DNA of 64,000 bases from Nitrospirota bacterium. GTDB lineage: Bacteria; Nitrospirota; Nitrospiria; Nitrospirales; Nitrospiraceae. The DNA is taken from positions 124,001 through 188,000 of the forward strand of contig JACRLR010000040.1 of NCBI GenBank assembly GCA_016219645.1, given 5' to 3'. Below the pieces are notes generated by a model, which made no database searches, was not told the DNA's origin, and saw only the letters and a list, made by a program, of their open reading frames with translations. Both the position numbers and the translations under genes were made by a program. Below, piece after piece: positions 1 through 64,000 of the stretch. The first letter of the stretch is position 1. Each line of letters begins with the position of its first letter.

Positions 1-1102
1 CGTGGTTCCCGCCCGACAAATTATTTCCACCCTCCGTCTGACTATTCACAGTGACCGTGATACCTGGAAGTCCGTCGATCGTGAAGGTATTCCCGTTGAT
101 CGTGGCAATGTTCCCCTCCAGCTTCACCGCCGCATGGAACTTCACATGCTTGGCCGTCAAAATCCCGTCAGCCAACCGGCCTTCGGCAGACAGTTTCGCT
201 CCCACGACGATCTCGTCGATCGTGCCGCCTCGAAACTCCGTGCTTGGAGTCGTTTGCACATGGGTTGTCCCGATAAAGAAGTCCCCAACACCTACAACCT
301 GGGTCACGAATCCTTCCACTTCGAATTCGTCCATATTATTGCCGAAGCCCTGATTTTCCCGCTCGACCTTTGTGGCAACGAGAGTCGTCGTCACAGAATT
401 GAAGTTCGTTCCTTTTATTTCCACGAAGAGCCCATTCCAGTTGCTCCCACTCGGAGTCGGCATGTTGTCGATCAGCGATGTCGAGTAATCCACAGTTAAA
501 TTCCCGATTTTGAAGGTCTTCGCGGTCGCGTCATGCAGGCTCACAAACCCACGCACTTCAGGCGTCACTCCGACCAATTTCTTTTCGATGAACGTCGCCT
601 GGATCACTCCGTCCGGCCTGATATGCCCATTCACCTCCACAAAGTCTCCAGCGGCGAGATTGCCAATGTTCCCGTTAAGACCATTGCTGTCATCGATCAG
701 GGTCGTACTATCGACCAACACAGTTTGCCCCATAACCACCAGGCTCAGCCTGTCCGCCGCGATCGACTGCACCAAACCCTCTACCGCATCCTTCTGCTGA
801 ACTGTGCTGGCTGACCGTTGGTCTCCGTTGAACGAGCCGGTAACCGTTACTGTCATGCCAAGTTTGAGGTCACCCTGGCTGCCAGACTGGCCGTCGACTG
901 TGAATGACGACCCGCTCGTGTCGAATCTTTTGCCGTTCACAAATACACTGCCGAAACCGGTAACGGTACCGGACGAGGCAGCTGATCCGCTGGCGCTGCC
1001 GGTTGCCGGACTGGACGACCCCCCGCCACCGCCGCAGGCACTGAGCAATCCCACCAAGCCAACTGCGCCGAGAAGATTGAATAAGAAAGATGACCGTCTC
1101 AT
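1..1102 (-). CDS. DUF5666-type repeat lipoprotein (partial)
   Basis: The gene reads leftward off the window, with 367 codons visible. The N-terminus is a lipoprotein signal: a short basic start (MRRSS), a hydrophobic core, then a lipobox LSAC at residues 20-23 followed by a Gly/Ser linker. The rest is a run of beta-rich units of about 60-70 residues with the recurring pattern of G-V/I-hydrophobic, ITV-like strand and V-D-x-x-T, which fits DUF5666 repeats. It is probably anchored in the outer membrane or periplasm. An AGGGGGA ribosome site lies about 7 bases before the ATG. No enzymatic motif is visible and the function is unknown. Confidence 0.72.
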   Translation of the reverse strand, partial: MRRSSFLFNLLGAVGLVGLLSACGGGGGSSSPATGSASGSAASSGTVTGFGSVFVNGKRFDTSGSSFTVDGQSGSQGDLKLGMTVTVTGSFNGDQRSASTVQQKDAVEGLVQSIAADRLSLVVMGQTVLVDSTTLIDDSNGLNGNIGNLAAGDFVEVNGHIRPDGVIQATFIEKKLVGVTPEVRGFVSLHDATAKTFKIGNLTVDYSTSLIDNMPTPSGSNWNGLFVEIKGTNFNSVTTTLVATKVERENQGFGNNMDEFEVEGFVTQVVGVGDFFIGTTHVQTTPSTEFRGGTIDEIVVGAKLSAEGRLADGILTAKHVKFHAAVKLEGNIATINGNTFTIDGLPGITVTVNSQTEGGNNLSGGNH

Positions 1103-1139
1103 GAAATGATCCCCCTGTGTTAGAAATTTGACTTCCAAT

Positions 1140-1487
1140 CTAAAATATGAACTTGAGCCCGACAAAAACCGCGCCCTCGCCATCGGATTTGCCGAACGGT
1201 AACGGTTTTGTCCAACACACTTCAGCGAGGGTCGGAACTTCTGCCATGTTGATGGGCGTCGGCATATGGACCTTCATCACTTGTTCGATCGCCGGGGCCT
1301 GATCCATCAAGACCAGCATTCCTCCATTGCTGATGTTCAGAGAGAGCAATTCCCCTCTGTGGGTCGACGCAGCCGGGGTTTCTCCCTGTATCGTCATCTC
1401 GTATGGTATCGGCCTCAACAACGTCGCCCGCGCGCTGTGACTTCTCTGACTATCTGTGATCGGCCAGTCCCAGCCTGTCTGTGTCAT
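1140..1487 (-). CDS. PilZ domain protein
   Basis: A small single-domain protein of 115 residues. It shows the PilZ signature: a basic RSHSAR-like stretch near the N-terminus and LNISNGGM (the N/D-x-S-x-x-G motif) about 30 residues later. PilZ domains bind cyclic di-GMP, and this arrangement suggests a free-standing c-di-GMP receptor. The chosen start (MTQTGW) has a good GGAGAC ribosome site; an in-frame start 18 codons upstream has none. It lies just upstream of the DUF5666 gene on the same strand, so the two may be co-transcribed. The target is unknown. Confidence 0.75.
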   Translation of the reverse strand: MTQTGWDWPITDSQRSHSARATLLRPIPYEMTIQGETPAASTHRGELLSLNISNGGMLVLMDQAPAIEQVMKVHMPTPINMAEVPTLAEVCWTKPLPFGKSDGEGAVFVGLKFIF

Positions 1488-1710
1488 CTCGCGTCTCCTT
1501 TGTAAAAAACTTTCTACGACCTCAATCTCATGACGGTTCACATTTTCTAAGGCGAGAGCCGGCGGGATCGCACTCTCTCTCCAACCTCATCTGATGGGTT
1601 AGACGGAGCAGGGGGGGAAAGGTAAACAGGGAATGCGGGCGTCTTACAGGATGTCTTGAAAGAAGGCCCATGGCCGCGTCGGCGGAGTGGTAGGTCAGTC
1701 ACGTTCCGCT

Positions 1711-1880
1711 GTAATTTGGTAATTACTGGCCATCCCGGCCCTCTCCGATTAGGGGGGAGAATCTATATCAAGGGGAATCTATATAAAATGGTTAATGGCT
1801 TTCAATCGTTTCCTGGAGCCATTTTGAGACTTTAGCTAGCTTTTAACCGGCTCAGGAAACCATACCCCTCTTATAGTGGG
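1711..1880. repeat. Duplicated intergenic element, copy A
   Basis: It begins with TTTGGTAATTAC (1715-1726), then TGGC, a CCGATTA motif (1745-1751), and ends with GGCTCAGGAAACC and CCCCTCTTA (1865-1873). The same ordered landmarks recur in copy B about 280 bases downstream. The middle also contains two copies of GAATCTATAT 16 bases apart. Confidence 0.5.
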
Positions 1881-1994
1881 TTGTAAGGTGATTTATGTAG
1901 ACATGTCTAGCTGTCCTCTTAAGCAAAATATCCCTGACACCTGCGAGATGATTGACTAGTCCATTTCCCATATCGTAAGCGCCAAACCTCCCTC

Positions 1995-2155
1995 AGTATT
2001 TGGTGATTACAGGCACCGTCCCTTCAATCTTTCCCGATTGAGCGGAGGCTGTTGGTATGCGTGGATGGATGCCTGATAGGTGGTTCAGTAAATATCTACG
2101 GTAAACTGTGGGGTTTTAGGTTGGCTCAGGGAGCCTTGCCCCTCTTAAGGGCAGA
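1995..2155. repeat. Duplicated intergenic element, copy B
   Basis: It carries TTTGGTGATTAC (1999-2010), AGGC, CCGATTG, then GGCTCAGGGAGCC and CCCCTCTTA (2139-2147), in the same order and at nearly the same spacing as copy A (140 against 150 bases between first and last landmark). Sequence between landmarks has diverged. Confidence 0.5.
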
Positions 2156-2170
2156 GGTTAACTCTTATTA

Positions 2171-2215
2171 GGCCATCATGCCGGTTGCTCCGGTTGCAAT
2201 GGAGCCACGATGGCC
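2171..2215. other. Hairpin-forming sequence
   Basis: GGCCATC at the left end pairs with GATGGCC at the right, and inside these GCTCC pairs with GGAGC around a 9-base loop, giving a stem with an internal bulge. No T-run follows, so this is not a classic terminator. Confidence 0.4.
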
Positions 2216-2640
2216 AGAGTATTCTTGTGGAGATACCGGTTACTTCTAAGCATGAACCGGCTAGAAGCCTGCGGGCAACCTTTTCTTGTCACGCCGGAAT
2301 TTCACTGGCCTGGACGTCATCGCGTCTTTCTCGCATACCTCGCGCTTCACGCGCCACGGTCTCTGTGAGACTTTCTTAGTATCCTGCCAAATGACAGAAG
2401 CGTTTGGGTTATGGCCGTGCAGGCTACTGCCGTCAGCTCCGCCTCATATCTGCAGATACGGTCATATTTGGACAAACGCATGCCGTTTTTCTCCTGCGTC
2501 CTTCGTATTTCACTGACCCTTAGCCACCAGCTCTTCTCATCTGCTCAATTTTCTTGATCAGTTTCGTACCGCACCAAGGCACACAGCTTGCTGAGGGGTT
2601 CTGGGTTGGAATTACCCCACTCACTGGAAGGAGGTTCGTA

Positions 2641-3033
2641 ATGCACAAGGCGAAAAAGCAGATTCTCCCGGTCCTGCTCACTGTCCTGGCCATTGTTGCG
2701 TTGGCAGTCACTCCGGCGCTGGCCAAGGATTCGAAAACCAAGAAGTCCAGCCAATCTTCTGCAAAAACGGCGGCTGAAGCAGCTGGACATGTCCCGGAAC
2801 AGCCCGAGGCACCCAAGGCAGGCCAGTTCGACTCTGCACCGGGCCCGGCCTGGAAAACCCTAGGTGGAACCCTCAAAAAAGTCGAAGGCAACATCTACAC
2901 AGTTGAAGATTACGAAGGGAATCACGTCAAGCTGCTGGTCGGACAAGGGACGAAACAGCTCCACAAGAAAAAGGTTGGGGACACTGTCCGCGCGGAAATT
3001 ACGCGAGGCGGCTTCGCGAATTCCATTCAGTAA
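2641..3033 (+). CDS. Small secreted protein
   Basis: A 130-residue protein with a clear Sec signal peptide: MHKAKKQ, a hydrophobic stretch rich in L/V/A, and an ALA cleavage site before KDSKTKK. The middle is Lys/Ser/Ala/Pro-rich. The C-terminal 55 residues form a compact, probably beta-rich domain (GGTLKKVEGNIYTVEDYEG and onward). GGAGG sits 7 bases before this ATG, which rules out the longer in-frame start at 2554. It is followed by a strong terminator and is monocistronic. I do not recognise the family; the C-terminal part recalls small beta-barrel modules seen in DUF5666-like proteins. Confidence 0.7.
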   Translation: MHKAKKQILPVLLTVLAIVALAVTPALAKDSKTKKSSQSSAKTAAEAAGHVPEQPEAPKAGQFDSAPGPAWKTLGGTLKKVEGNIYTVEDYEGNHVKLLVGQGTKQLHKKKVGDTVRAEITRGGFANSIQ

Positions 3034-3080
3034 CTCCCATTTCGAATCCGCGCACCCATCTCACGCGCGGGAGTGTCCAT

Positions 3081-3118
3081 GAAGAGGCCGGCCCTGAACA
3101 GGTCGGCCTCTTCTTTTT
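3081..3118 (+). terminator. Rho-independent terminator
   Basis: A perfect 10 bp stem (GAAGAGGCCG at 3081-3090 with CGGCCTCTTC at 3104-3113) is followed by a T-run. It closes the transcript of the small secreted protein gene. Confidence 0.85.
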
Positions 3119-3135
3119 TCCCCTTCCTTGAAGGG

Positions 3136-3987
3136 CTATTTCCCAACCGAAACAAACTGGATGTCGCCATAATAGGCAGTGGCCCGTTCCTTCGTGTTGT
3201 CCGTGTCGGTCATGATGGCGACGCCGTTCATCAACGGTGGTTCTTCGCCGAATGCCCTCTTGTAATCTTCATAGATGTTCCGTTCTTCACTCACCCAGAG
3301 ACCCACCTTCTGGGCTCCACTCTCCACCACAACCATCTGCGCAAAATCGGTATAGGCATTCTCAACAATCGCCCCGACCGGCGCGTGCGTGTCCCAAATG
3401 TAATTCAACGCCCCGATCGGAATGTCGCCAAAGATCGCTTGACCGGCTTTGAACTTGAGCTTCTTGCCGAAACTGACTTTGTCCGGATCGTAGGCGAAGG
3501 TAATATAGAGCCTCGCTGGAAAATCATCGCCGTCTTTCCTGGTCACGTCGTTGTGTTTCAGAATATTCTCGATCTTCCATCGCCACCGCACAATCGGGTA
3601 TTCCTTTGGATCGATGTTGACTGCTTTGATGAGGCCGGAAGCGGAGGCCTCGCTCACGGCCTTGACGACGACTGCGTCTCCATCCTTGACTAATTCATAC
3701 ACCGTCTGTTTCGGAATCTTCTTAAACGTGAGCGGCTTCCAACCTTCCGGGACAGTCTGCCCGACCATCCCGCTCGAAAACTTCGCAACGTCGATCACCG
3801 ACGGAGACTCAGCCCTGGCAGCTATGGGTGCAATGAGTAGCCCCAACGCAATCAGCACGAATTTCCACACCCTTCTTTCTATCCACTTTTGCGATGAGGG
3901 AGGATAGGTCATCCGTACGCTCGCGTGTCCAACGAGGGCCTTCTGAGGCTGCGCGTTGCGCGAGCACAGAAGATCATCAGCCGGCAT
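3136..3987 (-). CDS. DUF3047 family protein
   Basis: A 283-residue protein that I recognise as DUF3047: an RWRWKIENIL motif, the DFPARLYITF strand and a W-D-T-H segment, giving a beta-sandwich-like exported domain. A hydrophobic stretch (about residues 43-58) ending in AARA predicts a signal peptide, but from the chosen start it has an unusually long N-region. That start has a strong AGGAGG site; a GTG about 42 codons further in would give a normal signal peptide. It starts 4 bases after the upstream reductase gene, so the two form an operon. The biochemical role is unknown. Confidence 0.75.
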   Translation of the reverse strand: MPADDLLCSRNAQPQKALVGHASVRMTYPPSSQKWIERRVWKFVLIALGLLIAPIAARAESPSVIDVAKFSSGMVGQTVPEGWKPLTFKKIPKQTVYELVKDGDAVVVKAVSEASASGLIKAVNIDPKEYPIVRWRWKIENILKHNDVTRKDGDDFPARLYITFAYDPDKVSFGKKLKFKAGQAIFGDIPIGALNYIWDTHAPVGAIVENAYTDFAQMVVVESGAQKVGLWVSEERNIYEDYKRAFGEEPPLMNGVAIMTDTDNTKERATAYYGDIQFVSVGK

Positions 3988-3991
3988 CCCC

Positions 3992-5581
3992 TCACCTCCT
4001 CCTCATCCATGCGAACAACTTCGCAAGCCAGGCCTTCGTACTCGGAGTGAAATGTTCCTTCCGCCAAAGATTCACCACCTTCTTGTTCACTTCTGCCTGG
4101 GTTGGATAGGGATGGATCGTCCCGGCGATCGTCTTGGCTCCGCCGCCGGCTTTCATCGCCACGGAAAACTCACCGATCATCTCGCCTGCGTGCGACGCTA
4201 CGATTGTAGCTCCAAGTATCTTGTCCGTGCCCTTCTGAATGTGAATCCTCGCGAAACCCTCTTCTTCTCCATCGAGGATCGCGCGATCGACCTCATCGAG
4301 CTTGTAGGTGTAGGTTTCGACCCCGATGCCTTTCTCTTTTGCATCCCTCTCATACAGTCCGACATGCGCGACTTCCGGCTCCGTGAAGGTGCACCAGGGC
4401 ATGATCAAGGAATCGACGCTTGCGTAGCCCAATCCAAGCGGATGTGGAAACAAGGCATTCTGACTAACGATCTGCGCCATGGCATCGGCCGCATGGGTAA
4501 ATTTGTAGCGGGAGCAAACGTCGCCCGCCGCGAAGATCTTGGAATTCGTCGTTTGCAGCCGTTCGTTCACCGTGATCCCATTCTTGTCGAACTCAACGCC
4601 GACCGCCTCCAGTCCGACTCCCTCGACATTCGGAGTCCGGCCGACGCCGACAAGAATCTCGTCGACCGTTACATCGTACCGCTGACCGTGTGAATCGACC
4701 GTCAGCCGCTTGCCGGCCTCCGTTCTTTGTACCTTCACATCCTTCCCGCAACAGAGCAACTTTACCCCGTCGCGCAACATCTGCTGCTCGACGATGTCTG
4801 CTGCATCGCGGTCCTCTTTCGGCATGATGCCGTGAGTCGTTTCGATCAGGTAGACCTGGCTCCCGAAACGGGCGAACGACTGCGCCAACTCGCAGCCGAT
4901 GGGGCCAGCCCCGATCACCCCGACGCGTGGCGGCAACTCCGTCAGCGAGAAGACTGTTTCGTTGGTGAGATAGCCCGCCTCTCCCAGGCCGGCTGTCGAA
5001 GGTACGGTGGGTCGCGCGCCGGTACAAATCGCGGCCCTTGCAAAGGTCAAGGTCCTGTTGCCGGCCGGTCCTTGGACTTGGATGCGATCGGTTCCAATGA
5101 AGTGCCCGTTGCCGATATAGACATCCACGCCCAGCTTGGTATAGCGGTTGGCCGAATCGTTGTGGCTGATCCGTGCCCTCAGCTTCCTCATGCGGGCCAT
5201 TGCGGCTCCGAAATCGTACTTCACACCGGGAGGAATATGGAGACCGAACTCCTCGGCATTTCGCAAGTCGGTCCAAGCCCGCGATGCCCGAATCATTCCC
5301 TTTGAGGGCACGCAGCCGACATTGAGACAATCGCCGCCCATCAAGTGTTTCTCAATCAACGCCACTTTGGCCCCTAGGCCGGCAGCAATGACAGCCGTTA
5401 TCAATCCTGCCGTCCCAGCCCCGATGACCACGATGTTGTAGCGGCCAGCCGGTTCAGGATTGACCCAATTGGACGGATGGACATTATCTTTCAGAATACG
5501 ATTGTGCTCGTCGTTCGGTAAAAGGAGACCCTCTGTATGCTCACGCATCGAGGCCGTCCTCTCTGAACTGGGGGCAATCAT
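3992..5581 (-). CDS. FAD-dependent disulfide oxidoreductase (mercuric reductase-like)
   Basis: A flavoprotein of the dihydrolipoamide dehydrogenase / mercuric reductase family (529 residues). Visible are the FAD-binding GAGTAGL near residue 54, the redox-active disulfide GGDCLNVGCVPSK, the NAD(P)-binding GVIGAGPIGCELAQ, the second FAD motif FAAGDVC, and the C-terminal dimerisation domain. There is no N-terminal metal-binding HMA domain and no vicinal C-terminal Cys pair, so mercury reduction is doubtful. The partner is probably a small-molecule disulfide or quinone. It sits between a TVP38/TMEM64 membrane protein and a DUF3047 protein on the same strand. An in-frame ATG at 5548, with AGAGGA upstream, is an alternative start. 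Confidence 0.8.
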   Translation of the reverse strand: MIAPSSERTASMREHTEGLLLPNDEHNRILKDNVHPSNWVNPEPAGRYNIVVIGAGTAGLITAVIAAGLGAKVALIEKHLMGGDCLNVGCVPSKGMIRASRAWTDLRNAEEFGLHIPPGVKYDFGAAMARMRKLRARISHNDSANRYTKLGVDVYIGNGHFIGTDRIQVQGPAGNRTLTFARAAICTGARPTVPSTAGLGEAGYLTNETVFSLTELPPRVGVIGAGPIGCELAQSFARFGSQVYLIETTHGIMPKEDRDAADIVEQQMLRDGVKLLCCGKDVKVQRTEAGKRLTVDSHGQRYDVTVDEILVGVGRTPNVEGVGLEAVGVEFDKNGITVNERLQTTNSKIFAAGDVCSRYKFTHAADAMAQIVSQNALFPHPLGLGYASVDSLIMPWCTFTEPEVAHVGLYERDAKEKGIGVETYTYKLDEVDRAILDGEEEGFARIHIQKGTDKILGATIVASHAGEMIGEFSVAMKAGGGAKTIAGTIHPYPTQAEVNKKVVNLWRKEHFTPSTKAWLAKLFAWMRRR

Positions 5582-5606
5582 AACGGGATTTTCCTTTTCT
5601 ACTACA

Positions 5607-5641
5607 CTTCACGCTTCACGCCTCACGTTTCACGTTTCACG
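5607..5641. repeat. Heptamer array (5 x YTTCACG-type)
   Basis: Five consecutive 7 bp units of the form (C/T)(T/C)TCACG, in the gap between the TVP38 gene and the disulfide reductase gene. It is part of a class of 7 bp-period arrays also found at 14.8, 17.4, 34.9, 38.6, 59.1 and 63.1 kb. Confidence 0.85.
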
Positions 5642-5652
5642 GAATTCGCGCG

Positions 5653-6390
5653 TCATACCTTTTTGACCGAGAACCTCTTGTAAGCGATCGGCACAAGCGC
5701 GAGGAGCCCGAGGAGCACGAAAGCGGCAATGACCTTGGCGGAGGCGATGTCACCCAACGAGTTGATGGTCCCCAGTTGGCGGCCCGCATAGGCATAGACG
5801 AAGGAACCAGGGATGATGCCCAGGGCTGTGGCGGCTATGTAGCTTCCGACGTTCATTCTCGTCAAACCGGACACCAGATTGACGGCAAAAAATGGAAAGA
5901 GCGGAATCAGCCGGAGTGTGACGAGATAGCTGAACGCGTTTTTAGCAAACCCTTGTTGGAGCGGTTCCAACCACTTGCCGAATCTCTCCTCCACCCAGTC
6001 CCGCAACAGGTAGCGCGCAGCCAGAAACGCGAGTGTCGCTCCTGCTGTCGCTCCGAGGTTCACCAGCAGGGTGCCGAAGATACTACCGAATAAGAACCCT
6101 CCGGCCAATGTCAGGATCACTGCGCCTGGCAGCGACAACCCCGTCACCGCAATGTAGCAGAGGACGAACAGCGCCGCGGCTCCGACAGAGTTGGCTTCCG
6201 TGAAGGCTAGCAAGTGATCGCGATTATCTTTCAGTGCCGCCAATGACAAAAATCGTCCGAGATCAAAATAGAAGAAGGCTCCGATTGCGCCAGCAATCAC
6301 CACGGCAATGGCAAGTTTTCCGGCACTCGAGTTAGCCGGCATAGCTGTCTCAGACAAGGGGGTGGGCATAGTAATCTCGTCTTGTATCAT
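5653..6390 (-). CDS. TVP38/TMEM64 (DedA-like) membrane protein
   Basis: A 245-residue integral membrane protein with about six hydrophobic segments. It shows the SNARE-associated/TVP38 core: GLSLPGAVILTLAGGFLFG, then an R-x-I-P-hydrophobic motif (LRLIPLFPFFAVNLVSGL) and the GIIPGSFVYAYAGRQLG segment. Members of this superfamily act as lipid scramblases or transporters. The start at MIQDEI has an AGGAG site; an upstream in-frame extension does not. The reductase gene follows 71 bases downstream. TVP38 domains fused or adjacent to disulfide reductases are a recurring arrangement, so the pair probably works together. Confidence 0.82.
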   Translation of the reverse strand: MIQDEITMPTPLSETAMPANSSAGKLAIAVVIAGAIGAFFYFDLGRFLSLAALKDNRDHLLAFTEANSVGAAALFVLCYIAVTGLSLPGAVILTLAGGFLFGSIFGTLLVNLGATAGATLAFLAARYLLRDWVEERFGKWLEPLQQGFAKNAFSYLVTLRLIPLFPFFAVNLVSGLTRMNVGSYIAATALGIIPGSFVYAYAGRQLGTINSLGDIASAKVIAAFVLLGLLALVPIAYKRFSVKKV

Positions 6391-6494
6391 GGGGACTCCT
6401 CTTTTGACTGTCAATGTCGGACAGACTGCTAGAAGTTTCGTCGCTGGCCCCTGCAGGATATTACAAGCCAGTCTCTCGTGCGGCAGGGCCCTTT

Positions 6495-7262
6495 TTAGGA
6501 AGCAGATAGTGGGAAGGGTAGGTATTGCTTGGGGATTCCACAATATTGAGAGGGTGGGGAATTCCCGGCTTGGACCACCCGAAACTGAAGAAGGGCATGA
6601 CAGCCAGACCAGTTCGTATAGGAGCCTGTGGGGAAAATATTGGCGACTGCTTTTTTTCTGAGTCGATTCGAGGGGCCTTTTAAGGGAGATTTACGTGGAG
6701 GGGGGGGATATTCCCATTGATAGTTGCTGACATCACGATTCATGTCGAGCCGGCCAAAGGCTCGCTCGAACGGATCGATCATTCCGTCATGGTTCTTGTC
6801 GAGTTCTTGAAAGTGATCGTGCAGGATCTCACCGGCCTGGGGATTTGGCGGTCGGCCTGCTCGGCGGTCCCTGCTGGGATCATAACGTTGCGGCTGCTCG
6901 AGTATTCCATGATACGAGAGGTCCGGCTTCGGCTCGACGATGGCTGGGGAAGGCCGTTCTATCACCGCCTTCTGGTGGAGAGTGATCTTCCGGGGAACTT
7001 GCTTGGAGGGTTTCTGTCCCTGCGCCACCGTAGGCAGCATCTTGGTTGACTCAGTCCCGGCCTGTGGCTTGGCATCTGCCCTGGGTGACTTTGCTGAACC
7101 ATGGCGTTCTGGGGCGAGCGGATGAACCACTGGTTGCTTGGCAGAAGTCGCCAACGCAAGGGAGTCCAACCCTCCGAAACCACTCAGAGGCACCAAGATC
7201 CCTACAAGGAGAAACCAGCCTGTATATGGATGTAACACTGTCCTCCCTCGGCGGACTTTCAC
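6495..7262 (-). CDS. Exported EF-hand protein
   Basis: 255 residues from a GTG start, or about 8 fewer from a second GTG preceded by GGGAGG. The N-terminus has a signal peptide-like hydrophobic stretch (residues 15-38). A Pro/Lys-rich linker is followed by a canonical EF-hand loop, DKNHDGMIDPFE (155-166), and a degenerate second loop, DMNRDVSNYQWE, with acidic or amide ligands at positions 1, 3, 5 and 12. Calcium binding outside the cytoplasm is likely. The last 60 residues have low complexity and no recognisable fold. No partner is evident. Confidence 0.62.
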   Translation of the reverse strand: MKVRRGRTVLHPYTGWFLLVGILVPLSGFGGLDSLALATSAKQPVVHPLAPERHGSAKSPRADAKPQAGTESTKMLPTVAQGQKPSKQVPRKITLHQKAVIERPSPAIVEPKPDLSYHGILEQPQRYDPSRDRRAGRPPNPQAGEILHDHFQELDKNHDGMIDPFERAFGRLDMNRDVSNYQWEYPPPPRKSPLKGPSNRLRKKAVANIFPTGSYTNWSGCHALLQFRVVQAGNSPPSQYCGIPKQYLPFPLSAS

Positions 7263-7653
7263 GAAAGCCTTTCAAGTGTATCAGGCCCTATGATGCCTCA
7301 AAGACCCCGGATTCCTTAAGTGAATTCCTACTCCTGTCCAAAGACCTCCTACTGTCTAGAACCTTCCCAAACCCTGGCACGCTTTTCTAGCAGGCTGTTG
7401 AGAAAGTCCGCCAGCGGCGTTCTCGCTGCGCGCAGAGGCTCAACGTACTACAGAGAGTACGCGTCGCCTCGTCGCTTGCTGCGGCCTTGCTGAACGGCCT
7501 TTCTGAACAGCCTGCGATGGCTTCTGAACGGGTCTGCGAGCATCCAGATGTTTCGTGTCTGTTTTGCTCGAGTCGTTTGTCAACACACTGCCAGAGATCT
7601 TGCCAGTTGTCAGAAAGGCCTTGGCTCGCGTAGTCTGTGATGAGGAGGCCACC
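7263..7653. other. Intergenic region with repeat copy 1
   Basis: It separates the divergent EF-hand and molybdoenzyme genes. Apart from the inverted-repeat element at 7390-7515 I see nothing gene-like. Confidence 0.5.
7390..7515 (+). repeat. Dispersed inverted-repeat element, copy 1
   Basis: Its ends are inverted: CAGGCTGTTGAGAAAG pairs with CTTTCTGAACAGCCTG. Between them lie the family core CCGCCAGC, a central stem GTACT/AGTAC in CAACGTACTACAGAGAGTAC, and TGCGGCCTTGCTGAACGGCC. The same layout recurs at 17.1, 19.8, 20.4 and 27.1 kb. Confidence 0.82.
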
Positions 7654-8298
7654 ATGGACGAACCCAGCAGACTGACCAAGACGAAGGAGCAATGGGCCAA
7701 GGCGCGCCGAGGGGGTGAAGAACGGGAGGTATTTTACGAAGGAGACGCCCGCCTGCCACCGGGGCAGCACCTCGTCGAGACATTTCCTGTGCTGGATCTG
7801 GGATTTAAGCCTGACATTCCCTTGACTGACTGGAGCCTGACCATAGACGGGTTTGTGACCACCCCTGTTACCTGGACATGGGAGCAATTCTTGGCGCAAC
7901 CCCAATTCACAGATGTCTCAGACTTCCATTGTGTGACGAGCTGGAGCCGATTCGACAACGAATGGGAAGGGGTCAGTTTCCAGCACATCCTGTCCGTCGT
8001 GAAGCCGCTGTCTTCTGCAAAGTTCGTTCTCTTCAAATCGTTCGACGACTACACCACCAATTTGCCGCTTGAATCCTGCGATGACAGCGACGTGCTGCTC
8101 ACTTACAAATGGAACGGCAAACCCCTCACGAAAGAACACGGAGGCCCGGTTCGCGTGATCGTTCCGAAGCGTTATGCCTGGAAGGGCGCAAAGTGGGTGA
8201 AGGAGATTACCTTTTCGGATAAGGATGCAAAGGGGTTTTGGGAAGTGAGGGGCTATTCGAATAGCGCGCTTCCTTGGAAGAATGATCGCTATGGGTGA
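7654..8298 (+). CDS. Sulfite oxidase-like molybdopterin oxidoreductase
   Basis: A 214-residue protein corresponding to the catalytic Mo-cofactor domain of the sulfite oxidase / MsrP (YedY) superfamily. The motif FHCVTSWSRFDNEWEGV contains the Mo-ligating Cys, and LLTYKWNGKPLTKEHGGPVR is the conserved pterin-binding segment. There is no Tat or Sec signal, so it is probably cytosolic. It lacks the dimerisation domain of true sulfite oxidases, which is normal for short bacterial members. GAGGAGG precedes this ATG; a longer frame upstream runs into the repeat element. The substrate is unknown. An enolase-superfamily gene follows. Confidence 0.82.
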   Translation: MDEPSRLTKTKEQWAKARRGGEEREVFYEGDARLPPGQHLVETFPVLDLGFKPDIPLTDWSLTIDGFVTTPVTWTWEQFLAQPQFTDVSDFHCVTSWSRFDNEWEGVSFQHILSVVKPLSSAKFVLFKSFDDYTTNLPLESCDDSDVLLTYKWNGKPLTKEHGGPVRVIVPKRYAWKGAKWVKEITFSDKDAKGFWEVRGYSNSALPWKNDRYG

Positions 8299-8369
8299 GA
8301 CCGAATGGATCAGATGGATCCATTAACGGCCTTCTTAATCTGAAGAATTTCCTTCCCACCAAGCACAAA

Positions 8370-9467
8370 ATGTCGGGCAGCATACGTAAGATCGAATTTT
8401 GGCCGGTGGATGTGCCCATCACTGACCCATTTGTCGTCGCCACAGGCGCGCGAACGATTGCGGAAAACGTCTTCCTGCAAATTACCCTATCGAACGGCGC
8501 CCAAGGATATGGCGAGGCAGCGCCGTTTCCCGAAGTTGGAGGAGAGACGCGTGATGGTTGCCTTACGGCACTCCGCCAACTCTGCACGACAGTGCTTGGT
8601 CGTTCAGCTGCAGATTACAAGAATATAGCGCTGGAGCTGTCCGAGCAAGCGCCCACTCATCCAGCCGCACGTTGTGGACTCGAAACCGCCGTCATCGATG
8701 CCCATTGCCGTTCGTCAAACATCCCGCTGTGGCAGCTCTGGGGTAGCGCGGATGTGCGGGCGCGAGAAACGGACATCACCATTCCTATCACCGACCGCGA
8801 CAGGACCGTCGCTCTGGCGCGCGGATGGTATGAACGGGGATTTCGCCTCTTCAAAATGAAGGTCGGCAAGGATGTGGAAAGCGACCTTCGGCGTCTGGAA
8901 GCAGTCCACCGCGCACTTCCCGGCATTTCATTCATCGGTGATGGCAACCAGGGCTTCTCACGCCGGGACTGCCTGACGTTTGCGCGGGGAGTCAAAGCAT
9001 TCGGCGGGACAATGGTGCTGCTTGAACAGCCGGTCGTGCGGGAGGACCTCGACAGCATGGCGGCAATCCGTCGAGAGACCGGTATTTCTGTTGCAGCGGA
9101 TGAATCGGTCCGCTCGCTTGCGGACGCGCAAGAAGTCGTCGCCCTGAGAGCAGCTGATTACATCAATATCAAGATCATGAAGACCGGCGTAGTTGAAGCG
9201 GTGGAGATTGCCTCCTTCACCAAAACGTCAGGCCTCAAACTGATGATCGGTGGGATGGTCGAAACACGCATCGCAATGGGCTGTTCTTTTAGCCTGGTTC
9301 TAGGGCTCGGAGGTTTCGACGTACTCGACCTCGATACCCCGCTCTTACTGACCGGCGATCCCGTCACAGGTGGCTACCAATACAACGGCCCTCAGCTGCA
9401 AACCTGGTCAAGCCCAGGACTCGGTATGAGGGTAGCACCTTCTTTGAACGTGACGACCGTCGAATAG
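8370..9467 (+). CDS. Enolase-superfamily dipeptide epimerase-like enzyme
   Basis: A 365-residue member of the mandelate racemase/muconate-lactonising branch. The capping domain starts at IRKIEFWPVDVPITDPF. The barrel shows the KxK base (FKMKVG), metal ligands in DGNQGF, LEQP and ADESV, and the second Lys in IKIMKTG. This arrangement fits L-Ala-D/L-Glu (dipeptide) epimerases used in peptidoglycan peptide recycling, although specificity within the superfamily cannot be read reliably. The start is placed where homologues usually begin; a GTG at 8295 overlapping the previous stop is possible. Confidence 0.78.
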   Translation: MSGSIRKIEFWPVDVPITDPFVVATGARTIAENVFLQITLSNGAQGYGEAAPFPEVGGETRDGCLTALRQLCTTVLGRSAADYKNIALELSEQAPTHPAARCGLETAVIDAHCRSSNIPLWQLWGSADVRARETDITIPITDRDRTVALARGWYERGFRLFKMKVGKDVESDLRRLEAVHRALPGISFIGDGNQGFSRRDCLTFARGVKAFGGTMVLLEQPVVREDLDSMAAIRRETGISVAADESVRSLADAQEVVALRAADYINIKIMKTGVVEAVEIASFTKTSGLKLMIGGMVETRIAMGCSFSLVLGLGGFDVLDLDTPLLLTGDPVTGGYQYNGPQLQTWSSPGLGMRVAPSLNVTTVE

Positions 9468-9468
9468 T

Positions 9469-9663
9469 TCAACCGCTCGCCTCATCACATTTCTTGCAGT
9501 TTAACGTCTCACCGAGATGTTGTTTCCGACCTTCTTCTTTCAGAACCCAGGGCCGATTCGTCATCGGCGGCTGGTGACGCACATGCTGACCATGGCCGCA
9601 TTGCAGATCTGCGACCCAGTCACCCTGTTCGTCCAGATGAAACCCAATAATGGGTTGATGCAT
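9469..9663 (-). CDS. DUF3565 small zinc-binding-like protein
   Basis: A 64-residue protein with the DUF3565 pattern: QPIIGFHLDEQGDWVADL, then CGHGQHVRH-x-PP and a C-terminal CKKC. The His/Cys arrangement suggests one bound metal ion. Start: GGGAGG seven bases upstream of ATG; an upstream in-frame TTG is less likely. It converges with the epimerase gene, leaving a single base between the two stops. The function is unknown. Confidence 0.8.
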   Translation of the reverse strand: MHQPIIGFHLDEQGDWVADLQCGHGQHVRHQPPMTNRPWVLKEEGRKQHLGETLNCKKCDEASG

Positions 9664-9748
9664 ACGCAAGCCTCCCTGACATCCTCGTTACGGAGTCGAG
9701 GTATGGTAGACTCGCGCGCATGCTAACATGAACGAAGGAGTAACGGTG

Positions 9749-10648
9749 ATGCGGCAATCGACATTAAGGATCGGCTTCGTCGGGGTTGGACGGATGGGGG
9801 CTAACATGGCCCGGCGCTTGAGGGATCAGCAAGAAACCGTCGTGGCTGTTTACGATAGGGACCACACGAGGGCCGCCGACCTTGCGACCGAGTTAGGCTG
9901 TGAAGCGGCTGCAACCCCAGCCCGTGTTGCAGAACTCGCCGGCATCATATTCACAGTCGTGTCTGATGACGCTGCGATGCGTCAAATATTTTCTTCAACC
10001 GGCACGGAGAGTCTTCTCCGCCATGCTAAGGACCGTCTTTTCGTGAACTGCGCCACCCTCTCGCCCTCTATGCACATCGAGGTCGAAACTCTGGTGACTC
10101 AACATGGAGGCCGAAGCCTCGAAGCCTGCATGGCCAGCAGCATCACGCAGGCGCGTCAAGGCACACTCTACCTCATGTGCGGCGGACGTCCGGATGTGTT
10201 CGAGTCGGCGAAACCCCTGTTGGAGAAATTGAGTGCTCACCTCCGCTATATCGGGACGTCAGGAGAAGCAGCGAAGGTCAAAGCCCTAGTCAACATGGTG
10301 ATGAACTGCAATACGGCGGCGCTGGCCGAAGGGCTCGGACTTGGAGCGGCACTCGGCCTCGATCTGACAATGTTGCGAGGTATCTTCGCTCAAACGGGAG
10401 CCGCATCGCGCGTGTTAGAGACGGACGGCGAGGATATGCAGAACCGCGCACATGACTGCTACTTCTCGGCTATCCATGCAGCCAAAGACTCGGGCATCGC
10501 CCTTTCGTTAGCGAAGGCTGCCGAGGTCACAGTCCCATTAGCTCAAGCGACCTACGATCAATACCAGCGGCTGGTCACACTTGGGAAAGGCGAGCTGGAC
10601 AAATCCGCCGTCTCTGAACTCACCTTCAAAGACCGAAGCTCGCACTAG
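9749..10648 (+). CDS. NAD(P)-dependent beta-hydroxyacid dehydrogenase
   Basis: A 299-residue 3-hydroxyisobutyrate dehydrogenase-family enzyme. The Rossmann motif GFVGVGRMGANMA is at the N-terminus. A substrate-binding segment NCATLSP follows near residue 105, and the catalytic Lys lies in KALVNMVMN near 175. Such enzymes oxidise or reduce beta-hydroxyacids such as 3-hydroxyisobutyrate, tartronate semialdehyde or succinic semialdehyde; the exact substrate cannot be assigned. AAGGAG precedes this ATG by 8 bases, preferred over an ATG 7 codons upstream. It stands alone. Confidence 0.82.
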   Translation: MRQSTLRIGFVGVGRMGANMARRLRDQQETVVAVYDRDHTRAADLATELGCEAAATPARVAELAGIIFTVVSDDAAMRQIFSSTGTESLLRHAKDRLFVNCATLSPSMHIEVETLVTQHGGRSLEACMASSITQARQGTLYLMCGGRPDVFESAKPLLEKLSAHLRYIGTSGEAAKVKALVNMVMNCNTAALAEGLGLGAALGLDLTMLRGIFAQTGAASRVLETDGEDMQNRAHDCYFSAIHAAKDSGIALSLAKAAEVTVPLAQATYDQYQRLVTLGKGELDKSAVSELTFKDRSSH

Positions 10649-10660
10649 CAGGATGCTCCC

Positions 10661-11116
10661 TCACCGTTTCTCAAAGGGAAGTTCTGACCTCTGACTGGCG
10701 GGAAAGTACGCCCACCGCTTCTGCTCGTTCTCGTCGAAGCTGCCAAGAAATGTCACGTATCGATTGAGGGTGCGAAACTCCGCGAGCGTGATGGTGCAGT
10801 GTATGGTGTCGACGACGCGGGCATCAAACTGGCCTACCACATAGAGCAGGCCCGCTCCCGCTTGATAGAGATTCCGTCGACTCACATACCCCGTATTGGG
10901 GAACAGCGTCTCCTCAACCGAACAGCCATCAGGCCCTTCGATCGCGAGCCGAAGGTTGTGTCTGGAGAGGAACATATCCGTGGCAACCCTGGTGATCGTC
11001 AGGCGGATATGATCAGCCGGGAATTCAACAGTGGCTGGCACCGCTTCATCACTGTTACAGGCGGCCAACAATAGCAATAGGCCGGCCACGTACCTTACCG
11101 GATACGTCCTGTTCAC
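10661..11116 (-). CDS. Putative lipoprotein
   Basis: 151 residues starting with a lipoprotein signal: MNRTYPVRY, a Leu-rich core, and a LAAC lipobox at residues 17-20. The mature part has two further Cys residues and alternating beta-like segments but no family I recognise. Its start overlaps the stop of the upstream HbpS-like gene by 4 bases, so the two are translationally coupled. Confidence 0.62.
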   Translation of the reverse strand: MNRTYPVRYVAGLLLLLAACNSDEAVPATVEFPADHIRLTITRVATDMFLSRHNLRLAIEGPDGCSVEETLFPNTGYVSRRNLYQAGAGLLYVVGQFDARVVDTIHCTITLAEFRTLNRYVTFLGSFDENEQKRWAYFPASQRSELPFEKR

Positions 11117-11664
11117 TTGGTTGCTGGAACTTTCGGCGCTGCGCCAATCGCTTCCAGCCCTGCCTGAGCGCAGGCATCGTCGAGGTGCGCACCTGGTGCC
11201 CCCCCAACTCCAATCCCTCCGACGAGCTCACCACCGATCTCGATGGGCAGTCCGCCCCCGAGCAGCAGTATCTGATCGTTCATGTCGCGAAGGGCTTGCA
11301 GGGTCGGCACCTTGGTGACCAGCTCAGCAAGCTCCGTCGTTGGGCGCCGGAGACTCGCGGCTGTATAGGCCTTCTTCCTGCTACTATCGACCGTATGGGG
11401 CCCGGCCCCATCGGCTCGGCCCATAGCGCGAAGCACGCCGGCTCGGTCCACAACCGACACGCTTACCCGGTGACCGTCTTTGTTGCAAGCATCCAGCGAT
11501 GCCTGGATTGCCTTGGTGGCCTTCCCTATCGGCAACACTGCTTCTCTTGGCAATTCATCAGACGCCTGGACTGTATAAGGCATCAGCAGCAGAGCCGTCG
11601 CGACCATCAGTTGAAAGGCCAGGGGGACAGAACGCCTCTGAGGAGGTAGGCGAAGACGAGCCAT
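11113..11664 (-). CDS. Exported HbpS/GlcG-family protein
   Basis: 183 residues with a signal peptide (hydrophobic core around 15-32, cleavage near VQAS). The mature domain matches the HbpS/GlcG family: SVSVVDRAGVLRAMGRADGAGPHTVDSSRKKAYTA-type core and the C-terminal GGLPI-EIGGELVGGIGVGGA signature. Family members bind haem or other small ligands; an extracytoplasmic sensor or scavenging role is plausible. It is the first gene of a two-gene operon with a putative lipoprotein and has a recognisable promoter upstream. Confidence 0.8.
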   Translation of the reverse strand: MARLRLPPQRRSVPLAFQLMVATALLLMPYTVQASDELPREAVLPIGKATKAIQASLDACNKDGHRVSVSVVDRAGVLRAMGRADGAGPHTVDSSRKKAYTAASLRRPTTELAELVTKVPTLQALRDMNDQILLLGGGLPIEIGGELVGGIGVGGAPGAHLDDACAQAGLEAIGAAPKVPATK

Positions 11665-11702
11665 TGGTATATCTCCCTGTAGAAGAACTCTGGACGGGAA
11701 TG

Positions 11703-11731
11703 AGGGTACGAAGCCCTGACAGGACTGTCAA
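11703..11731 (-). promoter_or_regulatory. Sigma-70-type promoter for the HbpS operon
   Basis: On the minus strand, TTGACA (11726-11731) is separated by 17 bp from TACCCT (11703-11708), about 40 bases before the HbpS-like start codon. Confidence 0.5.
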
Positions 11732-11772
11732 GGGGTGAATTCTTGGAGTTCAGGAGAGGAGGAATGCGGTCG

Positions 11773-11958
11773 TCAGCTCCAGACGACGCGCTCTTGATTG
11801 AGGAGATAGTCGATCACTTCGATGCTATTGCGCATCTGGATCTGGGCCTTTTCAGACATGGGGAGGACGGCACCGACCAGCTTGCCTGACTCGACATCGT
11901 CAAGCGACGGAATCCCTTCAGGTCCACGCTTTTCCAGCTCTTGTCGGTAACTTGCCAC
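11773..11958 (-). CDS. Small hypothetical protein
   Basis: A 61-residue acidic, probably helical protein. The GTG start is chosen because AGGAGG lies 5 bases upstream; an in-frame ATG 11 codons earlier has no ribosome site. It contains SLDDVESGKLVGAVLPMSEKAQ and ends in NQERVVW. No domain is recognisable and no partner is evident. Confidence 0.5.
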   Translation of the reverse strand: MASYRQELEKRGPEGIPSLDDVESGKLVGAVLPMSEKAQIQMRNSIEVIDYLLNQERVVWS

Positions 11959-12095
11959 GCTTGCCTCCTGTTTATCTGAAAAGTCCAGCAAATCCTACGC
12001 CAGAAAATCATCACCTATCTGACTATCGGCGTACAGGAAGCATAGCACATGGAAATCAGCATGCCGGTGAGAGTGGTCATCCTATTGATTCAAAG

Positions 12096-13148
12096 CTACT
12101 TTTCAGCTGATCGAGGTGCAGCTGGCGAGGCAGGTGGAAGGGCCCCGAGGTATGGGAAATGGCCGATCTTTTGAAGCGGTGTATCGAGGCGCAGTCGAAA
12201 ATCGTCATGCATTGGGTCAACAAAGTACGGGTCACCGGTAATATCTGACCGGGCCTTGAGTTCCGGGGCCGGTTGGTTTGGGTTACCCGCACGAAAATAA
12301 TCACCCTCCCGGTTGTAGAACGCATTGAACGCGGTGCTGGTCTGGGTGGATGAGGCGATCACAAACCCGACACGATTGAGCCCGACGACATTGCCGGTGA
12401 CATCGCTCTGTGATTGCCCAAGAAACGATGCGCCACCATCATTCTTGACCAATGTATTGCTCACCAGCACGGCTCTGGCATGATCGCTGACCACGATGGC
12501 TTCAAACAGACTTCGGGTAATGACATTTCGCTCTAATCGCACCGTCGACTTGCCGGCAATCGAGACCCCATGATCGTTATCATGAATCACATTCCCAATG
12601 AGGATGGCCTCTGAATCGGCAAACTGAGCTCCGGTCGTCTCGCTCCCCCCGATGACACAATCCTCAATCCGTACATTCTGGACCTGCTGACTGAACATCA
12701 TGCCATTGATCTTCATCCGACGGAGGACAATCCCTTGCCCATTGAACAGACCGACAGCATGGCCGCCACGGTCATTGATGGTCATGTCGCTGATTTCAAT
12801 GTTCGTTGCCCCATAGGGCCACTTGCCGACATGCAGTGCGCCCACCATGGTATCACGCCCGAGAATCGTTACCTGGTCCATGCCAGCCCCAACGAACCTA
12901 ATCTTTTCCTTGCTGTGGATAGTCACATCCTGTGGATAGTGACCTGCCTTGACGAAGACCATATCCCCTTTCTTCGCGGCATCCACCGCTTCCTGAAGAG
13001 AGCTATAGTCCCCGGTTCCATCCAACGCAACCACCAGGGTCCGAGGGACCGGCAACGGCCCCTCTTCAGCCCACACCGAGCCGAAGACCCCCAACCAGGT
13101 CGCCGCGAGGAGGCAGAGGAAAACTTGGCTTTTCATGCGTGATCTCAT
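12096..13148 (-). CDS. Exported right-handed beta-helix protein
   Basis: 350 residues. A signal peptide (MKSQVFLCLLAATWLGV, cleavage after VWA) leads into a parallel beta-helix. The first part resembles a pectate lyase/pectinesterase-type rung (TGDYSSLQEAVDAAKKGDMVFVKAGHY). Several NosD/CASH-like rungs follow with I-x-x-N-x-I/V and N-x-V-x-x-N-x-x-G patterns. It is a periplasmic or surface carbohydrate-binding or polysaccharide-modifying candidate. The acidic residues of pectate lyases cannot be assigned with confidence. GGAAGG lies just before the start. It is divergent from coaE. Confidence 0.72.
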   Translation of the reverse strand: MRSRMKSQVFLCLLAATWLGVFGSVWAEEGPLPVPRTLVVALDGTGDYSSLQEAVDAAKKGDMVFVKAGHYPQDVTIHSKEKIRFVGAGMDQVTILGRDTMVGALHVGKWPYGATNIEISDMTINDRGGHAVGLFNGQGIVLRRMKINGMMFSQQVQNVRIEDCVIGGSETTGAQFADSEAILIGNVIHDNDHGVSIAGKSTVRLERNVITRSLFEAIVVSDHARAVLVSNTLVKNDGGASFLGQSQSDVTGNVVGLNRVGFVIASSTQTSTAFNAFYNREGDYFRAGNPNQPAPELKARSDITGDPYFVDPMHDDFRLRLDTPLQKIGHFPYLGALPPASPAAPRSAEK

Positions 13149-13223
13149 ACAGACCTTCCGTGGCGGAAGTCAATCAGGGCCGGTGGTTGTGAGGTGCGGA
13201 CCCTCGTGCTATGCTCCGCTCCC

Positions 13224-13826
13224 ATGATTGTCGTTGGCCTCACAGGGGGTGTCGCCTCTGGCAAAAGCACCGTCGCCAAGATGTTCAATCAATGTGGCGC
13301 CGTTGTCATCGATGCCGATGAACTTGCGAGGGAGGTCGTCAAACCAGGCAAACCGGCATGGCGAGAGATCGTAGACACGTTCGGTAAATCCGTCCTCAAC
13401 CCCGATCGCACCATCAACCGCCGAGCTCTAGGTGCCATTGTCTTTGGAAATCGAGCCAAGCTGCGCCGCCTTGAGAGAATCGTTCACCCGCGCGTCTCAC
13501 GCGAACAGGCCCGGCTGACAAAACAAACCGTGCGCAAGGATCCCGATGCCGTCGTGATCTATGATGTCCCCCTCCTCTTCGAAGCCGGCGTAGACAAACG
13601 TGTCGACAAGATCATCGTGGTCACCGCCGACCGCGAAACCCAGATTGCGCGCCTCAAGAAAAGAAACGGACTAATCAGGACTCAGGCAATCCGCCGCATC
13701 AACAGCCAAATGCCCCTGTCAAAGAAGATCCGACGAGCCGACCACCTGTTAGATGGAACCCTCCCTCGCCCTTCGCTTCACAAGCAGGTCGGTCACCTAT
13801 TGAAAAGCCTCCGCCTTCTCGCTTAA
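13224..13826 (+). CDS. coaE: Dephospho-CoA kinase
   Basis: It catalyses the last step of coenzyme A synthesis, phosphorylating the ribose 3'-OH of dephospho-CoA. The P-loop GLTGGVASGKST is at residues 5-16, followed by DADELAREVV (substrate Asp) and the lid/CoA-binding region YDVPLLFEAG. The length of 200 residues is normal. The start is placed at MIVVGLTGG; a longer in-frame extension adds ten residues not seen in the family. It precedes trxB by 45 bases. Confidence 0.92.
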   Translation: MIVVGLTGGVASGKSTVAKMFNQCGAVVIDADELAREVVKPGKPAWREIVDTFGKSVLNPDRTINRRALGAIVFGNRAKLRRLERIVHPRVSREQARLTKQTVRKDPDAVVIYDVPLLFEAGVDKRVDKIIVVTADRETQIARLKKRNGLIRTQAIRRINSQMPLSKKIRRADHLLDGTLPRPSLHKQVGHLLKSLRLLA

Positions 13827-13871
13827 CCAGCGCCGTGCATTCCCTCCACCCCCTGTGCTAAATTTTCGCCT

Positions 13872-14792
13872 ATGCGCAACGTCGCGATCATAGGCTCGGG
13901 ACCTGCTGGACTGACAGCCGCAGTCTATGCAGCCCGGGCGAACCTCTCACCTCTGCTCATAGAGGGCTGGCAATCGGGCGGGCAGCTCACGACGACTACC
14001 GAGGTAGAGAATTACCCCGGTTTTGCCAAGGGCATCATGGGCCCTGAGCTGATGAAGGAGATGCGCGCGCAGGCGGAGCGCTTTGGCACCGAATTCCTTA
14101 CCGGAGATGTTTCCTCGGTCGATGTCATGAAACGCCCCTTCGGCATCACTGTCGATGGTGAAAAGACCGTACACAGCAAGACGCTCATCATTGCGACCGG
14201 CGCATCGGCCATTACGATCGGGCTCAAGAATGAATCGCGCCTGACCGGCCACGGCGTCTCAACCTGTGCCACTTGCGATGGATTTTTCTTCAAAGGGAAA
14301 GAGCTGATCGTCGTCGGTGGGGGCGACAGCGCGATGGAAGAAGCGACGTTCCTGACGAAGTTTGCAACCAAGGTCTCGATTGTTCACCGGCGCGACAAAC
14401 TTCGAGCCTCCAAAATCATGCAAGACCGGGCAATGAAGAACGAGAAGATCTCGTTTGTCTGGAACTCCGTTGTCGAAGACATCCTGGGAAATGACATGGT
14501 GACAGGCGCGCGAGTGCGGAATCTTGTAACCGGCAAGGTCACAGAAGTGCCTTGTTCTGGCGTCTTCGTCGCAATTGGGCACCGCCCCAACACCGCTCTG
14601 TTCGCCGGCCAGCTGGAGATGGATACAAAAGGCTACCTCATCACCAATGACGGCACCGCCACCAGCATCCCCGGCGTCTTCGCGGCCGGAGATGTGCAAG
14701 ATTCGAAATATCGTCAGGCTGTCACCGCTGCTGGCTCAGGCTGCATGGCAGCCATCGACGCTGAACGATTTTTGGAAGCGCTCGGCGCGTGA
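13872..14792 (+). CDS. trxB: Thioredoxin reductase
   Basis: A 306-residue low-molecular-weight thioredoxin reductase: FAD motif GSGPAGLTAAVYAAR at residues 8-22, active-site CATC at 132-135, NADPH motif GGGDSAMEEA at 149-158, and the C-terminal FAD motif FAAGDVQDS. It transfers electrons from NADPH to thioredoxin in the cytosol. Its stop codon lies inside the first unit of a 7 bp-period repeat array that separates it from thiI. Confidence 0.93.
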   Translation: MRNVAIIGSGPAGLTAAVYAARANLSPLLIEGWQSGGQLTTTTEVENYPGFAKGIMGPELMKEMRAQAERFGTEFLTGDVSSVDVMKRPFGITVDGEKTVHSKTLIIATGASAITIGLKNESRLTGHGVSTCATCDGFFFKGKELIVVGGGDSAMEEATFLTKFATKVSIVHRRDKLRASKIMQDRAMKNEKISFVWNSVVEDILGNDMVTGARVRNLVTGKVTEVPCSGVFVAIGHRPNTALFAGQLEMDTKGYLITNDGTATSIPGVFAAGDVQDSKYRQAVTAAGSGCMAAIDAERFLEALGA

Positions 14793-14868
14793 AACGTCGT
14801 TCGTAAACAAAGATGGAACCCCTCTGCAAAGCCAACCTCGCTTCACGCTTCACGAACGACGAGCGACG
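14788..14868. repeat. Paired inverted heptamer arrays upstream of thiI
   Basis: The left arm has three 7 bp units of form CGTNNNN (14788-14808). The right arm has four units of form NNNNACG (14841-14868; two are CTTCACG). The arms are inverted relative to each other, and CGTCGTTCGT (14795-14804) pairs perfectly with ACGAACGACG (14852-14861). The right arm ends 6 bases before the thiI start. Confidence 0.8.
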
Positions 14869-14874
14869 CACGTT

Positions 14875-16053
14875 ATGAGATGCGCGATCGTCCATTACCA
14901 CGAACTTGCCCTCAAAGGCCGCAACCGGGAATACTTCGAGCAACGACTTGTGCGTAATATCCAATGGAGCCTGAAAGATATCGGCGTCAGGCGCGTCGAG
15001 AACCTTCGCAGCAGGGTTCGCGTCAGCCTGCCTGACACAGTTCCAGACCAGTCCGTCATTGACCGGCTCACACGGGTCTTTGGGATCGCCAACTTTTCGC
15101 TCGCGCATGGGTTGCCGCTCGATCTGGACAAGCCGGACCTGAAAACACTCAGCAAGGCAATTATAGAATCCCTCCGGCCCGAATCCTTTTCGACCTTTCG
15201 CGTATCGGCGAAACGGTCCGATAAACGGTTGACTCTGACTTCCATGGAAATCGCGCGAGATATAGGTGCCGCTGTCTGTGAAGAAACAGGAAAAAAAGTC
15301 AGTCTGAAGGACCCGGACATCACGGTGTATCTCGAACTGCTTGCCAAAGAGGTCTATTATGCTATCAGAAAGATTCAGGGACCGGGCGGGATGCCGGTCG
15401 GAGTCAGCGGAAAGGTCGCTTGTTTGATCTCCGGAGGGATTGATTCGCCGGTTGCAGCCTATCGTATGATGAAGCGGGGGTGCCGGGTCCTCTTCGTCCA
15501 CTTCTCAGGCCGACCTCTCGTCAGCCGTGCCTCGGAAGAAAAAGTCCGCGAACTGGTCCAACTCCTCACAAGCCATCAATACACATCGAAGCTTTACATC
15601 GTCCCGTTCGGGGAGATCCAACAGGATATTGTGGCAAGCGCGCCGGCCCCCTATCGCGTGGTGCTCTACCGGCGTGTCATGATCCGCATTGCAGAGGAAT
15701 TAGCTAGGCGGGAACAATGTTGGGGCCTTGTCACGGGCGATAGCTTGGGGCAGGTCGCCTCGCAGACCCCCGAGAACCTGACGGTCATCGAAGAGGCGGC
15801 GGAACTGCCGATCCTGCGCCCGCTCATCGGTATGGATAAGTTGGAAATTACCGACCAGGCGCGACAGATCGGCAGCTTCGCCACGTCGATCGAGCCGGAT
15901 CAAGACTGCTGCTCACTCTTCACTCCGCCGCACCCCAGCACGAGGACTAGGCTCGATGATATTCTGAAGGTTGAACGGCTGTTCGATATTGACGGACTGG
16001 TGAAACAGGGACTCGACAAGGCCGAGCTGTCTCAATTCAGATTTCCTCTGTAG
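14875..16053 (+). CDS. thiI: tRNA 4-thiouridine synthase
   Basis: A 392-residue ThiI: an N-terminal ferredoxin-like and THUMP RNA-binding region (residues 1-165), then the PP-loop ATP pyrophosphatase motif SGGIDSPVAA, and the conserved DCCSLFTPPHPSTR near the C-terminus. It adenylates and thiolates U8 of tRNA and can take part in thiazole synthesis. The C-terminal rhodanese domain of enteric ThiI is absent, as in most other bacteria. The start is at MRCAIVHYHELALKGRN. Confidence 0.92.
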   Translation: MRCAIVHYHELALKGRNREYFEQRLVRNIQWSLKDIGVRRVENLRSRVRVSLPDTVPDQSVIDRLTRVFGIANFSLAHGLPLDLDKPDLKTLSKAIIESLRPESFSTFRVSAKRSDKRLTLTSMEIARDIGAAVCEETGKKVSLKDPDITVYLELLAKEVYYAIRKIQGPGGMPVGVSGKVACLISGGIDSPVAAYRMMKRGCRVLFVHFSGRPLVSRASEEKVRELVQLLTSHQYTSKLYIVPFGEIQQDIVASAPAPYRVVLYRRVMIRIAEELARREQCWGLVTGDSLGQVASQTPENLTVIEEAAELPILRPLIGMDKLEITDQARQIGSFATSIEPDQDCCSLFTPPHPSTRTRLDDILKVERLFDIDGLVKQGLDKAELSQFRFPL

Positions 16054-16073
16054 CGTAATATTTGCTAGGATCC

Positions 16074-16637
16074 TCACTGCGACTGGATCGGCTTCGACTG
16101 GGCAAGTGCCTTTTCCTTTATCAGGCGAAAATGCGATTCCAAATCTCTCTTCATCGCTAAAGCGATGAGCCACTCCGGCATATTCGAATCAACCTCTACA
16201 AGCAGTTCAAACTCGCCTTGTGTATGGACCCCTCCGTCGATCGGGGAGAGTTTCCAGAGCCGGCGGTACTGTTTGAAGTCGCCCCCCTTCAATTCCGTCA
16301 GAAACCCACCGGGCGGCAGAGCCCTCGTCTCGCTCAAGAGGCGGCGTTCCCCCGGAAGCAAGACATGTTCGATCCGAATATCCGTAAATACCTTGCCGTC
16401 TTGCTCACGTATTTCTGCCATCCGCATCCGTACGTCGAAAAGCTCAGGCCAACGGGCATAGTCGGTCAATATTCGCCGAATGATTGCCGGTTCCACTGGA
16501 AAGAGAATCGTGGCAGTTGCCCGCACGCCGCCCGCGGGTTCCGTACGAACATCCAGCAGGACAGACTCGGCTGCACTGCTCCACCCTGCCCAGCCAAGCA
16601 CGAGGCAACTCATGACGATCATCGCACGCCACAACAT
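16074..16637 (-). CDS. Exported SRPBCC/polyketide cyclase-like protein
   Basis: About 187 residues from the chosen start MLWRAM. A hydrophobic signal segment (SCLVLGWAGWSSAAE) is followed by a START/SRPBCC-like fold with the ATILFPVEPAIIRRILTDYARWPELF pattern of the coenzyme Q-binding/cyclase group, ending in a long amphipathic helix (MKRDLESHFRLIKEKAL). It may bind a hydrophobic ligand outside the cytoplasm. An upstream start at 16694 is possible. It converges with thiI. Confidence 0.65.
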   Translation of the reverse strand: MLWRAMIVMSCLVLGWAGWSSAAESVLLDVRTEPAGGVRATATILFPVEPAIIRRILTDYARWPELFDVRMRMAEIREQDGKVFTDIRIEHVLLPGERRLLSETRALPPGGFLTELKGGDFKQYRRLWKLSPIDGGVHTQGEFELLVEVDSNMPEWLIALAMKRDLESHFRLIKEKALAQSKPIQSQ

Positions 16638-16733
16638 AGGGCCAGTATACAGACTCCGTGAGACCCAGACGAGTAAAAGCGTGTTGAATCCCAATTGACG
16701 GTTCCAAACATCCCTGTGCTAGGATGCGACGTG

Positions 16734-17099
16734 ATGACTCGCTGGTCCTTCCTGTTACTCATGCTCGTCGGCCTGTTCTGCTTCGCGGGAACGGCTCACG
16801 CACAGCCCATGGATGATTCACACCCCACGACTGAACAGTCGTGTAGTTTTGGCATGGCAAAGGGAGAGGGTTCGCAGAGCTGCCTTGTCCCTTTCCCCAT
16901 AGGCTGCCTTGTGGTTCATATCCCCGGAACCAGCAAACCATGGACGACCATCTCCAAGGGTGGCAAAACCTCCTGCCGATTTGACGACAGCACGACGGAC
17001 TGGAAAAGCAAGATCACCGGCTCTTGCGACCAATGCAAATCCGACCATTGCTCGGTCCAGTTTATTGTCCGCTTTGACTGTTCCCAACAATCGCACTAA
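16734..17099 (+). CDS. Small exported cysteine-rich protein
   Basis: 121 residues: a signal peptide (MTRWSFLLLML to AHA) and a mature region with eight cysteines, including SCDQC, spaced as if for four disulfides. There is no haem-binding CxxCH and no recognised family. AGGA lies 9 bases before the ATG. An inverted-repeat element follows immediately after the stop and may terminate transcription. Confidence 0.6.
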   Translation: MTRWSFLLLMLVGLFCFAGTAHAQPMDDSHPTTEQSCSFGMAKGEGSQSCLVPFPIGCLVVHIPGTSKPWTTISKGGKTSCRFDDSTTDWKSKITGSCDQCKSDHCSVQFIVRFDCSQQSH

Positions 17100-17269
17100 C
17101 AGGATGCTGAAAAAATCCGCCAGCATCGTTCTCGGCTCATCGAAATCCTCAACGTACCCCGCCCGGGAAAAGAGCTGTTCCGACAGCTCGGGGTGGGTGG
17201 GTGAAAACCGCCACGCCTCCGGTTTCGATTCGCCTGCGGCCTTGCTGGACGGCCTTTTTAAGCATCCTG
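17100..17269 (+). repeat. Dispersed inverted-repeat element, copy 2 (with insert)
   Basis: The left end CAGGATGCTGAAAAAA pairs with TTTTTAAGCATCCTG at the right. The family core (CCGCCAGC, CTCAACGTACC, ACGCCTCCGG, TGCGGCCTTGCTGGACGG) is present, but the central stem is split by about 45 bp carrying a nested hairpin (17165-17207). Confidence 0.85.
17165..17207 (-). terminator. Nested hairpin element, terminator-like
   Basis: Read on the minus strand it has a TTTTCACCCACCCACCCC leader, then stem GAGCTGT/ACAGCTC with a CGGA loop, then TTTTCCC. A related element (CACCCACCC, hairpin, TCTTTCCC) sits inside repeat copy 4 in the opposite orientation. Confidence 0.55.
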
Positions 17270-17353
17270 GTCTGTATTCTCCTGCTATCCCAAGCCTGAC
17301 GACCAGTGAAATTGCAGCGTGCCCACCTAGTCTTCCACCAATTACCAGCCATC

Positions 17354-18382
17354 ATGTCCTTAGCTGAAGCAATCAAAGCCGAAGCTCGATCCCTAGGTTT
17401 TGAGGCCGTCGGCATCAGCCGAGTAGACGAAAGCGGCCAGCCATCAGCGATCAGCTACCAGCCGAACTCATCCCTTCCTGACCCCGCTGCCTCCTTATCC
17501 CGTCGCTTGTTCGGTTATCTCACCGAATGGCTCAGACTGGGCTACCACGGCGCAATGGCCTGGATGACGCGCGACCCAATCCGTCGATGCGACCCGCGAT
17601 TGGTATTGCCAGGGTGCCGATCGATGGTATCGGTCGGCATGAACTACTACACAGACAACCGTGCGAACGAGCAGCCTGGAATGGGGCGCATCGCACGCTA
17701 TGCATGGGGAAAGGATTATCATACGGTGATGAGCCAGCGACTCGCGCAACTCGAAGCGAAGATCGTAGCACTGGCGCCAGACGTCGCTACACGCAGCTAC
17801 GTCGATACAGGCCCGATCATGGAAAAGGCCTGGGCCCAGGAAGCCGGCCTCGGCTGGATCGGGAAACATTCCAATCTCGTCTCGGCCGAATGTGGGTCCT
17901 GGCTTCTGCTCGGGGAGATCCTGACGACCCTGGATCTGGAACCGGATGAGCCTGCCACAGATCTGTGTGGAAGCTGTACCCTTTGTATTCAAGCCTGTCC
18001 GACCGGCGCCATCGTGGAACCCTATGTCGTCGATGCCCGACTCTGTATCTCGTACCTGACCATAGAATTACGAGGTGGTCGAGAGGTTATCTCTGACGAA
18101 CTCGCCTCTCAAATGGGGAATCGCATTTTCGGCTGCGACGATTGCCTGGATATCTGTCCCTTCAACCTTCGGGCAGACACGACGAATGAACCGGCGTTTA
18201 CCCCTACCCCCTTGACCCTCGCTCCTAGCCTCAAGGCTCTGGCCGAGGTCAGCGATGAAAGTTTTGCGAATTCGTTCAAGGAAAGCCCCCTCAAACGAGC
18301 AAAACGAAGCGGCCTCCTTCGAAATGTGGGGATTGCAGAGGAAAACTGCCGCCGACAGACAGGGCGCCAAGCCTCCCAATAG
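17354..18382 (+). CDS. queG: Epoxyqueuosine reductase
   Basis: A 342-residue QueG: a cobalamin-binding N-terminal region, then two [4Fe-4S] motifs, CGSCTLCIQACP and CDDCLDICP. It reduces epoxyqueuosine to queuosine in tRNA. The start at MSLAEAIKAEARSLGF fits the family. Between the first strand (AVGISRVD) and the conserved LGYHGAMAWM, the protein has a longer low-complexity stretch (ESGQPSAISYQPNSSL) than usual. It is encoded by a four-unit 7 bp repeat (17438-17465), which suggests that repeat expansion was tolerated here. Confidence 0.9.
   Translation: MSLAEAIKAEARSLGFEAVGISRVDESGQPSAISYQPNSSLPDPAASLSRRLFGYLTEWLRLGYHGAMAWMTRDPIRRCDPRLVLPGCRSMVSVGMNYYTDNRANEQPGMGRIARYAWGKDYHTVMSQRLAQLEAKIVALAPDVATRSYVDTGPIMEKAWAQEAGLGWIGKHSNLVSAECGSWLLLGEILTTLDLEPDEPATDLCGSCTLCIQACPTGAIVEPYVVDARLCISYLTIELRGGREVISDELASQMGNRIFGCDDCLDICPFNLRADTTNEPAFTPTPLTLAPSLKALAEVSDESFANSFKESPLKRAKRSGLLRNVGIAEENCRRQTGRQASQ
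17438..17465. repeat. Heptamer array inside queG (4 x CAGCNNN)
   Basis: Four consecutive 7 bp units starting CAGC (CAGCCAT, CAGCGAT, CAGCTAC, CAGCCGA) lie within the queG reading frame. It belongs to the same period class as the intergenic arrays. Confidence 0.7.
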
Positions 18383-18460
18383 ACCCCCCTTCTTTCTTTC
18401 CGGGAAGAGGAGTACGCTGTTTTCAATATTCAGGGTGACTCGCGGGGAGGCTTGAATAAC

Positions 18461-19816
18461 TTGCACCCTCCGATCTTGCTGCTCATCTCGGCCGATCCTC
18501 TGGCCAAGCTCTTGCTCGAGCAGGCCCTCGACCAGCGCAACGCCACGATCCTTGTTGCTGCCACGACCGACGAGGGTCTGCGCATCCTGAAAGACCAAGC
18601 AGACCTCGTACTCGTCGTGTGTGATGAAAGCCGGGGACGGATTTTGAGCCAGGTAATCCTGTCTCAGGCTATACGCGTCGCTCACCACCTTCCGGTGATT
18701 ATCCTTGGAACAGATGGATCAGCAAAAACCGCTGTCGATGCGTTACACCGTGGCGCCAGCGACTACCTCGCGCAGCCTGTCACGGCAAAGGATCTCCGGA
18801 CGGCCATCCACAAGACCCGCGCACTAGAAACGCCAGGGTCCCGAATTCCTGTCGAGCAGACCTTCGCTTTCGATCAAATCATTGGCCGGTCGCCCCAGAT
18901 GAAACTGCTGAAACACCTGGCAGCAGAAGTCGCCCAAACCAATGCCACTGTCCTTATCACAGGCGAAAGCGGTACAGGAAAAGAACTCTTCGCCCAGGGG
19001 ATCCATGTAGCCAGCCCCAGATCTAAAGGCCCCTTTGTGGCGCTCAATTGTGCTGGTATTCCCGAGCACCTCCTCGAATCGGAATTGTTCGGCTATCAGA
19101 GAGGCGCCTTTACCGATGCGAAACAGGCCAAGCCGGGACGATTCCAACAAGCGGAGGGAGGCACGCTCTTCCTCGACGAAATCGGTGAACTGAGTCCTTC
19201 TGCGCAGGCGAAACTCTTACGCGTCTTGGAAAGTCGGCAGGTCGATCCGCTAGGGGACACCCAAAGCATTCATGTCGACATTCGCGTGATTGCGGCCACC
19301 AACGAAGATCTGCCGGCACAGATCAAGGCCGGACGATTCCGCTTGGATCTCTATTATCGGCTGAACGTGTACCAACTGCGCATTCCGCCGCTCCGCGAAC
19401 GACCCGAAGATATCGAACCAATCCTCATTTCCTTCCTGGATGTCGCCCGCCGAGATCATGGCTGTCGTATCACTGGCATCGCTTCAGCCGCATTGACAAT
19501 CTTGCAGAACCACGCCTGGCCAGGCAACGTACGGGAGCTGCACAACGTGGTCGAAGGGCTCACCATCACGTGCAAGGATGAGACGATCACACCGGACCAT
19601 CTCCCTGCCTCCGTGCGAGACGCTCCATCGGTGGGATCGAGCAGAGAGATTGACCAGCCCTCGCTCCTGGACTTTGGTCTCTCTGCCCAGGACATGGAGA
19701 AAAAACTGTTACAGGAGGCGCTGCAACGCGCTGGTGGCAACATATCCGAAGCCAGCCGACTCCTCAAGATCACCCGTAATACACTCAGATATCGAATGGC
19801 GAAGTACCACCTCTAA
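18461..19816 (+). CDS. Sigma-54-dependent NtrC-family activator with degenerate receiver
   Basis: About 451 residues. The AAA+ domain has Walker A GESGTGKE, a GAFTDA version of the sigma-54 contact loop (classically GAFTGA), Walker B GTLFLDEIGEL and the LRERPEDIE motif. A Fis-type helix-turn-helix (GGNISEASRLLKITRNTLRYRM) ends the protein. The first 120 residues align to a receiver, but the acidic pair is reduced (LLLISADP) and the phosphorylation-site strand is irregular (LVLVVCDESRG), so phosphorylation is doubtful. The start is TTG with GGGGAGG 10 bases upstream; TTG at 18452 is too close. No cognate kinase is nearby. Confidence 0.85.
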   Translation: MHPPILLLISADPLAKLLLEQALDQRNATILVAATTDEGLRILKDQADLVLVVCDESRGRILSQVILSQAIRVAHHLPVIILGTDGSAKTAVDALHRGASDYLAQPVTAKDLRTAIHKTRALETPGSRIPVEQTFAFDQIIGRSPQMKLLKHLAAEVAQTNATVLITGESGTGKELFAQGIHVASPRSKGPFVALNCAGIPEHLLESELFGYQRGAFTDAKQAKPGRFQQAEGGTLFLDEIGELSPSAQAKLLRVLESRQVDPLGDTQSIHVDIRVIAATNEDLPAQIKAGRFRLDLYYRLNVYQLRIPPLRERPEDIEPILISFLDVARRDHGCRITGIASAALTILQNHAWPGNVRELHNVVEGLTITCKDETITPDHLPASVRDAPSVGSSREIDQPSLLDFGLSAQDMEKKLLQEALQRAGGNISEASRLLKITRNTLRYRMAKYHL

Positions 19817-19818
19817 TC

Positions 19819-19942
19819 GTATGCTGAAACAGACCCCCAACTTTGTTCTGGGCTCGGCAGAATCCTCAACGTAGCCAGCAGGCTACGCCTCCGGTTCTGC
19901 CATCACCTGTGGCCTCGTTGGATGGCCTGTTTGAGCATCCTC
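19819..19942 (+). repeat. Dispersed inverted-repeat element, copy 3
   Basis: It runs from GTATGCTGAAACAG to CTGTTTGAGCATCC, directly after the activator stop codon. The central stem is GTAGCC/GGCTAC (CAACGTAGCCAGCAGGCTAC), different in sequence from the other copies but still perfectly paired. Confidence 0.82.
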
Positions 19943-20102
19943 ACCCGAGCATGCGGAGTTCAGCGGGCACTGACAGAATTGTCCGTCACAGCCGACGATC
20001 AAACCACGTAGCAGAGTCTGGCCCGCTTGCGTAGGCCTCTCTTGTCTTCCACGGTGCGCTTATCTAGAATGTGCCGTCTTGCAGGACTTAGGGGAGGAGT
20101 CG

Positions 20103-20372
20103 GTGAAGGGTCTACGGTTCGAACGTATCGGAAAAAACCGCTACTACAATGTGGTCTTCCACATGGGGAACAGCTACGTGCCAGTGAGTGATGAGACCCT
20201 GGAAGAACTCAAAGCCCAAAGTCTACTCCCAGTCGAACGGTTTCTCGACTTCTTAATCGACCGCGTCGGCTACTCCTCCTACCTCAAAGAGCAGATCCGT
20301 GCAGAACTCAAAGCTTCCGGCGATCCGGTGACGCAGATCACGGTGCTACAAGGCGCCATCCGCGAACTCTAA
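20103..20372 (+). CDS. Small hypothetical protein
   Basis: An 89-residue protein from a GTG start with GGGGAGGAG upstream; an in-frame TTG at 20079 has no such site. The N-terminal half is probably a small beta-sheet (GLRFERIGKNRYYNVVFHMGN) and the rest is helical (FLDFLIDRVGYSSYLKEQIRAEL). It has no recognised domain. It ends just before repeat copy 4. Confidence 0.6.
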   Translation: MKGLRFERIGKNRYYNVVFHMGNSYVPVSDETLEELKAQSLLPVERFLDFLIDRVGYSSYLKEQIRAELKASGDPVTQITVLQGAIREL

Positions 20373-20373
20373 G

Positions 20374-20540
20374 CGGCTGCTGAAAATTCCGACATTCTCA
20401 CCCACCCAACCCCGGCGCGCCAAGACGCGCTCTTTCCCAAGCTTCGTTCTCAGTCTCGTGCCTCCCTGCGACGTACCGCAAGGGTACGCCTCAGTCGTCC
20501 TGATCCCTGCGGCCTTGCTGGCGGAAATTTTGAGCATCCG
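20374..20540 (+). repeat. Dispersed inverted-repeat element, copy 4 (with insert)
   Basis: It runs from GGCTGCTGAAAATTCC to GGAAATTTTGAGCATCC. The central stem is GTACC/GGTAC (CGACGTACCGCAAGGGTACG) and the TGCGGCCTTGCTGG core is present. A nested hairpin insert lies at 20394-20438 near the left end. Confidence 0.82.
20394..20438 (+). terminator. Nested hairpin element, terminator-like
   Basis: A CTCACCCACCCAACCCC leader, stem GCGCG/CGCGC around CCAAGA (20415-20430), then TCTTTCCC. It has the same layout as the element at 17165-17207 but a different stem sequence. Confidence 0.5.
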
Positions 20541-20872
20541 ATAAAGCCCCTAAAGCCCCTAAAAAGACGACCCCGTTAAGGACTGGTTGATTGGCGTGAT
20601 CGTTGACAAGGGAACGTCGATGTCATTCGTCCACAAAATCTGCAAGGACTCCAGCCTCCGAACTCTCGAAGTCCGAACCTACCAAGACTACCCGTCTTGT
20701 ATCCCTAAATCAGATACCTGATAAGTCGCTGATATCCCCTTCCTTCAAATTTGACCTTGAGACTTTGGTGCGGGCCTTCTAAAATGACTGTTGTCTCAGC
20801 CGTATCACATTTCTTGCGTTTCTATTGTGTCGTGTTTCTCCAATCAAATATCTCGCGGGATACTGTGACCTG
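20541..20872. other. Intergenic spacer before the sce7726 gene
   Basis: A short direct repeat (TAAAGCCCC twice) directly follows repeat copy 4. No gene of convincing length or start is visible. Base composition becomes more AT-rich toward the sce7726-type gene. Confidence 0.4.
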
Positions 20873-21460
20873 ATGAGCAACAATCTCGTTCTTGGCGACT
20901 CTGAAATCCGTTCGGTTCTTCGATCCAGCCTTTCAAAAAAACACGCCAATACATCTCGGACAGTCTTCATCGAAGAACTTGGGCTCTGCCGTGGGCAGGT
21001 AAGAGTCGACCTTTCGGTCGTCAACGGCCTGCTGCATGGATATGAAATCAAGTCTGATCGGGATAGTTTTCGTCGGTTACGCGGCCAGGTGGAACTCTAT
21101 GGGAAGGTGTTAGATCGAGCAACACTAGTGGTGGGTGAGCGCCATTTGGATGAAGCACTCGATAACGTGCCTGAATGGTGGGGAATCTTACTTGCTCATC
21201 GATCGGCCAAGGGGCTGCAGCTCAAAACCATGCGTTCACCACGCAGTAATCCCAAGAAAGATCCTCGCGCCTTGGTTGAGCTATTGTGGCTCGATGATGC
21301 TCTAGCATTGCTGGAGAAACGTGATACCGCACGAGGTTTTCGGGGAAAAGCTCGTTGGATTGTTTGGGATCGAGTCTGCGAAATTTGCAGTCTCAACGAA
21401 ATCGCAAGAGCTGTGAGAATACAACTCAAGGCCAGGGCAAAGAAGCGAGTGCCTGTGTAA
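20873..21460 (+). CDS. sce7726-family PD-(D/E)xK nuclease-like protein
   Basis: A 195-residue protein that I recognise as sce7726 family. After an N-terminal helical region it shows VRVDLSVVNGLLHGYEIKSDRD, a classic D-x(n)-E-x-K restriction-fold motif, followed by QVELYGKVLDRATLVVGERH, typical of the core strand and helix. Nuclease activity is inferred. Its 3' end overlaps that of the convergent Beta-family gene by 35 bases. sce7726 proteins often neighbour Beta-like (sce7725) proteins, as here. Composition is more AT-rich than the flanking housekeeping genes. Confidence 0.8.
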   Translation: MSNNLVLGDSEIRSVLRSSLSKKHANTSRTVFIEELGLCRGQVRVDLSVVNGLLHGYEIKSDRDSFRRLRGQVELYGKVLDRATLVVGERHLDEALDNVPEWWGILLAHRSAKGLQLKTMRSPRSNPKKDPRALVELLWLDDALALLEKRDTARGFRGKARWIVWDRVCEICSLNEIARAVRIQLKARAKKRVPV

Positions 21461-22487
21461 CCACTGAAAGATGATGGGTAGTCCCCAGTTGGCGCCATAC
21501 CCCAGCTGATCCCAAACTCGGAGCTCCATCTGCCGCCGCCTTCATCGCATGACAACCGTTGCAGTGATCTGATCCGCAAAAACTTGACCGGAAATTCCCA
21601 TAAACAAGTTCATGAGCCAGAGCAGGAAACTGCTCGCCCGCGCGAATAGCTTTAGTACTCTCGCCCTTTATCAACAACCACTCATTCTCCAAGGTGTACC
21701 GAATAGCGGCAGACACCGGCATTATCCGAGGGTCAAATCCCTCAACACCTGCCGGATGTTGAATCACGCAGTCACTAAAAGTCGGAAGGCGAGGAATATT
21801 ATTTTTCTCATCGTAAAGATGCCGCTTCCATGCCAGCCAATCACCTCGCTCAGCAAGAGCATGTGAATTCCTGTCGACTCCTCTCATGCTCTTAGGGAAA
21901 GCGCAGGCCGAAATTGTGAACGTGTGCCATCGACTATGATCAGGAACTTCGGCCATGAAGGCGCCAGTCAAGGCTTCGATCCCTTCAACAATGAAGTCCT
22001 CTACTGCGCCCAGATCAATAATGAGATCTAACTGTTCTGGCGTAAGATTGTGTTCGGTCAAGAACACATTTACTCGTGTGGAGAGATCTCCTTGCTCAAA
22101 CTCCGTTCGAGTTAATCGGAGTGCGAGCCCATATTCTCTGTGAGCAAGAGCGGGACCCACATCTGCCGTACGGGATATTCCTGTGACAGGAGTAAATACG
22201 ATACCGGCGTCTGATGCCCGCTGAAAAACATCGGCCGCACCTGCCTGCCCTTCAACGGCTATCTCACGCGTGTCAAGAAAGCACCGCGAGTATGGGCGAA
22301 TGGTTTCTGCAAGATCGGTGAACGCCGTATCAAGATGGCCGCTGCGAGTTTTGGGAGGTTTTCTCTCAACAATCTCTAGAAGAGGGGTCATTCGTGACTG
22401 GAGAATTGGGGAAATACGCTGAAGAGCTCTTTTCTCTCCTCCCTTCACTTTGAGCACCGGCACGTAATGATCTGGCCCAAATGTCAT
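21426..22487 (-). CDS. Beta family protein (T4 beta-like)
   Basis: A 353-residue protein of the Beta_protein family. It shows the N-terminal YVPVLKVKGGEKRAL, the SPILQSRMTPLLEIVE strand, and the C-terminal GVWRQLGTTHHLSVV signature. The fold looks like an alpha/beta barrel; the biochemical activity is not known. It is the third gene of a minus-strand operon: metallopeptidase, PIN-like protein, then this gene 8 bases after the PIN stop. A Cys/His cluster (CGSDHCNGCH) lies near the C-terminus and could bind metal. Confidence 0.8.
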   Translation of the reverse strand: MTFGPDHYVPVLKVKGGEKRALQRISPILQSRMTPLLEIVERKPPKTRSGHLDTAFTDLAETIRPYSRCFLDTREIAVEGQAGAADVFQRASDAGIVFTPVTGISRTADVGPALAHREYGLALRLTRTEFEQGDLSTRVNVFLTEHNLTPEQLDLIIDLGAVEDFIVEGIEALTGAFMAEVPDHSRWHTFTISACAFPKSMRGVDRNSHALAERGDWLAWKRHLYDEKNNIPRLPTFSDCVIQHPAGVEGFDPRIMPVSAAIRYTLENEWLLIKGESTKAIRAGEQFPALAHELVYGNFRSSFCGSDHCNGCHAMKAAADGAPSLGSAGVWRQLGTTHHLSVVTQALASLPWP

Positions 22488-22495
22488 GTCTACCC

Positions 22496-23095
22496 TTACC
22501 CTCTTGGATCCCAGAGTTTGAGCGGTGCCAGTTCCATTTTAAGTGCCCGATAGTATGACATCAGTGCGGTTGAAGGATCTGGGTTCCCACTGGAGAAACA
22601 GACTTCAACCATCCGATCTACTGCGGCAAGCGGAGCCACCCGCAGGCGCATCTCCTCTTGTCCCAATCTATCGCAAAGGGCCAGCAAGACGGCCTCCAGT
22701 ATGACTACACGCCCATCGAGTACAGTGATAAAATCATCAATGTTCTTGAGTGCTATGAGGGCTCGCTTGTCGCCAGACAAAAACGGCTGCCCTAGTTCTG
22801 CAGCTACGGCAAAGATCTGGGCTTCCCCCGGGTCAATAGCTTCAATCCCTGTCAGCTTCTCAAGCCAGGTGACACTGGGATCAGACATGACGGGTATTAC
22901 ATCGGCGACAGGGATTAATGCGTCACAGGCAGGTCCTCCGAACAGATTTCGAAGGCGGCCTTTCTTCAACATGAATGGGAGGGCGTATAGCCTTCCGCAC
23001 TCCTGCAACTGCCCGCCGAAGATCTGTGCTGCGTCCTGAAGTAGGCTAGCGATTCCAAGCTTGCAGAAAGCATCTGTATCAAACAGTAGCTTCAT
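22496..23095 (-). CDS. PIN-like ribonuclease domain protein
   Basis: 199 residues. The N-terminus MKLLFDTDAFCKLG places an Asp pair where PIN nucleases hold their first metal ligand. GEAQIFAVAAELG contributes the conserved Glu and FLSGDKRALIAL the C-terminal Asp, the usual acidic triad. RNase activity is inferred. Its 5' end overlaps the metallopeptidase gene by 17 bases, indicating translational coupling, and the Beta gene follows 8 bases downstream. A start 6 codons earlier is possible. Confidence 0.72.
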   Translation of the reverse strand: MKLLFDTDAFCKLGIASLLQDAAQIFGGQLQECGRLYALPFMLKKGRLRNLFGGPACDALIPVADVIPVMSDPSVTWLEKLTGIEAIDPGEAQIFAVAAELGQPFLSGDKRALIALKNIDDFITVLDGRVVILEAVLLALCDRLGQEEMRLRVAPLAAVDRMVEVCFSSGNPDPSTALMSYYRALKMELAPLKLWDPRG

Positions 23096-24095
23096 GACGC
23101 TCTGGCTCGCCAAAAACGCAGCGGAGCAGTGCGCGGTCAGTCTCGGTTGCAGCGTTTACATCAACATACTCATCAAATAATTGTCTCAGCTGTCTGCGTG
23201 CTCCGGCATTTCGGTAAAGGGCCCTTATGGCTCGTGTAGCCTTCTGATAGCTGTCTGGGCTGTCTATCCGCCGAGCCCAAGAAAAAAGTATCGTGCTCGC
23301 ATTGGCGCCTGTCTGGCGTTCAAGCTCGGCAGCACGACGAGCGAGATCTTTGAAACTACCACTATCTAGGGGGTGAACATTGTCGCTACCAATAAGAACA
23401 CGATTCGCATACTGATCTGCCTTAAGCTCCATCTGAGAATTGTCCGAAGTTTCCTCATCTTCATCCACAACAGGCTGATCTGGAGTGCAATCACCTGTAG
23501 CCACATGCCCAGTCTCATGCGAAACGACAAAGGCTAGTCGCCCCGGCTCGTCATGCCTGTGGCCAAGCAATATGACTGGCCGGCCTTCGACAATCCCTGC
23601 TAATCCTTGGAAACTAGGGACTGGGAGCACATCAAGGGGGATTACAGGAATCCCTCGTATCCAGAGATCCTGAGTGACGTCCTTCAAAGTTATCGAAGGA
23701 CCGGTGTGCTGGATCAAGTTCCGCCAAGCCAGACCGTCAGCAGGTGGGATGGTTACATTCGGGACGGTCTCCCGTAGACTCCGAACTACAGCAGCGGCTA
23801 TACGCATACCCGAATGAATCGCGGGTCCAAGCCTGTCACGATCTATATCCTTAACACGTCTCAGCTGCGCTCCTGGATACGCAGGCGCTGCCAACCTCAT
23901 GCTAGGATCTTTAACCTCGGCTAGAGACTGGCCAAGGAATCGTGCAACCCGGATCTCAATGTCTTGGAGGAGCCTAGGGTCTTCTCGACAATCGTCGTCC
24001 CACCAATCCGGCAAGATTGCTGATCGAAGAAACTCATTCGTGAAACCGGCTTTCGACAACCGGCTTGTTAGGCTCTTGAAAGTGTGCCTCGCCAA
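23079..24095 (-). CDS. ImmA/IrrE-family metallopeptidase
   Basis: A 338-residue protein. The zinc protease motif HETGH is in LAFVVSHETGHVATGD (about residue 190), and a downstream E-L-K-A-D-Q-Y-A-N supplies the third ligand, as in ImmA/IrrE. The N-terminal 110 residues (LPDWWDDDCREDPRLLQDIEIRVARFLG) match the helical region often found ahead of this domain. Family members cleave repressors in response to DNA damage or phage signals. Here it leads an operon with PIN-like and Beta-family genes, so it may control or activate them. Confidence 0.82.
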   Translation of the reverse strand: MARHTFKSLTSRLSKAGFTNEFLRSAILPDWWDDDCREDPRLLQDIEIRVARFLGQSLAEVKDPSMRLAAPAYPGAQLRRVKDIDRDRLGPAIHSGMRIAAAVVRSLRETVPNVTIPPADGLAWRNLIQHTGPSITLKDVTQDLWIRGIPVIPLDVLPVPSFQGLAGIVEGRPVILLGHRHDEPGRLAFVVSHETGHVATGDCTPDQPVVDEDEETSDNSQMELKADQYANRVLIGSDNVHPLDSGSFKDLARRAAELERQTGANASTILFSWARRIDSPDSYQKATRAIRALYRNAGARRQLRQLFDEYVDVNAATETDRALLRCVFGEPERHEATV

Positions 24096-24293
24096 AGGAT
24101 TGCTCCGTTTGTATTAGATCCAACCATCCTGTGACCCACACGGAAAATCTTAGGCGCGGCATTTTAGCACCCTATATCTTCGAACACCATGTATGGGCGG
24201 GTAAGCAGCGCTACCGCCTAACCAGTTCCAAATCCCTCCTGCTGAAAGATCCTTCCAAGCTGGCTCCTCTTCATCCTCCTCCACACATCAAGA

Positions 24294-24410
24294 GGGCCCG
24301 CCATCTCTTCGTTCGACCGCGCGCATTGAGCGAGCACCGCCCATGATGTAGAAATCTGATTGTTTCGTGTGCGCGCTCAGCGAGCGAGGAACGAGGAGAT
24401 GGCGGACCCT
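24294..24410. repeat. Large inverted repeat between operons
   Basis: GGGCCCGCCATCTCTTCGTTC at the left matches, with two changes, the reverse complement of GAACGAGGAGATGGCGGACCC at the right. Inner arms with a GAGCGAGCAC and GTGCGCGCTCAGC character also partly pair. It separates the metallopeptidase operon from the TPR gene and touches the TPR stop codon. Confidence 0.65.
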
Positions 24411-25447
24411 CAATCCGCCATTTGGCCTTCTTGGAATAGCTGATTCAAAATCGCGTTTTTCATTTCGGGATCTTTGTAGTACTTGAGCGCATTGGTAAAG
24501 TTTTCCATTGCGCTCTCTCGTTTCCCCTTATGGGAATAATACTCAGCAATGCCATGGTAGGCTCGAGGATCTTCGGCGTTGGATTTGAGGGCGCGATTGA
24601 AGGATTCGTAGGCGGCCTGCATCTGTTGTTTGCCCAGCGCCAACCAGCCGATTGCCGAGTGCGCTGGGCCGAAATTCGGATCGGCGATGAGAGCCGCGTC
24701 ATACGCCTTCTGTGCCAGATCCAGACGGCCTCGCGTTTCATAGAGGCCTCCCAGCGCAAGATGGACAGCTGCATCCATGGGGTTCAGGCGCAATGCCTCC
24801 TTATAGGACTGCAAGGCAGGCTCCAACTTGCCCTGCTCGACAAGCGCGCAGGCAAGATTGGCATGCGCCACCGGGTCGTTTGGGTGCAACTTGATCACTT
24901 CGCGATATTGGGGAATCGCCATCTCCAGCCGTCCTTGCTCTTGATAGGACACGCCCAGATTGGTCCGCGCCGGCGCATAGGAAGGATCAAGTTGCACGGC
25001 TTCTCTGTATTCCTTGATCGCCATTTCAAGATGGTTGGCCCGCTCATGAATCTGGGCAAGAAAATAATGAGGATGGGCGGACTCTGGTTCGAGGTTGATC
25101 GCCTTCTTATAACAGGCAATGGACTGTTCCGACTGGCCTGATTGGGCCAGGAATAATCCCATTACGAGATGGGCGTTGGCCCGCTCCGACTGCTGCATCA
25201 CAATACCTTCGATCCAGGCTTTGATTTGAGCAATATCTTCCGGTTCTTGTAGGCACTTCGAATGGGTGTTCCAGGCTTCCGCAAACTCTCCACGGAGCAG
25301 ATGGATCACGTTGAGCGCAAACTGGGGCTTCGGATCTCTGTCTGTGCCGCTGACGGGATGGCGGGCCCAGGCCAGCGCCGCCTGTTGCGCCTGATCCCAT
25401 TGGCCTTCCAACAGCGCTGTTTCACACTGGGTTTGGTAGTCGATCAT
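24410..25447 (-). CDS. TPR-repeat protein
   Basis: A 345-residue cytosolic protein built almost wholly of tetratricopeptide repeats. At least six successive 34-residue units are visible, with the W/A-x-x-L-G-x-x-Y/A-x-P pattern (for example PVAHANLACALVEQGKLEPA, then AAVHLALGGLYETRGRLDLA). It is a protein-protein interaction scaffold; the partner is unknown. It starts 19 bases after the thyX-like stop, so the two probably share a transcript. There is no signal peptide. Confidence 0.82.
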   Translation of the reverse strand: MIDYQTQCETALLEGQWDQAQQAALAWARHPVSGTDRDPKPQFALNVIHLLRGEFAEAWNTHSKCLQEPEDIAQIKAWIEGIVMQQSERANAHLVMGLFLAQSGQSEQSIACYKKAINLEPESAHPHYFLAQIHERANHLEMAIKEYREAVQLDPSYAPARTNLGVSYQEQGRLEMAIPQYREVIKLHPNDPVAHANLACALVEQGKLEPALQSYKEALRLNPMDAAVHLALGGLYETRGRLDLAQKAYDAALIADPNFGPAHSAIGWLALGKQQMQAAYESFNRALKSNAEDPRAYHGIAEYYSHKGKRESAMENFTNALKYYKDPEMKNAILNQLFQEGQMAD

Positions 25448-25466
25448 TGGGATCGGTCGTGAATGG

Positions 25467-26954
25467 TTATCTCGTGAGGGTGTCTTCAATGTCCGGCGAG
25501 GTCGCCTGGATGCGATCTCCAAGTGCGGGGTAGCGCGCCGAAAGTTTCTGTTTCATCAACCAAGCCACCGTCCGGTACGACCAGTGGCCTTTCACACCAG
25601 AGCGCAGTTTCGCGATGTACTCGGCTTCTGCATAGTCCATCTTGAAAAGGCAACGCACTTTGAATCCAAACGGCGTCGCGTAGAGCGACCCCTCCGCGCT
25701 CGTTTTCCTCAGTTGTTCAATGTCCGAGCGGACTGCGTCCATCGCCTGCCGGTACTCCTGATCCAATCCTGCCTGCACGAGCGGTGGTGGGACTTCATAG
25801 CCATGCACCGTCGTAAAGTTCTGTTGAATCTGCTGACAACGCCGATGCCGATGCATGTCGCGCCAGCCCCCGATGTCCATCAGCACATCGAACGTGAACG
25901 CATAACCGCTTCGAAATTCTTTGATCAGTTCGTCATAAGGCCCTCGTGCACTCGTCGCCACGTCGACAGCCTCCTGTTTTTGCTTTTCTGTCCAGGAGCG
26001 GACGAGCGCGAGGATGTTCCGATAGGATGCGTGTGAGACACGGTATAGCAAGGTGGTCACGATTTCGTCCATTGGATCGTGGAGTTCGATGAGGTCCACA
26101 GGCTCCGGCGCCCCCCAGGCTGTCGGTTGATCCAACCCGGTTCCCCTGAGTGCTTCCTTCGCGTATTTGGCGAGGTTCTGGTAGACCGAGGTCTGGTAGT
26201 CGTTTGACGTCGCATGGCGGGCGAGGGTCGGGGCGAGGGGCTCATGCGCTCCGGCCGACTGACCACACAGCTCACCCCAGAGATTGATGGGTGACCGTTG
26301 GCAGGAATCTTTTAGTTCGTCTCCGATTGCACGAAGCTCCGGCAGCTGTGATGACAACAGTCTGGTGATTTGCTTCTCTAATGTCCTGATACTGACAACC
26401 TGCCCGACATTCGTCCTGGCCGCGAGGGGCAGGAGATACCGCGTCACATCAAATGCACGGGCGTCAATCGTACGCTGGTAATCGGCCTGTTTCATCGACT
26501 GCGGGCACGGTTCACGCTTCGAAAGAAATTCTGTGACCGGTTGGTGTAAGAGCCGATAGATTTCGGCAAGACTTCGAAGAATGCCGTAGTACGTGCCTTC
26601 CGTTTCCGACCCTCGGATGGAATCCGGCACGAACCACCCGCCTGAGGCAAAGTTCTGATATCGGCTTGATTTTGCCTGGCCATCCCACAAGGGCTCGTCT
26701 TCAAGCCGAATCGCGGCGAGTTCCGAGATGTTCTCAAAGCAGATGATGACATGGCCAAGGTCGGCAATCGACGCATGACCATAGTCGAAGTAAAACTGAT
26801 CCCAGAACTTTTCAGATGAATGCCCGTGCACCCAGCGGAGGCTGCTCTCGATAGAGTCAGGTGAACGGCTGTACCGGGCCAGGGCGTATGCAGACTTCTC
26901 GGGCGGCATCGGTGCGAGCGCGATGACGCGGCGAGTCGGTTGTTCTCCACTCAT
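25467..26954 (-). CDS. thyX: FAD-dependent thymidylate synthase, two-domain form
   Basis: 495 residues, about twice the usual ThyX length. The N-terminal half has FYFDYGHASIADLGHV and DGQAKSSRYQNF, like a ThyX domain lacking the RHR motif. The C-terminal half repeats the fold (YRVSHASYRNIL) and holds the flavin-binding MHRHRRCQQIQQNF, equivalent to RHRxxS. It should convert dUMP to dTMP using methylene-tetrahydrofolate and FADH2. The long form is a known variant in which one chain replaces two subunits. AGGAG lies 5 bases before this ATG. No thyA is visible in the window. Confidence 0.82.
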   Translation of the reverse strand: MSGEQPTRRVIALAPMPPEKSAYALARYSRSPDSIESSLRWVHGHSSEKFWDQFYFDYGHASIADLGHVIICFENISELAAIRLEDEPLWDGQAKSSRYQNFASGGWFVPDSIRGSETEGTYYGILRSLAEIYRLLHQPVTEFLSKREPCPQSMKQADYQRTIDARAFDVTRYLLPLAARTNVGQVVSIRTLEKQITRLLSSQLPELRAIGDELKDSCQRSPINLWGELCGQSAGAHEPLAPTLARHATSNDYQTSVYQNLAKYAKEALRGTGLDQPTAWGAPEPVDLIELHDPMDEIVTTLLYRVSHASYRNILALVRSWTEKQKQEAVDVATSARGPYDELIKEFRSGYAFTFDVLMDIGGWRDMHRHRRCQQIQQNFTTVHGYEVPPPLVQAGLDQEYRQAMDAVRSDIEQLRKTSAEGSLYATPFGFKVRCLFKMDYAEAEYIAKLRSGVKGHWSYRTVAWLMKQKLSARYPALGDRIQATSPDIEDTLTR

Positions 26955-27079
26955 CACATCTCCTCAGATGGTAGGTAGGCCGCGAACTATACGCCCGCGC
27001 GCCGGTCGGCGCAAGAAGGCACGGTATCTCTCACCATGTGTCGTTCATGAACCGTAGAATCTCCGAACTTGCGTTCTCG

Positions 27080-27237
27080 CAGGATGCTCAAAAAGACTGC
27101 CCGGCAAGGCCGCAGCGAGTGAAGACCGAAGGCGTACCCTCTGGGGTACGTTGAGGATCTGAACGATGCGACCTGCCTGCGCGAAGCGCTTCGGCGGAGG
27201 CAGGGAACGATGCTGGCGGACTTTTTCAGCATCCTGC
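27080..27237 (-). repeat. Dispersed inverted-repeat element, copy 5
   Basis: Inverted relative to copies 1-4: it begins CAGGATGCTCAAAAAG and ends CTTTTTCAGCATCCTG. The central stem is GTACCC/GGGTAC (GGCGTACCCTCTGGGGTACG). It lies between the divergent thyX and hisS genes. Confidence 0.87.
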
Positions 27238-27304
27238 CAGGCCTGCGTTGACTTGCCGGTACCCCGCGGCTATAGTCCCGATCTTTCCCAATTGTCGCTG
27301 GCCT

Positions 27305-28570
27305 ATGGATTCGATCAAAGGCATCAAAGGTGTCAAGGATATCCTTCCGGAGGAAACGCCACGGTGGCGTCTCATTGAAGAGACCGCGAGGCGCTGGGCG
27401 CTTTGTTATGGATATCAGGAGATCCGTATTCCCATCTTCGAACTGACTGCGCTCTTCTCCCGGAGTATCGGATCGGCGACGGACATTGTCGAGAAAGAGA
27501 TGTATACCTTTCCTGACCGAGACGGGGCATCATTGACGTTGCGCCCGGAAGGGACGGCCGGCACGGTCCGTTCCTTCATCGAGCACAATCGTGCGGCTGA
27601 TCCACTCCCGCAGAAGTATTTCTACATTGGTCCAATGTTCCGCCACGAGCGACCGCAGGCAGGGCGCCTGAGGCAGTTTCATCAATTCGGCGTCGAATTC
27701 TTCGGCACAACGGACCCTCGCGCTGACATCGAGGTCATTGCGCTCCTGTGGCATCTGCTATCTGACTTGGCTCTGCCGGACTTGACCCTCGAGATTAATA
27801 GCCTCGGAAGCTCTGGTGATCGCGCTGGCTACATACCCCTCTTGGGCTCGTTTCTCTCACAACGGCAAGCTGATCTCTGTGAAAACTGTCGGCGCCGTAT
27901 GGACACGAATCCCTTGCGGGTGTTGGATTGCAAAGTGCCTGACTGCCGAGCTGCGACCGAGTCAGCCCCCAGGTTGACGGATCACCTTTCCAGTGAAGCC
28001 CGTATACATTTTGACGAGGTGCTCGGCGGTCTTCATGCCCTGGGAGTGCCTTATCAACTCAATCCTCGCTTGGTCCGCGGGCTCGACTACTACTGCTTGA
28101 CAAGTTTTGAAATTACGTCGACTCATTTGGGCGCTCAGAATGCCGTCGGTGCAGGTGGCCGTTACGACGGCTTGGTCGAAACACTCGGCGGTCCTTCTGT
28201 TCCTGCTGTAGGATTCGCGCTCGGGCTTGAGCGCGTGTCGCTGATGCTCCACAAGAGATCCTCACCGTTACGAGACGCATGTCTCTATTACGTGGCAGCA
28301 TTCGGGGAAGAAGGGAAGAAGCGTGGGTTGGTTCTTCTCGATGAACTCCGAAGAGCTGGCCTTTCTGCCCAATGTGACTATCGCGCGACCTCGCTCAAGG
28401 CCCATCTTCGACAGGCCGATCGCGCGAACTGCCGTTATGCGATTCTGTTAGGCGATGATGAAGCAGCTCGTGGATCGATTATCCTCCGCGACCTTGAATC
28501 GAAGGCTCAGGAAGTACTTCCTCTCGCAGGGCTTGCCCCGGTCCTTACACATCGCGCTTTGCCTACATAG
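27305..28570 (+). CDS. hisS: Histidyl-tRNA synthetase
   Basis: A 421-residue class II synthetase. It shows motif 1, motif 2 (PMFRHERPQAGRLRQFHQFG), the histidine-specific LVRGLDYYCLTSFE loop, motif 3 (VGFALGLERVSL) and the C-terminal anticodon-binding domain. It charges tRNA-His. The start MDSIKGIKGVKDILPEE matches the family; an upstream in-frame extension reads into the repeat. It is not followed by aspS, its frequent partner. Confidence 0.93.
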   Translation: MDSIKGIKGVKDILPEETPRWRLIEETARRWALCYGYQEIRIPIFELTALFSRSIGSATDIVEKEMYTFPDRDGASLTLRPEGTAGTVRSFIEHNRAADPLPQKYFYIGPMFRHERPQAGRLRQFHQFGVEFFGTTDPRADIEVIALLWHLLSDLALPDLTLEINSLGSSGDRAGYIPLLGSFLSQRQADLCENCRRRMDTNPLRVLDCKVPDCRAATESAPRLTDHLSSEARIHFDEVLGGLHALGVPYQLNPRLVRGLDYYCLTSFEITSTHLGAQNAVGAGGRYDGLVETLGGPSVPAVGFALGLERVSLMLHKRSSPLRDACLYYVAAFGEEGKKRGLVLLDELRRAGLSAQCDYRATSLKAHLRQADRANCRYAILLGDDEAARGSIILRDLESKAQEVLPLAGLAPVLTHRALPT

Positions 28571-28587
28571 GAAGCTCATTTTTGGTA

Positions 28588-28616
28588 TTGACTTTGGAAA
28601 CTAAAACTCGTAGTCT
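28588..28616 (+). promoter_or_regulatory. Putative promoter of the DsrE-like cluster
   Basis: TTGACT (28588-28593), a 17 bp spacer and TAGTCT (28611-28616), about 60 bases before the first DsrE-like gene. Confidence 0.35.
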
Positions 28617-28672
28617 CGCCGAGTGTCAACTTCATAACTAATTGATTGTATTGATTTGTTTTATTTATAACT

Positions 28673-28993
28673 ATGGCGGATCGCAAGCTGGGCCTCCTGT
28701 TATCCACACCCCCGTCCCATCCGAGTGTTGAAACTGTCGTTGAGTTGGCTCGGGCGGCGTTGCGTCGGGGAATCGAGGTCTATCTCTATCTTATTGATGA
28801 AGGAGTAAGGACAGCCACAGACCGACGCTATCTTGGCTTGATTGACGCCGGCGTGAAGATGTCTGTTTGTGCGTATGGCTGTCAGCGACACGGAGTTCCA
28901 ACGGTTGTTATCGATTCGAGGGCTTCTTTGTCCGGGCTGGTTGTACTATCCGGGATCATTGATGGCTGCGACCGTTTTCTTGCCTTTACATAA
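28673..28993 (+). CDS. DsrE-family protein
   Basis: A 106-residue single-domain protein of the DsrE/TusD-like fold: KLGLLLSTPPSHPSVETVVELARAAL opening, EVYLYLIDEGV strand and CAYGCQRHG with two Cys. In characterised members a Cys carries persulfide sulfur. It is the first of three short same-strand genes upstream of the origin, which suggests a sulfur-relay-like complex, but the substrate and acceptor are unknown. Confidence 0.72.
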   Translation: MADRKLGLLLSTPPSHPSVETVVELARAALRRGIEVYLYLIDEGVRTATDRRYLGLIDAGVKMSVCAYGCQRHGVPTVVIDSRASLSGLVVLSGIIDGCDRFLAFT

Positions 28994-29022
28994 AACGTCT
29001 CTCCCTTGCGGCTGGTCGTTCT

Positions 29023-29364
29023 ATGTCAAAACGGATCGCCGTCGTCATTTCGGAAGATCCCCGTACGACGGCTCGCCCAGTTGAGGCACTGAGGATCGCC
29101 TTGGGGCTTTATGCAGGGGACCATAAGCTGACTGTTATTCTCCTAGGCCAAGCGCCGCTTCTCCTGAAGGAAGACTTGGAAGACATCACTGATGGCGAGA
29201 TTCTCGAAAAATATCTTCCTTCTTTCAAACACCTCTCCATCCCTTTTGTCATTGAGGAGGGAACGGTGCTGGACGTCGGCATGAAGGATTTTTCTGTGAC
29301 AACTCTACCGGCAGATGACATAAGACGCTTTGTGAGGTCGGTTGAGAGAAGTCTCATTTTTTGA
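29023..29364 (+). CDS. DsrE/DsrF-like protein
   Basis: 113 residues with a similar alpha/beta layout: RIAVVISEDPRTTARPVEALRIALGL, then LTVILLGQAPLLL. It has no cysteine at all, so if it belongs to a DsrEFH/TusBCD-type complex it would be a structural subunit, like TusC. It follows the DsrE-like gene by 29 bases. Confidence 0.6.
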   Translation: MSKRIAVVISEDPRTTARPVEALRIALGLYAGDHKLTVILLGQAPLLLKEDLEDITDGEILEKYLPSFKHLSIPFVIEEGTVLDVGMKDFSVTTLPADDIRRFVRSVERSLIF

Positions 29365-29379
29365 CTGACCAGTGATTGT

Positions 29380-29553
29380 ATGAGTGGAACTCTCTATCTT
29401 CTTCGACAACAGCCTGAATATATATCTCCATCACTCTTTCTCGGAAGTGATAGAGAACAGGATTTTGTTGAGCTGGGTGAATCTTCTCAGGCACTGACAT
29501 ATGATGACCTGGTTGAAAAAATTTTCTCATCGTCGCATGTGATTGTTATCTAG
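29380..29553 (+). CDS. Short third gene of the DsrE-like cluster
   Basis: A 57-residue open frame beginning MSGTLYLLRQQPE and ending YDDLVEKIFSSSHVIVI. It starts 15 bases after the second DsrE-like gene, and its order and size recall a shortened DsrH/TusB. Its ending resembles DsrH tails, but no Cys is present and the ribosome site is weak. It could be a remnant. Confidence 0.4.
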   Translation: MSGTLYLLRQQPEYISPSLFLGSDREQDFVELGESSQALTYDDLVEKIFSSSHVIVI

Positions 29554-29868
29554 GTATGTGGGAGACTCTTCTCTTAGATTTTTGTGAAGTAAAGAAAAAT
29601 TATCGTAGGAGTAGGAATAGGAGTAGGGTTTGTGGATAGGGGGGAATGAAATTAAACCGTTGAATTTATTCGTATAATGTAACGTTACTGCTGTGGAAAA
29701 AGCTGGGGGTTGACTCTTGGTAAGCACCGTACGCAGAGTGCCCAAGCTGTGGCAATCCTCGTAAGAGAGAGGATCACGGTCTTGCTTGTGGCGTGTCGAT
29801 TCTTCATCTATTGGATGGAAAGATCATAAGAAGACCCAGGTTATCAACAGATGTGAATAAGTCTGTGT
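29554..29868. other. Probable chromosomal replication origin (oriC)
   Basis: A 315 bp gene-free region directly before dnaA, much more AT-rich than its surroundings. Four sequences each differ by one base from the DnaA box TTATCCACA: TGTGGATAG (29631-29639), TGTGGAAAA (29692-29700), TTATCAACA (29841-29849) and TGTGAATAA (29852-29860). A GTAGGA hexamer repeat (29605-29628) adjoins the first box, and AT-rich sequence (29575-29604) lies beside it. A palindrome GTAACGTTAC is at 29679-29688. Confidence 0.72.
29605..29628 (+). repeat. GTAGGA hexamer repeat beside a DnaA box
   Basis: Four tandem 6 bp units (GTAGGA, GTAGGA, ATAGGA, GTAGGG) run into TTTGTGGATAG. The repeated TAG/AG spacing resembles the DnaA-trio elements that guide DnaA loading onto single-stranded DNA, although here the period is six. 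Confidence 0.55.
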
Positions 29869-31233
29869 ATGAAAAATGATGTGGAAATTATGAATATTGC
29901 GAGCGAATGGCAGAATGCCTTGGCCTATATTCAAGGCAAGGTTCCAAAGCAAGTTTACGATACATGGTTTACACCGATTCACCTCGAGCGAATTGAGGGA
30001 TCCACGGCTCAACTTGTTGTGCCGAATAAATTTTTTGGTGACTGGTTAAGTCAACACTATGGATCTCTCTTGGCCGAAGCGATCTCTCACACTCGAGGTG
30101 GAGAAGAGATGACGATCGCGTTCATCATCTCCCAGAAACAACCCCAGAAACAGTCTGAGGCCAGTGCGGATTCCTCTCCTGGTCGTCAAAACACAGGGGC
30201 AAGGACGAAGCGGGGAATGCTGCTCAACCCAAAGTATTCATTTAAGAATTTCGTAGTCGGTGCCGGAAACCAATTTGCCCATGCCGCCTGTATGGCGGTC
30301 GCTGAACAACCGGCGAAGGCCTATAATCCACTTTTTATCTATGGCCAGACTGGGCTAGGGAAAACGCATCTCTTGAACGCGATCGGAAACTATGTCGCTG
30401 AGCGGAGTGATCTGAGGATTGCCTATTTGACGACAGAGCAGTTTACAAACGAGGTGATCAACTCCATTCGATACGACAAAATGCCGGATCTTCGGAAGCG
30501 CTATCGTCACATCGACATGTTGATGATCGACGACATTCATTTCTTGGCAGGCAAAGAACGTACGCAGGAAGAATTTTTTCACACGTTCAATGCCCTCTAT
30601 GAAGCGCATAAACAGCTTGTCCTCTCGAGCGATCGCTTTCCGAAAGACATGCCTGATATCGAGGAGCGGTTGAGGTCACGGTTTGAATGGGGACTCATCG
30701 CTGATCTCCAGCCGCCGGACGTTGAGACACGAATAGCTATCTTGCGGAAAAAGTCCGAGGACGAGGGCGTCACGTTGCCGGAAGATGTCATCCAGTTTCT
30801 CGCCACGACGATGAAGAGCAACATTCGCGAACTGGAGGGTTCACTGGTGCGTCTCAGTGCGTATGCCTCGCTGACCGGCCAGACGATTACACTGGAAATG
30901 GCAAAGAACGTGCTCCGGGATCTGATCGGCAGCAAGAAAAAGATCGTGTCAATGGACGACATTCAAGAAACAGTGGGCGCGCGCTTCCACGTGAAAATCA
31001 CCGACCTGAAATCTCGCCGGAGAAGCAAGACATTGGTACATCCGAGACAGATCGCCATGTATCTCTGTCGGGAGCTCACGGATTCCTCGTATCCCGAGAT
31101 TGGCCGGCAGTTCGGAGGCAAAGACCACACGACGATCATCCATGCCTGCAAGCAGGTGATGAAAGCGAAAGACAGCGACAGCGTATTGTGTGCCACCTTG
31201 GACAGCCTGAAGGAACAGATCCTACGAGCGTGA
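29869..31233 (+). CDS. dnaA: Replication initiator DnaA
   Basis: 454 residues with all four domains: domain I (10-85), a Ser/Gln-rich linker (90-118), AAA+ domain III with Walker A GQTGLGKT at 159-166 and Walker B MLMIDDIHFLAGK, and the C-terminal DNA-binding domain with SYPEIGRQFGGKDHTTIIHA. It binds DnaA boxes in the adjacent region and melts the origin. An in-frame ATG at codon 8 (29890) is an alternative start. dnaN follows after 27 bases. Confidence 0.96.
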   Translation: MKNDVEIMNIASEWQNALAYIQGKVPKQVYDTWFTPIHLERIEGSTAQLVVPNKFFGDWLSQHYGSLLAEAISHTRGGEEMTIAFIISQKQPQKQSEASADSSPGRQNTGARTKRGMLLNPKYSFKNFVVGAGNQFAHAACMAVAEQPAKAYNPLFIYGQTGLGKTHLLNAIGNYVAERSDLRIAYLTTEQFTNEVINSIRYDKMPDLRKRYRHIDMLMIDDIHFLAGKERTQEEFFHTFNALYEAHKQLVLSSDRFPKDMPDIEERLRSRFEWGLIADLQPPDVETRIAILRKKSEDEGVTLPEDVIQFLATTMKSNIRELEGSLVRLSAYASLTGQTITLEMAKNVLRDLIGSKKKIVSMDDIQETVGARFHVKITDLKSRRRSKTLVHPRQIAMYLCRELTDSSYPEIGRQFGGKDHTTIIHACKQVMKAKDSDSVLCATLDSLKEQILRA

Positions 31234-31260
31234 GCGGCGTTAGCGAGAGGGGAAGAGATA

Positions 31261-34939
<3,679 letters not shown>

Positions 34940-34944
34940 GACTA

Positions 34945-35007
34945 ATGGTTGATGGTAAATGGTCGATGGATTCATCACGAATCATTAACCGTAATCCATA
35001 AACCATG
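34945..35007. repeat. Paired inverted heptamer arrays upstream of gyrA
   Basis: The left arm is units of form ATGGNNN (ATGGTTG, ATGGTAA, ATGGTCG, ATGGATT; 34945-34972). The right arm is the inverted form (ATTAACC, GTAATCC, ATAAACC, then ATGG; 34984-35007). The arms can fold on each other. The array fills the gyrB-gyrA spacer. Confidence 0.8.
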
Positions 35008-35021
35008 GACTTGGAGAGACT

Positions 35022-37484
35022 ATGCCACCTGATGAAAGATTAGGACAGATCGCCATAGAAGACGAGATGCGCTCATCGTACCTGAGTTACGCGATGAGCG
35101 TGATCGTCGGCCGGGCGCTTCCTGACGTGCGTGACGGGCTCAAGCCAGTCCATCGCCGTATTCTCCACGGCATGAACGAAATGGGTCTCGCGTCGAACAG
35201 GGCTTATCGAAAGTCCGCCAAGATTGTCGGCGAAATCATGGGGAACTACCATCCCCACGGTGATAGTGCAATCTACGACACCCTCGTGCGGATGGCCCAA
35301 CCCTTCAACATGCGCTATATGCTCGTGGACGGTCAGGGCAATTACGGATCAGTCGACGGTGATCCGCCGGCCGCCATGCGGTACACCGAAGCCCGCCTGA
35401 CCAAGGTTGCCGAAGACATGCTGGCCGATATCGACAAGGAGACGGTCGATTTCGGGCCGAACTATGATGAGTCGCTCGTCGAACCACTGGTGCTCCCTTC
35501 AAAAATCCCGAATCTTCTCGTCAACGGGGCTGGCGGTATTGCGGTGGGCTATGCCACCAACATACCGACCCACAATATCGGTGAAGTGGTCGAGGCGCTC
35601 CTTCTGTACCTGGAGAACCCGGACATCACGCTTGCCCAGTTAATGAAGAAAATCCCCGGCCCCGACTTTCCTACCGCCGGATTCATCTATGGAACGGCCG
35701 GCATCAAGTCCGCCTATGAGAGTGGACGGGGTCTCCTGACCTTGCGCGCGAAAGTGAAGATCGAATCAGATGAACGCACGGATCGTGAACGGTTGATCGT
35801 CACGGAGCTGCCCTATCAGGTTAATAAGTCCAAGCTGATTGAAAAGATTGCCGAGTTGATCAGGGATGAGCGAATCAAAGGGATTTCCGATCTGCGTGAC
35901 GAATCAGATCGGGAAGGCATCCGCGTCGTCATTGAGCTTAAACGAGGGGAAATTCCGCTCATCACCTTGAACAATTTGTATAAGCTCACGCAACTCCAGA
36001 CGACCTTCGGGGTCATCATGCTTGCGCTGGTGAACAACCGGCCGGAAGTGTTGACCCTCAAGCAGATTCTGCATCATTTCATCGAGCACCGGCGCGAGGT
36101 CGTCGTCCGTCGGACCGCGTTCGAGCTACGCAAGGCGGAAGAGCGAGCCCACATCCTCGAGGGTCTCAAAATCGCGCTCGACAATCTGGATGCGGTGATT
36201 GCCTTGATCCGGCGGGCGCAATCGCCCGATGAAGCTCGAGTCGGCCTGATGCGGCAATTTTCGTTGAGCGAAATCCAGTCCAATGCCATTTTGGAAATGC
36301 GGCTCCAGCGGCTCACACAATTGGAGCGCCAGAAACTTCTTGAGGAATATAAAGAGGTCTTGAAACAGATCGAACGGCTCAAGTCGATCCTGGGCAGCGA
36401 CGCCCTCGTCCGTTCGATCGTCAAAGACGAATTGATAGAGGTGCGTGAAGCCTACAAGGACAGCCGTCGCACTCAGATCGTGAAAGAAGAAGCGGAAATC
36501 ACGCTGGAAGACATGATCGCGAACGAAGAAGTGGTCGTGACAATCTCGCACGCCGGTTATATCAAGCGTAATCCGGTTACTCTGTATCGGGCGCAGCGGC
36601 GTGGCGGCAAAGGCAAGATCGGGATGGGGGTCAAGGAAGAGGATTTTGTCGTGACGCTCTTCACCGCGTCGACCCACGAGTCGCTGCTGTTCTTCACGGA
36701 CGCCGGAAAGGTCTATTGGTTGAAAGTCCATGAGATTCCTGACGCCGGGCGGGCTGCGAAAGGCAAAGCGCTGGTGAATCTGCTGGCGCTGTCCAGCGAC
36801 GAGCAGGTCACCGCAACCGTGCCGGTCAAGGAGTTCCGCGAAGACCAGTTCGTGGTGATGGCGACCGCTCAGGGCATCGTCAAGAAGACCGAACTCTCGG
36901 CCTACAGCAATCCCCGCCAGGGCGGCATCATTGCGTTGTCGTTGGACAAGGGAGATCGGCTCATCAGCGTGCATGTCACCGACGGTCAGCGGGAAATCCT
37001 GTTGGGCACGAAGAAGGGCATCACAATCCGATTTAAGGAAGACGATGTACGGTCTATGGGGCGCACGGCGCACGGAGTCCGCGGCATTACCCTAGAGGAA
37101 GGCAACGAAGTCATCGGCATGGAAACGATCACCCCAGACTCGACCACACAAATCCTCACGGTGACGGAGGGCGGCTACGGAAAGCGCACGCCGGTGAACG
37201 AGTATCGGGTTCAGGGACGCGGCGGGAAGGGCATCATCAGTGTGAAGACCACGGAACGCAATGGGCTGGCCGTCGGGTTTCTTCAAGTCAGGGACGGCGA
37301 TGAGATCATGCTGATGGCCGCGCACGGCAAGGTGCTCCGGTGCAAGGTCGATGAGTTCCGTGAGATCGGCCGTAACACCCAGGGAGTTCGAATCCTTGAT
37401 CTTGAGGGGACGGGCGATCGGGTTGTAGCCGTTGCGCGGTTGGCAGAAAGTGCCGAAGTGTTACCTGAGGAAGGCGGCGGGTAA
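35022..37484 (+). CDS. gyrA: DNA gyrase subunit A
   Basis: An 820-residue breakage-reunion subunit. The catalytic Tyr is Y121 in AAMRYTEAR. The quinolone-determining region reads [10 protein letters not shown], with Ser82 and Asp86 at the positions usually changed in resistant strains, so it looks wild-type. The C-terminal beta-pinwheel carries the GyrA box QRRGGKG, which marks true gyrase rather than topoisomerase IV. With GyrB it introduces negative supercoils. The ribosome site (GGAGA) is in the short gap after the heptamer array. Confidence 0.96.
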
Positions 37485-37532
37485 CGGATACGAACGGGAT
37501 CACCCGCCTTGTTCGTTGAGCGCAGGCCTTCC

Positions 37533-38132
37533 ATGCACGAGCAGGACTCCTCTCCAGCGCCCAATCCTCGATCCAGGCGCAAGAAGCCACTCGACACGGT
37601 CGTCAAGTTGGGCCTTGCCGTGCTTGTCGGATGTTTTTCCCTGATCTGGGGCGGGATGTATCTGACCCGTCCCGATCGATCGATCCCTCCTTTTAGCGTC
37701 GGAGCGCAAGAAGCAACAGTCGTCGCGATTCATGTTCCCGACGAGACGAGCGACGACGAAATTGAAAAGCTCATCGAGCGATTCCGCAAAATCGGTCGCG
37801 AGTCGAGAAAGTTCGAATCGATGAAGATCAATCCGACGACGCCGGACAGGCCCGGCGATCATTACCGCCGCATGACCATCTATATCTTTTCCGACAACAC
37901 CTGGACGGAGCCGGAGACGCTGCACAAATACTTGACCGGGGAGGATCGTGGAGGATTTCAACGGTCCTTGCGGGGGCTGTACCGGCTGACGGAATCGGAA
38001 GAAGAAGGGCGCATCGGTCCGTTGCCGGATGGTCCGGAAACGAAAGAGATGCAAGCAGAAATCCGTCAACTGTTTAAGGGACCGCTCAGCGAGCCTTCGG
38101 GGCCCGTGGTTGATCCAATACCTGCACCATAA
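37533..38132 (+). CDS. Hypothetical membrane-anchored protein
   Basis: About 199 residues. A basic N-terminus (NPRSRRKKP) is followed by one transmembrane helix (about residues 26-44) and a soluble domain of roughly 140 residues. That domain is alternately helical (DDEIEKLIERFRKIGRESRKFE) and beta (RRMTIYIFSDNTW). Topology suggests the soluble part lies outside the cytoplasm. No family is recognised. Its last 47 bases overlap the 3' end of the convergent dciA gene. Confidence 0.62.
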   Translation: MHEQDSSPAPNPRSRRKKPLDTVVKLGLAVLVGCFSLIWGGMYLTRPDRSIPPFSVGAQEATVVAIHVPDETSDDEIEKLIERFRKIGRESRKFESMKINPTTPDRPGDHYRRMTIYIFSDNTWTEPETLHKYLTGEDRGGFQRSLRGLYRLTESEEEGRIGPLPDGPETKEMQAEIRQLFKGPLSEPSGPVVDPIPAP

Positions 38133-38574
38133 GCTGTGCGAGGCGATCGCGGAGAAGCGGGTCTTGAATGGTGGTCACACGCGCAGAAATTTCCTCGATC
38201 AGTGCTTCGTTCGCCGGTGCAATCGTTGTGCGAGGGGTGTCGGGCGATGCCGAGATGTGTCCGGCCTCCGGCAGCTCCCCTACCCGCAACACGACATCGG
38301 TAATGAGCTCCATGCCGGCCACACCGTTGAGTTTATGAATGAGTGACGGCTTGAGGAATGTGAGCTGATGGAGCCAGACACTGTTGTGGACCAGGATATA
38401 GAGTTTCTTAAAGCGGATCTGATCGGGCCAGGTATTTGACGCGATCGGCTCTCCGACGATAGAGCCCCAGTCTCGGCGCAATCGGTTCTCGAGTAACTTG
38501 GACTCGAGGCCCAAGCGACGAGCCAACCCTTCGAGGATGCTGGAAATAGAATCGATACGACCAGTGCCGCGCAT
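38086..38574 (-). CDS. dciA: DciA (DUF721) replicative helicase loader
   Basis: 162 residues with the DUF721 core: a leading helix (ISSILEGLARRLGLESKL), RRDWGSIVGEPIASNTWPDQIRFKKLYILV and VHNSVWLHQLTFLKPSLIHKLN. DciA is the ancestral bacterial protein that helps load DnaB helicase, replacing phage-derived DnaC/DnaI. Its place close to the dnaA-gyrA cluster supports that role. The C-terminal third is the usual variable, disordered-looking tail. It is convergent and overlapping with the preceding hypothetical gene. Confidence 0.85.
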   Translation of the reverse strand: MRGTGRIDSISSILEGLARRLGLESKLLENRLRRDWGSIVGEPIASNTWPDQIRFKKLYILVHNSVWLHQLTFLKPSLIHKLNGVAGMELITDVVLRVGELPEAGHISASPDTPRTTIAPANEALIEEISARVTTIQDPLLRDRLAQLMVQVLDQPRAPKAR

Positions 38575-38607
38575 AGCGGCATCATAACAAGAACAATGGT
38601 GGTATTC

Positions 38608-38628
38608 AGCAACCAGCTCTCAGTGGCC
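38608..38628. repeat. Short heptamer array (3 x CAGNNNN)
   Basis: Three 7 bp units (CAGCAAC, CAGCTCT, CAGTGGC) in the spacer between the divergent dciA and smpB genes, of the same unit type as the array inside queG. Confidence 0.45.
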
Positions 38629-38678
38629 CTTGAACGGTTGACAGCGATCTACCTCTGGATGTGAAAGTTTGACGCCTG

Positions 38679-39152
38679 ATGGGGAAAGAAAAGTCCAGCT
38701 TTGAAAAGGCGGTCGTAACGAATCGCAAGGCCTACCACGACTATTTTATTGAAGAAAAGTTCGAGGCAGGCATCATGCTCCAGGGGACGGAGGTCAAATC
38801 CATCCGAGAAGGACGCGTAAATCTACAAGATAGTTACGCCAGTGTGAAGGGCTCAGAGGTCTTCCTTCACCACTGCCACATCAGTCCCTACAGCCACGGT
38901 AACATCATGAATCACGACCCCCTCAGAACGCGGAAACTGCTTCTCCACCGCAAGGAGATTAATAAGCTGCTCGGGAAGACGCAACAGCAAGGACTCACAC
39001 TCATCCCGCTCCGCATCTATTTCTCCAAGCGGGGTCTTGCCAAGGTGGAGCTTGGACTGGCCAAAGGTAAGAAGCAGCATGATCGAAGGGAATCTATCAA
39101 GACGCGGGAGGCTGGTCGTGAAGTGGAACGGGCGATGAAAGAAAGAAGGTGA
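38679..39152 (+). CDS. smpB: SsrA-binding protein SmpB
   Basis: 157 residues. It shows the OB-fold core with [31 protein letters not shown]-type opening, the ISPYSHGN segment and a basic C-terminal tail ([23 protein letters not shown]) that occupies the empty mRNA channel during trans-translation. It delivers tmRNA to stalled ribosomes. I looked for ssrA in the following 190 bases and did not find its tRNA-like ends. Confidence 0.95.
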
Positions 39153-39243
39153 GTCCGGCGGGTCCTGTCACCGATCCGACCTAGCCGTACTCGCACCCCG
39201 CCCGGTGTAGGGACCCCGCTGCGTGCGGCTGGGTCTGTGAGAT

Positions 39244-39317
39244 CGGCGCCACCCGCCGACTGAGGGGAAAGGGGATCGCATGGCGTCTTTTTCGAAGGGA
39301 TTCAGAGGGTGGCGCCG
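39244..39317. repeat. Inverted repeat downstream of smpB
   Basis: CGGCGCCACCC (39244-39254) and GGGTGGCGCCG (39307-39317) are perfect 11 bp inverted repeats separated by about 52 bases. The intervening sequence includes GGGGAAAGGGG and a TTTTTCG run. Confidence 0.6.
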
Positions 39318-39338
39318 GTTGTCGCTCTCGGGTGCCAA

Positions 39339-39878
39339 TCAGCCAATCGCCCCAGCATTGCCACGGCTCTCCGCGACATTCCCAAACAAAGTGAGCACGG
39401 TGCCAATGCGACAGTAGTGTGGGCTGACAGTAACCAATTCGCCTTTATGGGTAAAGAAGTTTCCCACGGTTATGCGGACTTTTCTCCGTTGCATGAGGCA
39501 GGCTTCAAACACCGTGAGCCCGGTCGTCCGGTCTGCCACGGTGACCGAAGGAGGGTCATCGTGTGTTGGCGCATCACTGGTCTTAACATTGATAGTGAAA
39601 CGGCTCACACTAGTTGCTGAGAGTGCATTCCGTCTGATATGGCCGACACGGGTTCCCCGCTCATCGTATAGGTCCATCGTCAGGATCAACACCGATGGAT
39701 CGGGTTGTGTTTCCAACACCAATTGCTCCTTACCTTGAAGCTTGACGACGCCGTTCGTGTTTCGAAACACATTTGAGCCGACGTGTAGCTCAAGGCCCTG
39801 TTCAGGCTTCTCGATGTCAATCAGTTCAGGAGAGTCCGTGTCGCCGATGGTTTTGATTTGAAGCGGGTTGTTCATGTT
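39339..39878 (-). CDS. Hypothetical protein
   Basis: 179 residues from ATG at 39878. It is mostly beta in character (GLELHVGSNVFRNTNGVVKLQ, PSVLILTMDLYDERGTRVGHIRRNALSAT), recalling a small beta-solenoid or OB-like domain. It has no signal peptide and no recognised family. The frame remains open upstream to a GTG at 40001, but a well-formed promoter lies within that extension, so the shorter start is preferred. Confidence 0.6.
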   Translation of the reverse strand, partial: NMNNPLQIKTIGDTDSPELIDIEKPEQGLELHVGSNVFRNTNGVVKLQGKEQLVLETQPDPSVLILTMDLYDERGTRVGHIRRNALSATSVSRFTINVKTSDAPTHDDPPSVTVADRTTGLTVFEACLMQRRKVRITVGNFFTHKGELVTVSPHYCRIGTVLTLFGNVAESRGNAGAIG

Positions 39879-39959
39879 CCACCATGTGTCTACCGACGGG
39901 AAGAAGAACCGTCGATCGAGGAATCCTCTTTCCCAGTGACCCGTCGACGTATTTTCCGA

Positions 39960-39988
39960 AAGGTAGGCTATACGATCGTCCCTGTCAA
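39960..39988 (-). promoter_or_regulatory. Sigma-70-type promoter
   Basis: On the minus strand TTGACA (39983-39988), a 17 bp spacer and TACCTT (39960-39965). It would start transcription about 75 bases before the ATG at 39878. Confidence 0.5.
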
Positions 39989-40105
39989 GTCGTGTGTGCA
40001 CAGAGGGTGTACGGGCCTAAATCCTACTGAAGGTTCGTTAGGAATTGAAAAATGAAAAGTCCCTGTGCTACCCTGCTAGGTCGATCCCGCGAAGTTAGTA
40101 TAGAT

Positions 40106-40183
40106 GGTCCCATCGTCTAGCCTGGCCTAGGACGGAGCCCTCTCAAGGCTTAAACACGGGTTCAAATCCCGTTGGGACCACCA
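40106..40183 (+). tRNA. tRNA-Glu (anticodon CTC)
   Basis: A complete cloverleaf: acceptor GGTCCCA/TGGGACC with discriminator A and encoded CCA, D arm closed by GTC/GAC, anticodon stem GAGCC/GGCTT with loop CTCTCAA (anticodon CTC, reading GAG), and T arm ACGGG/CCCGT with loop TTCAAAT. Its 3' 32 bases are duplicated at 45110-45141, so this is the integration site of the element that follows. Confidence 0.93.
40152..40183 (+). repeat. attL-type direct repeat (within tRNA-Glu)
   Basis: 32 bp starting AAACACGGGTTC and ending GGACCACCA, covering the end of the variable loop, the T arm, the acceptor strand and CCA. Identical to 45110-45141. Confidence 0.9.
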
Positions 40184-40211
40184 CATTGTTTTTACGAAGT
40201 ATTTTTACCTT

Positions 40212-40247
40212 CATGTTTGAGGACCATTGGGTTGGTCCCTAAACATG
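40212..40247. other. Hairpin beside the attachment site
   Basis: CATGTTTGAGGACCA and TGGTCCCTAAACATG form a 13-of-15 bp stem around TTGGGT, between the tRNA and the integrase stop. No T-run follows on either strand. Confidence 0.5.
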
Positions 40248-40263
40248 GACTGGCACCTAGGCT

Positions 40264-41205
40264 CTAACTCGTCAGCATCCGTCTCGCCGGCTCTTCATAA
40301 AACGACACCACTTGCTTCAACCGCGTAGGCCGAATCATGGTGTAAATTTGGGTCGTGTCGATGCGCGCATGCCCGAGCAAGGCCCGAACCTGTTCCAAGT
40401 CATGCTGTTGCTCCAGCACTTCCATTGCAACCCCATGACGCAAATCATGGGGTTGCAGCATCGGGTACCCAATGAGCCGCCCATAGGTTTTGCAGAGCCG
40501 CCAGATATTTTTGCCTTGCATCGGTGCTCGACTCTTCCCAACGGTTCGCCGTCCCCACAGAGACCAGAACAGCGGGGTCTCTGGCCCGATCTGACCCATC
40601 GCGAGCGCCAACCGTTCGACGTAGGTATGGAGATACGTCATCACGCTTTCCGGCAACGGAATGTCCCGTGTCTGCCCGCCTTTCACGCGTACCCGCCGCA
40701 AGCCCCAGGTGCCGTCGAGGTGTCGGACTTGAAGCGTCGCGACCGACTCGCGCCGCATCCCGGTGTACCGCATGATCAGAAAGATCGCGATATCACGAGG
40801 CCGCTGACGTTGCTGGGCCGCGGCGATCAACGCATCCATGAGGGCCGGTGTCGGCACTTGTCGCGGTGGTTCCATGCGATGCGGTGGTCGGTCCATGGTC
40901 GCGATGGGATTCGCCTGCAGCACGCCCCGCTTCACGAGCCAAGCACAGAAGCTTGACAGCGTGGATTGTCGTGAGCGCATCGTACTCAGGGCAAGATCAC
41001 CGCTAGCCATCTCGTCCATCCACATCTGAATCGAAGACACCGTGAGATCAGTGGCGCGGGCCACCCGTCCCTGTTGGGATTTGACGAACATCAAAAACTG
41101 TTCGAGCACCCAGCGATAGCTTTGCACCCCTCCTTCCGTTTTGCCGCGCTGTTTGAGTTGGTACAGACAAAACTGCTCCACGAGATCCACTAACAGTTGC
41201 GTCAT
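40264..41205 (-). CDS. Tyrosine recombinase / integrase
   Basis: 313 residues from the chosen start (GGAGAGG 8 bases upstream of ATG). The N-terminal SAM-like core-binding domain occupies about residues 1-95. The catalytic domain shows the full set: Arg in TGMRRES (151), Lys in RVKGGQT (175), HDLRH (253-257), His in LLGHA (279) and the nucleophile Tyr in TTQIYTM (288). It should catalyse integration at the adjacent tRNA-Glu. The frame stays open 69 codons upstream, but that part is Arg/Gly-rich and unlike the family. Confidence 0.9.
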   Translation of the reverse strand: MTQLLVDLVEQFCLYQLKQRGKTEGGVQSYRWVLEQFLMFVKSQQGRVARATDLTVSSIQMWMDEMASGDLALSTMRSRQSTLSSFCAWLVKRGVLQANPIATMDRPPHRMEPPRQVPTPALMDALIAAAQQRQRPRDIAIFLIMRYTGMRRESVATLQVRHLDGTWGLRRVRVKGGQTRDIPLPESVMTYLHTYVERLALAMGQIGPETPLFWSLWGRRTVGKSRAPMQGKNIWRLCKTYGRLIGYPMLQPHDLRHGVAMEVLEQQHDLEQVRALLGHARIDTTQIYTMIRPTRLKQVVSFYEEPARRMLTS

Positions 41206-41560
41206 GGCATTGCCTCTCCGGCCCCTGCCACGACCACGACTTCGCCGGGGGAGAGTATGCGGAGGTACCATCCACCCGTCAAGCGGGGTCGGGAGCCATT
41301 CGCAACGGTCTTGTGTGAGCGATTCCGTGTCCATCGTCCGTTCTCTGGCCGTATGCGAAATCGGGGGAGTCTGACGACACCCCCGAACCCCCTTCTGCGC
41401 TCGCGTCGGCACGCCAGCGTCTCTTTGGTGGCAGCGCGGCGCGACAGAGCATCGGGCCAGCCTTCCTGCAACCTTCCAGGCCCGCCCGCTGCGAGGTGCG
41501 CCGCCCCGCGACTCGGATTGCTCCCTGCCCCGGAGGTGGTGGGGGGCAGGGAATGTATGG
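41206..41560. other. Spacer between integrase and zinc-ribbon gene
   Basis: GC-rich; it contains only the unsupported upstream extension of the integrase frame. I see no separate gene or clear promoter. Confidence 0.35.
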
Positions 41561-42010
41561 TTATCGGACCAGCGCCTTCAGTTGCTCTTTGTCCAACTTG
41601 GTTCCGAATTCCCGTTCCACTCGTTCGGCCATCTCGTTCCACGTTCGCCCAGCGGCTTTCATATCCTTGAGGACCGCAAGCGCCTTCGCCAACGAGCGGT
41701 TCTCTATAACGTCGGCCTCGGGTTGGCCTGTCCCAAACGCCTTGGCCATTTCTCTCCCCAACGAGTTTTGGATATCTTTTGGACTTACTGAAGCGACGAC
41801 GGGAACGGGCATCCTTTTCACTCGGCGGGGACGAGCCCAATAGTGACTCTTGCATCGAGGGCAGCGTACGGGCTTGTTGAGGCGACGAGGCCACCAGATG
41901 TTCCCGCAACGAAGACAGGTCTGCTGGTGGAGCACCGCTGATTCAGGACTTCCTTGTCCGAGTACTCTCGTGCGAGCAGGGTCGGTCCGTAATCCGTTGG
42001 AAACGCTCAC
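41561..42010 (-). CDS. Zinc-ribbon protein of the integrated element
   Basis: 149 residues from GTG, overlapping the HTH gene stop by 4 bases. The centre has a four-Cys zinc ribbon: CLRCGNIWWPRRLNKPVRCPRCKS. The C-terminal half is helical and charged (SLAKALAVLKDMKAAGRTWNEMAERVERE), resembling a small DNA-binding module. The role is unknown; it is probably a regulator or accessory of the element. Confidence 0.6.
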   Translation of the reverse strand: MSVSNGLRTDPARTRVLGQGSPESAVLHQQTCLRCGNIWWPRRLNKPVRCPRCKSHYWARPRRVKRMPVPVVASVSPKDIQNSLGREMAKAFGTGQPEADVIENRSLAKALAVLKDMKAAGRTWNEMAERVEREFGTKLDKEQLKALVR

Positions 42011-42288
42011 AACCTCTCCTCTAGAAATTGCGCCCCCGTTTTACCAGCCGGGGGCTGATCGGCCTGCGCGCGGCCGGCAGTGCCGCCCGGCGCGCGAGTC
42101 GAGCGTGCCCCAAACCTGGCCTCTGCGTTCCGCTGCATATAGGTACTGACTTCCTGTAGATCAAACCGTAACGCGGTCCTGACCCTTGTCGCAGGTATTT
42201 CACCCTTGCGAACCGCTCGCCGGATGGTGTCCGTGCTCACGCGAATGAAGGCGGCGAGTTCTTTGATCGACAAATCCGATGTCTTCAT
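42007..42288 (-). CDS. Excisionase-like helix-turn-helix protein
   Basis: 93 residues. The N-terminal 50 match MerR/excisionase-type winged HTH proteins: LSIKELAAFIRVSTDTIRRAVRKGEIPATRV followed by RFDLQEVSTYM. The tail is Gly/Ala/Pro-rich. GGAGGG lies just before the chosen ATG. It is first in an operon with the zinc-ribbon protein and could direct excision or repress the integrase. Three 10 bp direct repeats lie 63 bases upstream and are candidate binding sites. Confidence 0.75.
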   Translation of the reverse strand: MKTSDLSIKELAAFIRVSTDTIRRAVRKGEIPATRVRTALRFDLQEVSTYMQRNAEARFGARSTRAPGGTAGRAQADQPPAGKTGAQFLEERL

Positions 42289-42350
42289 AGGCCCTCCTTG
42301 GTTCAAACGTTCTCCCACCCTACGCTGGAGATTCCGCCCTGGGAATTAGG

Positions 42351-42380
42351 CAGATGTATGCTGATGTATCCAGATGTGCT
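42351..42380. promoter_or_regulatory. Three tandem decamer repeats (possible Xis/regulator sites)
   Basis: CAGATGTATG, CTGATGTATC and CAGATGTGCT are exactly adjacent 10 bp units, one helical turn each, in the region upstream of the HTH gene. A GGAATTAGGCAG sequence beside them (42342-42353) recurs at 42467-42478. Confidence 0.5.
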
Positions 42381-42627
42381 CTCTCGTGCGCATGCCATCG
42401 CGCTCAGGTGATCAGACCTGTATCCGCTCAGCGTGATGAGGAGCGTATAGCAATGAGGGGGAGAATGGAATTAGGCAGTTGAGGACAGCTGGGGACAGTA
42501 CAGGACAAATAGTCCTCTATTCTGTAACGGATCGTGCATTTTGTGAGCCAGCGGAGGAATGTGGTTGCCTTGACTCACCGCGTACAACGAGACGAAGATC
42601 GCTCATGCATTAGCAAGGAGGCCCGCA

Positions 42628-42837
42628 ATGGTCATGACGACGATTTCATCGAAATTTCAAATTGTGATCCCCAAGGAAGTGCGTGAAAAGCTGCATCTTA
42701 GTCCCAGACAGCGTCTTTACGTCGTGGCGAAGGGTGGGATCATTACCCTGGTGCCGGAAGTCCCCCTGAAATCACTCAAAGGTACGCTCAAGGGGATGTC
42801 CAAGACAGATCTTCGGGAGAAGAAGGACCGATTGTGA
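42628..42837 (+). CDS. AbrB/MazE-type antitoxin VapB
   Basis: A 69-residue SpoVT/AbrB-fold DNA-binding protein: TTISSKFQIVIPKEVREKLHLSPRQRLYVV is the swapped-hairpin core, and the C-terminal tail (LKGMSKTDLREKKDRL) would normally neutralise the toxin. AGGAGG is 6 bases before the ATG. Its stop overlaps the GTG of a truncated vapC, so it is probably an orphan antitoxin now. Confidence 0.85.
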   Translation: MVMTTISSKFQIVIPKEVREKLHLSPRQRLYVVAKGGIITLVPEVPLKSLKGTLKGMSKTDLREKKDRL

Positions 42838-42977
42838 AGGTCTTGCTGGATTCCAGCGGATGGATCGAATTCTTCACGGGTGGACCACTCGCCGAACGGT
42901 ATCTGCATCAAGAAGCTGAGGTGGTTACTGGCGACGCAGGTCTGAAGAACCTTCCGGGAGTGGTCTACGTCAAGTAG
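42834..42977 (+). pseudogene. vapC toxin remnant with internal deletion
   Basis: A 47-codon frame overlapping vapB by 4 bases (GTGA). It begins like a VapC PIN domain (KVLLDSSGWIEFFTGGPLAERY) and ends like one (VVTGDAGLKNLPGVVYVK), but the roughly 80 residues between are missing. The first Asp and the last acidic motif remain, while the central catalytic acids are gone. It should be inactive as a nuclease. Confidence 0.75.
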
Positions 42978-43234
42978 GTGGCCGATGCAGTCCTCTGTTC
43001 CAGCGTCAACAAAGATCCCCGGCCCTTTTAGATTCCCCCAAACGGCATCAAGTTCTCGAGCGCGCCGGCTCTAGAAGGATTTTGCCCCTCTTTGATTTTT
43101 GAATAGCATAATAAATCTATTGATAGTACGCTGGTCGACAAGGCCGGTAAGACTTCCTCACCGAAAAAAGCCCACCGAGCCTGCTGCTGTTAGAGTACGC
43201 CGTGTTCATCGCCACGGATCGTGGGAGATTGTGT

Positions 43235-44818
43235 ATGCGCTCACTTCGGGTGACGATTCTGGATCTGGTCACCAAGGGTCCCACGAAGTCCCTCTATACG
43301 CGCGTGATGAATCCAAATCTGGCGAGCATTATGCCGCAGGTCGTCGGGGTGTGGTGTGAGGAATTGGGCCATCAGGTGCGCTTTGTGTGCTACACCGGCC
43401 GAGAAGATCTCCACCAGGAATTGCTGAACGAGACGGATCTGGTGTTTATCGGGGCCTTTACCCGATCGGCGCTGACCGCCTATGCCATTAGTAATATGTA
43501 TCGCTCTCGCGGAGCCGTGACGGTGATAGGCGGGCCACATGCGCGCAGCTATCCGCAGGATGCCGCCAAGTATTTCGACTATGTGGTGGGGTTTACCGAC
43601 AAGAATCTGATTCACGATATTCTCGCCGATTGTTCCCCGCACCGTCCGCTTGGGGTCCAGCTCGCCGCGGCTCGACAGCCGACCGAGTTGCCGGGAGTCA
43701 AGGAACGGTGGAAATTCATCGAGCCGACCCTCGCCAAAGCTCCCACCTCCTTTAAAATGGTGCCCATGATCGGCAGCATGGGGTGTCCCTATACCTGCGG
43801 GTTTTGTGTGGACGCCAATGTTGATTATCAGCCCTTGTCATTTGACCAGATCAGTGAAGATTTGAAATTTCTGCGAACAAAGATGAAACGACCGATGGTG
43901 GGCTGGCACGACCCGAATTTCGGGGTCCGGTTTGAGGAGTATATGCGGGCAATCGAAACGGCGATTCCCCCCAATAGTATCGACTTTGTTGCAGAAAGTA
44001 CGCTGTCGCTGCTGTCCGAGCCCCATCTCAAGCGATTACGCGCAAATGGATTCAAGGCGATTTTGCCGGGCATTGAGTCGTGGTATGACATGGGAGAAAA
44101 ATCCAGGACGGGCCACCATACCGGACAAGAAAAGGTGAAGCAGGTGGCGGATCATATCAATTTGATCCTTCGCTATATCCCCTATGTCCAGGTCAATTTT
44201 GTGTTGGGAATGGATTCAGATCAGGGACCTGAGCCCTTTGAACTCACCAAGCAATTTTTGGATCTCGCCCCAGGGGCTTTTCCGGCGTTTAACCTGATTA
44301 CGGCATTTGGTCAAGCGGCCCCCTTTAACCGGGAATTGCAACGGGAAGGGCGGGTGCTGCCATTTCCCTTTCATTTTCTCGATAACCTTCACGCGATGAA
44401 TGTGCGTCCCAAGCATTATGCCTGGCCGGAATTTTATGATCATGTCGTGGATCTGTCGCAGCACGCGTTTTCCTGGCCGATGATTGCGAAGCGTGCGATG
44501 GTGAATCGGGGCTGGACTCCGAGATGGTTGAATTTCATTCGGTCGGTGTCGAGTGGGTTCGGCCAGATATATCACCACACGAAAATCCGAAGATTACTGG
44601 ATACGGATCTGTCGGTCCGACGGTTTATGGAAGGCGACACGTTGGTGGTGCCACCGTGTTATGCAAGAAAAGTTCGTGGAAAGCTGGGTCCGTTATGGGA
44701 CATGCTTCCTGACGGGGCGATCACGCACGATCATCATGCCTACCTGAACTCCTACCAGGAACCCGTTCCCAATTTTATCGAGGTGGGTCCACCATTGGCG
44801 GTGGAAAGTCCTACCTGA
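43235..44818 (+). CDS. Cobalamin-binding radical SAM protein
   Basis: 527 residues. The N-terminal B12-binding Rossmann domain (about 1-135; VTVIGGPHARSYP typical of the group) is followed by a radical SAM core with C184-x3-C188-x2-C191 in MGCPYTCGFC for the [4Fe-4S] cluster, and a long C-terminal domain. Such enzymes often methylate unreactive carbon or phosphorus centres or build lipids and natural products; the substrate is unknown. The start has GGGAG 8 bases upstream. It is the only evident metabolic cargo of the integrated element. Confidence 0.8.
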   Translation: MRSLRVTILDLVTKGPTKSLYTRVMNPNLASIMPQVVGVWCEELGHQVRFVCYTGREDLHQELLNETDLVFIGAFTRSALTAYAISNMYRSRGAVTVIGGPHARSYPQDAAKYFDYVVGFTDKNLIHDILADCSPHRPLGVQLAAARQPTELPGVKERWKFIEPTLAKAPTSFKMVPMIGSMGCPYTCGFCVDANVDYQPLSFDQISEDLKFLRTKMKRPMVGWHDPNFGVRFEEYMRAIETAIPPNSIDFVAESTLSLLSEPHLKRLRANGFKAILPGIESWYDMGEKSRTGHHTGQEKVKQVADHINLILRYIPYVQVNFVLGMDSDQGPEPFELTKQFLDLAPGAFPAFNLITAFGQAAPFNRELQREGRVLPFPFHFLDNLHAMNVRPKHYAWPEFYDHVVDLSQHAFSWPMIAKRAMVNRGWTPRWLNFIRSVSSGFGQIYHHTKIRRLLDTDLSVRRFMEGDTLVVPPCYARKVRGKLGPLWDMLPDGAITHDHHAYLNSYQEPVPNFIEVGPPLAVESPT

Positions 44819-45109
44819 ACGTTGGCCCGCATTAATGACATGGGTCTTCCGAAATGAGTGCCGACATGCCAAAGCCATGGGAGCTCATTATTCCAGCCCA
44901 CTCCACAGCCCACATTCGCTTTTTCTTTAACTCTTGGCTAGACCTGGCCTGAATAAGCTGGAGTAGGGTGGTGACAATGTTTTCCTAAACCGCTGGTCGG
45001 CGCCTCGATGCCTTCCCTTTCAATGGACGGTTGTTTTAGTCGCGCTGTCTTTCATATTAAGTAAGTCTTCCAGTCTCGCGTAAATTAAGGCGAAGTCGAG
45101 ATCGTGTTA
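44819..45109. other. Right end of the integrated element, non-coding
   Basis: About 290 bases between the radical SAM stop and the right attachment repeat. I see no gene, promoter or terminator here. Confidence 0.4.
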
Positions 45110-45141
45110 AAACACGGGTTCAAATCCCGTTGGGACCACCA
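45110..45141 (+). repeat. attR-type direct repeat (tRNA-Glu 3' end copy)
   Basis: Identical over 32 bases to 40152-40183. The upstream half of the tRNA is absent here, so this is a footprint of integration and not a gene. Confidence 0.9.
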
Positions 45142-45488
45142 ATCCCAAGCCTGCTCATGTCGTGCGTGCGCCTCCCCTAATCACTCGCGCACAAAAAATA
45201 TTCACGTAAGATGTTTCACCAGTGTGCGCTGTATCCCGAACTCATCGATCGAGCATGGCACAGGGATAGCTCGCCTCGGGCCATTTTCTACACTCGCCGC
45301 CAGTGGGGCAGGCCGCTCAGGCGAGTTCTTCTCGCGAGTATAGCGGTTCTATAGTCATGCCATGTGACTCACGCAGCAGGATGCACGGGGAAACATATCG
45401 CGCAAACTTCGTTGACGCCTCTATTGCCGGTTGTGTATAAAGAATGGTCCGTTTTCTCTTTCACTACGTATGGTGGGTAGACTCTTCT
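45142..45488. other. Intergenic region after the integrated element
   Basis: A gene-free stretch between the right attachment repeat and the deoxyhypusine synthase-like gene. It holds that gene's promoter near its end; I see nothing else. Confidence 0.45.
45412..45441 (+). promoter_or_regulatory. Promoter of the polyamine-type cluster
   Basis: TTGACG (45412-45417), an 18 bp spacer and TATAAA (45436-45441, preceded by TGTG). Its position only 2 bases before an ATG at 45444 argues that translation starts at 45489 instead. Confidence 0.55.
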
Positions 45489-46595
45489 ATGGGTGCACGT
45501 GAATTCCACGATGGGGCGAAAGACGGCCTCGAAGCGCTCGAGCCTCTCGACCCGGAACAAATTGATTCCTTCGATGGCTTGCTGACCGCCATGCGCAAGA
45601 CAGCCTTTGGGGGCCGCAGACTGGGTGAGGCCTACGAAGTGCTGTGGACAATGATCGAAGATCCTGACTGCTCCGTTGTGTTGACGCTGTCAGGGGCAAT
45701 GACCATTGCGAAGATGGGCAAGATCATCAGCGCGATGATCGATCATGGCATGGTGCAATGTGTCGTCTCGACCGGAGCATTGATCGCCCATGGATTGAGC
45801 GAGTCCGTCGGTAAAACACACTATCGGCACCATTCATCTATGTCCGACCAAGAGCTGTTTGCGAAGGGCTATAACCGGGTCTACGACACACTGGAGATGG
45901 AGTCCAACCTCAATTACGTAGAACAAGTTGTTGCCCGAACGATGAAGCGGATGGATCAGGACCGGTCCCTTTCTTCCGAAATCCTCACTCGCGAGCTGGG
46001 GCGGACGCTCGCAGAGGAATATGACGGAACGGGTATTCTCAAAAGCGCGTATCTGAAAAACGTCCCGGTCTTTATTCCCGCCTTTACCGATTCCGAGATG
46101 GGACTGGATATCGGAACCTGGGCCATGAGTCGAGATCTCAGTCAGGTCCATGCGCAGTTACAGGGAGGAAGCGACCTTGATGTGCTGCGTACGATTCTTC
46201 GCTCTTATCCATCGTTCAATCCATATCTCGATCTCAACAGCTACGCGAGCCATGTCATTTCTGCCAAGCGGCGCGGGATCTTTACGATCGGGGGAGGGGT
46301 GCCTCGTAATTGGGCGCAACAAGTCGGCCCCTACATTGAGATCAGCAATACGCGGCTCGGCCTTCATGTAGAGCCGCCTCGATTCCAATACGGGGTTCGG
46401 ATCTGTCCGGAACCGGACCATTTGGGAGGGTTGAGCGGCTGTACCTATCAAGAAGGCCTTTCCTGGGGGAAGTTTGTGCCTCCGGAAGCAGGCGGGCGCT
46501 TTGCCGAAGTGTTGAGCGATGCCACAGTTGTGTGGCCTCTCCTTATGGTTGGATTGCTTGAGCGCATCAAGGCCAAGCGTACCGCACGCATATGA
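45489..46595 (+). CDS. Deoxyhypusine synthase-like protein (possible homospermidine synthase)
   Basis: A 368-residue member of the deoxyhypusine synthase family. It retains the NAD-binding TLSGAMTIAKMGKIISAMIDHG region and the active-site Lys motif LSWGKF near residue 330, where the aminobutyl imine forms. Bacteria have no eIF5A to modify, and bacterial homologues are known to make homospermidine from putrescine. The arginine decarboxylase and agmatinase downstream, which would supply putrescine, support that role. The start is chosen after the promoter; a DsbA-like gene overlaps its stop by 4 bases. Confidence 0.82.
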   Translation: MGAREFHDGAKDGLEALEPLDPEQIDSFDGLLTAMRKTAFGGRRLGEAYEVLWTMIEDPDCSVVLTLSGAMTIAKMGKIISAMIDHGMVQCVVSTGALIAHGLSESVGKTHYRHHSSMSDQELFAKGYNRVYDTLEMESNLNYVEQVVARTMKRMDQDRSLSSEILTRELGRTLAEEYDGTGILKSAYLKNVPVFIPAFTDSEMGLDIGTWAMSRDLSQVHAQLQGGSDLDVLRTILRSYPSFNPYLDLNSYASHVISAKRRGIFTIGGGVPRNWAQQVGPYIEISNTRLGLHVEPPRFQYGVRICPEPDHLGGLSGCTYQEGLSWGKFVPPEAGGRFAEVLSDATVVWPLLMVGLLERIKAKRTARI

Positions 46596-47299
46596 CACGC
46601 ACATGGTGGTTCCACACAGTGACCGGTGCATGTCTGCTGGCCTTGGTTCAATTGGTCGAGGCCGGTGTGGGCGTGACGACGGAGGATGGGCGAGTCCGAG
46701 GACGCGCCGACGCCCCGATAACGTTGATTGAGTATTCTGACTTCACATGCGGGTACTGTGCAAAGTTTTTCCAGGAAACCTGGCCTCGCTTGCAGGCTAA
46801 ATATATCGAGACAGGCAAAGTGCGGTTCATGTATCGTGATTATCCCAGAGCAGACCAGGGTATCGGCGTTGAGGCGGCAGTGGCGGCGCGCTGCGCCGGA
46901 GCCCAGGGCCAATATTGGCCGATGCACGATCGGCTCTTCAGCGAGCGAGGCCGCTTAGACTCAGGATTGTTCAAAGGTTACGCGAAGGCGATCGGCTTGG
47001 ACCAAACGGCGTTTGCCAAGTGTTTCGACGAACGGCAATATCTCGAATCGATTTTCCAGGATCGCCAAGAAGCGAATCGGTGGGGATTTCGGGGGACGCC
47101 GGGATTTATTCTGATGCGAACGGCTGGCGGGCCTACTGAGAAAGAGCCGGCGATCGCCATCCCTGGCGCAGTCCCATTCCAGGATTTTGCTGAGGAGATT
47201 GATCGCATGTTGGCCACTGCCCCTCGCTCCCAGGGAGAGCCTACTGAGTTTCATGGGTCGACTGCGGTGGCACAGAGTAGTCAGTTCATCATTCACTAA
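46592..47299 (+). CDS. DsbA-family thiol oxidoreductase
   Basis: 235 residues. An N-terminal hydrophobic signal segment (residues 9-25) targets it outside the cytoplasm. The thioredoxin-fold active site is CGYC in SDFTCGYCAKFF, and the DsbA-type helical insertion and cis-Pro region (FRGTPGFIL) are present. It probably forms or shuffles disulfides. Translation is coupled to the deoxyhypusine synthase-like gene by an ATGA overlap, although no functional link between the two is obvious. Confidence 0.82.
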   Translation: MTRTWWFHTVTGACLLALVQLVEAGVGVTTEDGRVRGRADAPITLIEYSDFTCGYCAKFFQETWPRLQAKYIETGKVRFMYRDYPRADQGIGVEAAVAARCAGAQGQYWPMHDRLFSERGRLDSGLFKGYAKAIGLDQTAFAKCFDERQYLESIFQDRQEANRWGFRGTPGFILMRTAGGPTEKEPAIAIPGAVPFQDFAEEIDRMLATAPRSQGEPTEFHGSTAVAQSSQFIIH

Positions 47300-47308
47300 G
47301 GAATACCT

Positions 47309-47578
47309 ATGTCTGCAACACAATCGTTTTGGTCTGTTCCGCTGCGTGAGGGAGAACCCGCCTACTGGGTCTGCATGTCATGTTTATCAGAAGTCTTCTA
47401 TGGCAAGGTGCCGATGCCGGATTGTCCGACGTGCCAAGGTGTCTCAACGTATGAGGCATTCACGCTTGAGGCGATTCATGATTGGGGGACGGAAGATTTG
47501 ATTGCGAAAGCCGGTGCCGCCCATCAGCCAGCCAGCCATGAGTCGGCTCCTGCAGCATCGGTTAAGTCCGCCGACTAG
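47309..47578 (+). CDS. Small zinc-ribbon protein
   Basis: 89 residues with two CxxC pairs (WVCMSCLSEVFYG and DCPTCQG), forming a rubredoxin-like or zinc-ribbon knuckle, then a short acidic/Ala-rich tail. AAGGAA lies just before the ATG. It follows the DsbA-like gene by 9 bases and is probably cotranscribed. The function is unknown. Confidence 0.62.
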   Translation: MSATQSFWSVPLREGEPAYWVCMSCLSEVFYGKVPMPDCPTCQGVSTYEAFTLEAIHDWGTEDLIAKAGAAHQPASHESAPAASVKSAD

Positions 47579-47604
47579 ATCTTCACCACAAGCGGAGCGG
47601 CTTC

Positions 47605-49044
47605 GTGCAGGAACCACGTCCATTTTTAATTGGAGGTTTGTGGCAGCACGGGGAGACCGTGGCACCTGTGAACAATCCATTCACAGGACGGCTACTCGCC
47701 GAGGTGTCGAATGCAGGTTCAGCCGATGCCGAAACAGCGATCCAATCGACGGTCGAGGCTGCTGTTGCAATGGGAGCCTTGCCGTCCCACGCGCGCTATC
47801 ATGCGCTGCAAAAGATCGCCGGCGGGCTCTATGACCGACGCGAGGAATTTGCCCGCCTACTGACGGCTGAAGCTGGCAAACCGATTACCGACGCGAAACG
47901 TGAAGTCAATCGGGCTGTTCAAACATTTACCATTGCGGCTGAAGAGGCGAGGCGGATACCTGGCGAGGTGGTCCCCCTTGACTGGACGCCGGGAACGGAC
48001 TCCCATCTCGGCATCCTCCGTCGGGTTCCCATCGGTCCGGTGCTTGGGATTACCCCCTTTAACTTTCCCCTCAATCTTGTTGCTCACAAGGTTGCACCGG
48101 CCCTGGCTGCCGGAAATTCCATCCTGATCAAACCGGCGCCACAAACACCTTTGACTGCGTTACTTTTGGGAGAGGTTGTCCTGGGGGCCGGACTTCCGCC
48201 TGGCGCAGTCAATATCCTGCCCTGCGACAATGGGACGGCAGAGCAGCTTGTGGTCGATCCGCGTTTCAAACTCCTGAGCTTTACCGGCAGCGCCGCCGTG
48301 GGATGGATGTTGAAGGCCAAATGTGGGAAGAAAAAGGTGGTGTTGGAGCTTGGTGGGAATGCGGGCGTCATTGTGGAGCCCGATGCCGATATAGAACTTG
48401 CCGCACAGCGTTGCGCAGTCGGCGGGTTCGGATATGCTGGTCAGACCTGTATATCCGTTCAACGAATCTTCGTCCACCATTCCATCGTGGACCTCTTCAC
48501 CACGAAGTTTCTGTTTCAAGTCGCGCGTCTGAAGGCTGGCGACCCGAGCGACGATACCACAGTAATTGGACCGTTGATTGACCCGGCCGCATCCCATCGT
48601 CTTGAAGCATGGGTTGAGGAAGCCGTGTCGCAAGGCGCCCGAGTGCTTCTGGGTGGCAAGAGAATGGGATCGGTGATGGAGGCGACCGTGCTCTCGCACG
48701 TCACGCCAACCATGAAAGTTTCTTGTCAGGAGGTCTTCGGGCCGGTGGTGACCGTGACACCCTACCGCCACTTCGGCGAAGCGATCACAGCGCTCAACCA
48801 GTCTGACTATGGGCTCCAAGCCGGAGTGTTCTCCCAGGATGTGAACAAGATCTTTCATGCCTTTCGGCACCTTGAAGTGGGGGCTGTGCTGGCAAACGAG
48901 ATTCCGACGTTCCGCGCCGATCACATGCCATATGGCGGCGTGAAAGATTCAGGAATCGGGCGTGAAGGGGTGCGGGCCGCAATCGAGGACATGACCGAGC
49001 CCCGTATGCTGGTGTTGAATCTTAAATCACCTGCGGGGATCTAG
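47605..49044 (+). CDS. NAD(P)-dependent aldehyde dehydrogenase
   Basis: A 479-residue ALDH superfamily member. It has the N-terminal Rossmann region with ITPFNFPLNLVAHKVAPALAAG, the catalytic Glu in LELGGNAG and the nucleophilic Cys in YAGQTCISVQR, and an EVFGPV motif. The substrate is not determined; an aminoaldehyde from polyamine metabolism would fit the neighbours, as would a short-chain aldehyde. It starts at GTG with GGAGCGG upstream. Confidence 0.85.
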   Translation: MQEPRPFLIGGLWQHGETVAPVNNPFTGRLLAEVSNAGSADAETAIQSTVEAAVAMGALPSHARYHALQKIAGGLYDRREEFARLLTAEAGKPITDAKREVNRAVQTFTIAAEEARRIPGEVVPLDWTPGTDSHLGILRRVPIGPVLGITPFNFPLNLVAHKVAPALAAGNSILIKPAPQTPLTALLLGEVVLGAGLPPGAVNILPCDNGTAEQLVVDPRFKLLSFTGSAAVGWMLKAKCGKKKVVLELGGNAGVIVEPDADIELAAQRCAVGGFGYAGQTCISVQRIFVHHSIVDLFTTKFLFQVARLKAGDPSDDTTVIGPLIDPAASHRLEAWVEEAVSQGARVLLGGKRMGSVMEATVLSHVTPTMKVSCQEVFGPVVTVTPYRHFGEAITALNQSDYGLQAGVFSQDVNKIFHAFRHLEVGAVLANEIPTFRADHMPYGGVKDSGIGREGVRAAIEDMTEPRMLVLNLKSPAGI

Positions 49045-49224
49045 CAGCAGCTGATATGCCTACCAGCACCCTCCAATAGAAAAAACGTCTCAGGATATTG
49101 CGAACCTCCGCCAATCTTGATACAACAGCGACCCTGTGCCCAGTTACGCTTACGGTAGGTGTGCATTTCGGTTAACAAGGAACCTCTCCACCAGGTGTGT
49201 CTAACGAAGTAAGGAGTAGAAACG

Positions 49225-49791
49225 ATGGTACCTACGCAGATGTTTCTGACGCGAGGCGTCGGAGTCCACAAAGAAAAGCTGGCCTCTTTCGAACAAGCCT
49301 TGCGCAGTGCCGGCGTCGCCTATTGTAATCTCGTCACGGTGTCGTCGATTCTTCCGCCGAATTGCAAAATTGTTCCACGCACTCGCGGAGAGAAGTTGTT
49401 GAACCCCGGTGAAATCACGTTTTGTGTCATGGCGCGATCGGAAACAAATGAGCGAAACCGCCTGATCTCCGCATCGATTGGGGTGGCAGTCCCTACCGAT
49501 CGGCGAACCTACGGGTATCTGTCCGAGCACCATGCTCATGGCGAAACCGATGAAGAGACAGGCGAGTATACGGAAGATTTGGCAGCGCAGATGTTGGCCA
49601 CGACGCTCGGAGTCGAGTTCGATCCGAACATCGCATGGAAAGAGCGGGAACAAGTATTCAAAATGGCCGGCAAGATCGTTCGGACCCAAAATATCACCCA
49701 GTCCGCTATTGGTAAACCCAATCGCTGGACGACGGTGATTGCATTGGCCGTGTTCATCCCGGCGGAAAATATACCGAAGCGGCGTCGGTAG
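49225..49791 (+). CDS. Pyruvoyl-dependent arginine decarboxylase
   Basis: A 188-residue proenzyme. It contains the self-cleavage site VTVSSILPP (Ser40-Ser41), where the second Ser becomes the pyruvoyl group, and the downstream [10 protein letters not shown] and [21 protein letters not shown] motifs of the family. It decarboxylates arginine to agmatine. AGGAG precedes the ATG by 9 bases. The agmatinase gene 23 bases downstream acts on the product, making a two-step route to putrescine. Confidence 0.9.
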
Positions 49792-49814
49792 CCCTGCCGC
49801 GTGAGCGTACACCC

Positions 49815-50747
49815 ATGACACTTCCCGCCGGTTGGGAGGGCATCGACCAGAACTTCCTCGGTCTCGATGAGCCCTGGTGCCATCCCGATCAGGCGGGTGT
49901 CTATGTCCTGCCAGCACCCTACGAACATACCTCCAGTTATGTGCTGGGCTCCGATCGAGGCCCGTCAGCCATCATCGAGGCATCACAACAAGTCGAGTTA
50001 TACGACGAAACCCTCCGGTGTGAGCCCTATCGAGAGTGGGGCGGGGTTGCCACCATCCGCTCGCTCGATCTTGATGGCAAAGTCGATCGGCAGGCGGTGG
50101 ATGCTATCGATGCGTTCGTTGCTCCTCACGTCGGTACCGGACGGTTTGTCGTCACCTTGACCGGGGAACATACCGGCGCGCTTGGCGCCATCCGAGCCCA
50201 TGCCCGATGCTATCCTGATCTGTGTGTCGTGCAGATCGACGCGCATGGAGACTTGCGGAAAGCCTACGGAGGGAATCCGTATAGCCACGCCAGTGTGATG
50301 GCCCGCGTGGTTGACGACGGGTTGCCGCTGGTTCAAGTCGGCATTCGTTCCATCTCTCCCGAGGAGATCGATTGCATTAAAGACACCGGTCGAATCACCA
50401 CGTTCTTTGCCTCCGATATTCTTGACCAGTCAGGACCCTACGAAGGCAAGGCTTCCCGCTGGGTTCCCGATGTGGTAAAGGCCTGTCGAGGGCCGGTCTA
50501 CCTGACCTTCGATTGTGATGGACTTGATGCCTCGCTCGTTCCTGCGCTTGGCACTCCCGAGCCCGGTGGATTGGGGTGGTACGATACGGTCAACCTCGTG
50601 ACAGCCTTGGCCAATGGACCTGGCATCCTCGGGATGGACATCAGCGAAATTGCTCCGATAGAAGGGTTTGTCGCTCCACAATTTTGTATCGCCCGATTGA
50701 TCTACCGCATGCTGGGACGTATCAATGCGGGCCGCCGCGTCCACTGA
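49815..50747 (+). CDS. speB: Agmatinase-family ureohydrolase
   Basis: A 310-residue ureohydrolase. Its binuclear Mn ligands appear in GEHTGALG (117-124), IDAHGDL (141-147), HAS (158-160) and FDCDGLD (232-238). The first motif has GEH in place of the usual GGDH, a variation also seen in some agmatinases. It hydrolyses agmatine to putrescine and urea, completing the route started by the adjacent arginine decarboxylase. The last motif does not distinguish it fully from related guanidinohydrolases. Confidence 0.85.
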   Translation: MTLPAGWEGIDQNFLGLDEPWCHPDQAGVYVLPAPYEHTSSYVLGSDRGPSAIIEASQQVELYDETLRCEPYREWGGVATIRSLDLDGKVDRQAVDAIDAFVAPHVGTGRFVVTLTGEHTGALGAIRAHARCYPDLCVVQIDAHGDLRKAYGGNPYSHASVMARVVDDGLPLVQVGIRSISPEEIDCIKDTGRITTFFASDILDQSGPYEGKASRWVPDVVKACRGPVYLTFDCDGLDASLVPALGTPEPGGLGWYDTVNLVTALANGPGILGMDISEIAPIEGFVAPQFCIARLIYRMLGRINAGRRVH

Positions 50748-50764
50748 AACGGCATACCTTGCCC

Positions 50765-51490
50765 GTGACCGACAAGCTTCGTATCAATAAGTTTTTTACC
50801 CATCACGGCATCTGTTCTCGGCGCGAGGCTGATCGCCTCATCGAATCTGGTCGCGTAACTATCAATCAGCGGGTGGCGGGTTTAGGGGATCAGGTTGGTC
50901 CAGGCGACGTGATCGCGCGAGACGGACAGGTGATTCCCTGGGGGACGGCCCCGCTCTATATCAAGTATTACAAGCCGGTAGGTGTGACGACGACCAGTGA
51001 GTCACATGTACCCCGTAATATCATTGCAGAGATCGGTCATCCGGAACGGATCTTTCCGATCGGTCGGCTCGATAAGGACTCTTCCGGGCTCATTCTTCTG
51101 ACGAACGACGGGGACATCGTGAACGAGATTCTACGGACCGAGCGCGGGCATGAACGGGAATACGAGGTGTCGGTCGATCATCCATTCGATCAAACATTCA
51201 TGGACCGCATGACCCAAGGGGTTGTTATTCTCGATCGCCCAACCAAGCCCTGCAGGATCGAACGACTCGGTCCGGCGCGATTCCGTATCACCCTCACCGA
51301 AGGACGCAATCGACAGATCAGGCGCATGTGCCAAGTCTTGGGATATCGGGTGCTTACGTTACATCGTGTCCGGATTATCCACATTACGCTTGATGGATTA
51401 GTCTCGGGACAGTGGAAGCCACTCACCAGAGTGGAACGAGAGCAGCTCTTTCTGGCTGTCAGGCGAGGAAGCAATCAGGGGGCAACGTGA
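50765..51490 (+). CDS. RsuA/RluB/E/F-family pseudouridine synthase
   Basis: 241 residues from GTG. An N-terminal S4 RNA-binding domain (RINKFFTHHGICSRREADRLIESGRV) precedes the catalytic domain with GRLDKDSSGLILLTNDGD, where the Asp is the nucleophile, and the TEGRNRQIRRMCQ motif. It isomerises a specific uridine in rRNA; RluF-like specificity is a guess. Four-base spacing to the next gene suggests cotranscription. Confidence 0.88.
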   Translation: MTDKLRINKFFTHHGICSRREADRLIESGRVTINQRVAGLGDQVGPGDVIARDGQVIPWGTAPLYIKYYKPVGVTTTSESHVPRNIIAEIGHPERIFPIGRLDKDSSGLILLTNDGDIVNEILRTERGHEREYEVSVDHPFDQTFMDRMTQGVVILDRPTKPCRIERLGPARFRITLTEGRNRQIRRMCQVLGYRVLTLHRVRIIHITLDGLVSGQWKPLTRVEREQLFLAVRRGSNQGAT

Positions 51491-51494
51491 GCGA

Positions 51495-52034
51495 ATGGGT
51501 GGTCTAGCAGGAAACCGAAAGGGTCCGTTGACAACCACGACGACGGAATTCACACTAGCCCCCGCATCATCCATGGAGAACGATCCTCAGATGGTCAATG
51601 TATGGTGGGGACCCCAACTCAATGCTCTGTTTGGTGGTCTCGTTGTCGCGGCTGGTGCCTGGCTGGCGTGGGACTCGATCCCACTGTGGGGGGTGTTTCT
51701 CGTCGCAGGAGGCGTTGCAGGGTTTCTAATTTGGAAGGGACGTACGATCGGACTGGTCTGGGCTTGGGCCACCCTCTTACTTGGCATCGAGAGTCTCGTG
51801 TGGCCCATTGTCACGATGGTTCAGGTCCGTTCGATCACGACGGAACCGACCGATGAACAATTGGGAACGATTCTCTCAGCCGCCCTGACCGGACTCATCT
51901 CAGCGGTCTTTTGGATCACGTTTTCCTATGGGTTCTTCAAGCGAGCCGGTCAGCCTCTCGTTGCGTCATCAACCGAGGCGACCGACAGCGCTACACCCAT
52001 CATGCGATCAGGGCGCTCCAGCAGGAACAAATAA
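51495..52034 (+). CDS. Small multi-pass membrane protein
   Basis: 179 residues with about four hydrophobic helices (roughly 43-60, 63-80, 84-110, 123-147) and soluble, Thr/Ser-rich ends. A transporter- or DUF-type domain is not recognisable. An in-frame ATG at 51573 would shorten the N-terminus by 26 residues. It ends 3 bases from the convergent priA-like stop. Confidence 0.55.
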   Translation: MGGLAGNRKGPLTTTTTEFTLAPASSMENDPQMVNVWWGPQLNALFGGLVVAAGAWLAWDSIPLWGVFLVAGGVAGFLIWKGRTIGLVWAWATLLLGIESLVWPIVTMVQVRSITTEPTDEQLGTILSAALTGLISAVFWITFSYGFFKRAGQPLVASSTEATDSATPIMRSGRSSRNK

Positions 52035-52037
52035 GTA

Positions 52038-54170
52038 CTACCACTCTTCGATCGGATCGACATCGATATCGAACTTGACGGATCTGCGTTGATAAGTCCG
52101 TTCCATGTCTTTGACCGTCACTCGCACCGCTTCGACACCCACTTCACGGTCGAGCGACTTCACGAGGATTTGCCACCGATATCGCCCACGGAGTCTCGAC
52201 ACAGGAGAAGGAACTGGTCCCAGAACAGTGAGGCGGTCGGGCCGACCGATCGATTCAGCTGTCGAAGGGACATTGTCCGCAGCAACCGGTCTGGCCACAG
52301 ACGGTGCAGAACAGGCGGTGAGCCGAACCACCCATGCGGCGGCAGCGTCGCGAACCATTTTCTCATCGGACCCCGATACGAGGAGGGCAATCAGATATAC
52401 CGTAGGAGGATACCCCAATGCTTGCCGATAGGACAGCTCCTCCCTTAAGAAGATGGATTCCTCGTTCTGAGCCACAGCCTGAATCGCATGATGAGATGAC
52501 AGGTAGGTCTGCACGATCACTTGTCCGCCATTCGTTGCAGAATCGGCGAGACTGATCGCATCGAGGAGGAGATGATAGGTACGTTCCGCGGATCGGAAAT
52601 CAGGCATGCTGAGTCCTGCATCAGCTTGCACAATCCCGACTAGGCCCATCCTCGGGAGGGCCACCCGCCGCAGCAACAGTTGTGTCCCGACGAGGATATC
52701 CCACTCACCGTGCTCGATCTTCCGCCAGAGAGCCTCGGCTTGCGCCGGCCGTCGCAGGGTATCTCCATCAAGCCGAATCACTGCCGCGCGAGGAAACAAC
52801 CGTTTCGCATCCTCTTCCACCCGCTCTGTTCCCTCCCCGATCAACTGCATGCGAGGACCGGAACAGGAGACGCAGGTTTCTGGGATTGGCGCGCTGCTCC
52901 CGCAGTAGGAGCAGCGCAGGCGTCCTGCCTGACGCGAATACATCAGTGCCACGCGACAGGCAGGGCAGCGGGGAACCAGGCCGCAGTCACGACAAACGAG
53001 GGCGCCCGCATAGCCCTTCCGGTTGAGAAACAAGAGGACGCCGGCTCGGCGACTGATTGCCTGCTCGATGGCCTGAGCGAGCGGCTGACTCAACACCGCG
53101 CTGTGGCCGTGATCGCGCAAATCAACAACCTGGACAGTCGGTCGCTCTTCACGCGGTATGGACTGACGTACAACGACTCCGCGTTGCCCCACAGCTGCTC
53201 TGGTCTCCAGAGATGGATGGGAAGAGCTGAGGACCAGCACAGCCTGTTCATCTTGCGCCCTCAACCATGCTACGTCCCGCGCATGGTACCGTGGCTCTTG
53301 AGCTTCTTTCAGCGCGGCATCTTCTTCGCCTTCGACCCAAATCACTCCGATCGCAGCCAATGGGAGAAAGATGGCTGACCTGGTCCCCACAACCACTCGA
53401 ACGATCTGCCGATGGATCCGGTCCCAGATCTCGGCTTTCACCTGATCCGAGAGACCGCTATGGAAACAGACCGGGGAGATGCCTGTCTCGTGATCGCAGA
53501 TCGAGTCTCTAATCCACTGGGCCCGCTCGGCTTCGCCGACGATGATGAGGGCCGACTTTCTTTGGTCGAGCGTCAGGCGAATGGCATCCTGCAACAGCCT
53601 CAACCGACCGCCCCAGGAAGCCTGTACCAGGATCCTGGACGGTCCTTGGCATCTCAGCGCTTCGAACAGGGGTCCGGCCCAAGATGTTGAGGTGTCAGGA
53701 ATGAATGGTGCCGTGATGCCGGGGTTGCTCTGATCAGTCTGTCTGACTGGTGGAACAAAGGGTGCTGTCGAGATCAACGGCTGATCCTGCGAGCGCTTTT
53801 TGGGTGCCGGAGGTAGCATGAGCCTGAGACATTGTCCCCAGGGCGCGGCATACTGTTCGGCCACTTGCCGTGAGAGTTGAAACAGGCGAGATGACACATC
53901 TGTTGGAGCCTCCTCCTGGATGAGCGAGCGGATCTCCTTGATGCGCGCGCGATCGAGGCTCTGAGGAAGCGTCTGTGAAAGGGCGATCACCGCTCCTTGG
54001 AGGAGCGACCGTCCGAAGGGCACAAGCACTCGATGTCCGATGCGTATTGTCGGTTGGAGTGTCAGGGGCACGATGTAGGTGAAGGGGCCTGCCAGGTGCC
54101 GCGGGACAATGACGTCTGCGAACAGGGGTTCTGGTTCTGTGTGCGGAGTGGCTGCTTGAGGCGAAACCAT
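52038..54170 (-). CDS. priA: PriA-like primosomal protein with degenerate helicase motifs
   Basis: 710 residues with the PriA layout: N-terminal 3' DNA-end binding domain (FADVIVPRHLAGPFTYIVP), helicase lobes and the complete eight-Cys zinc-binding insert (residues 393-436). The helicase motifs are broken. Walker A GxxGxGKT is QASWGGRL (183-190), DEEH is replaced by EGEE (280-283), and the QVAGRAGR arginine motif is replaced by DAISLADSATNGG. It should not hydrolyse ATP but may still assemble primosomes, like the helicase-dead PriA of actinobacteria. The start is chosen at MVSPQAA; upstream codons lack homology. Confidence 0.85.
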   Translation of the reverse strand: MVSPQAATPHTEPEPLFADVIVPRHLAGPFTYIVPLTLQPTIRIGHRVLVPFGRSLLQGAVIALSQTLPQSLDRARIKEIRSLIQEEAPTDVSSRLFQLSRQVAEQYAAPWGQCLRLMLPPAPKKRSQDQPLISTAPFVPPVRQTDQSNPGITAPFIPDTSTSWAGPLFEALRCQGPSRILVQASWGGRLRLLQDAIRLTLDQRKSALIIVGEAERAQWIRDSICDHETGISPVCFHSGLSDQVKAEIWDRIHRQIVRVVVGTRSAIFLPLAAIGVIWVEGEEDAALKEAQEPRYHARDVAWLRAQDEQAVLVLSSSHPSLETRAAVGQRGVVVRQSIPREERPTVQVVDLRDHGHSAVLSQPLAQAIEQAISRRAGVLLFLNRKGYAGALVCRDCGLVPRCPACRVALMYSRQAGRLRCSYCGSSAPIPETCVSCSGPRMQLIGEGTERVEEDAKRLFPRAAVIRLDGDTLRRPAQAEALWRKIEHGEWDILVGTQLLLRRVALPRMGLVGIVQADAGLSMPDFRSAERTYHLLLDAISLADSATNGGQVIVQTYLSSHHAIQAVAQNEESIFLREELSYRQALGYPPTVYLIALLVSGSDEKMVRDAAAAWVVRLTACSAPSVARPVAADNVPSTAESIGRPDRLTVLGPVPSPVSRLRGRYRWQILVKSLDREVGVEAVRVTVKDMERTYQRRSVKFDIDVDPIEEW

Positions 54171-54291
54171 GTGGCATTGTAGCAGTACGGGAAAAGGGGG
54201 GACAACGAAGGAGAAGGGATGGAGGAATTCTAGCGGGGGCCTGGAGGGTTGACGACCAGATGTCAACCCTCCGTGATGGTCCTTGATGAAT

Positions 54292-55824
54292 CTACTGGAG
54301 AGGGGCTACAGAATCATTGGATTTCCGGTCTGAACTGCTCTGGCCAACTGAGGGCGAAATGGACGTTGAGGCAGGATTTCCAGGGACAGATGAGGGCGCT
54401 ACGATGGATGGATCTGCTGAAGCCGCTGGGGTTATCGTGTTCGTTGGAGAGATGGGGGTGCTGCCTTCCGTTGGGCTGAGACGGGACAAGATGGATCCAT
54501 TGTTGCCGGTCTCAGCTGACTTTGCCGCCGGTCCAGACTTTTCTGCGGGTGATTCGGGCGGAGAGAGTACGATATCCACACGACGGTTCTGCTGTCGACC
54601 GACTTCTGTCGCATTGCTGGCAAGCGGCTTTGTATCGCCATAGCCAACCGATGACAGTTTCACCGAATCGATCCCGCCTTTCTCGTTCAAGTAGCGAAGG
54701 ACAGCTCTAGCCCGAGCTTTCGACAAGTCCCAATTCGTGTGGTAGAGCGACTGGAGCGAAGGGCCGATTTCCATGTTATCCGCATGACCCTCGACTCGAA
54801 TCCACTGATCACCGGCAGCGGTCTTGAGGTACGCAATGAGTTGATCGAGTACCGTATAGCCCTCGGACTTGATTGTGGCTTCGCCGGATTCAAACCGAAT
54901 CTGCTTCATGAAGTCACTGAGACTGATGCGAGTTTCGCCAGCAGCATTCTGTACGCGAAACTTGCTTGGGGAAGGAGCCTCAGTTGGAGACACAGTTAGT
55001 GACTGCCGGGGCGTTTGAGAGACCGGGATGACCTCAGCAGCAGGAACCGCGACCCTACTGAAGCGATCACCCTTGAGAATGCGGGAGGTTGATTTTGTAA
55101 TCAAGGCTGTGGCGGTTCGGTCTTCCGTGGACAGGATTTTTAATTCACCCACGACTCGCTGGGGAAGACTCCCTCCGGTCCGGATTACCTTCATTCGATC
55201 CCCCGGTCTGATCCCATCTTCCCGTCCCCGGTCCAGGTACACGACGTTCCTTTGTGCCACAAGGTTCATTGTCCCCATGTTGGATTGAAAGTCCACAACT
55301 CGCCCTTCCATATTACCGGCAGAGGGCTGGTCCACTGCTGCTTCCTCGTCGGCCGGAAGTACGAATCTCATCACCGGATCACCAGGCGATACAGCTGCGT
55401 AGGCCCGAATGACCTGAACAGTGGTCAGCTCCTGATCAATTTGGCTGACCTCAACCACTGCGAGCCGATTAACTAGATGACCGAGGTATTGGCCGGTGGC
55501 CGGATGGAATACCTTGTGCGTTCGTCTGTAGATAGTGAAAAGATCTCCTAGGGCGGCATCGCTGGGATGGTTCAGCCGGAGGTAGAGGACATCCCGGCTT
55601 CCCAATATCATGTGATCTCCGGTTGTCTGATTGTCGCCGGTTATCACATTCACGAACCCATCCTGTGGAGTCGACTGCTGGATGGAGCCGGATGAATAGG
55701 CCAAAGCCTTTTCTCCGAATCTGATCGAATCGAGATTGTCTGCTCCCCAGGCCAGAGGAATGAGCGGTGTGGCTAAGCTCCAGACCATCAGGGAGACGAC
55801 ATGTTTCATTGAATAGTTAGCCAT
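54292..55824 (-). CDS. OmpA-family outer-membrane/peptidoglycan-associated protein
   Basis: 510 residues. The signal peptide spans the first 28 residues (cleavage after AWG-A). The middle 250 residues are beta-rich. An OmpA-like peptidoglycan-binding domain follows at about 305-425, with VEGHADN, LSKARARAVLRYL and GRQQNRRVDIVL. The last 85 residues are Ser/Pro/Thr-rich and probably disordered. It likely links the outer membrane to peptidoglycan. GGACAAC lies before the ATG, and a promoter sits 40 bases further upstream. Confidence 0.82.
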   Translation of the reverse strand: MANYSMKHVVSLMVWSLATPLIPLAWGADNLDSIRFGEKALAYSSGSIQQSTPQDGFVNVITGDNQTTGDHMILGSRDVLYLRLNHPSDAALGDLFTIYRRTHKVFHPATGQYLGHLVNRLAVVEVSQIDQELTTVQVIRAYAAVSPGDPVMRFVLPADEEAAVDQPSAGNMEGRVVDFQSNMGTMNLVAQRNVVYLDRGREDGIRPGDRMKVIRTGGSLPQRVVGELKILSTEDRTATALITKSTSRILKGDRFSRVAVPAAEVIPVSQTPRQSLTVSPTEAPSPSKFRVQNAAGETRISLSDFMKQIRFESGEATIKSEGYTVLDQLIAYLKTAAGDQWIRVEGHADNMEIGPSLQSLYHTNWDLSKARARAVLRYLNEKGGIDSVKLSSVGYGDTKPLASNATEVGRQQNRRVDIVLSPPESPAEKSGPAAKSAETGNNGSILSRLSPTEGSTPISPTNTITPAASADPSIVAPSSVPGNPASTSISPSVGQSSSDRKSNDSVAPLQ

Positions 55825-56440
55825 AATGGTTGTCCTTCATGTGAGGCAAGTATTGCTGTGAAAACCATAGCAAATAGTCTTGTATTGTCAAGGATATTAG
55901 GGTCTTTCACTGCTTGACCCGCGGATTTACTCGATGCTAACCTGATTCAGATTTTGGCTGCTGACAAAGGGGTTCCATTTATGGAATTTGACCAGGTGCC
56001 CGTCCATGATGCTCAACGTCGAGATCCTCCCCGTATCAAGACCCAGATTCACCGACGCAAGAAAGCCAAGGCCTTCTCGGCTCTGGAGCTTGAGTGGGAT
56101 CAAATTTCTGGTATGCCGCCCTCCAGTTTGCGTATGTCATCAGATCGTATGGAACCTACCACAGTCACGATGCGGAGAATTCCGCATAAGTAGATCTGCT
56201 CCGACAGGCCTAAGCAGGTCGTGGGGAGATGGAATCCCTTCGGCTTCGGCTCCACCCGTACGAACTTCAGAAAAGTTTCCATAAGCTGTTGATTTCTCAT
56301 CGCTGGATGATGACTTGTCAAGCAGCAGTGCCTAGGACTATTGGGTCGATCCAGCAGGTCCTTTGAACGCTTGCTATCCCTTAACCCAGAAGATAATATC
56401 AAGCTTTCCTTGTATCTCAAGGTGTTGAAAGGTCAGAGCA
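55825..56440. other. Divergent intergenic region
   Basis: It holds the OmpA-family gene promoter at its left end. Open frames of 80-106 codons on both strands (55954-56193 and 56100-56420) lack ribosome sites and recognised domains. A minus-strand stretch near 56000-56100 (LASVNLGLDTGRIS) reads somewhat protein-like and may be a gene remnant. Confidence 0.4.
55864..55891 (-). promoter_or_regulatory. Sigma-70-type promoter of the OmpA-family gene
   Basis: On the minus strand TTGACA (55886-55891), a 16 bp spacer and TATGGT (55864-55869). Confidence 0.55.
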
Positions 56441-56824
56441 ATGAGCGGCTTTGAGTTACTCTCCGAGTATCTGACCCACTACTTTCCGATCTTGTTCTTT
56501 GTTGTGGTTGCGCTGTTTTTTGGCATCTGGTCGCTGGTTATCAGTTATCTGGTCCAGCCGAAATATCCAGAGCCGGAAAAGCTCTCTTCCTATGAGTGCG
56601 GATCAGAGCCATTTTCAGATGCTCGAATGCCTTTCCCGGTTCGATATTACATTTTCGCGATGCTCTTTGTTATTTTCGATATTGAGGTCATCTTTTTGTA
56701 TCCATGGGCAGTGGTCTTCACGAAGATTGAGTTGATCGGATTGATTGAAATGCTGGTCTTCATCGGATTGTTTTTGGTGGCCTATGTCTATGCTTGGCGC
56801 AAGGGGGCTCTGGAATGGGACTGA
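56441..56824 (+). CDS. nuoA: NADH-quinone oxidoreductase subunit A
   Basis: A 127-residue complex I membrane subunit with three transmembrane helices. The conserved loop [18 protein letters not shown] includes the redox-sensitive Cys, and the second helix carries [15 protein letters not shown]. It forms part of the quinone site and the proton pathway entrance. It is the first gene of the nuo operon; nuoB overlaps its end by 10 bases. Confidence 0.93.
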
Positions 56825-57342
56825 TCCAAATTGGTCGTCATAGCAAGGACAGCGCCCCCGACATCGTCACTACAACGGTGGAAAAGGCGGTCAATTGGGC
56901 TCGCAAGGGATCGCTGTGGCCTATGACGTTTGGCCTGGCCTGCTGTGCAATCGAAATGATTGCCGCAGTCTCGTCACGGTACGATATGGACCGCTATGGT
57001 GCCGGTGTGTTCCGGGCCTCGCCACGCCAGTCCGATCTGATGCTCGTGGCCGGTACAGTTTGCCGACGGATGGCCCCCGTCATTCGAAAACTGTACGATC
57101 AGATGCCTGAGCCGAAATATGTCATCGCGATGGGATCTTGCGCCACGTCAGGCAATATCTACGACAGTTATAGCGTCGTCCAGGGTGTCGATCGTTTCGT
57201 GCCAGTCGATATCTATGTGCCCGGTTGCCCTCCCACGCCTGAGGCGCTCTTTGACGGTATCCTCAAGCTACAAGAGCGAATCATGCTAAAGCGTGTGTTC
57301 GTGAGACAACCGGATCAGGTCAAGCCTAGCCACAAAATATAG
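56815..57342 (+). CDS. nuoB: NADH-quinone oxidoreductase subunit B
   Basis: A 175-residue peripheral-arm subunit carrying Fe-S cluster N2. Ligands are the tandem Cys pair in [16 protein letters not shown] and VPGCPPTP. It passes electrons to quinone. The ATG overlapping the nuoA stop is chosen; an in-frame codon 7 residues earlier has no support. Confidence 0.95.
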
Positions 57343-57352
57343 GTCTCGACCA

Positions 57353-57856
57353 ATGTCCTTGCAGCAACTGGCCAGCCGACTTGAAGAAAGCTTTGCCACC
57401 GGCTTCGTAAAGGCCGTCGAATGGCGTGGCGAGCTTGCCGTGACCGTGATGCGGGATCGACTCCATGACGTTGCACAATTCCTTCGTGACGACCCGGCCA
57501 TGGACTTCGATTATATTGTGCATGTGAGTTCGGTCGATTGGCCCGACGACGACGATCGGTTTGAAGTCGTGTATGAGTTCTACTCCATCAAGAAGTGCCA
57601 TCGCATCAGGCTCAAGACCAGGGTACCAGAATCGGACTGTATCGTGGATTCCCTCACGGATCTCTGGAAGGGCGCGGATTTTATGGAGCGCGAAGTGTAC
57701 GACATGATGGGAATCCGCTTCCGGCATCATCCGGATCTCCGACGGATCCTTTTACCGGACGATTACTCAGAAGGCTATCCGCTACGGAAAGATTTTCCGC
57801 TCCGTGGCAAGGGCTGGCGCGACACGTTTGAGTTCCTCGACGAAACGACTCGATAG
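57353..57856 (+). CDS. nuoC: NADH-quinone oxidoreductase subunit C
   Basis: A 167-residue 30 kDa-type subunit: the DFDYIVHVSSVDW strand region, VPESDCIVDSLTDLWKGADFMEREVYDMMGI and the RRILLPDDYSEGYPLRKDFP signature. It is a structural part of the hydrophilic arm and a separate gene here, not fused to nuoD. 10 bases separate it from nuoB. Confidence 0.94.
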   Translation: MSLQQLASRLEESFATGFVKAVEWRGELAVTVMRDRLHDVAQFLRDDPAMDFDYIVHVSSVDWPDDDDRFEVVYEFYSIKKCHRIRLKTRVPESDCIVDSLTDLWKGADFMEREVYDMMGIRFRHHPDLRRILLPDDYSEGYPLRKDFPLRGKGWRDTFEFLDETTR

Positions 57857-57864
57857 GACAGACG

Positions 57865-59109
57865 ATGGCCATAGAAGATCAGCGAACAACCGTCTACAAA
57901 ATCGATCCGGCTCACCCGGAAAGCGAGACTCTCCCAACGTTACGTTCAGAGGAACTCTTGCTCAACATGGGGCCTCAACACCCTGCGACTCACGGGGTAT
58001 TGAAAGTCATTCTCGAATTGGAAGGAGAACGCCTCGTCAAATCGACTCCTGTACTGGGATATTTGCACCGCGGTGTGGAGAAGCTGGCAGAAGACGGCAC
58101 TTATCACCAATTTATTCCCCACACCGACCGGTTGGACTATGTCTGCGCGATGTACAACAATTTTGCATACTGCCGCGCGGTCGAGAAGCTTATGAATATC
58201 ACCGTGCCCGACCGTGCAGAATATCTACGCACCATCGTGGCGGAGATACAACGGATCATCGGGCATCAGTTTTGGCTCGGTACCCAGGCCCTCGACATCG
58301 GAGCCATGGGCGTCTTTTTCTATTGTTTCCGGGACCGGGAAATTCTGATGGACTGGTTCGACGAACTCTGCGGCGCGCGCCTCACAACCAGTTGGTATCG
58401 CATCGGCGGCGTTGAGCGAGACTTCACGCCCTCGCTGTTCGGGAAGCTGAAGCAGTTTCTGGACTATTTTCCGCCGAAAATAGACGAGTATGTGGTGTTC
58501 CTCGAAAAGAACCGAATCTGGCTCGGAAGGACCAAGGGAGTGGCCATCATCTCGGCGGAAGACGCGGTGAGTTTCGGGCTGAGCGGGCCGACGCTCCGTG
58601 GCTCTGGTGTCGACTACGACCTCCGTAAGGCCGAGCCCTATTCGGCCTATGCGAAATGCGAATTCAGTGTGCCTCTCGGTAAGAACGGTGACACGTATGA
58701 TCGGTATTGGATTCGCGTTCAAGAACTGTACGAGAGCATCAAAATCATCCGGCAATGCCTGGAACAGATGCAGGATGGACCTATTATGGCTGATGTGCCG
58801 AGCGTGACGTTGCCGCCGAAGCAACGAGTCTTTACGAATTTGGAGTCCATGATCCAGCAATTCAAGCTGTTCTCGCAGGGCTTCGACGCTCCTCCGGGGG
58901 AAATCTATTGCGGGACCGAAGCGCACAAGGGGGAATTGGGATTCTACATCGTCAGCACCGGCGGCGGGAAACCCTACCGCTTGAAAATTCGCGCCCCCTC
59001 TTTTATTCACATGGGCGCCTTCGACCATATGTCCAGGGGCTATATGATCTCCGATGCGGTCACGATCTTCGGGACCTATGACATAGTGATGGGGGAGTGT
59101 GACAGATAA
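57865..59109 (+). CDS. nuoD: NADH-quinone oxidoreductase subunit D
   Basis: A 414-residue 49 kDa subunit. NMGPQHPATHGVLK near the N-terminus and the quinone-site His/Tyr region are present, as are LGTQALDIGAMGVFFY and the C-terminal IFGTYDIVMGECDR. It derives from [NiFe]-hydrogenase large subunits but lacks their metal ligands. nuoG follows in place of the usual nuoE-nuoF. Confidence 0.95.
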   Translation: MAIEDQRTTVYKIDPAHPESETLPTLRSEELLLNMGPQHPATHGVLKVILELEGERLVKSTPVLGYLHRGVEKLAEDGTYHQFIPHTDRLDYVCAMYNNFAYCRAVEKLMNITVPDRAEYLRTIVAEIQRIIGHQFWLGTQALDIGAMGVFFYCFRDREILMDWFDELCGARLTTSWYRIGGVERDFTPSLFGKLKQFLDYFPPKIDEYVVFLEKNRIWLGRTKGVAIISAEDAVSFGLSGPTLRGSGVDYDLRKAEPYSAYAKCEFSVPLGKNGDTYDRYWIRVQELYESIKIIRQCLEQMQDGPIMADVPSVTLPPKQRVFTNLESMIQQFKLFSQGFDAPPGEIYCGTEAHKGELGFYIVSTGGGKPYRLKIRAPSFIHMGAFDHMSRGYMISDAVTIFGTYDIVMGECDR

Positions 59110-59113
59110 CAGA

Positions 59114-59199
59114 AATGTTTAATGCTAAATGTTCAATTGTGAATGGTGGGACGGTTTTTCAATTCAACATTGAAAATTCAACATTCAACATTCAACATT
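59114..59199. repeat. Paired inverted heptamer arrays upstream of nuoG
   Basis: The left arm has five 7 bp units (AATGTTT, AATGCTA, AATGTTC, AATTGTG, AATGGTG; 59114-59148). The right arm is mainly CAACATT (59165-59199: one GAAAATT among four CAACATT). The arms are inverted and can pair. It fills the nuoD-nuoG gap, right before the nuoG ribosome site. Confidence 0.85.
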
Positions 59200-59208
59200 C
59201 GGAGCAAT

Positions 59209-61905
59209 ATGGGACTAAAGCCAGCAACTAATCCTGAGGTGGAAGCAGCCGAGATCGAACTGTCGATCGACGGAAAGTCTGTGATGGCAAAGAGCGGGGT
59301 CTCGCTCTATGACGTCATCTCGAGCACGGGAAAGATTATCCCCGCCATGTGCTACCACTATACCTTCGATCCATTCGGCTCTTGTGGCATGTGTTTGGTC
59401 ATGCAGGAAGGCAAGAAGGCGCCTGTTCGTTCCTGCTCTGCCAAAGCGACCGCCGGGATGATCATCAGGACAGAGGGAGATGATCTCTTCCAAGCCAGGA
59501 AAAAGGCCGTGGAAAAACATCTCTCGGTCCATCCCCTCGACTGCCCTGTCTGTGACGCCGACGGTCAATGTGAACTGCAAGACACAGCCTTTCAGCATGG
59601 GGTGACGAACCTGGCGAACGCGAAACAGAAATTTATTCCGGAAGATACTCGCAGCCCCGCGCTCGACTTTAATATGAACCGTTGCATTGCCTGCGCGGAA
59701 TGCATCAACGTGTGCAAAGACGTGCTGATGATCGACGCGCTTCAGTTCATGAAAAAGGGGGGGTTCAATCAAGTCGTGCCAAAGGGAGATCTCGCACTGT
59801 CCTGTGAGTTTTGCGGGGACTGTCTCGCCGTCTGCCCGGTCGGCGCCATCACGAACAAGTTCTCAAAATATTTGTACAAGCCGTGGCAGATGAAGAAAAC
59901 AACCACGACGTGTAATTACTGCGGGGATGGTTGTCAGATGTACCTTGAGACCAAGGATGCTGAAGTGGTCCGCGTGACCTCGCCGCTGTCCTGGAAGAAC
60001 AAATGGGGCGACAGGGCCGATACGGCTAAAGGGCACGGTGGACTCTGTGTTCGGGGGCGCTTCGGGTTCGAGTACATCGATAGTCCGGCACGTCTGAAAC
60101 AACCGCTCCTTCGCAAAGGCAATCAACTCGTTGAATCCCCGTGGCTCGAGACCATGCACCAGGTGGTTGATCGGTTCTCAGAAATTCAACGGAAGCACGG
60201 ACCTGACGCGATTGCCGGCTTAATCACGGCCCGTTGCACGAATGAAGAACTCTATCTCTTCCAGAAACTCATGCGCGCCGGGTTTCGGACCAACCATCTT
60301 GACAGCAGCGCCCGCTACGGCCACCTCAATTTCGTGCAGGCCTCTCGGCATGCTTTGGGAATAGGGCGGAATCCAAACGACTGGGAAGATCTGACGAAAG
60401 CCAAAGCCGTGATACTCATTGGCTCGAACATCACGGAAACAAACCCACTCACGGCCGTTCGCATCAAAGAGGCGATTCGTGTCTATAAAGCGCAAGTGGT
60501 GGTCCTTGATTCTGCCATCACGAACATCGCCAAGCTGGCGTCCCATCCGATCCTGATCAAGCCCGGAACAGAAGGCCTCGTGATCGATGGGATCGTGAAG
60601 GCCACCCTGGAGCTGGATTTAATCGATGACAACAGTACTCAGAAGTATCCATCGGCATTCAAGGCTTTGAAGGAGGCCGTGGCCCACATATCGCTGGAGC
60701 AGGTGGCCGCGCAGACCGGCATGCCGGTCGAGTCATTGAAAGAAACTGCGGCGATCTTTGCCGTAGCACCCAGATCCATCATCATCTGTGCCGAAGGGAT
60801 TGTTCGGCGCCCCGACGGTTATCAGAACGTCATGAAACTGATTGACCTGGCCTGGATCACGGGCAAGCTGGGCCGGCCCGGCTGTGGGGTGAATACGCTT
60901 ACGGAAGAGCCCAATGAGCAGGGTGCGGTGGATATGGGGGTTGCGCCGGAATACCTTCCCGGTCAAAGCTCATTCAACGATCAGGAAGCACGCGACCGGT
61001 TTGCCAAGGCCTGGGGTGTCACGCTTCCGGCGGCTGGGTCCGGCGCGAATCTCACAGAGATCCTCAAGCGCTGCAGGAACGGTCAAATCAGGGCCCTCTA
61101 TGTGATCGGAGAAAATCCGCTTGCTACGTTGCCCACATCGATGGAGGTCCGTGCAGCATTGGATCGATTGGAGTTACTCGTCGTCCAGGATCCATTTTTG
61201 ACTGAAACTGCCCGCATGGCCCATGCCGTGCTCCCTGCTTGTACCTTTGCGGAAAAAGACGGGACTTTCACAAATCTGGAAGGGCGAGTCCTGCGGGTTC
61301 GTGAAGCCCTCGATCCCATCGGGGAAAGTTTGCCGGATTGGCACATCATGACGGCGCTGGCTAATGCACTAGGCTGTCAGTGGGAGTACGCCTCTTCGAA
61401 CGATATTCAAGCCGAGATCATGAAACTGCTTCCCGGGTACTACAACCTTGGGCAACCGCGCAAGGTTGCACCGACCAGGGATTCCTATTTCTTGGACGAC
61501 TATGCGGCCGATGCGGCGGCGCGCTACCGAATCTCCACGCCGATAGACTCCAAAAATGAGCGACCTTTTGTGTTGCTGATGGGACAAGCCTTGTACCATT
61601 CAGGTAAGATGTCGACCAAAGCCCCAGGGCTCATCACGATCGGTCCGAATACCGGACGACTCAGGATGAATCCACAAGATATGGAACGTCTTGCAGTGGG
61701 TGAGGGGATGACGGTACGGCTCACATCGGATTGCGGTTCTCTGCAATTGGCGGTGCAGCCCGATCAATCCATCGGGCCGCTGACGTGCTTCTTTCCGGAG
61801 CATTTCAATGAGCCGCCGGTGAAAGACCTGATGTCGGTCCAGATTGATCCGGTGACCGGAGTCCCCTCGTTCAAGCAGACCAGCGTGACGATCGAAAAAG
61901 TGTAA
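59209..61905 (+). CDS. nuoG: NADH-quinone oxidoreductase subunit G
   Basis: 898 residues with the N-terminal [2Fe-2S] ligands (CYHYTFDPFGSCGMC), the His/Cys N3 motif HPLDCPVCDADGQC, two CxxCxxC 4Fe-4S sets (CIACAECINVC, CEFCGDCLAVCP) and the extra N7-type CNYCGDGC. A long formate-dehydrogenase-like domain without molybdenum activity follows. It carries electrons from the NADH module, or from another donor if NuoEF are absent. GGAG lies directly before the chosen ATG, just after the repeat array. Confidence 0.93.
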   Translation: MGLKPATNPEVEAAEIELSIDGKSVMAKSGVSLYDVISSTGKIIPAMCYHYTFDPFGSCGMCLVMQEGKKAPVRSCSAKATAGMIIRTEGDDLFQARKKAVEKHLSVHPLDCPVCDADGQCELQDTAFQHGVTNLANAKQKFIPEDTRSPALDFNMNRCIACAECINVCKDVLMIDALQFMKKGGFNQVVPKGDLALSCEFCGDCLAVCPVGAITNKFSKYLYKPWQMKKTTTTCNYCGDGCQMYLETKDAEVVRVTSPLSWKNKWGDRADTAKGHGGLCVRGRFGFEYIDSPARLKQPLLRKGNQLVESPWLETMHQVVDRFSEIQRKHGPDAIAGLITARCTNEELYLFQKLMRAGFRTNHLDSSARYGHLNFVQASRHALGIGRNPNDWEDLTKAKAVILIGSNITETNPLTAVRIKEAIRVYKAQVVVLDSAITNIAKLASHPILIKPGTEGLVIDGIVKATLELDLIDDNSTQKYPSAFKALKEAVAHISLEQVAAQTGMPVESLKETAAIFAVAPRSIIICAEGIVRRPDGYQNVMKLIDLAWITGKLGRPGCGVNTLTEEPNEQGAVDMGVAPEYLPGQSSFNDQEARDRFAKAWGVTLPAAGSGANLTEILKRCRNGQIRALYVIGENPLATLPTSMEVRAALDRLELLVVQDPFLTETARMAHAVLPACTFAEKDGTFTNLEGRVLRVREALDPIGESLPDWHIMTALANALGCQWEYASSNDIQAEIMKLLPGYYNLGQPRKVAPTRDSYFLDDYAADAAARYRISTPIDSKNERPFVLLMGQALYHSGKMSTKAPGLITIGPNTGRLRMNPQDMERLAVGEGMTVRLTSDCGSLQLAVQPDQSIGPLTCFFPEHFNEPPVKDLMSVQIDPVTGVPSFKQTSVTIEKV

Positions 61906-61924
61906 AGGCGAGCAGAACGTACAC

Positions 61925-62512
61925 ATGAGCGTTGCCACACTGACAAAGCAGATCCTCAGAGCCGCGTTGTTCTATGAGATCTGGGACGCGATGAAAGTCA
62001 CGTTCAAACACATGTTTCACAAGCCCATCACCTTTCAGTATCCACGAGAGCAACGCACCCTTCCCGATACTCACCGGGGGGCACTCGCACTCTTGCGCTA
62101 TGACGATCACCGGGAACGCTGTGTCGGCTGTGACCTCTGTGAGGCGGCTTGTCCGTCTCGCTGTATCAAGGTCATCAGCTCGGAGGACGCGGAGCGTCCG
62201 CTGCAACGATTTGCCAGCGAGTTTTACATCGACATTACGAAATGCGTCTTTTGCGGCTACTGTGTCGAGGCTTGTCCGGTCAATGCGTTGGCGATGACAA
62301 AGGTGTATGAGTTCTCGACCCACGATAAACGCACCTTACTGTTCGATAAGAAGAGGCTGTACGAAATCGGTGAACGCCATCTCGAAGATGCAAAAAAATA
62401 CTTGTACGCGCATAATCAAGAAGCGAATGTTGAGGAAAGCAGGGAATATCGCTATTACTTCCCGCAATCGGTACTGAAACCGACTCAACCACCCCCTAAG
62501 CATCTAGGCTGA
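61925..62512 (+). CDS. nuoI: NADH-quinone oxidoreductase subunit I
   Basis: A 195-residue TYKY-type subunit with two [4Fe-4S] motifs, CVGCDLCEAACP and CVFCGYCVEACP, holding clusters N6a and N6b that link NuoG to NuoB. An N-terminal amphipathic helix anchors it to the membrane arm. It lies directly after nuoG, where nuoH is expected. Confidence 0.95.
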   Translation: MSVATLTKQILRAALFYEIWDAMKVTFKHMFHKPITFQYPREQRTLPDTHRGALALLRYDDHRERCVGCDLCEAACPSRCIKVISSEDAERPLQRFASEFYIDITKCVFCGYCVEACPVNALAMTKVYEFSTHDKRTLLFDKKRLYEIGERHLEDAKKYLYAHNQEANVEESREYRYYFPQSVLKPTQPPPKHLG

Positions 62513-62520
62513 GTCGATCG

Positions 62521-63045
62521 ATGGTTGTCGTTTTCTTTACCTACTTCGCCCTGGCCAGTATTGCTGCAGGTGTCTTGACAGTCGCGCTCAAGCATCCTGT
62601 GCATTGCGGTCTGGCGCTTCTGGCCCTCTTGGTTCACGTCTCCGGACTCTTCATCCTCCTCAATGCCGAGTTTATCTGGGCCATGCAGGTCATCGCGTAC
62701 GCCGGTGCGATCCTCGTCTTGTACCTCTTCGTCCTGATGCTCATGAACTTGAAGACCGATGACCGCTATTTCCACTCCTCCTATCTGTACTTTCTGGTTC
62801 CTGCAGTCATCGGGTCCTTGTACGTGTTGGCGCTCCTGGTCCGGTCACCCTTCGGGGGCGCAAAGGGCAACGCGACGACTGCAGTGGTCCTTCAGGATGG
62901 CGATACCCACGCGGTCGGGATCACGATGTTCAGCGACTATCTGTTGCAGTTCGAAATCGTTGGAGTATTCCTGTTGGGCGCCGTCATCGGAGCGATCGTG
63001 CTGGCAAAAACCCCCAAACCGATCAACAAAGAAAATAAGGCGTAA
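62521..63045 (+). CDS. nuoJ: NADH-quinone oxidoreductase subunit J
   Basis: A 174-residue membrane subunit with five predicted helices, including the VIAYAGAILVLYLFVLMLMN helix with the pi-bulge region found in NuoJ. It contributes to the proton path next to NuoA and NuoK. It starts 8 bases after nuoI. Confidence 0.93.
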   Translation: MVVVFFTYFALASIAAGVLTVALKHPVHCGLALLALLVHVSGLFILLNAEFIWAMQVIAYAGAILVLYLFVLMLMNLKTDDRYFHSSYLYFLVPAVIGSLYVLALLVRSPFGGAKGNATTAVVLQDGDTHAVGITMFSDYLLQFEIVGVFLLGAVIGAIVLAKTPKPINKENKA

Positions 63046-63053
63046 CAGGTCAC

Positions 63054-63123
63054 GCGTGAGGGAACGAGCGACAAGAGAACAGACAAGGGTTTGCGCGCCT
63101 CACGCCTCACGCCTCACGCCTCA
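63054..63123. repeat. Heptamer array upstream of nuoK
   Basis: Four perfect CGCCTCA units (63096-63123). An inverted piece, GCGTGAGG (63054-63061), sits about 35 bases earlier and can pair with CCTCACGC within the array. It ends 9 bases before the nuoK start. Confidence 0.82.
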
Positions 63124-63132
63124 CACGTAACT

Positions 63133-63435
63133 ATGGTTCCTCTCAGCGCATATATTGCCGTCGGTGCCGTGCTCTTTATCACAGGCCTGCTCGGCGTCTT
63201 GATCAGACGGAACTTCATCATCGTGCTGATGTCCGTCGAGATCATGTTGAACGCGGCGAACATCAACCTCGTGGCCTTTTCCTATTACCTGGAATCAATG
63301 GCAGGTCAACTGGTGGCTCTCTTTATCATCGCCATCGCAGCAGGGGAGGCAGCCATCGGATTGGCCATCATCATCGTCGTATTCCGTGGAAAGATCTCCA
63401 CGAACGTAGACGAGATGAACCTCTTAAAATGGTAA
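63133..63435 (+). CDS. nuoK: NADH-quinone oxidoreductase subunit K
   Basis: 100 residues with three transmembrane helices. The conserved Glu residues lie in LMSVEIMLNAANINLVAF and AAGEAAIGLAI. It belongs to the antiporter-like proton path of complex I. The start at MVPLSAYI follows the repeat array; upstream in-frame codons are repeat sequence. Confidence 0.94.
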   Translation: MVPLSAYIAVGAVLFITGLLGVLIRRNFIIVLMSVEIMLNAANINLVAFSYYLESMAGQLVALFIIAIAAGEAAIGLAIIIVVFRGKISTNVDEMNLLKW

Positions 63436-63436
63436 C

Positions 63437-64000
63437 GTGACCGATTTACTCATAAAACTCATTCCGCTGTTCCCTCTACTGGCCGTAATCATCAATGGGC
63501 TCGTAGGCAGGAGGTTTTCCCACGACGTGGCCCATCGGCTTGCCTGGGGGTCGGTAGGGTTATCGTTTCTCTGCACGATCAGCGTGTTTGTCGACATTCT
63601 GCGGACCGGTACGCCCCATGAAGTCATCGCCTATCAATGGATATTCGGTGGGGACCTCACCATCAATTTGGCCTATCTCGTCGATCCTCTCACATGCATC
63701 ATGCTGCTCGTGGTCACGGGCGTCGGGTTCCTGATCCACGTCTATTCCGTCGGCTACATGCATGGGGAAGAGGGATTCACGCGATTCTTCACCTACATGA
63801 ACCTCTTCATGGTCTCCATGCTGCTCCTTGTCATGGGGAACAACTATGTCGTGCTCTTCATTGGGTGGGAAGGGGTAGGACTCTGCTCCTACCTCTTGAT
63901 CGGCTACTACTATGACAAGGTCTCGGCCGCGAAGGCTGCCTCGAAAGCCTTTGTGGTGAACCGTATCGGCGACGCGGGCTTCCTTCTGGGAATCTTCCTC
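63437..64000 (+). CDS. nuoL: NADH-quinone oxidoreductase subunit L (partial)
   Basis: 188 codons are visible before the window edge. The antiporter-like N-terminal region shows LTINLAYLVDPLTCIMLLVVTGVGFLIHVYSVGYM-type helices, the conserved GWEGVGLCSYLLIGYYY (with the essential Glu) and NRIGDAGFLLGI. It begins at GTG, one base after the nuoK stop. The C-terminal piston helix cannot be seen. Confidence 0.92.
   Translation, partial: MTDLLIKLIPLFPLLAVIINGLVGRRFSHDVAHRLAWGSVGLSFLCTISVFVDILRTGTPHEVIAYQWIFGGDLTINLAYLVDPLTCIMLLVVTGVGFLIHVYSVGYMHGEEGFTRFFTYMNLFMVSMLLLVMGNNYVVLFIGWEGVGLCSYLLIGYYYDKVSAAKAASKAFVVNRIGDAGFLLGIFL

Follow-up and report, generated by a model that had tools for sequence, protein, structure and literature searches.

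Do the four genes at 20873-24095 of the window, by which we mean the whole 64,000-nucleotide stretch analysed here, belong together, and do they form an undescribed defence or toxin system, as an initial annotation of the sequence had proposed? We consider it probable (about 0.6) that the locus works by abortive infection, is toxin-antitoxin-like and belongs to the wider kind represented by gop-beta-cII of satellite phage P4 and by PD-lambda-2, with a PIN RNase as the likely effector. The locus comprises the following features.

20873-21460, + strand: sce7726-family (P4 cII-type) PD-(D/E)xK nuclease (P0001); 195 aa, with D46, E58 and K60
21426-21460: tail-to-tail (antisense) overlap of the sce7726 and Beta coding ends, 35 bp, read from the sequence
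21426-22487, - strand: Beta (P0002; PF14350; P4 beta / PD-lambda-2 C family); 353 aa, predicted to be TIM-barrel-like
22496-23095, - strand: PIN-domain RNase-like protein (P0003); 199 aa, with D6, D8, E91 and D109
23079-23095, - strand: overlap of the ImmA and PIN genes, 17 bp, read from the sequence
23079-24095, - strand: ImmA/IrrE (M78)-type metallopeptidase (P0004); 338 aa, TTG start, with HETGH and E223
20386-24361: variable slot occupied by the module, with a conserved 97-aa ORF on one side and a TPR gene on the other, defined by comparison with relatives

The operon starts with the ImmA gene, continues with PIN and Beta, and is met by the convergent sce7726 gene. All four genes were present with the positions, motifs and spacing claimed for them, as judged from the sequence and family searches and, for PIN, from an AlphaFold model; both the 17-base overlap between the protease and PIN genes and the 8-base gap before Beta were correct. 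The 35-bp tail-to-tail overlap of sce7726 and Beta had been missed. Consensus promoters and terminators were fewer than expected by chance.

We next asked what the four proteins are. The sce7726 gene product matched NCBIfam sce7726_fam (NF033832, E 1.2e-46) and PADLOC "cll" (E 3.4e-27), and D46/E58/K60 were kept in 91 of the 91 relatives examined. Beta matched Pfam Beta_protein (PF14350, E 1.4e-53) and PADLOC PD-Lambda-2_C (E 3.9e-28). Its earlier label, "T4-Beta family", was wrong, and an identity with T4 Beta was rejected: P4 beta belongs to the family, which is that of the beta protein of this satellite phage. The predicted structure (pLDDT 94.9) was TIM-barrel-like with Z of ~12, a value common to many barrels, and for this reason we claim the fold class alone. 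Identification of Beta as a specific enzyme was rejected, as the likeness was to TIM barrels in general, with tied rows that included aldolases and tRNA-guanine transglycosylase.

The PIN protein had been called a PIN-like RNase on the basis of motifs alone. Searched as a single protein, it had no match in Pfam, NCBIfam or PADLOC; 29 members of its family gave stray weak matches to Pfam, each in one member, comparison with BFVD gave weak matches only, and a scan of viral sequences with the PIN alignment gave no match. The AlphaFold model (mean pLDDT 96) supported the claim. Its fold was of the PIN/VapC type: the best match, at Z 9.6, had an rmsd of 3.2 over 125 aligned residues, Z was 9.6 to PAE2754 and 8 to 9 to VapC toxins, and the acidic residues D6/D8/E91/D109 were kept in 32 of 32 relatives. 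The protein thus has the predicted PIN fold and the conserved acidic residues that mark VapC-type PIN RNases. The locus differs from VapBC in the partner, as a small VapB-type antitoxin gene lies beside PIN there, whereas in the window PIN is joined, with a 17-bp overlap, to the gene of a 338-aa M78-type peptidase.

This peptidase matched Peptidase_M78 barely at the cut-off (22.2 bits vs 22), and PF06114 was matched by 24 of 26 family members. Its H193/E194/H197/E223 residues were kept in all 32 relatives. A family search over 26 members recognised no HTH family in the peptidases of the ImmA-PIN class. The window protein was related to PD-lambda-2 component B (PADLOC E 2e-6), and hhalign (probability 98.8%) showed an Xre-class peptidase to be homologous to it in the catalytic part. 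A scan of genome contigs with the window ImmA protein alone gave no match.

To follow the module beyond this genome, a profile built from close sce7726 proteins was scanned over one genome per species (84,980 species), which returned 111 relatives; the best 80 of the 111 loci were retained. Among the 14 loci nearest to the window, 12 had ImmA, PIN, Beta and convergent sce7726 in the same order and on the same strands, and the other two were interrupted by contig ends, so that the full module was present in 12 of 12 assessable loci. According to their records, the hosts belong to at least five phyla (Nitrospirota, Acidobacteriota, Myxococcota, Schekmanbacteria and Pseudomonadota), and the Nitrospirota relatives include Nitrospira MAGs, with sce7726 identity of up to 93%. 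In quick single-gene trees, in which several stand-alone ImmA and PIN rows were long-branched, the Beta-linked PIN proteins formed one clade (SH-aLRT 99), as did the Beta-linked ImmA proteins together with one IS-truncated copy (SH-aLRT 99) and the module-class sce7726 proteins together with the two contig-truncated loci (SH-aLRT 98). The co-occurrence check suggested with the initial annotation thus came out far above chance, and chance neighbours are ruled out by the gene order and the trees. The module is conserved, ordered and accessory.

Its accessory nature was evident within the phylum. Among 396 genomes, the PIN protein was found in this genome only and Beta in four. The closest relative (G216) had the same flanks, with a sigma-54 regulator 87% and a TPR protein 93% identical, and the module was absent. 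Its short slot held another PIN-like ORF, recognised by sequence reading and without a Pfam match, and the slot of a further relative (G249) held a RiboL-PSP-HEPN-like gene (Pfam E 0.0064, below the cut-off). As both relatives hold other RNase-like genes at this place, the slot appears to be a small hotspot where RNase-type (toxin/defence) genes are exchanged. The two relatives are of the same genus, and the place equivalent to window 20386-24361 is 2497-3042 of L163 and 2326-3312 of L164. The 97-aa ORF beside the slot (window 20079-20372) is conserved, and the DNA in which it lies has an identity of ~89% with G216 and of 82% with G249.

Flanking repeats had been listed among the features of the module, and these did not stand up as its markers. 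The strongest inverted repeat (24292-24314/24389-24411) has a counterpart in G216, which lacks the module: a repeat with a different stem sequence occupies the corresponding position next to the TPR gene. We therefore rejected the repeats as element ends. A separate observation concerns the IS-truncated ImmA copy (76% identity; L011 6339-7148, genome G277), which is cut short by transposase genes; the 273-kb contig that carries it also bears ParA/ParB-like genes.

Clear defence neighbours were present in a minority of the loci only, which counts against the defence reading. Of the 12 homologous loci, three had a restriction-type gene directly beside sce7726, a raw count from a partial neighbour scan: an Hma/BREX/DISARM-like helicase and methylase adjoined sce7726 in L055 and L058, and a type ISP enzyme did so in L061. 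The partial scan of other neighbours gave weak partial matches only, in L050 and L059. With the fixed four-family order, the accessory locus and these neighbours in 3/12 loci, a toxin or defence reading fits.

The 3' overlap of Beta and sce7726 proved to be widespread. A tail-to-tail overlap was found in 85 of 86 loci, in every cassette class and across phyla, with a median of 50 bp; these loci were mostly retrieved via sce7726, and loci without sce7726 are under-sampled among them. Its range is narrow in the PIN class (35-44 bp). The length was 2 modulo 3 in 75 of the 86 loci, and the predominance of one phase is as would be expected if the overlap had been inherited. The sole exception was P4, which has a gap of 27 bp and an annotated terminator between beta and cII, whereas the window has an overlap instead. 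Such a tail-to-tail gene overlap, conserved across phyla, is unusual in itself.

Both halves of the module were also found apart. ImmA-PIN is a recurrent two-gene prophage/plasmid cassette: it occurred without Beta/sce7726 in five of five loci examined in a plasmid collection, one of them flanked by the replication endonuclease and portal genes of a P2-like Klebsiella prophage, and it likewise stood alone in all 14 viral contigs in which ImmA was matched well. Beta/sce7726 stood without ImmA-PIN in the majority of the best 80 of 111 sce7726 loci, and in a Beta-based plasmid search the match coincided with an annotated sce7726 gene in 15 of 20 records. Many Beta/sce7726 loci had no recognised toxin gene. 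Elsewhere the genes upstream of Beta varied. Satellite P4 has gop, beta and convergent cII, the last of which encodes an sce7726 protein and shares the D-E-K residues; other loci have a HigB (PF09907, about 2e-24) or RelE-like gene plus a peptidase, DUF6932 plus an Xre-peptidase, or an FRG-domain gene. DUF6932, possibly another toxin class, replaces HigB upstream of the Xre-peptidase in the Xre-peptidase/Beta/sce7726 loci L016, L024 and L119, and in Edaphobacter the FRG-domain gene (L076 7614-8444) is directly upstream of Beta/sce7726. The window locus joins two known things, the ImmA-PIN cassette and the Beta/sce7726 core.

We then compared the locus with published systems. P4 gop-beta-cII gives protection from lambda and P1, and its gop gene has a toxic effect when beta is missing (PMC9122126; Rousset et al. 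2022). As in the window, a toxin-type gene is followed by Beta and then by a convergent sce7726-family gene. The toxin part differs, P4 having a single small membrane-type Gop (133 aa, with hydrophobic segments) where the window has ImmA and PIN. The P4 system is recognised by gop directly upstream of beta, whereas the PIN gene stands there in the window. PD-lambda-2 is an abortive-infection defence in which B by itself is toxic, A relieves this toxicity, and defence requires C (PMC9519451; Vassallo et al. 2022). It resembles the window in that Beta is component C, in a peptidase related to the catalytic part of B, in an RNase-type partner and in a compact operon. However, its component A is a HigB-like toxin, whereas the window has a PIN-fold protein and no HigB gene; its toxin-like gene comes first, whereas the peptidase gene does so in the window; and its component B joins an Xre HTH to the peptidase, whereas in the window the peptidase part is related and an HTH was not recognised by family search. 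In addition, PD-lambda-2 was published as three genes without sce7726, whereas the related loci found here have sce7726. By the parts that define those systems, the window locus is thus not PD-lambda-2 and not gop-beta-cII, although it shares their core.

The ImmA-PIN half has a precedent of its own. COG2856 peptidase genes adjoining PIN genes were listed in 2009 and proposed as three-component toxin-antitoxin systems in the parts of that paper that deal with them (PMC2701414; Makarova et al. 2009). As described there, the peptidase gene adjoins the PIN gene, as in the window, and the pairs are common on phages and plasmids; the peptidase is often fused to an Xre HTH, and those parts of the paper do not mention Beta or sce7726. 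The defence or toxin system of the initial annotation is therefore not fully undescribed, as its core is known from gop-beta-cII, its Beta from PD-lambda-2 component C and the pairing of peptidase and PIN genes from the COG2856-PIN list. What stood of this claim is the four-gene combination, for which a literature search of mostly open-access papers found no description. PADLOC 2.0.0 has the four-gene class as single parts only, to which the conserved class described here can be added.

The analogy with these three systems makes a PIN-class relative the most likely identity of the window locus. We take its conserved core to be Beta with convergent sce7726 (cII), and its putative toxin cassette to be the ImmA-type peptidase with the PIN RNase. 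For this four-gene version, we infer an anti-phage function, toxin and antitoxin roles, a trigger and an RNA target as follows. In a healthy cell the PIN RNase would be kept inactive, and complex formation with the peptidase, with Beta or with both is the likeliest means. The Beta/sce7726 pair would sense infection, perhaps via sce7726 action on phage DNA; infection would upset the PIN complex, and the peptidase would act on its partner. PIN would then cleave RNA, and growth would stop before phage production. The initial annotation had instead suggested that the protease might sense infection or damage and set nuclease activity free.

The roles of PIN and peptidase may be reversed in the window, since the toxic part of PD-lambda-2 is the peptidase and not the RNase-like component. 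The ImmA-type peptidase would then be the toxic executor and PIN its neutralising partner, with Beta/sce7726 still needed for the phage response. PD-lambda-2 components B and A are reported in such roles, and the homology of the window peptidase to Xre-peptidases covers the catalytic part. However, all PIN proteins carry the full acidic set, which would be superfluous for a mere antitoxin, and the order of toxin-like and peptidase genes is not that of PD-lambda-2. We consider this reversal unlikely. We give somewhat less credence to a restriction-like scheme, with sce7726 attack on phage DNA as the main output, Beta guiding it and ImmA-PIN serving as an addiction cassette that retains the locus. 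The invariant D-E-K of sce7726, the many Beta/sce7726 loci without a recognised toxin gene and the existence of stand-alone ImmA-PIN cassettes would all suit such a scheme. On the other hand, the toxicity of P4 gop without beta and the toxin-type genes repeatedly found upstream of Beta indicate growth arrest as the output.

The occurrence of each pair alone might also mean that ImmA-PIN and Beta/sce7726 are unrelated mobile modules lying side by side, with selfish toxin-antitoxin maintenance and no joint defence. This is improbable given the tight, fixed four-gene order in every assessable locus across at least five phyla and the separate clades of the Beta-linked PIN and ImmA proteins. The reading as an abortive-infection system with a PIN effector is the one we prefer.

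More tentatively, and with considerable doubt, we propose that Beta/sce7726 might be a general infection-sensing core that combines with toxin cassettes of unrelated kinds (Gop, HigB-peptidase, DUF6932-peptidase, FRG and ImmA-PIN), that the window might represent a distinct, unlisted four-gene PIN class, and that the 3' overlap might be part of the control. P4 gop-beta-cII and PD-lambda-2, both of them found by experiment, are linked through a common Beta/sce7726 core next to which the toxin cassette can be exchanged, and the role of Beta and cII becomes testable through cassette swaps. Finally, locus L064 has a Beta/sce7726 pair on a contig attributed to an archaeon (a Methanosuratincola MAG), and its sce7726 protein is a sister branch to the PIN class (support 85).
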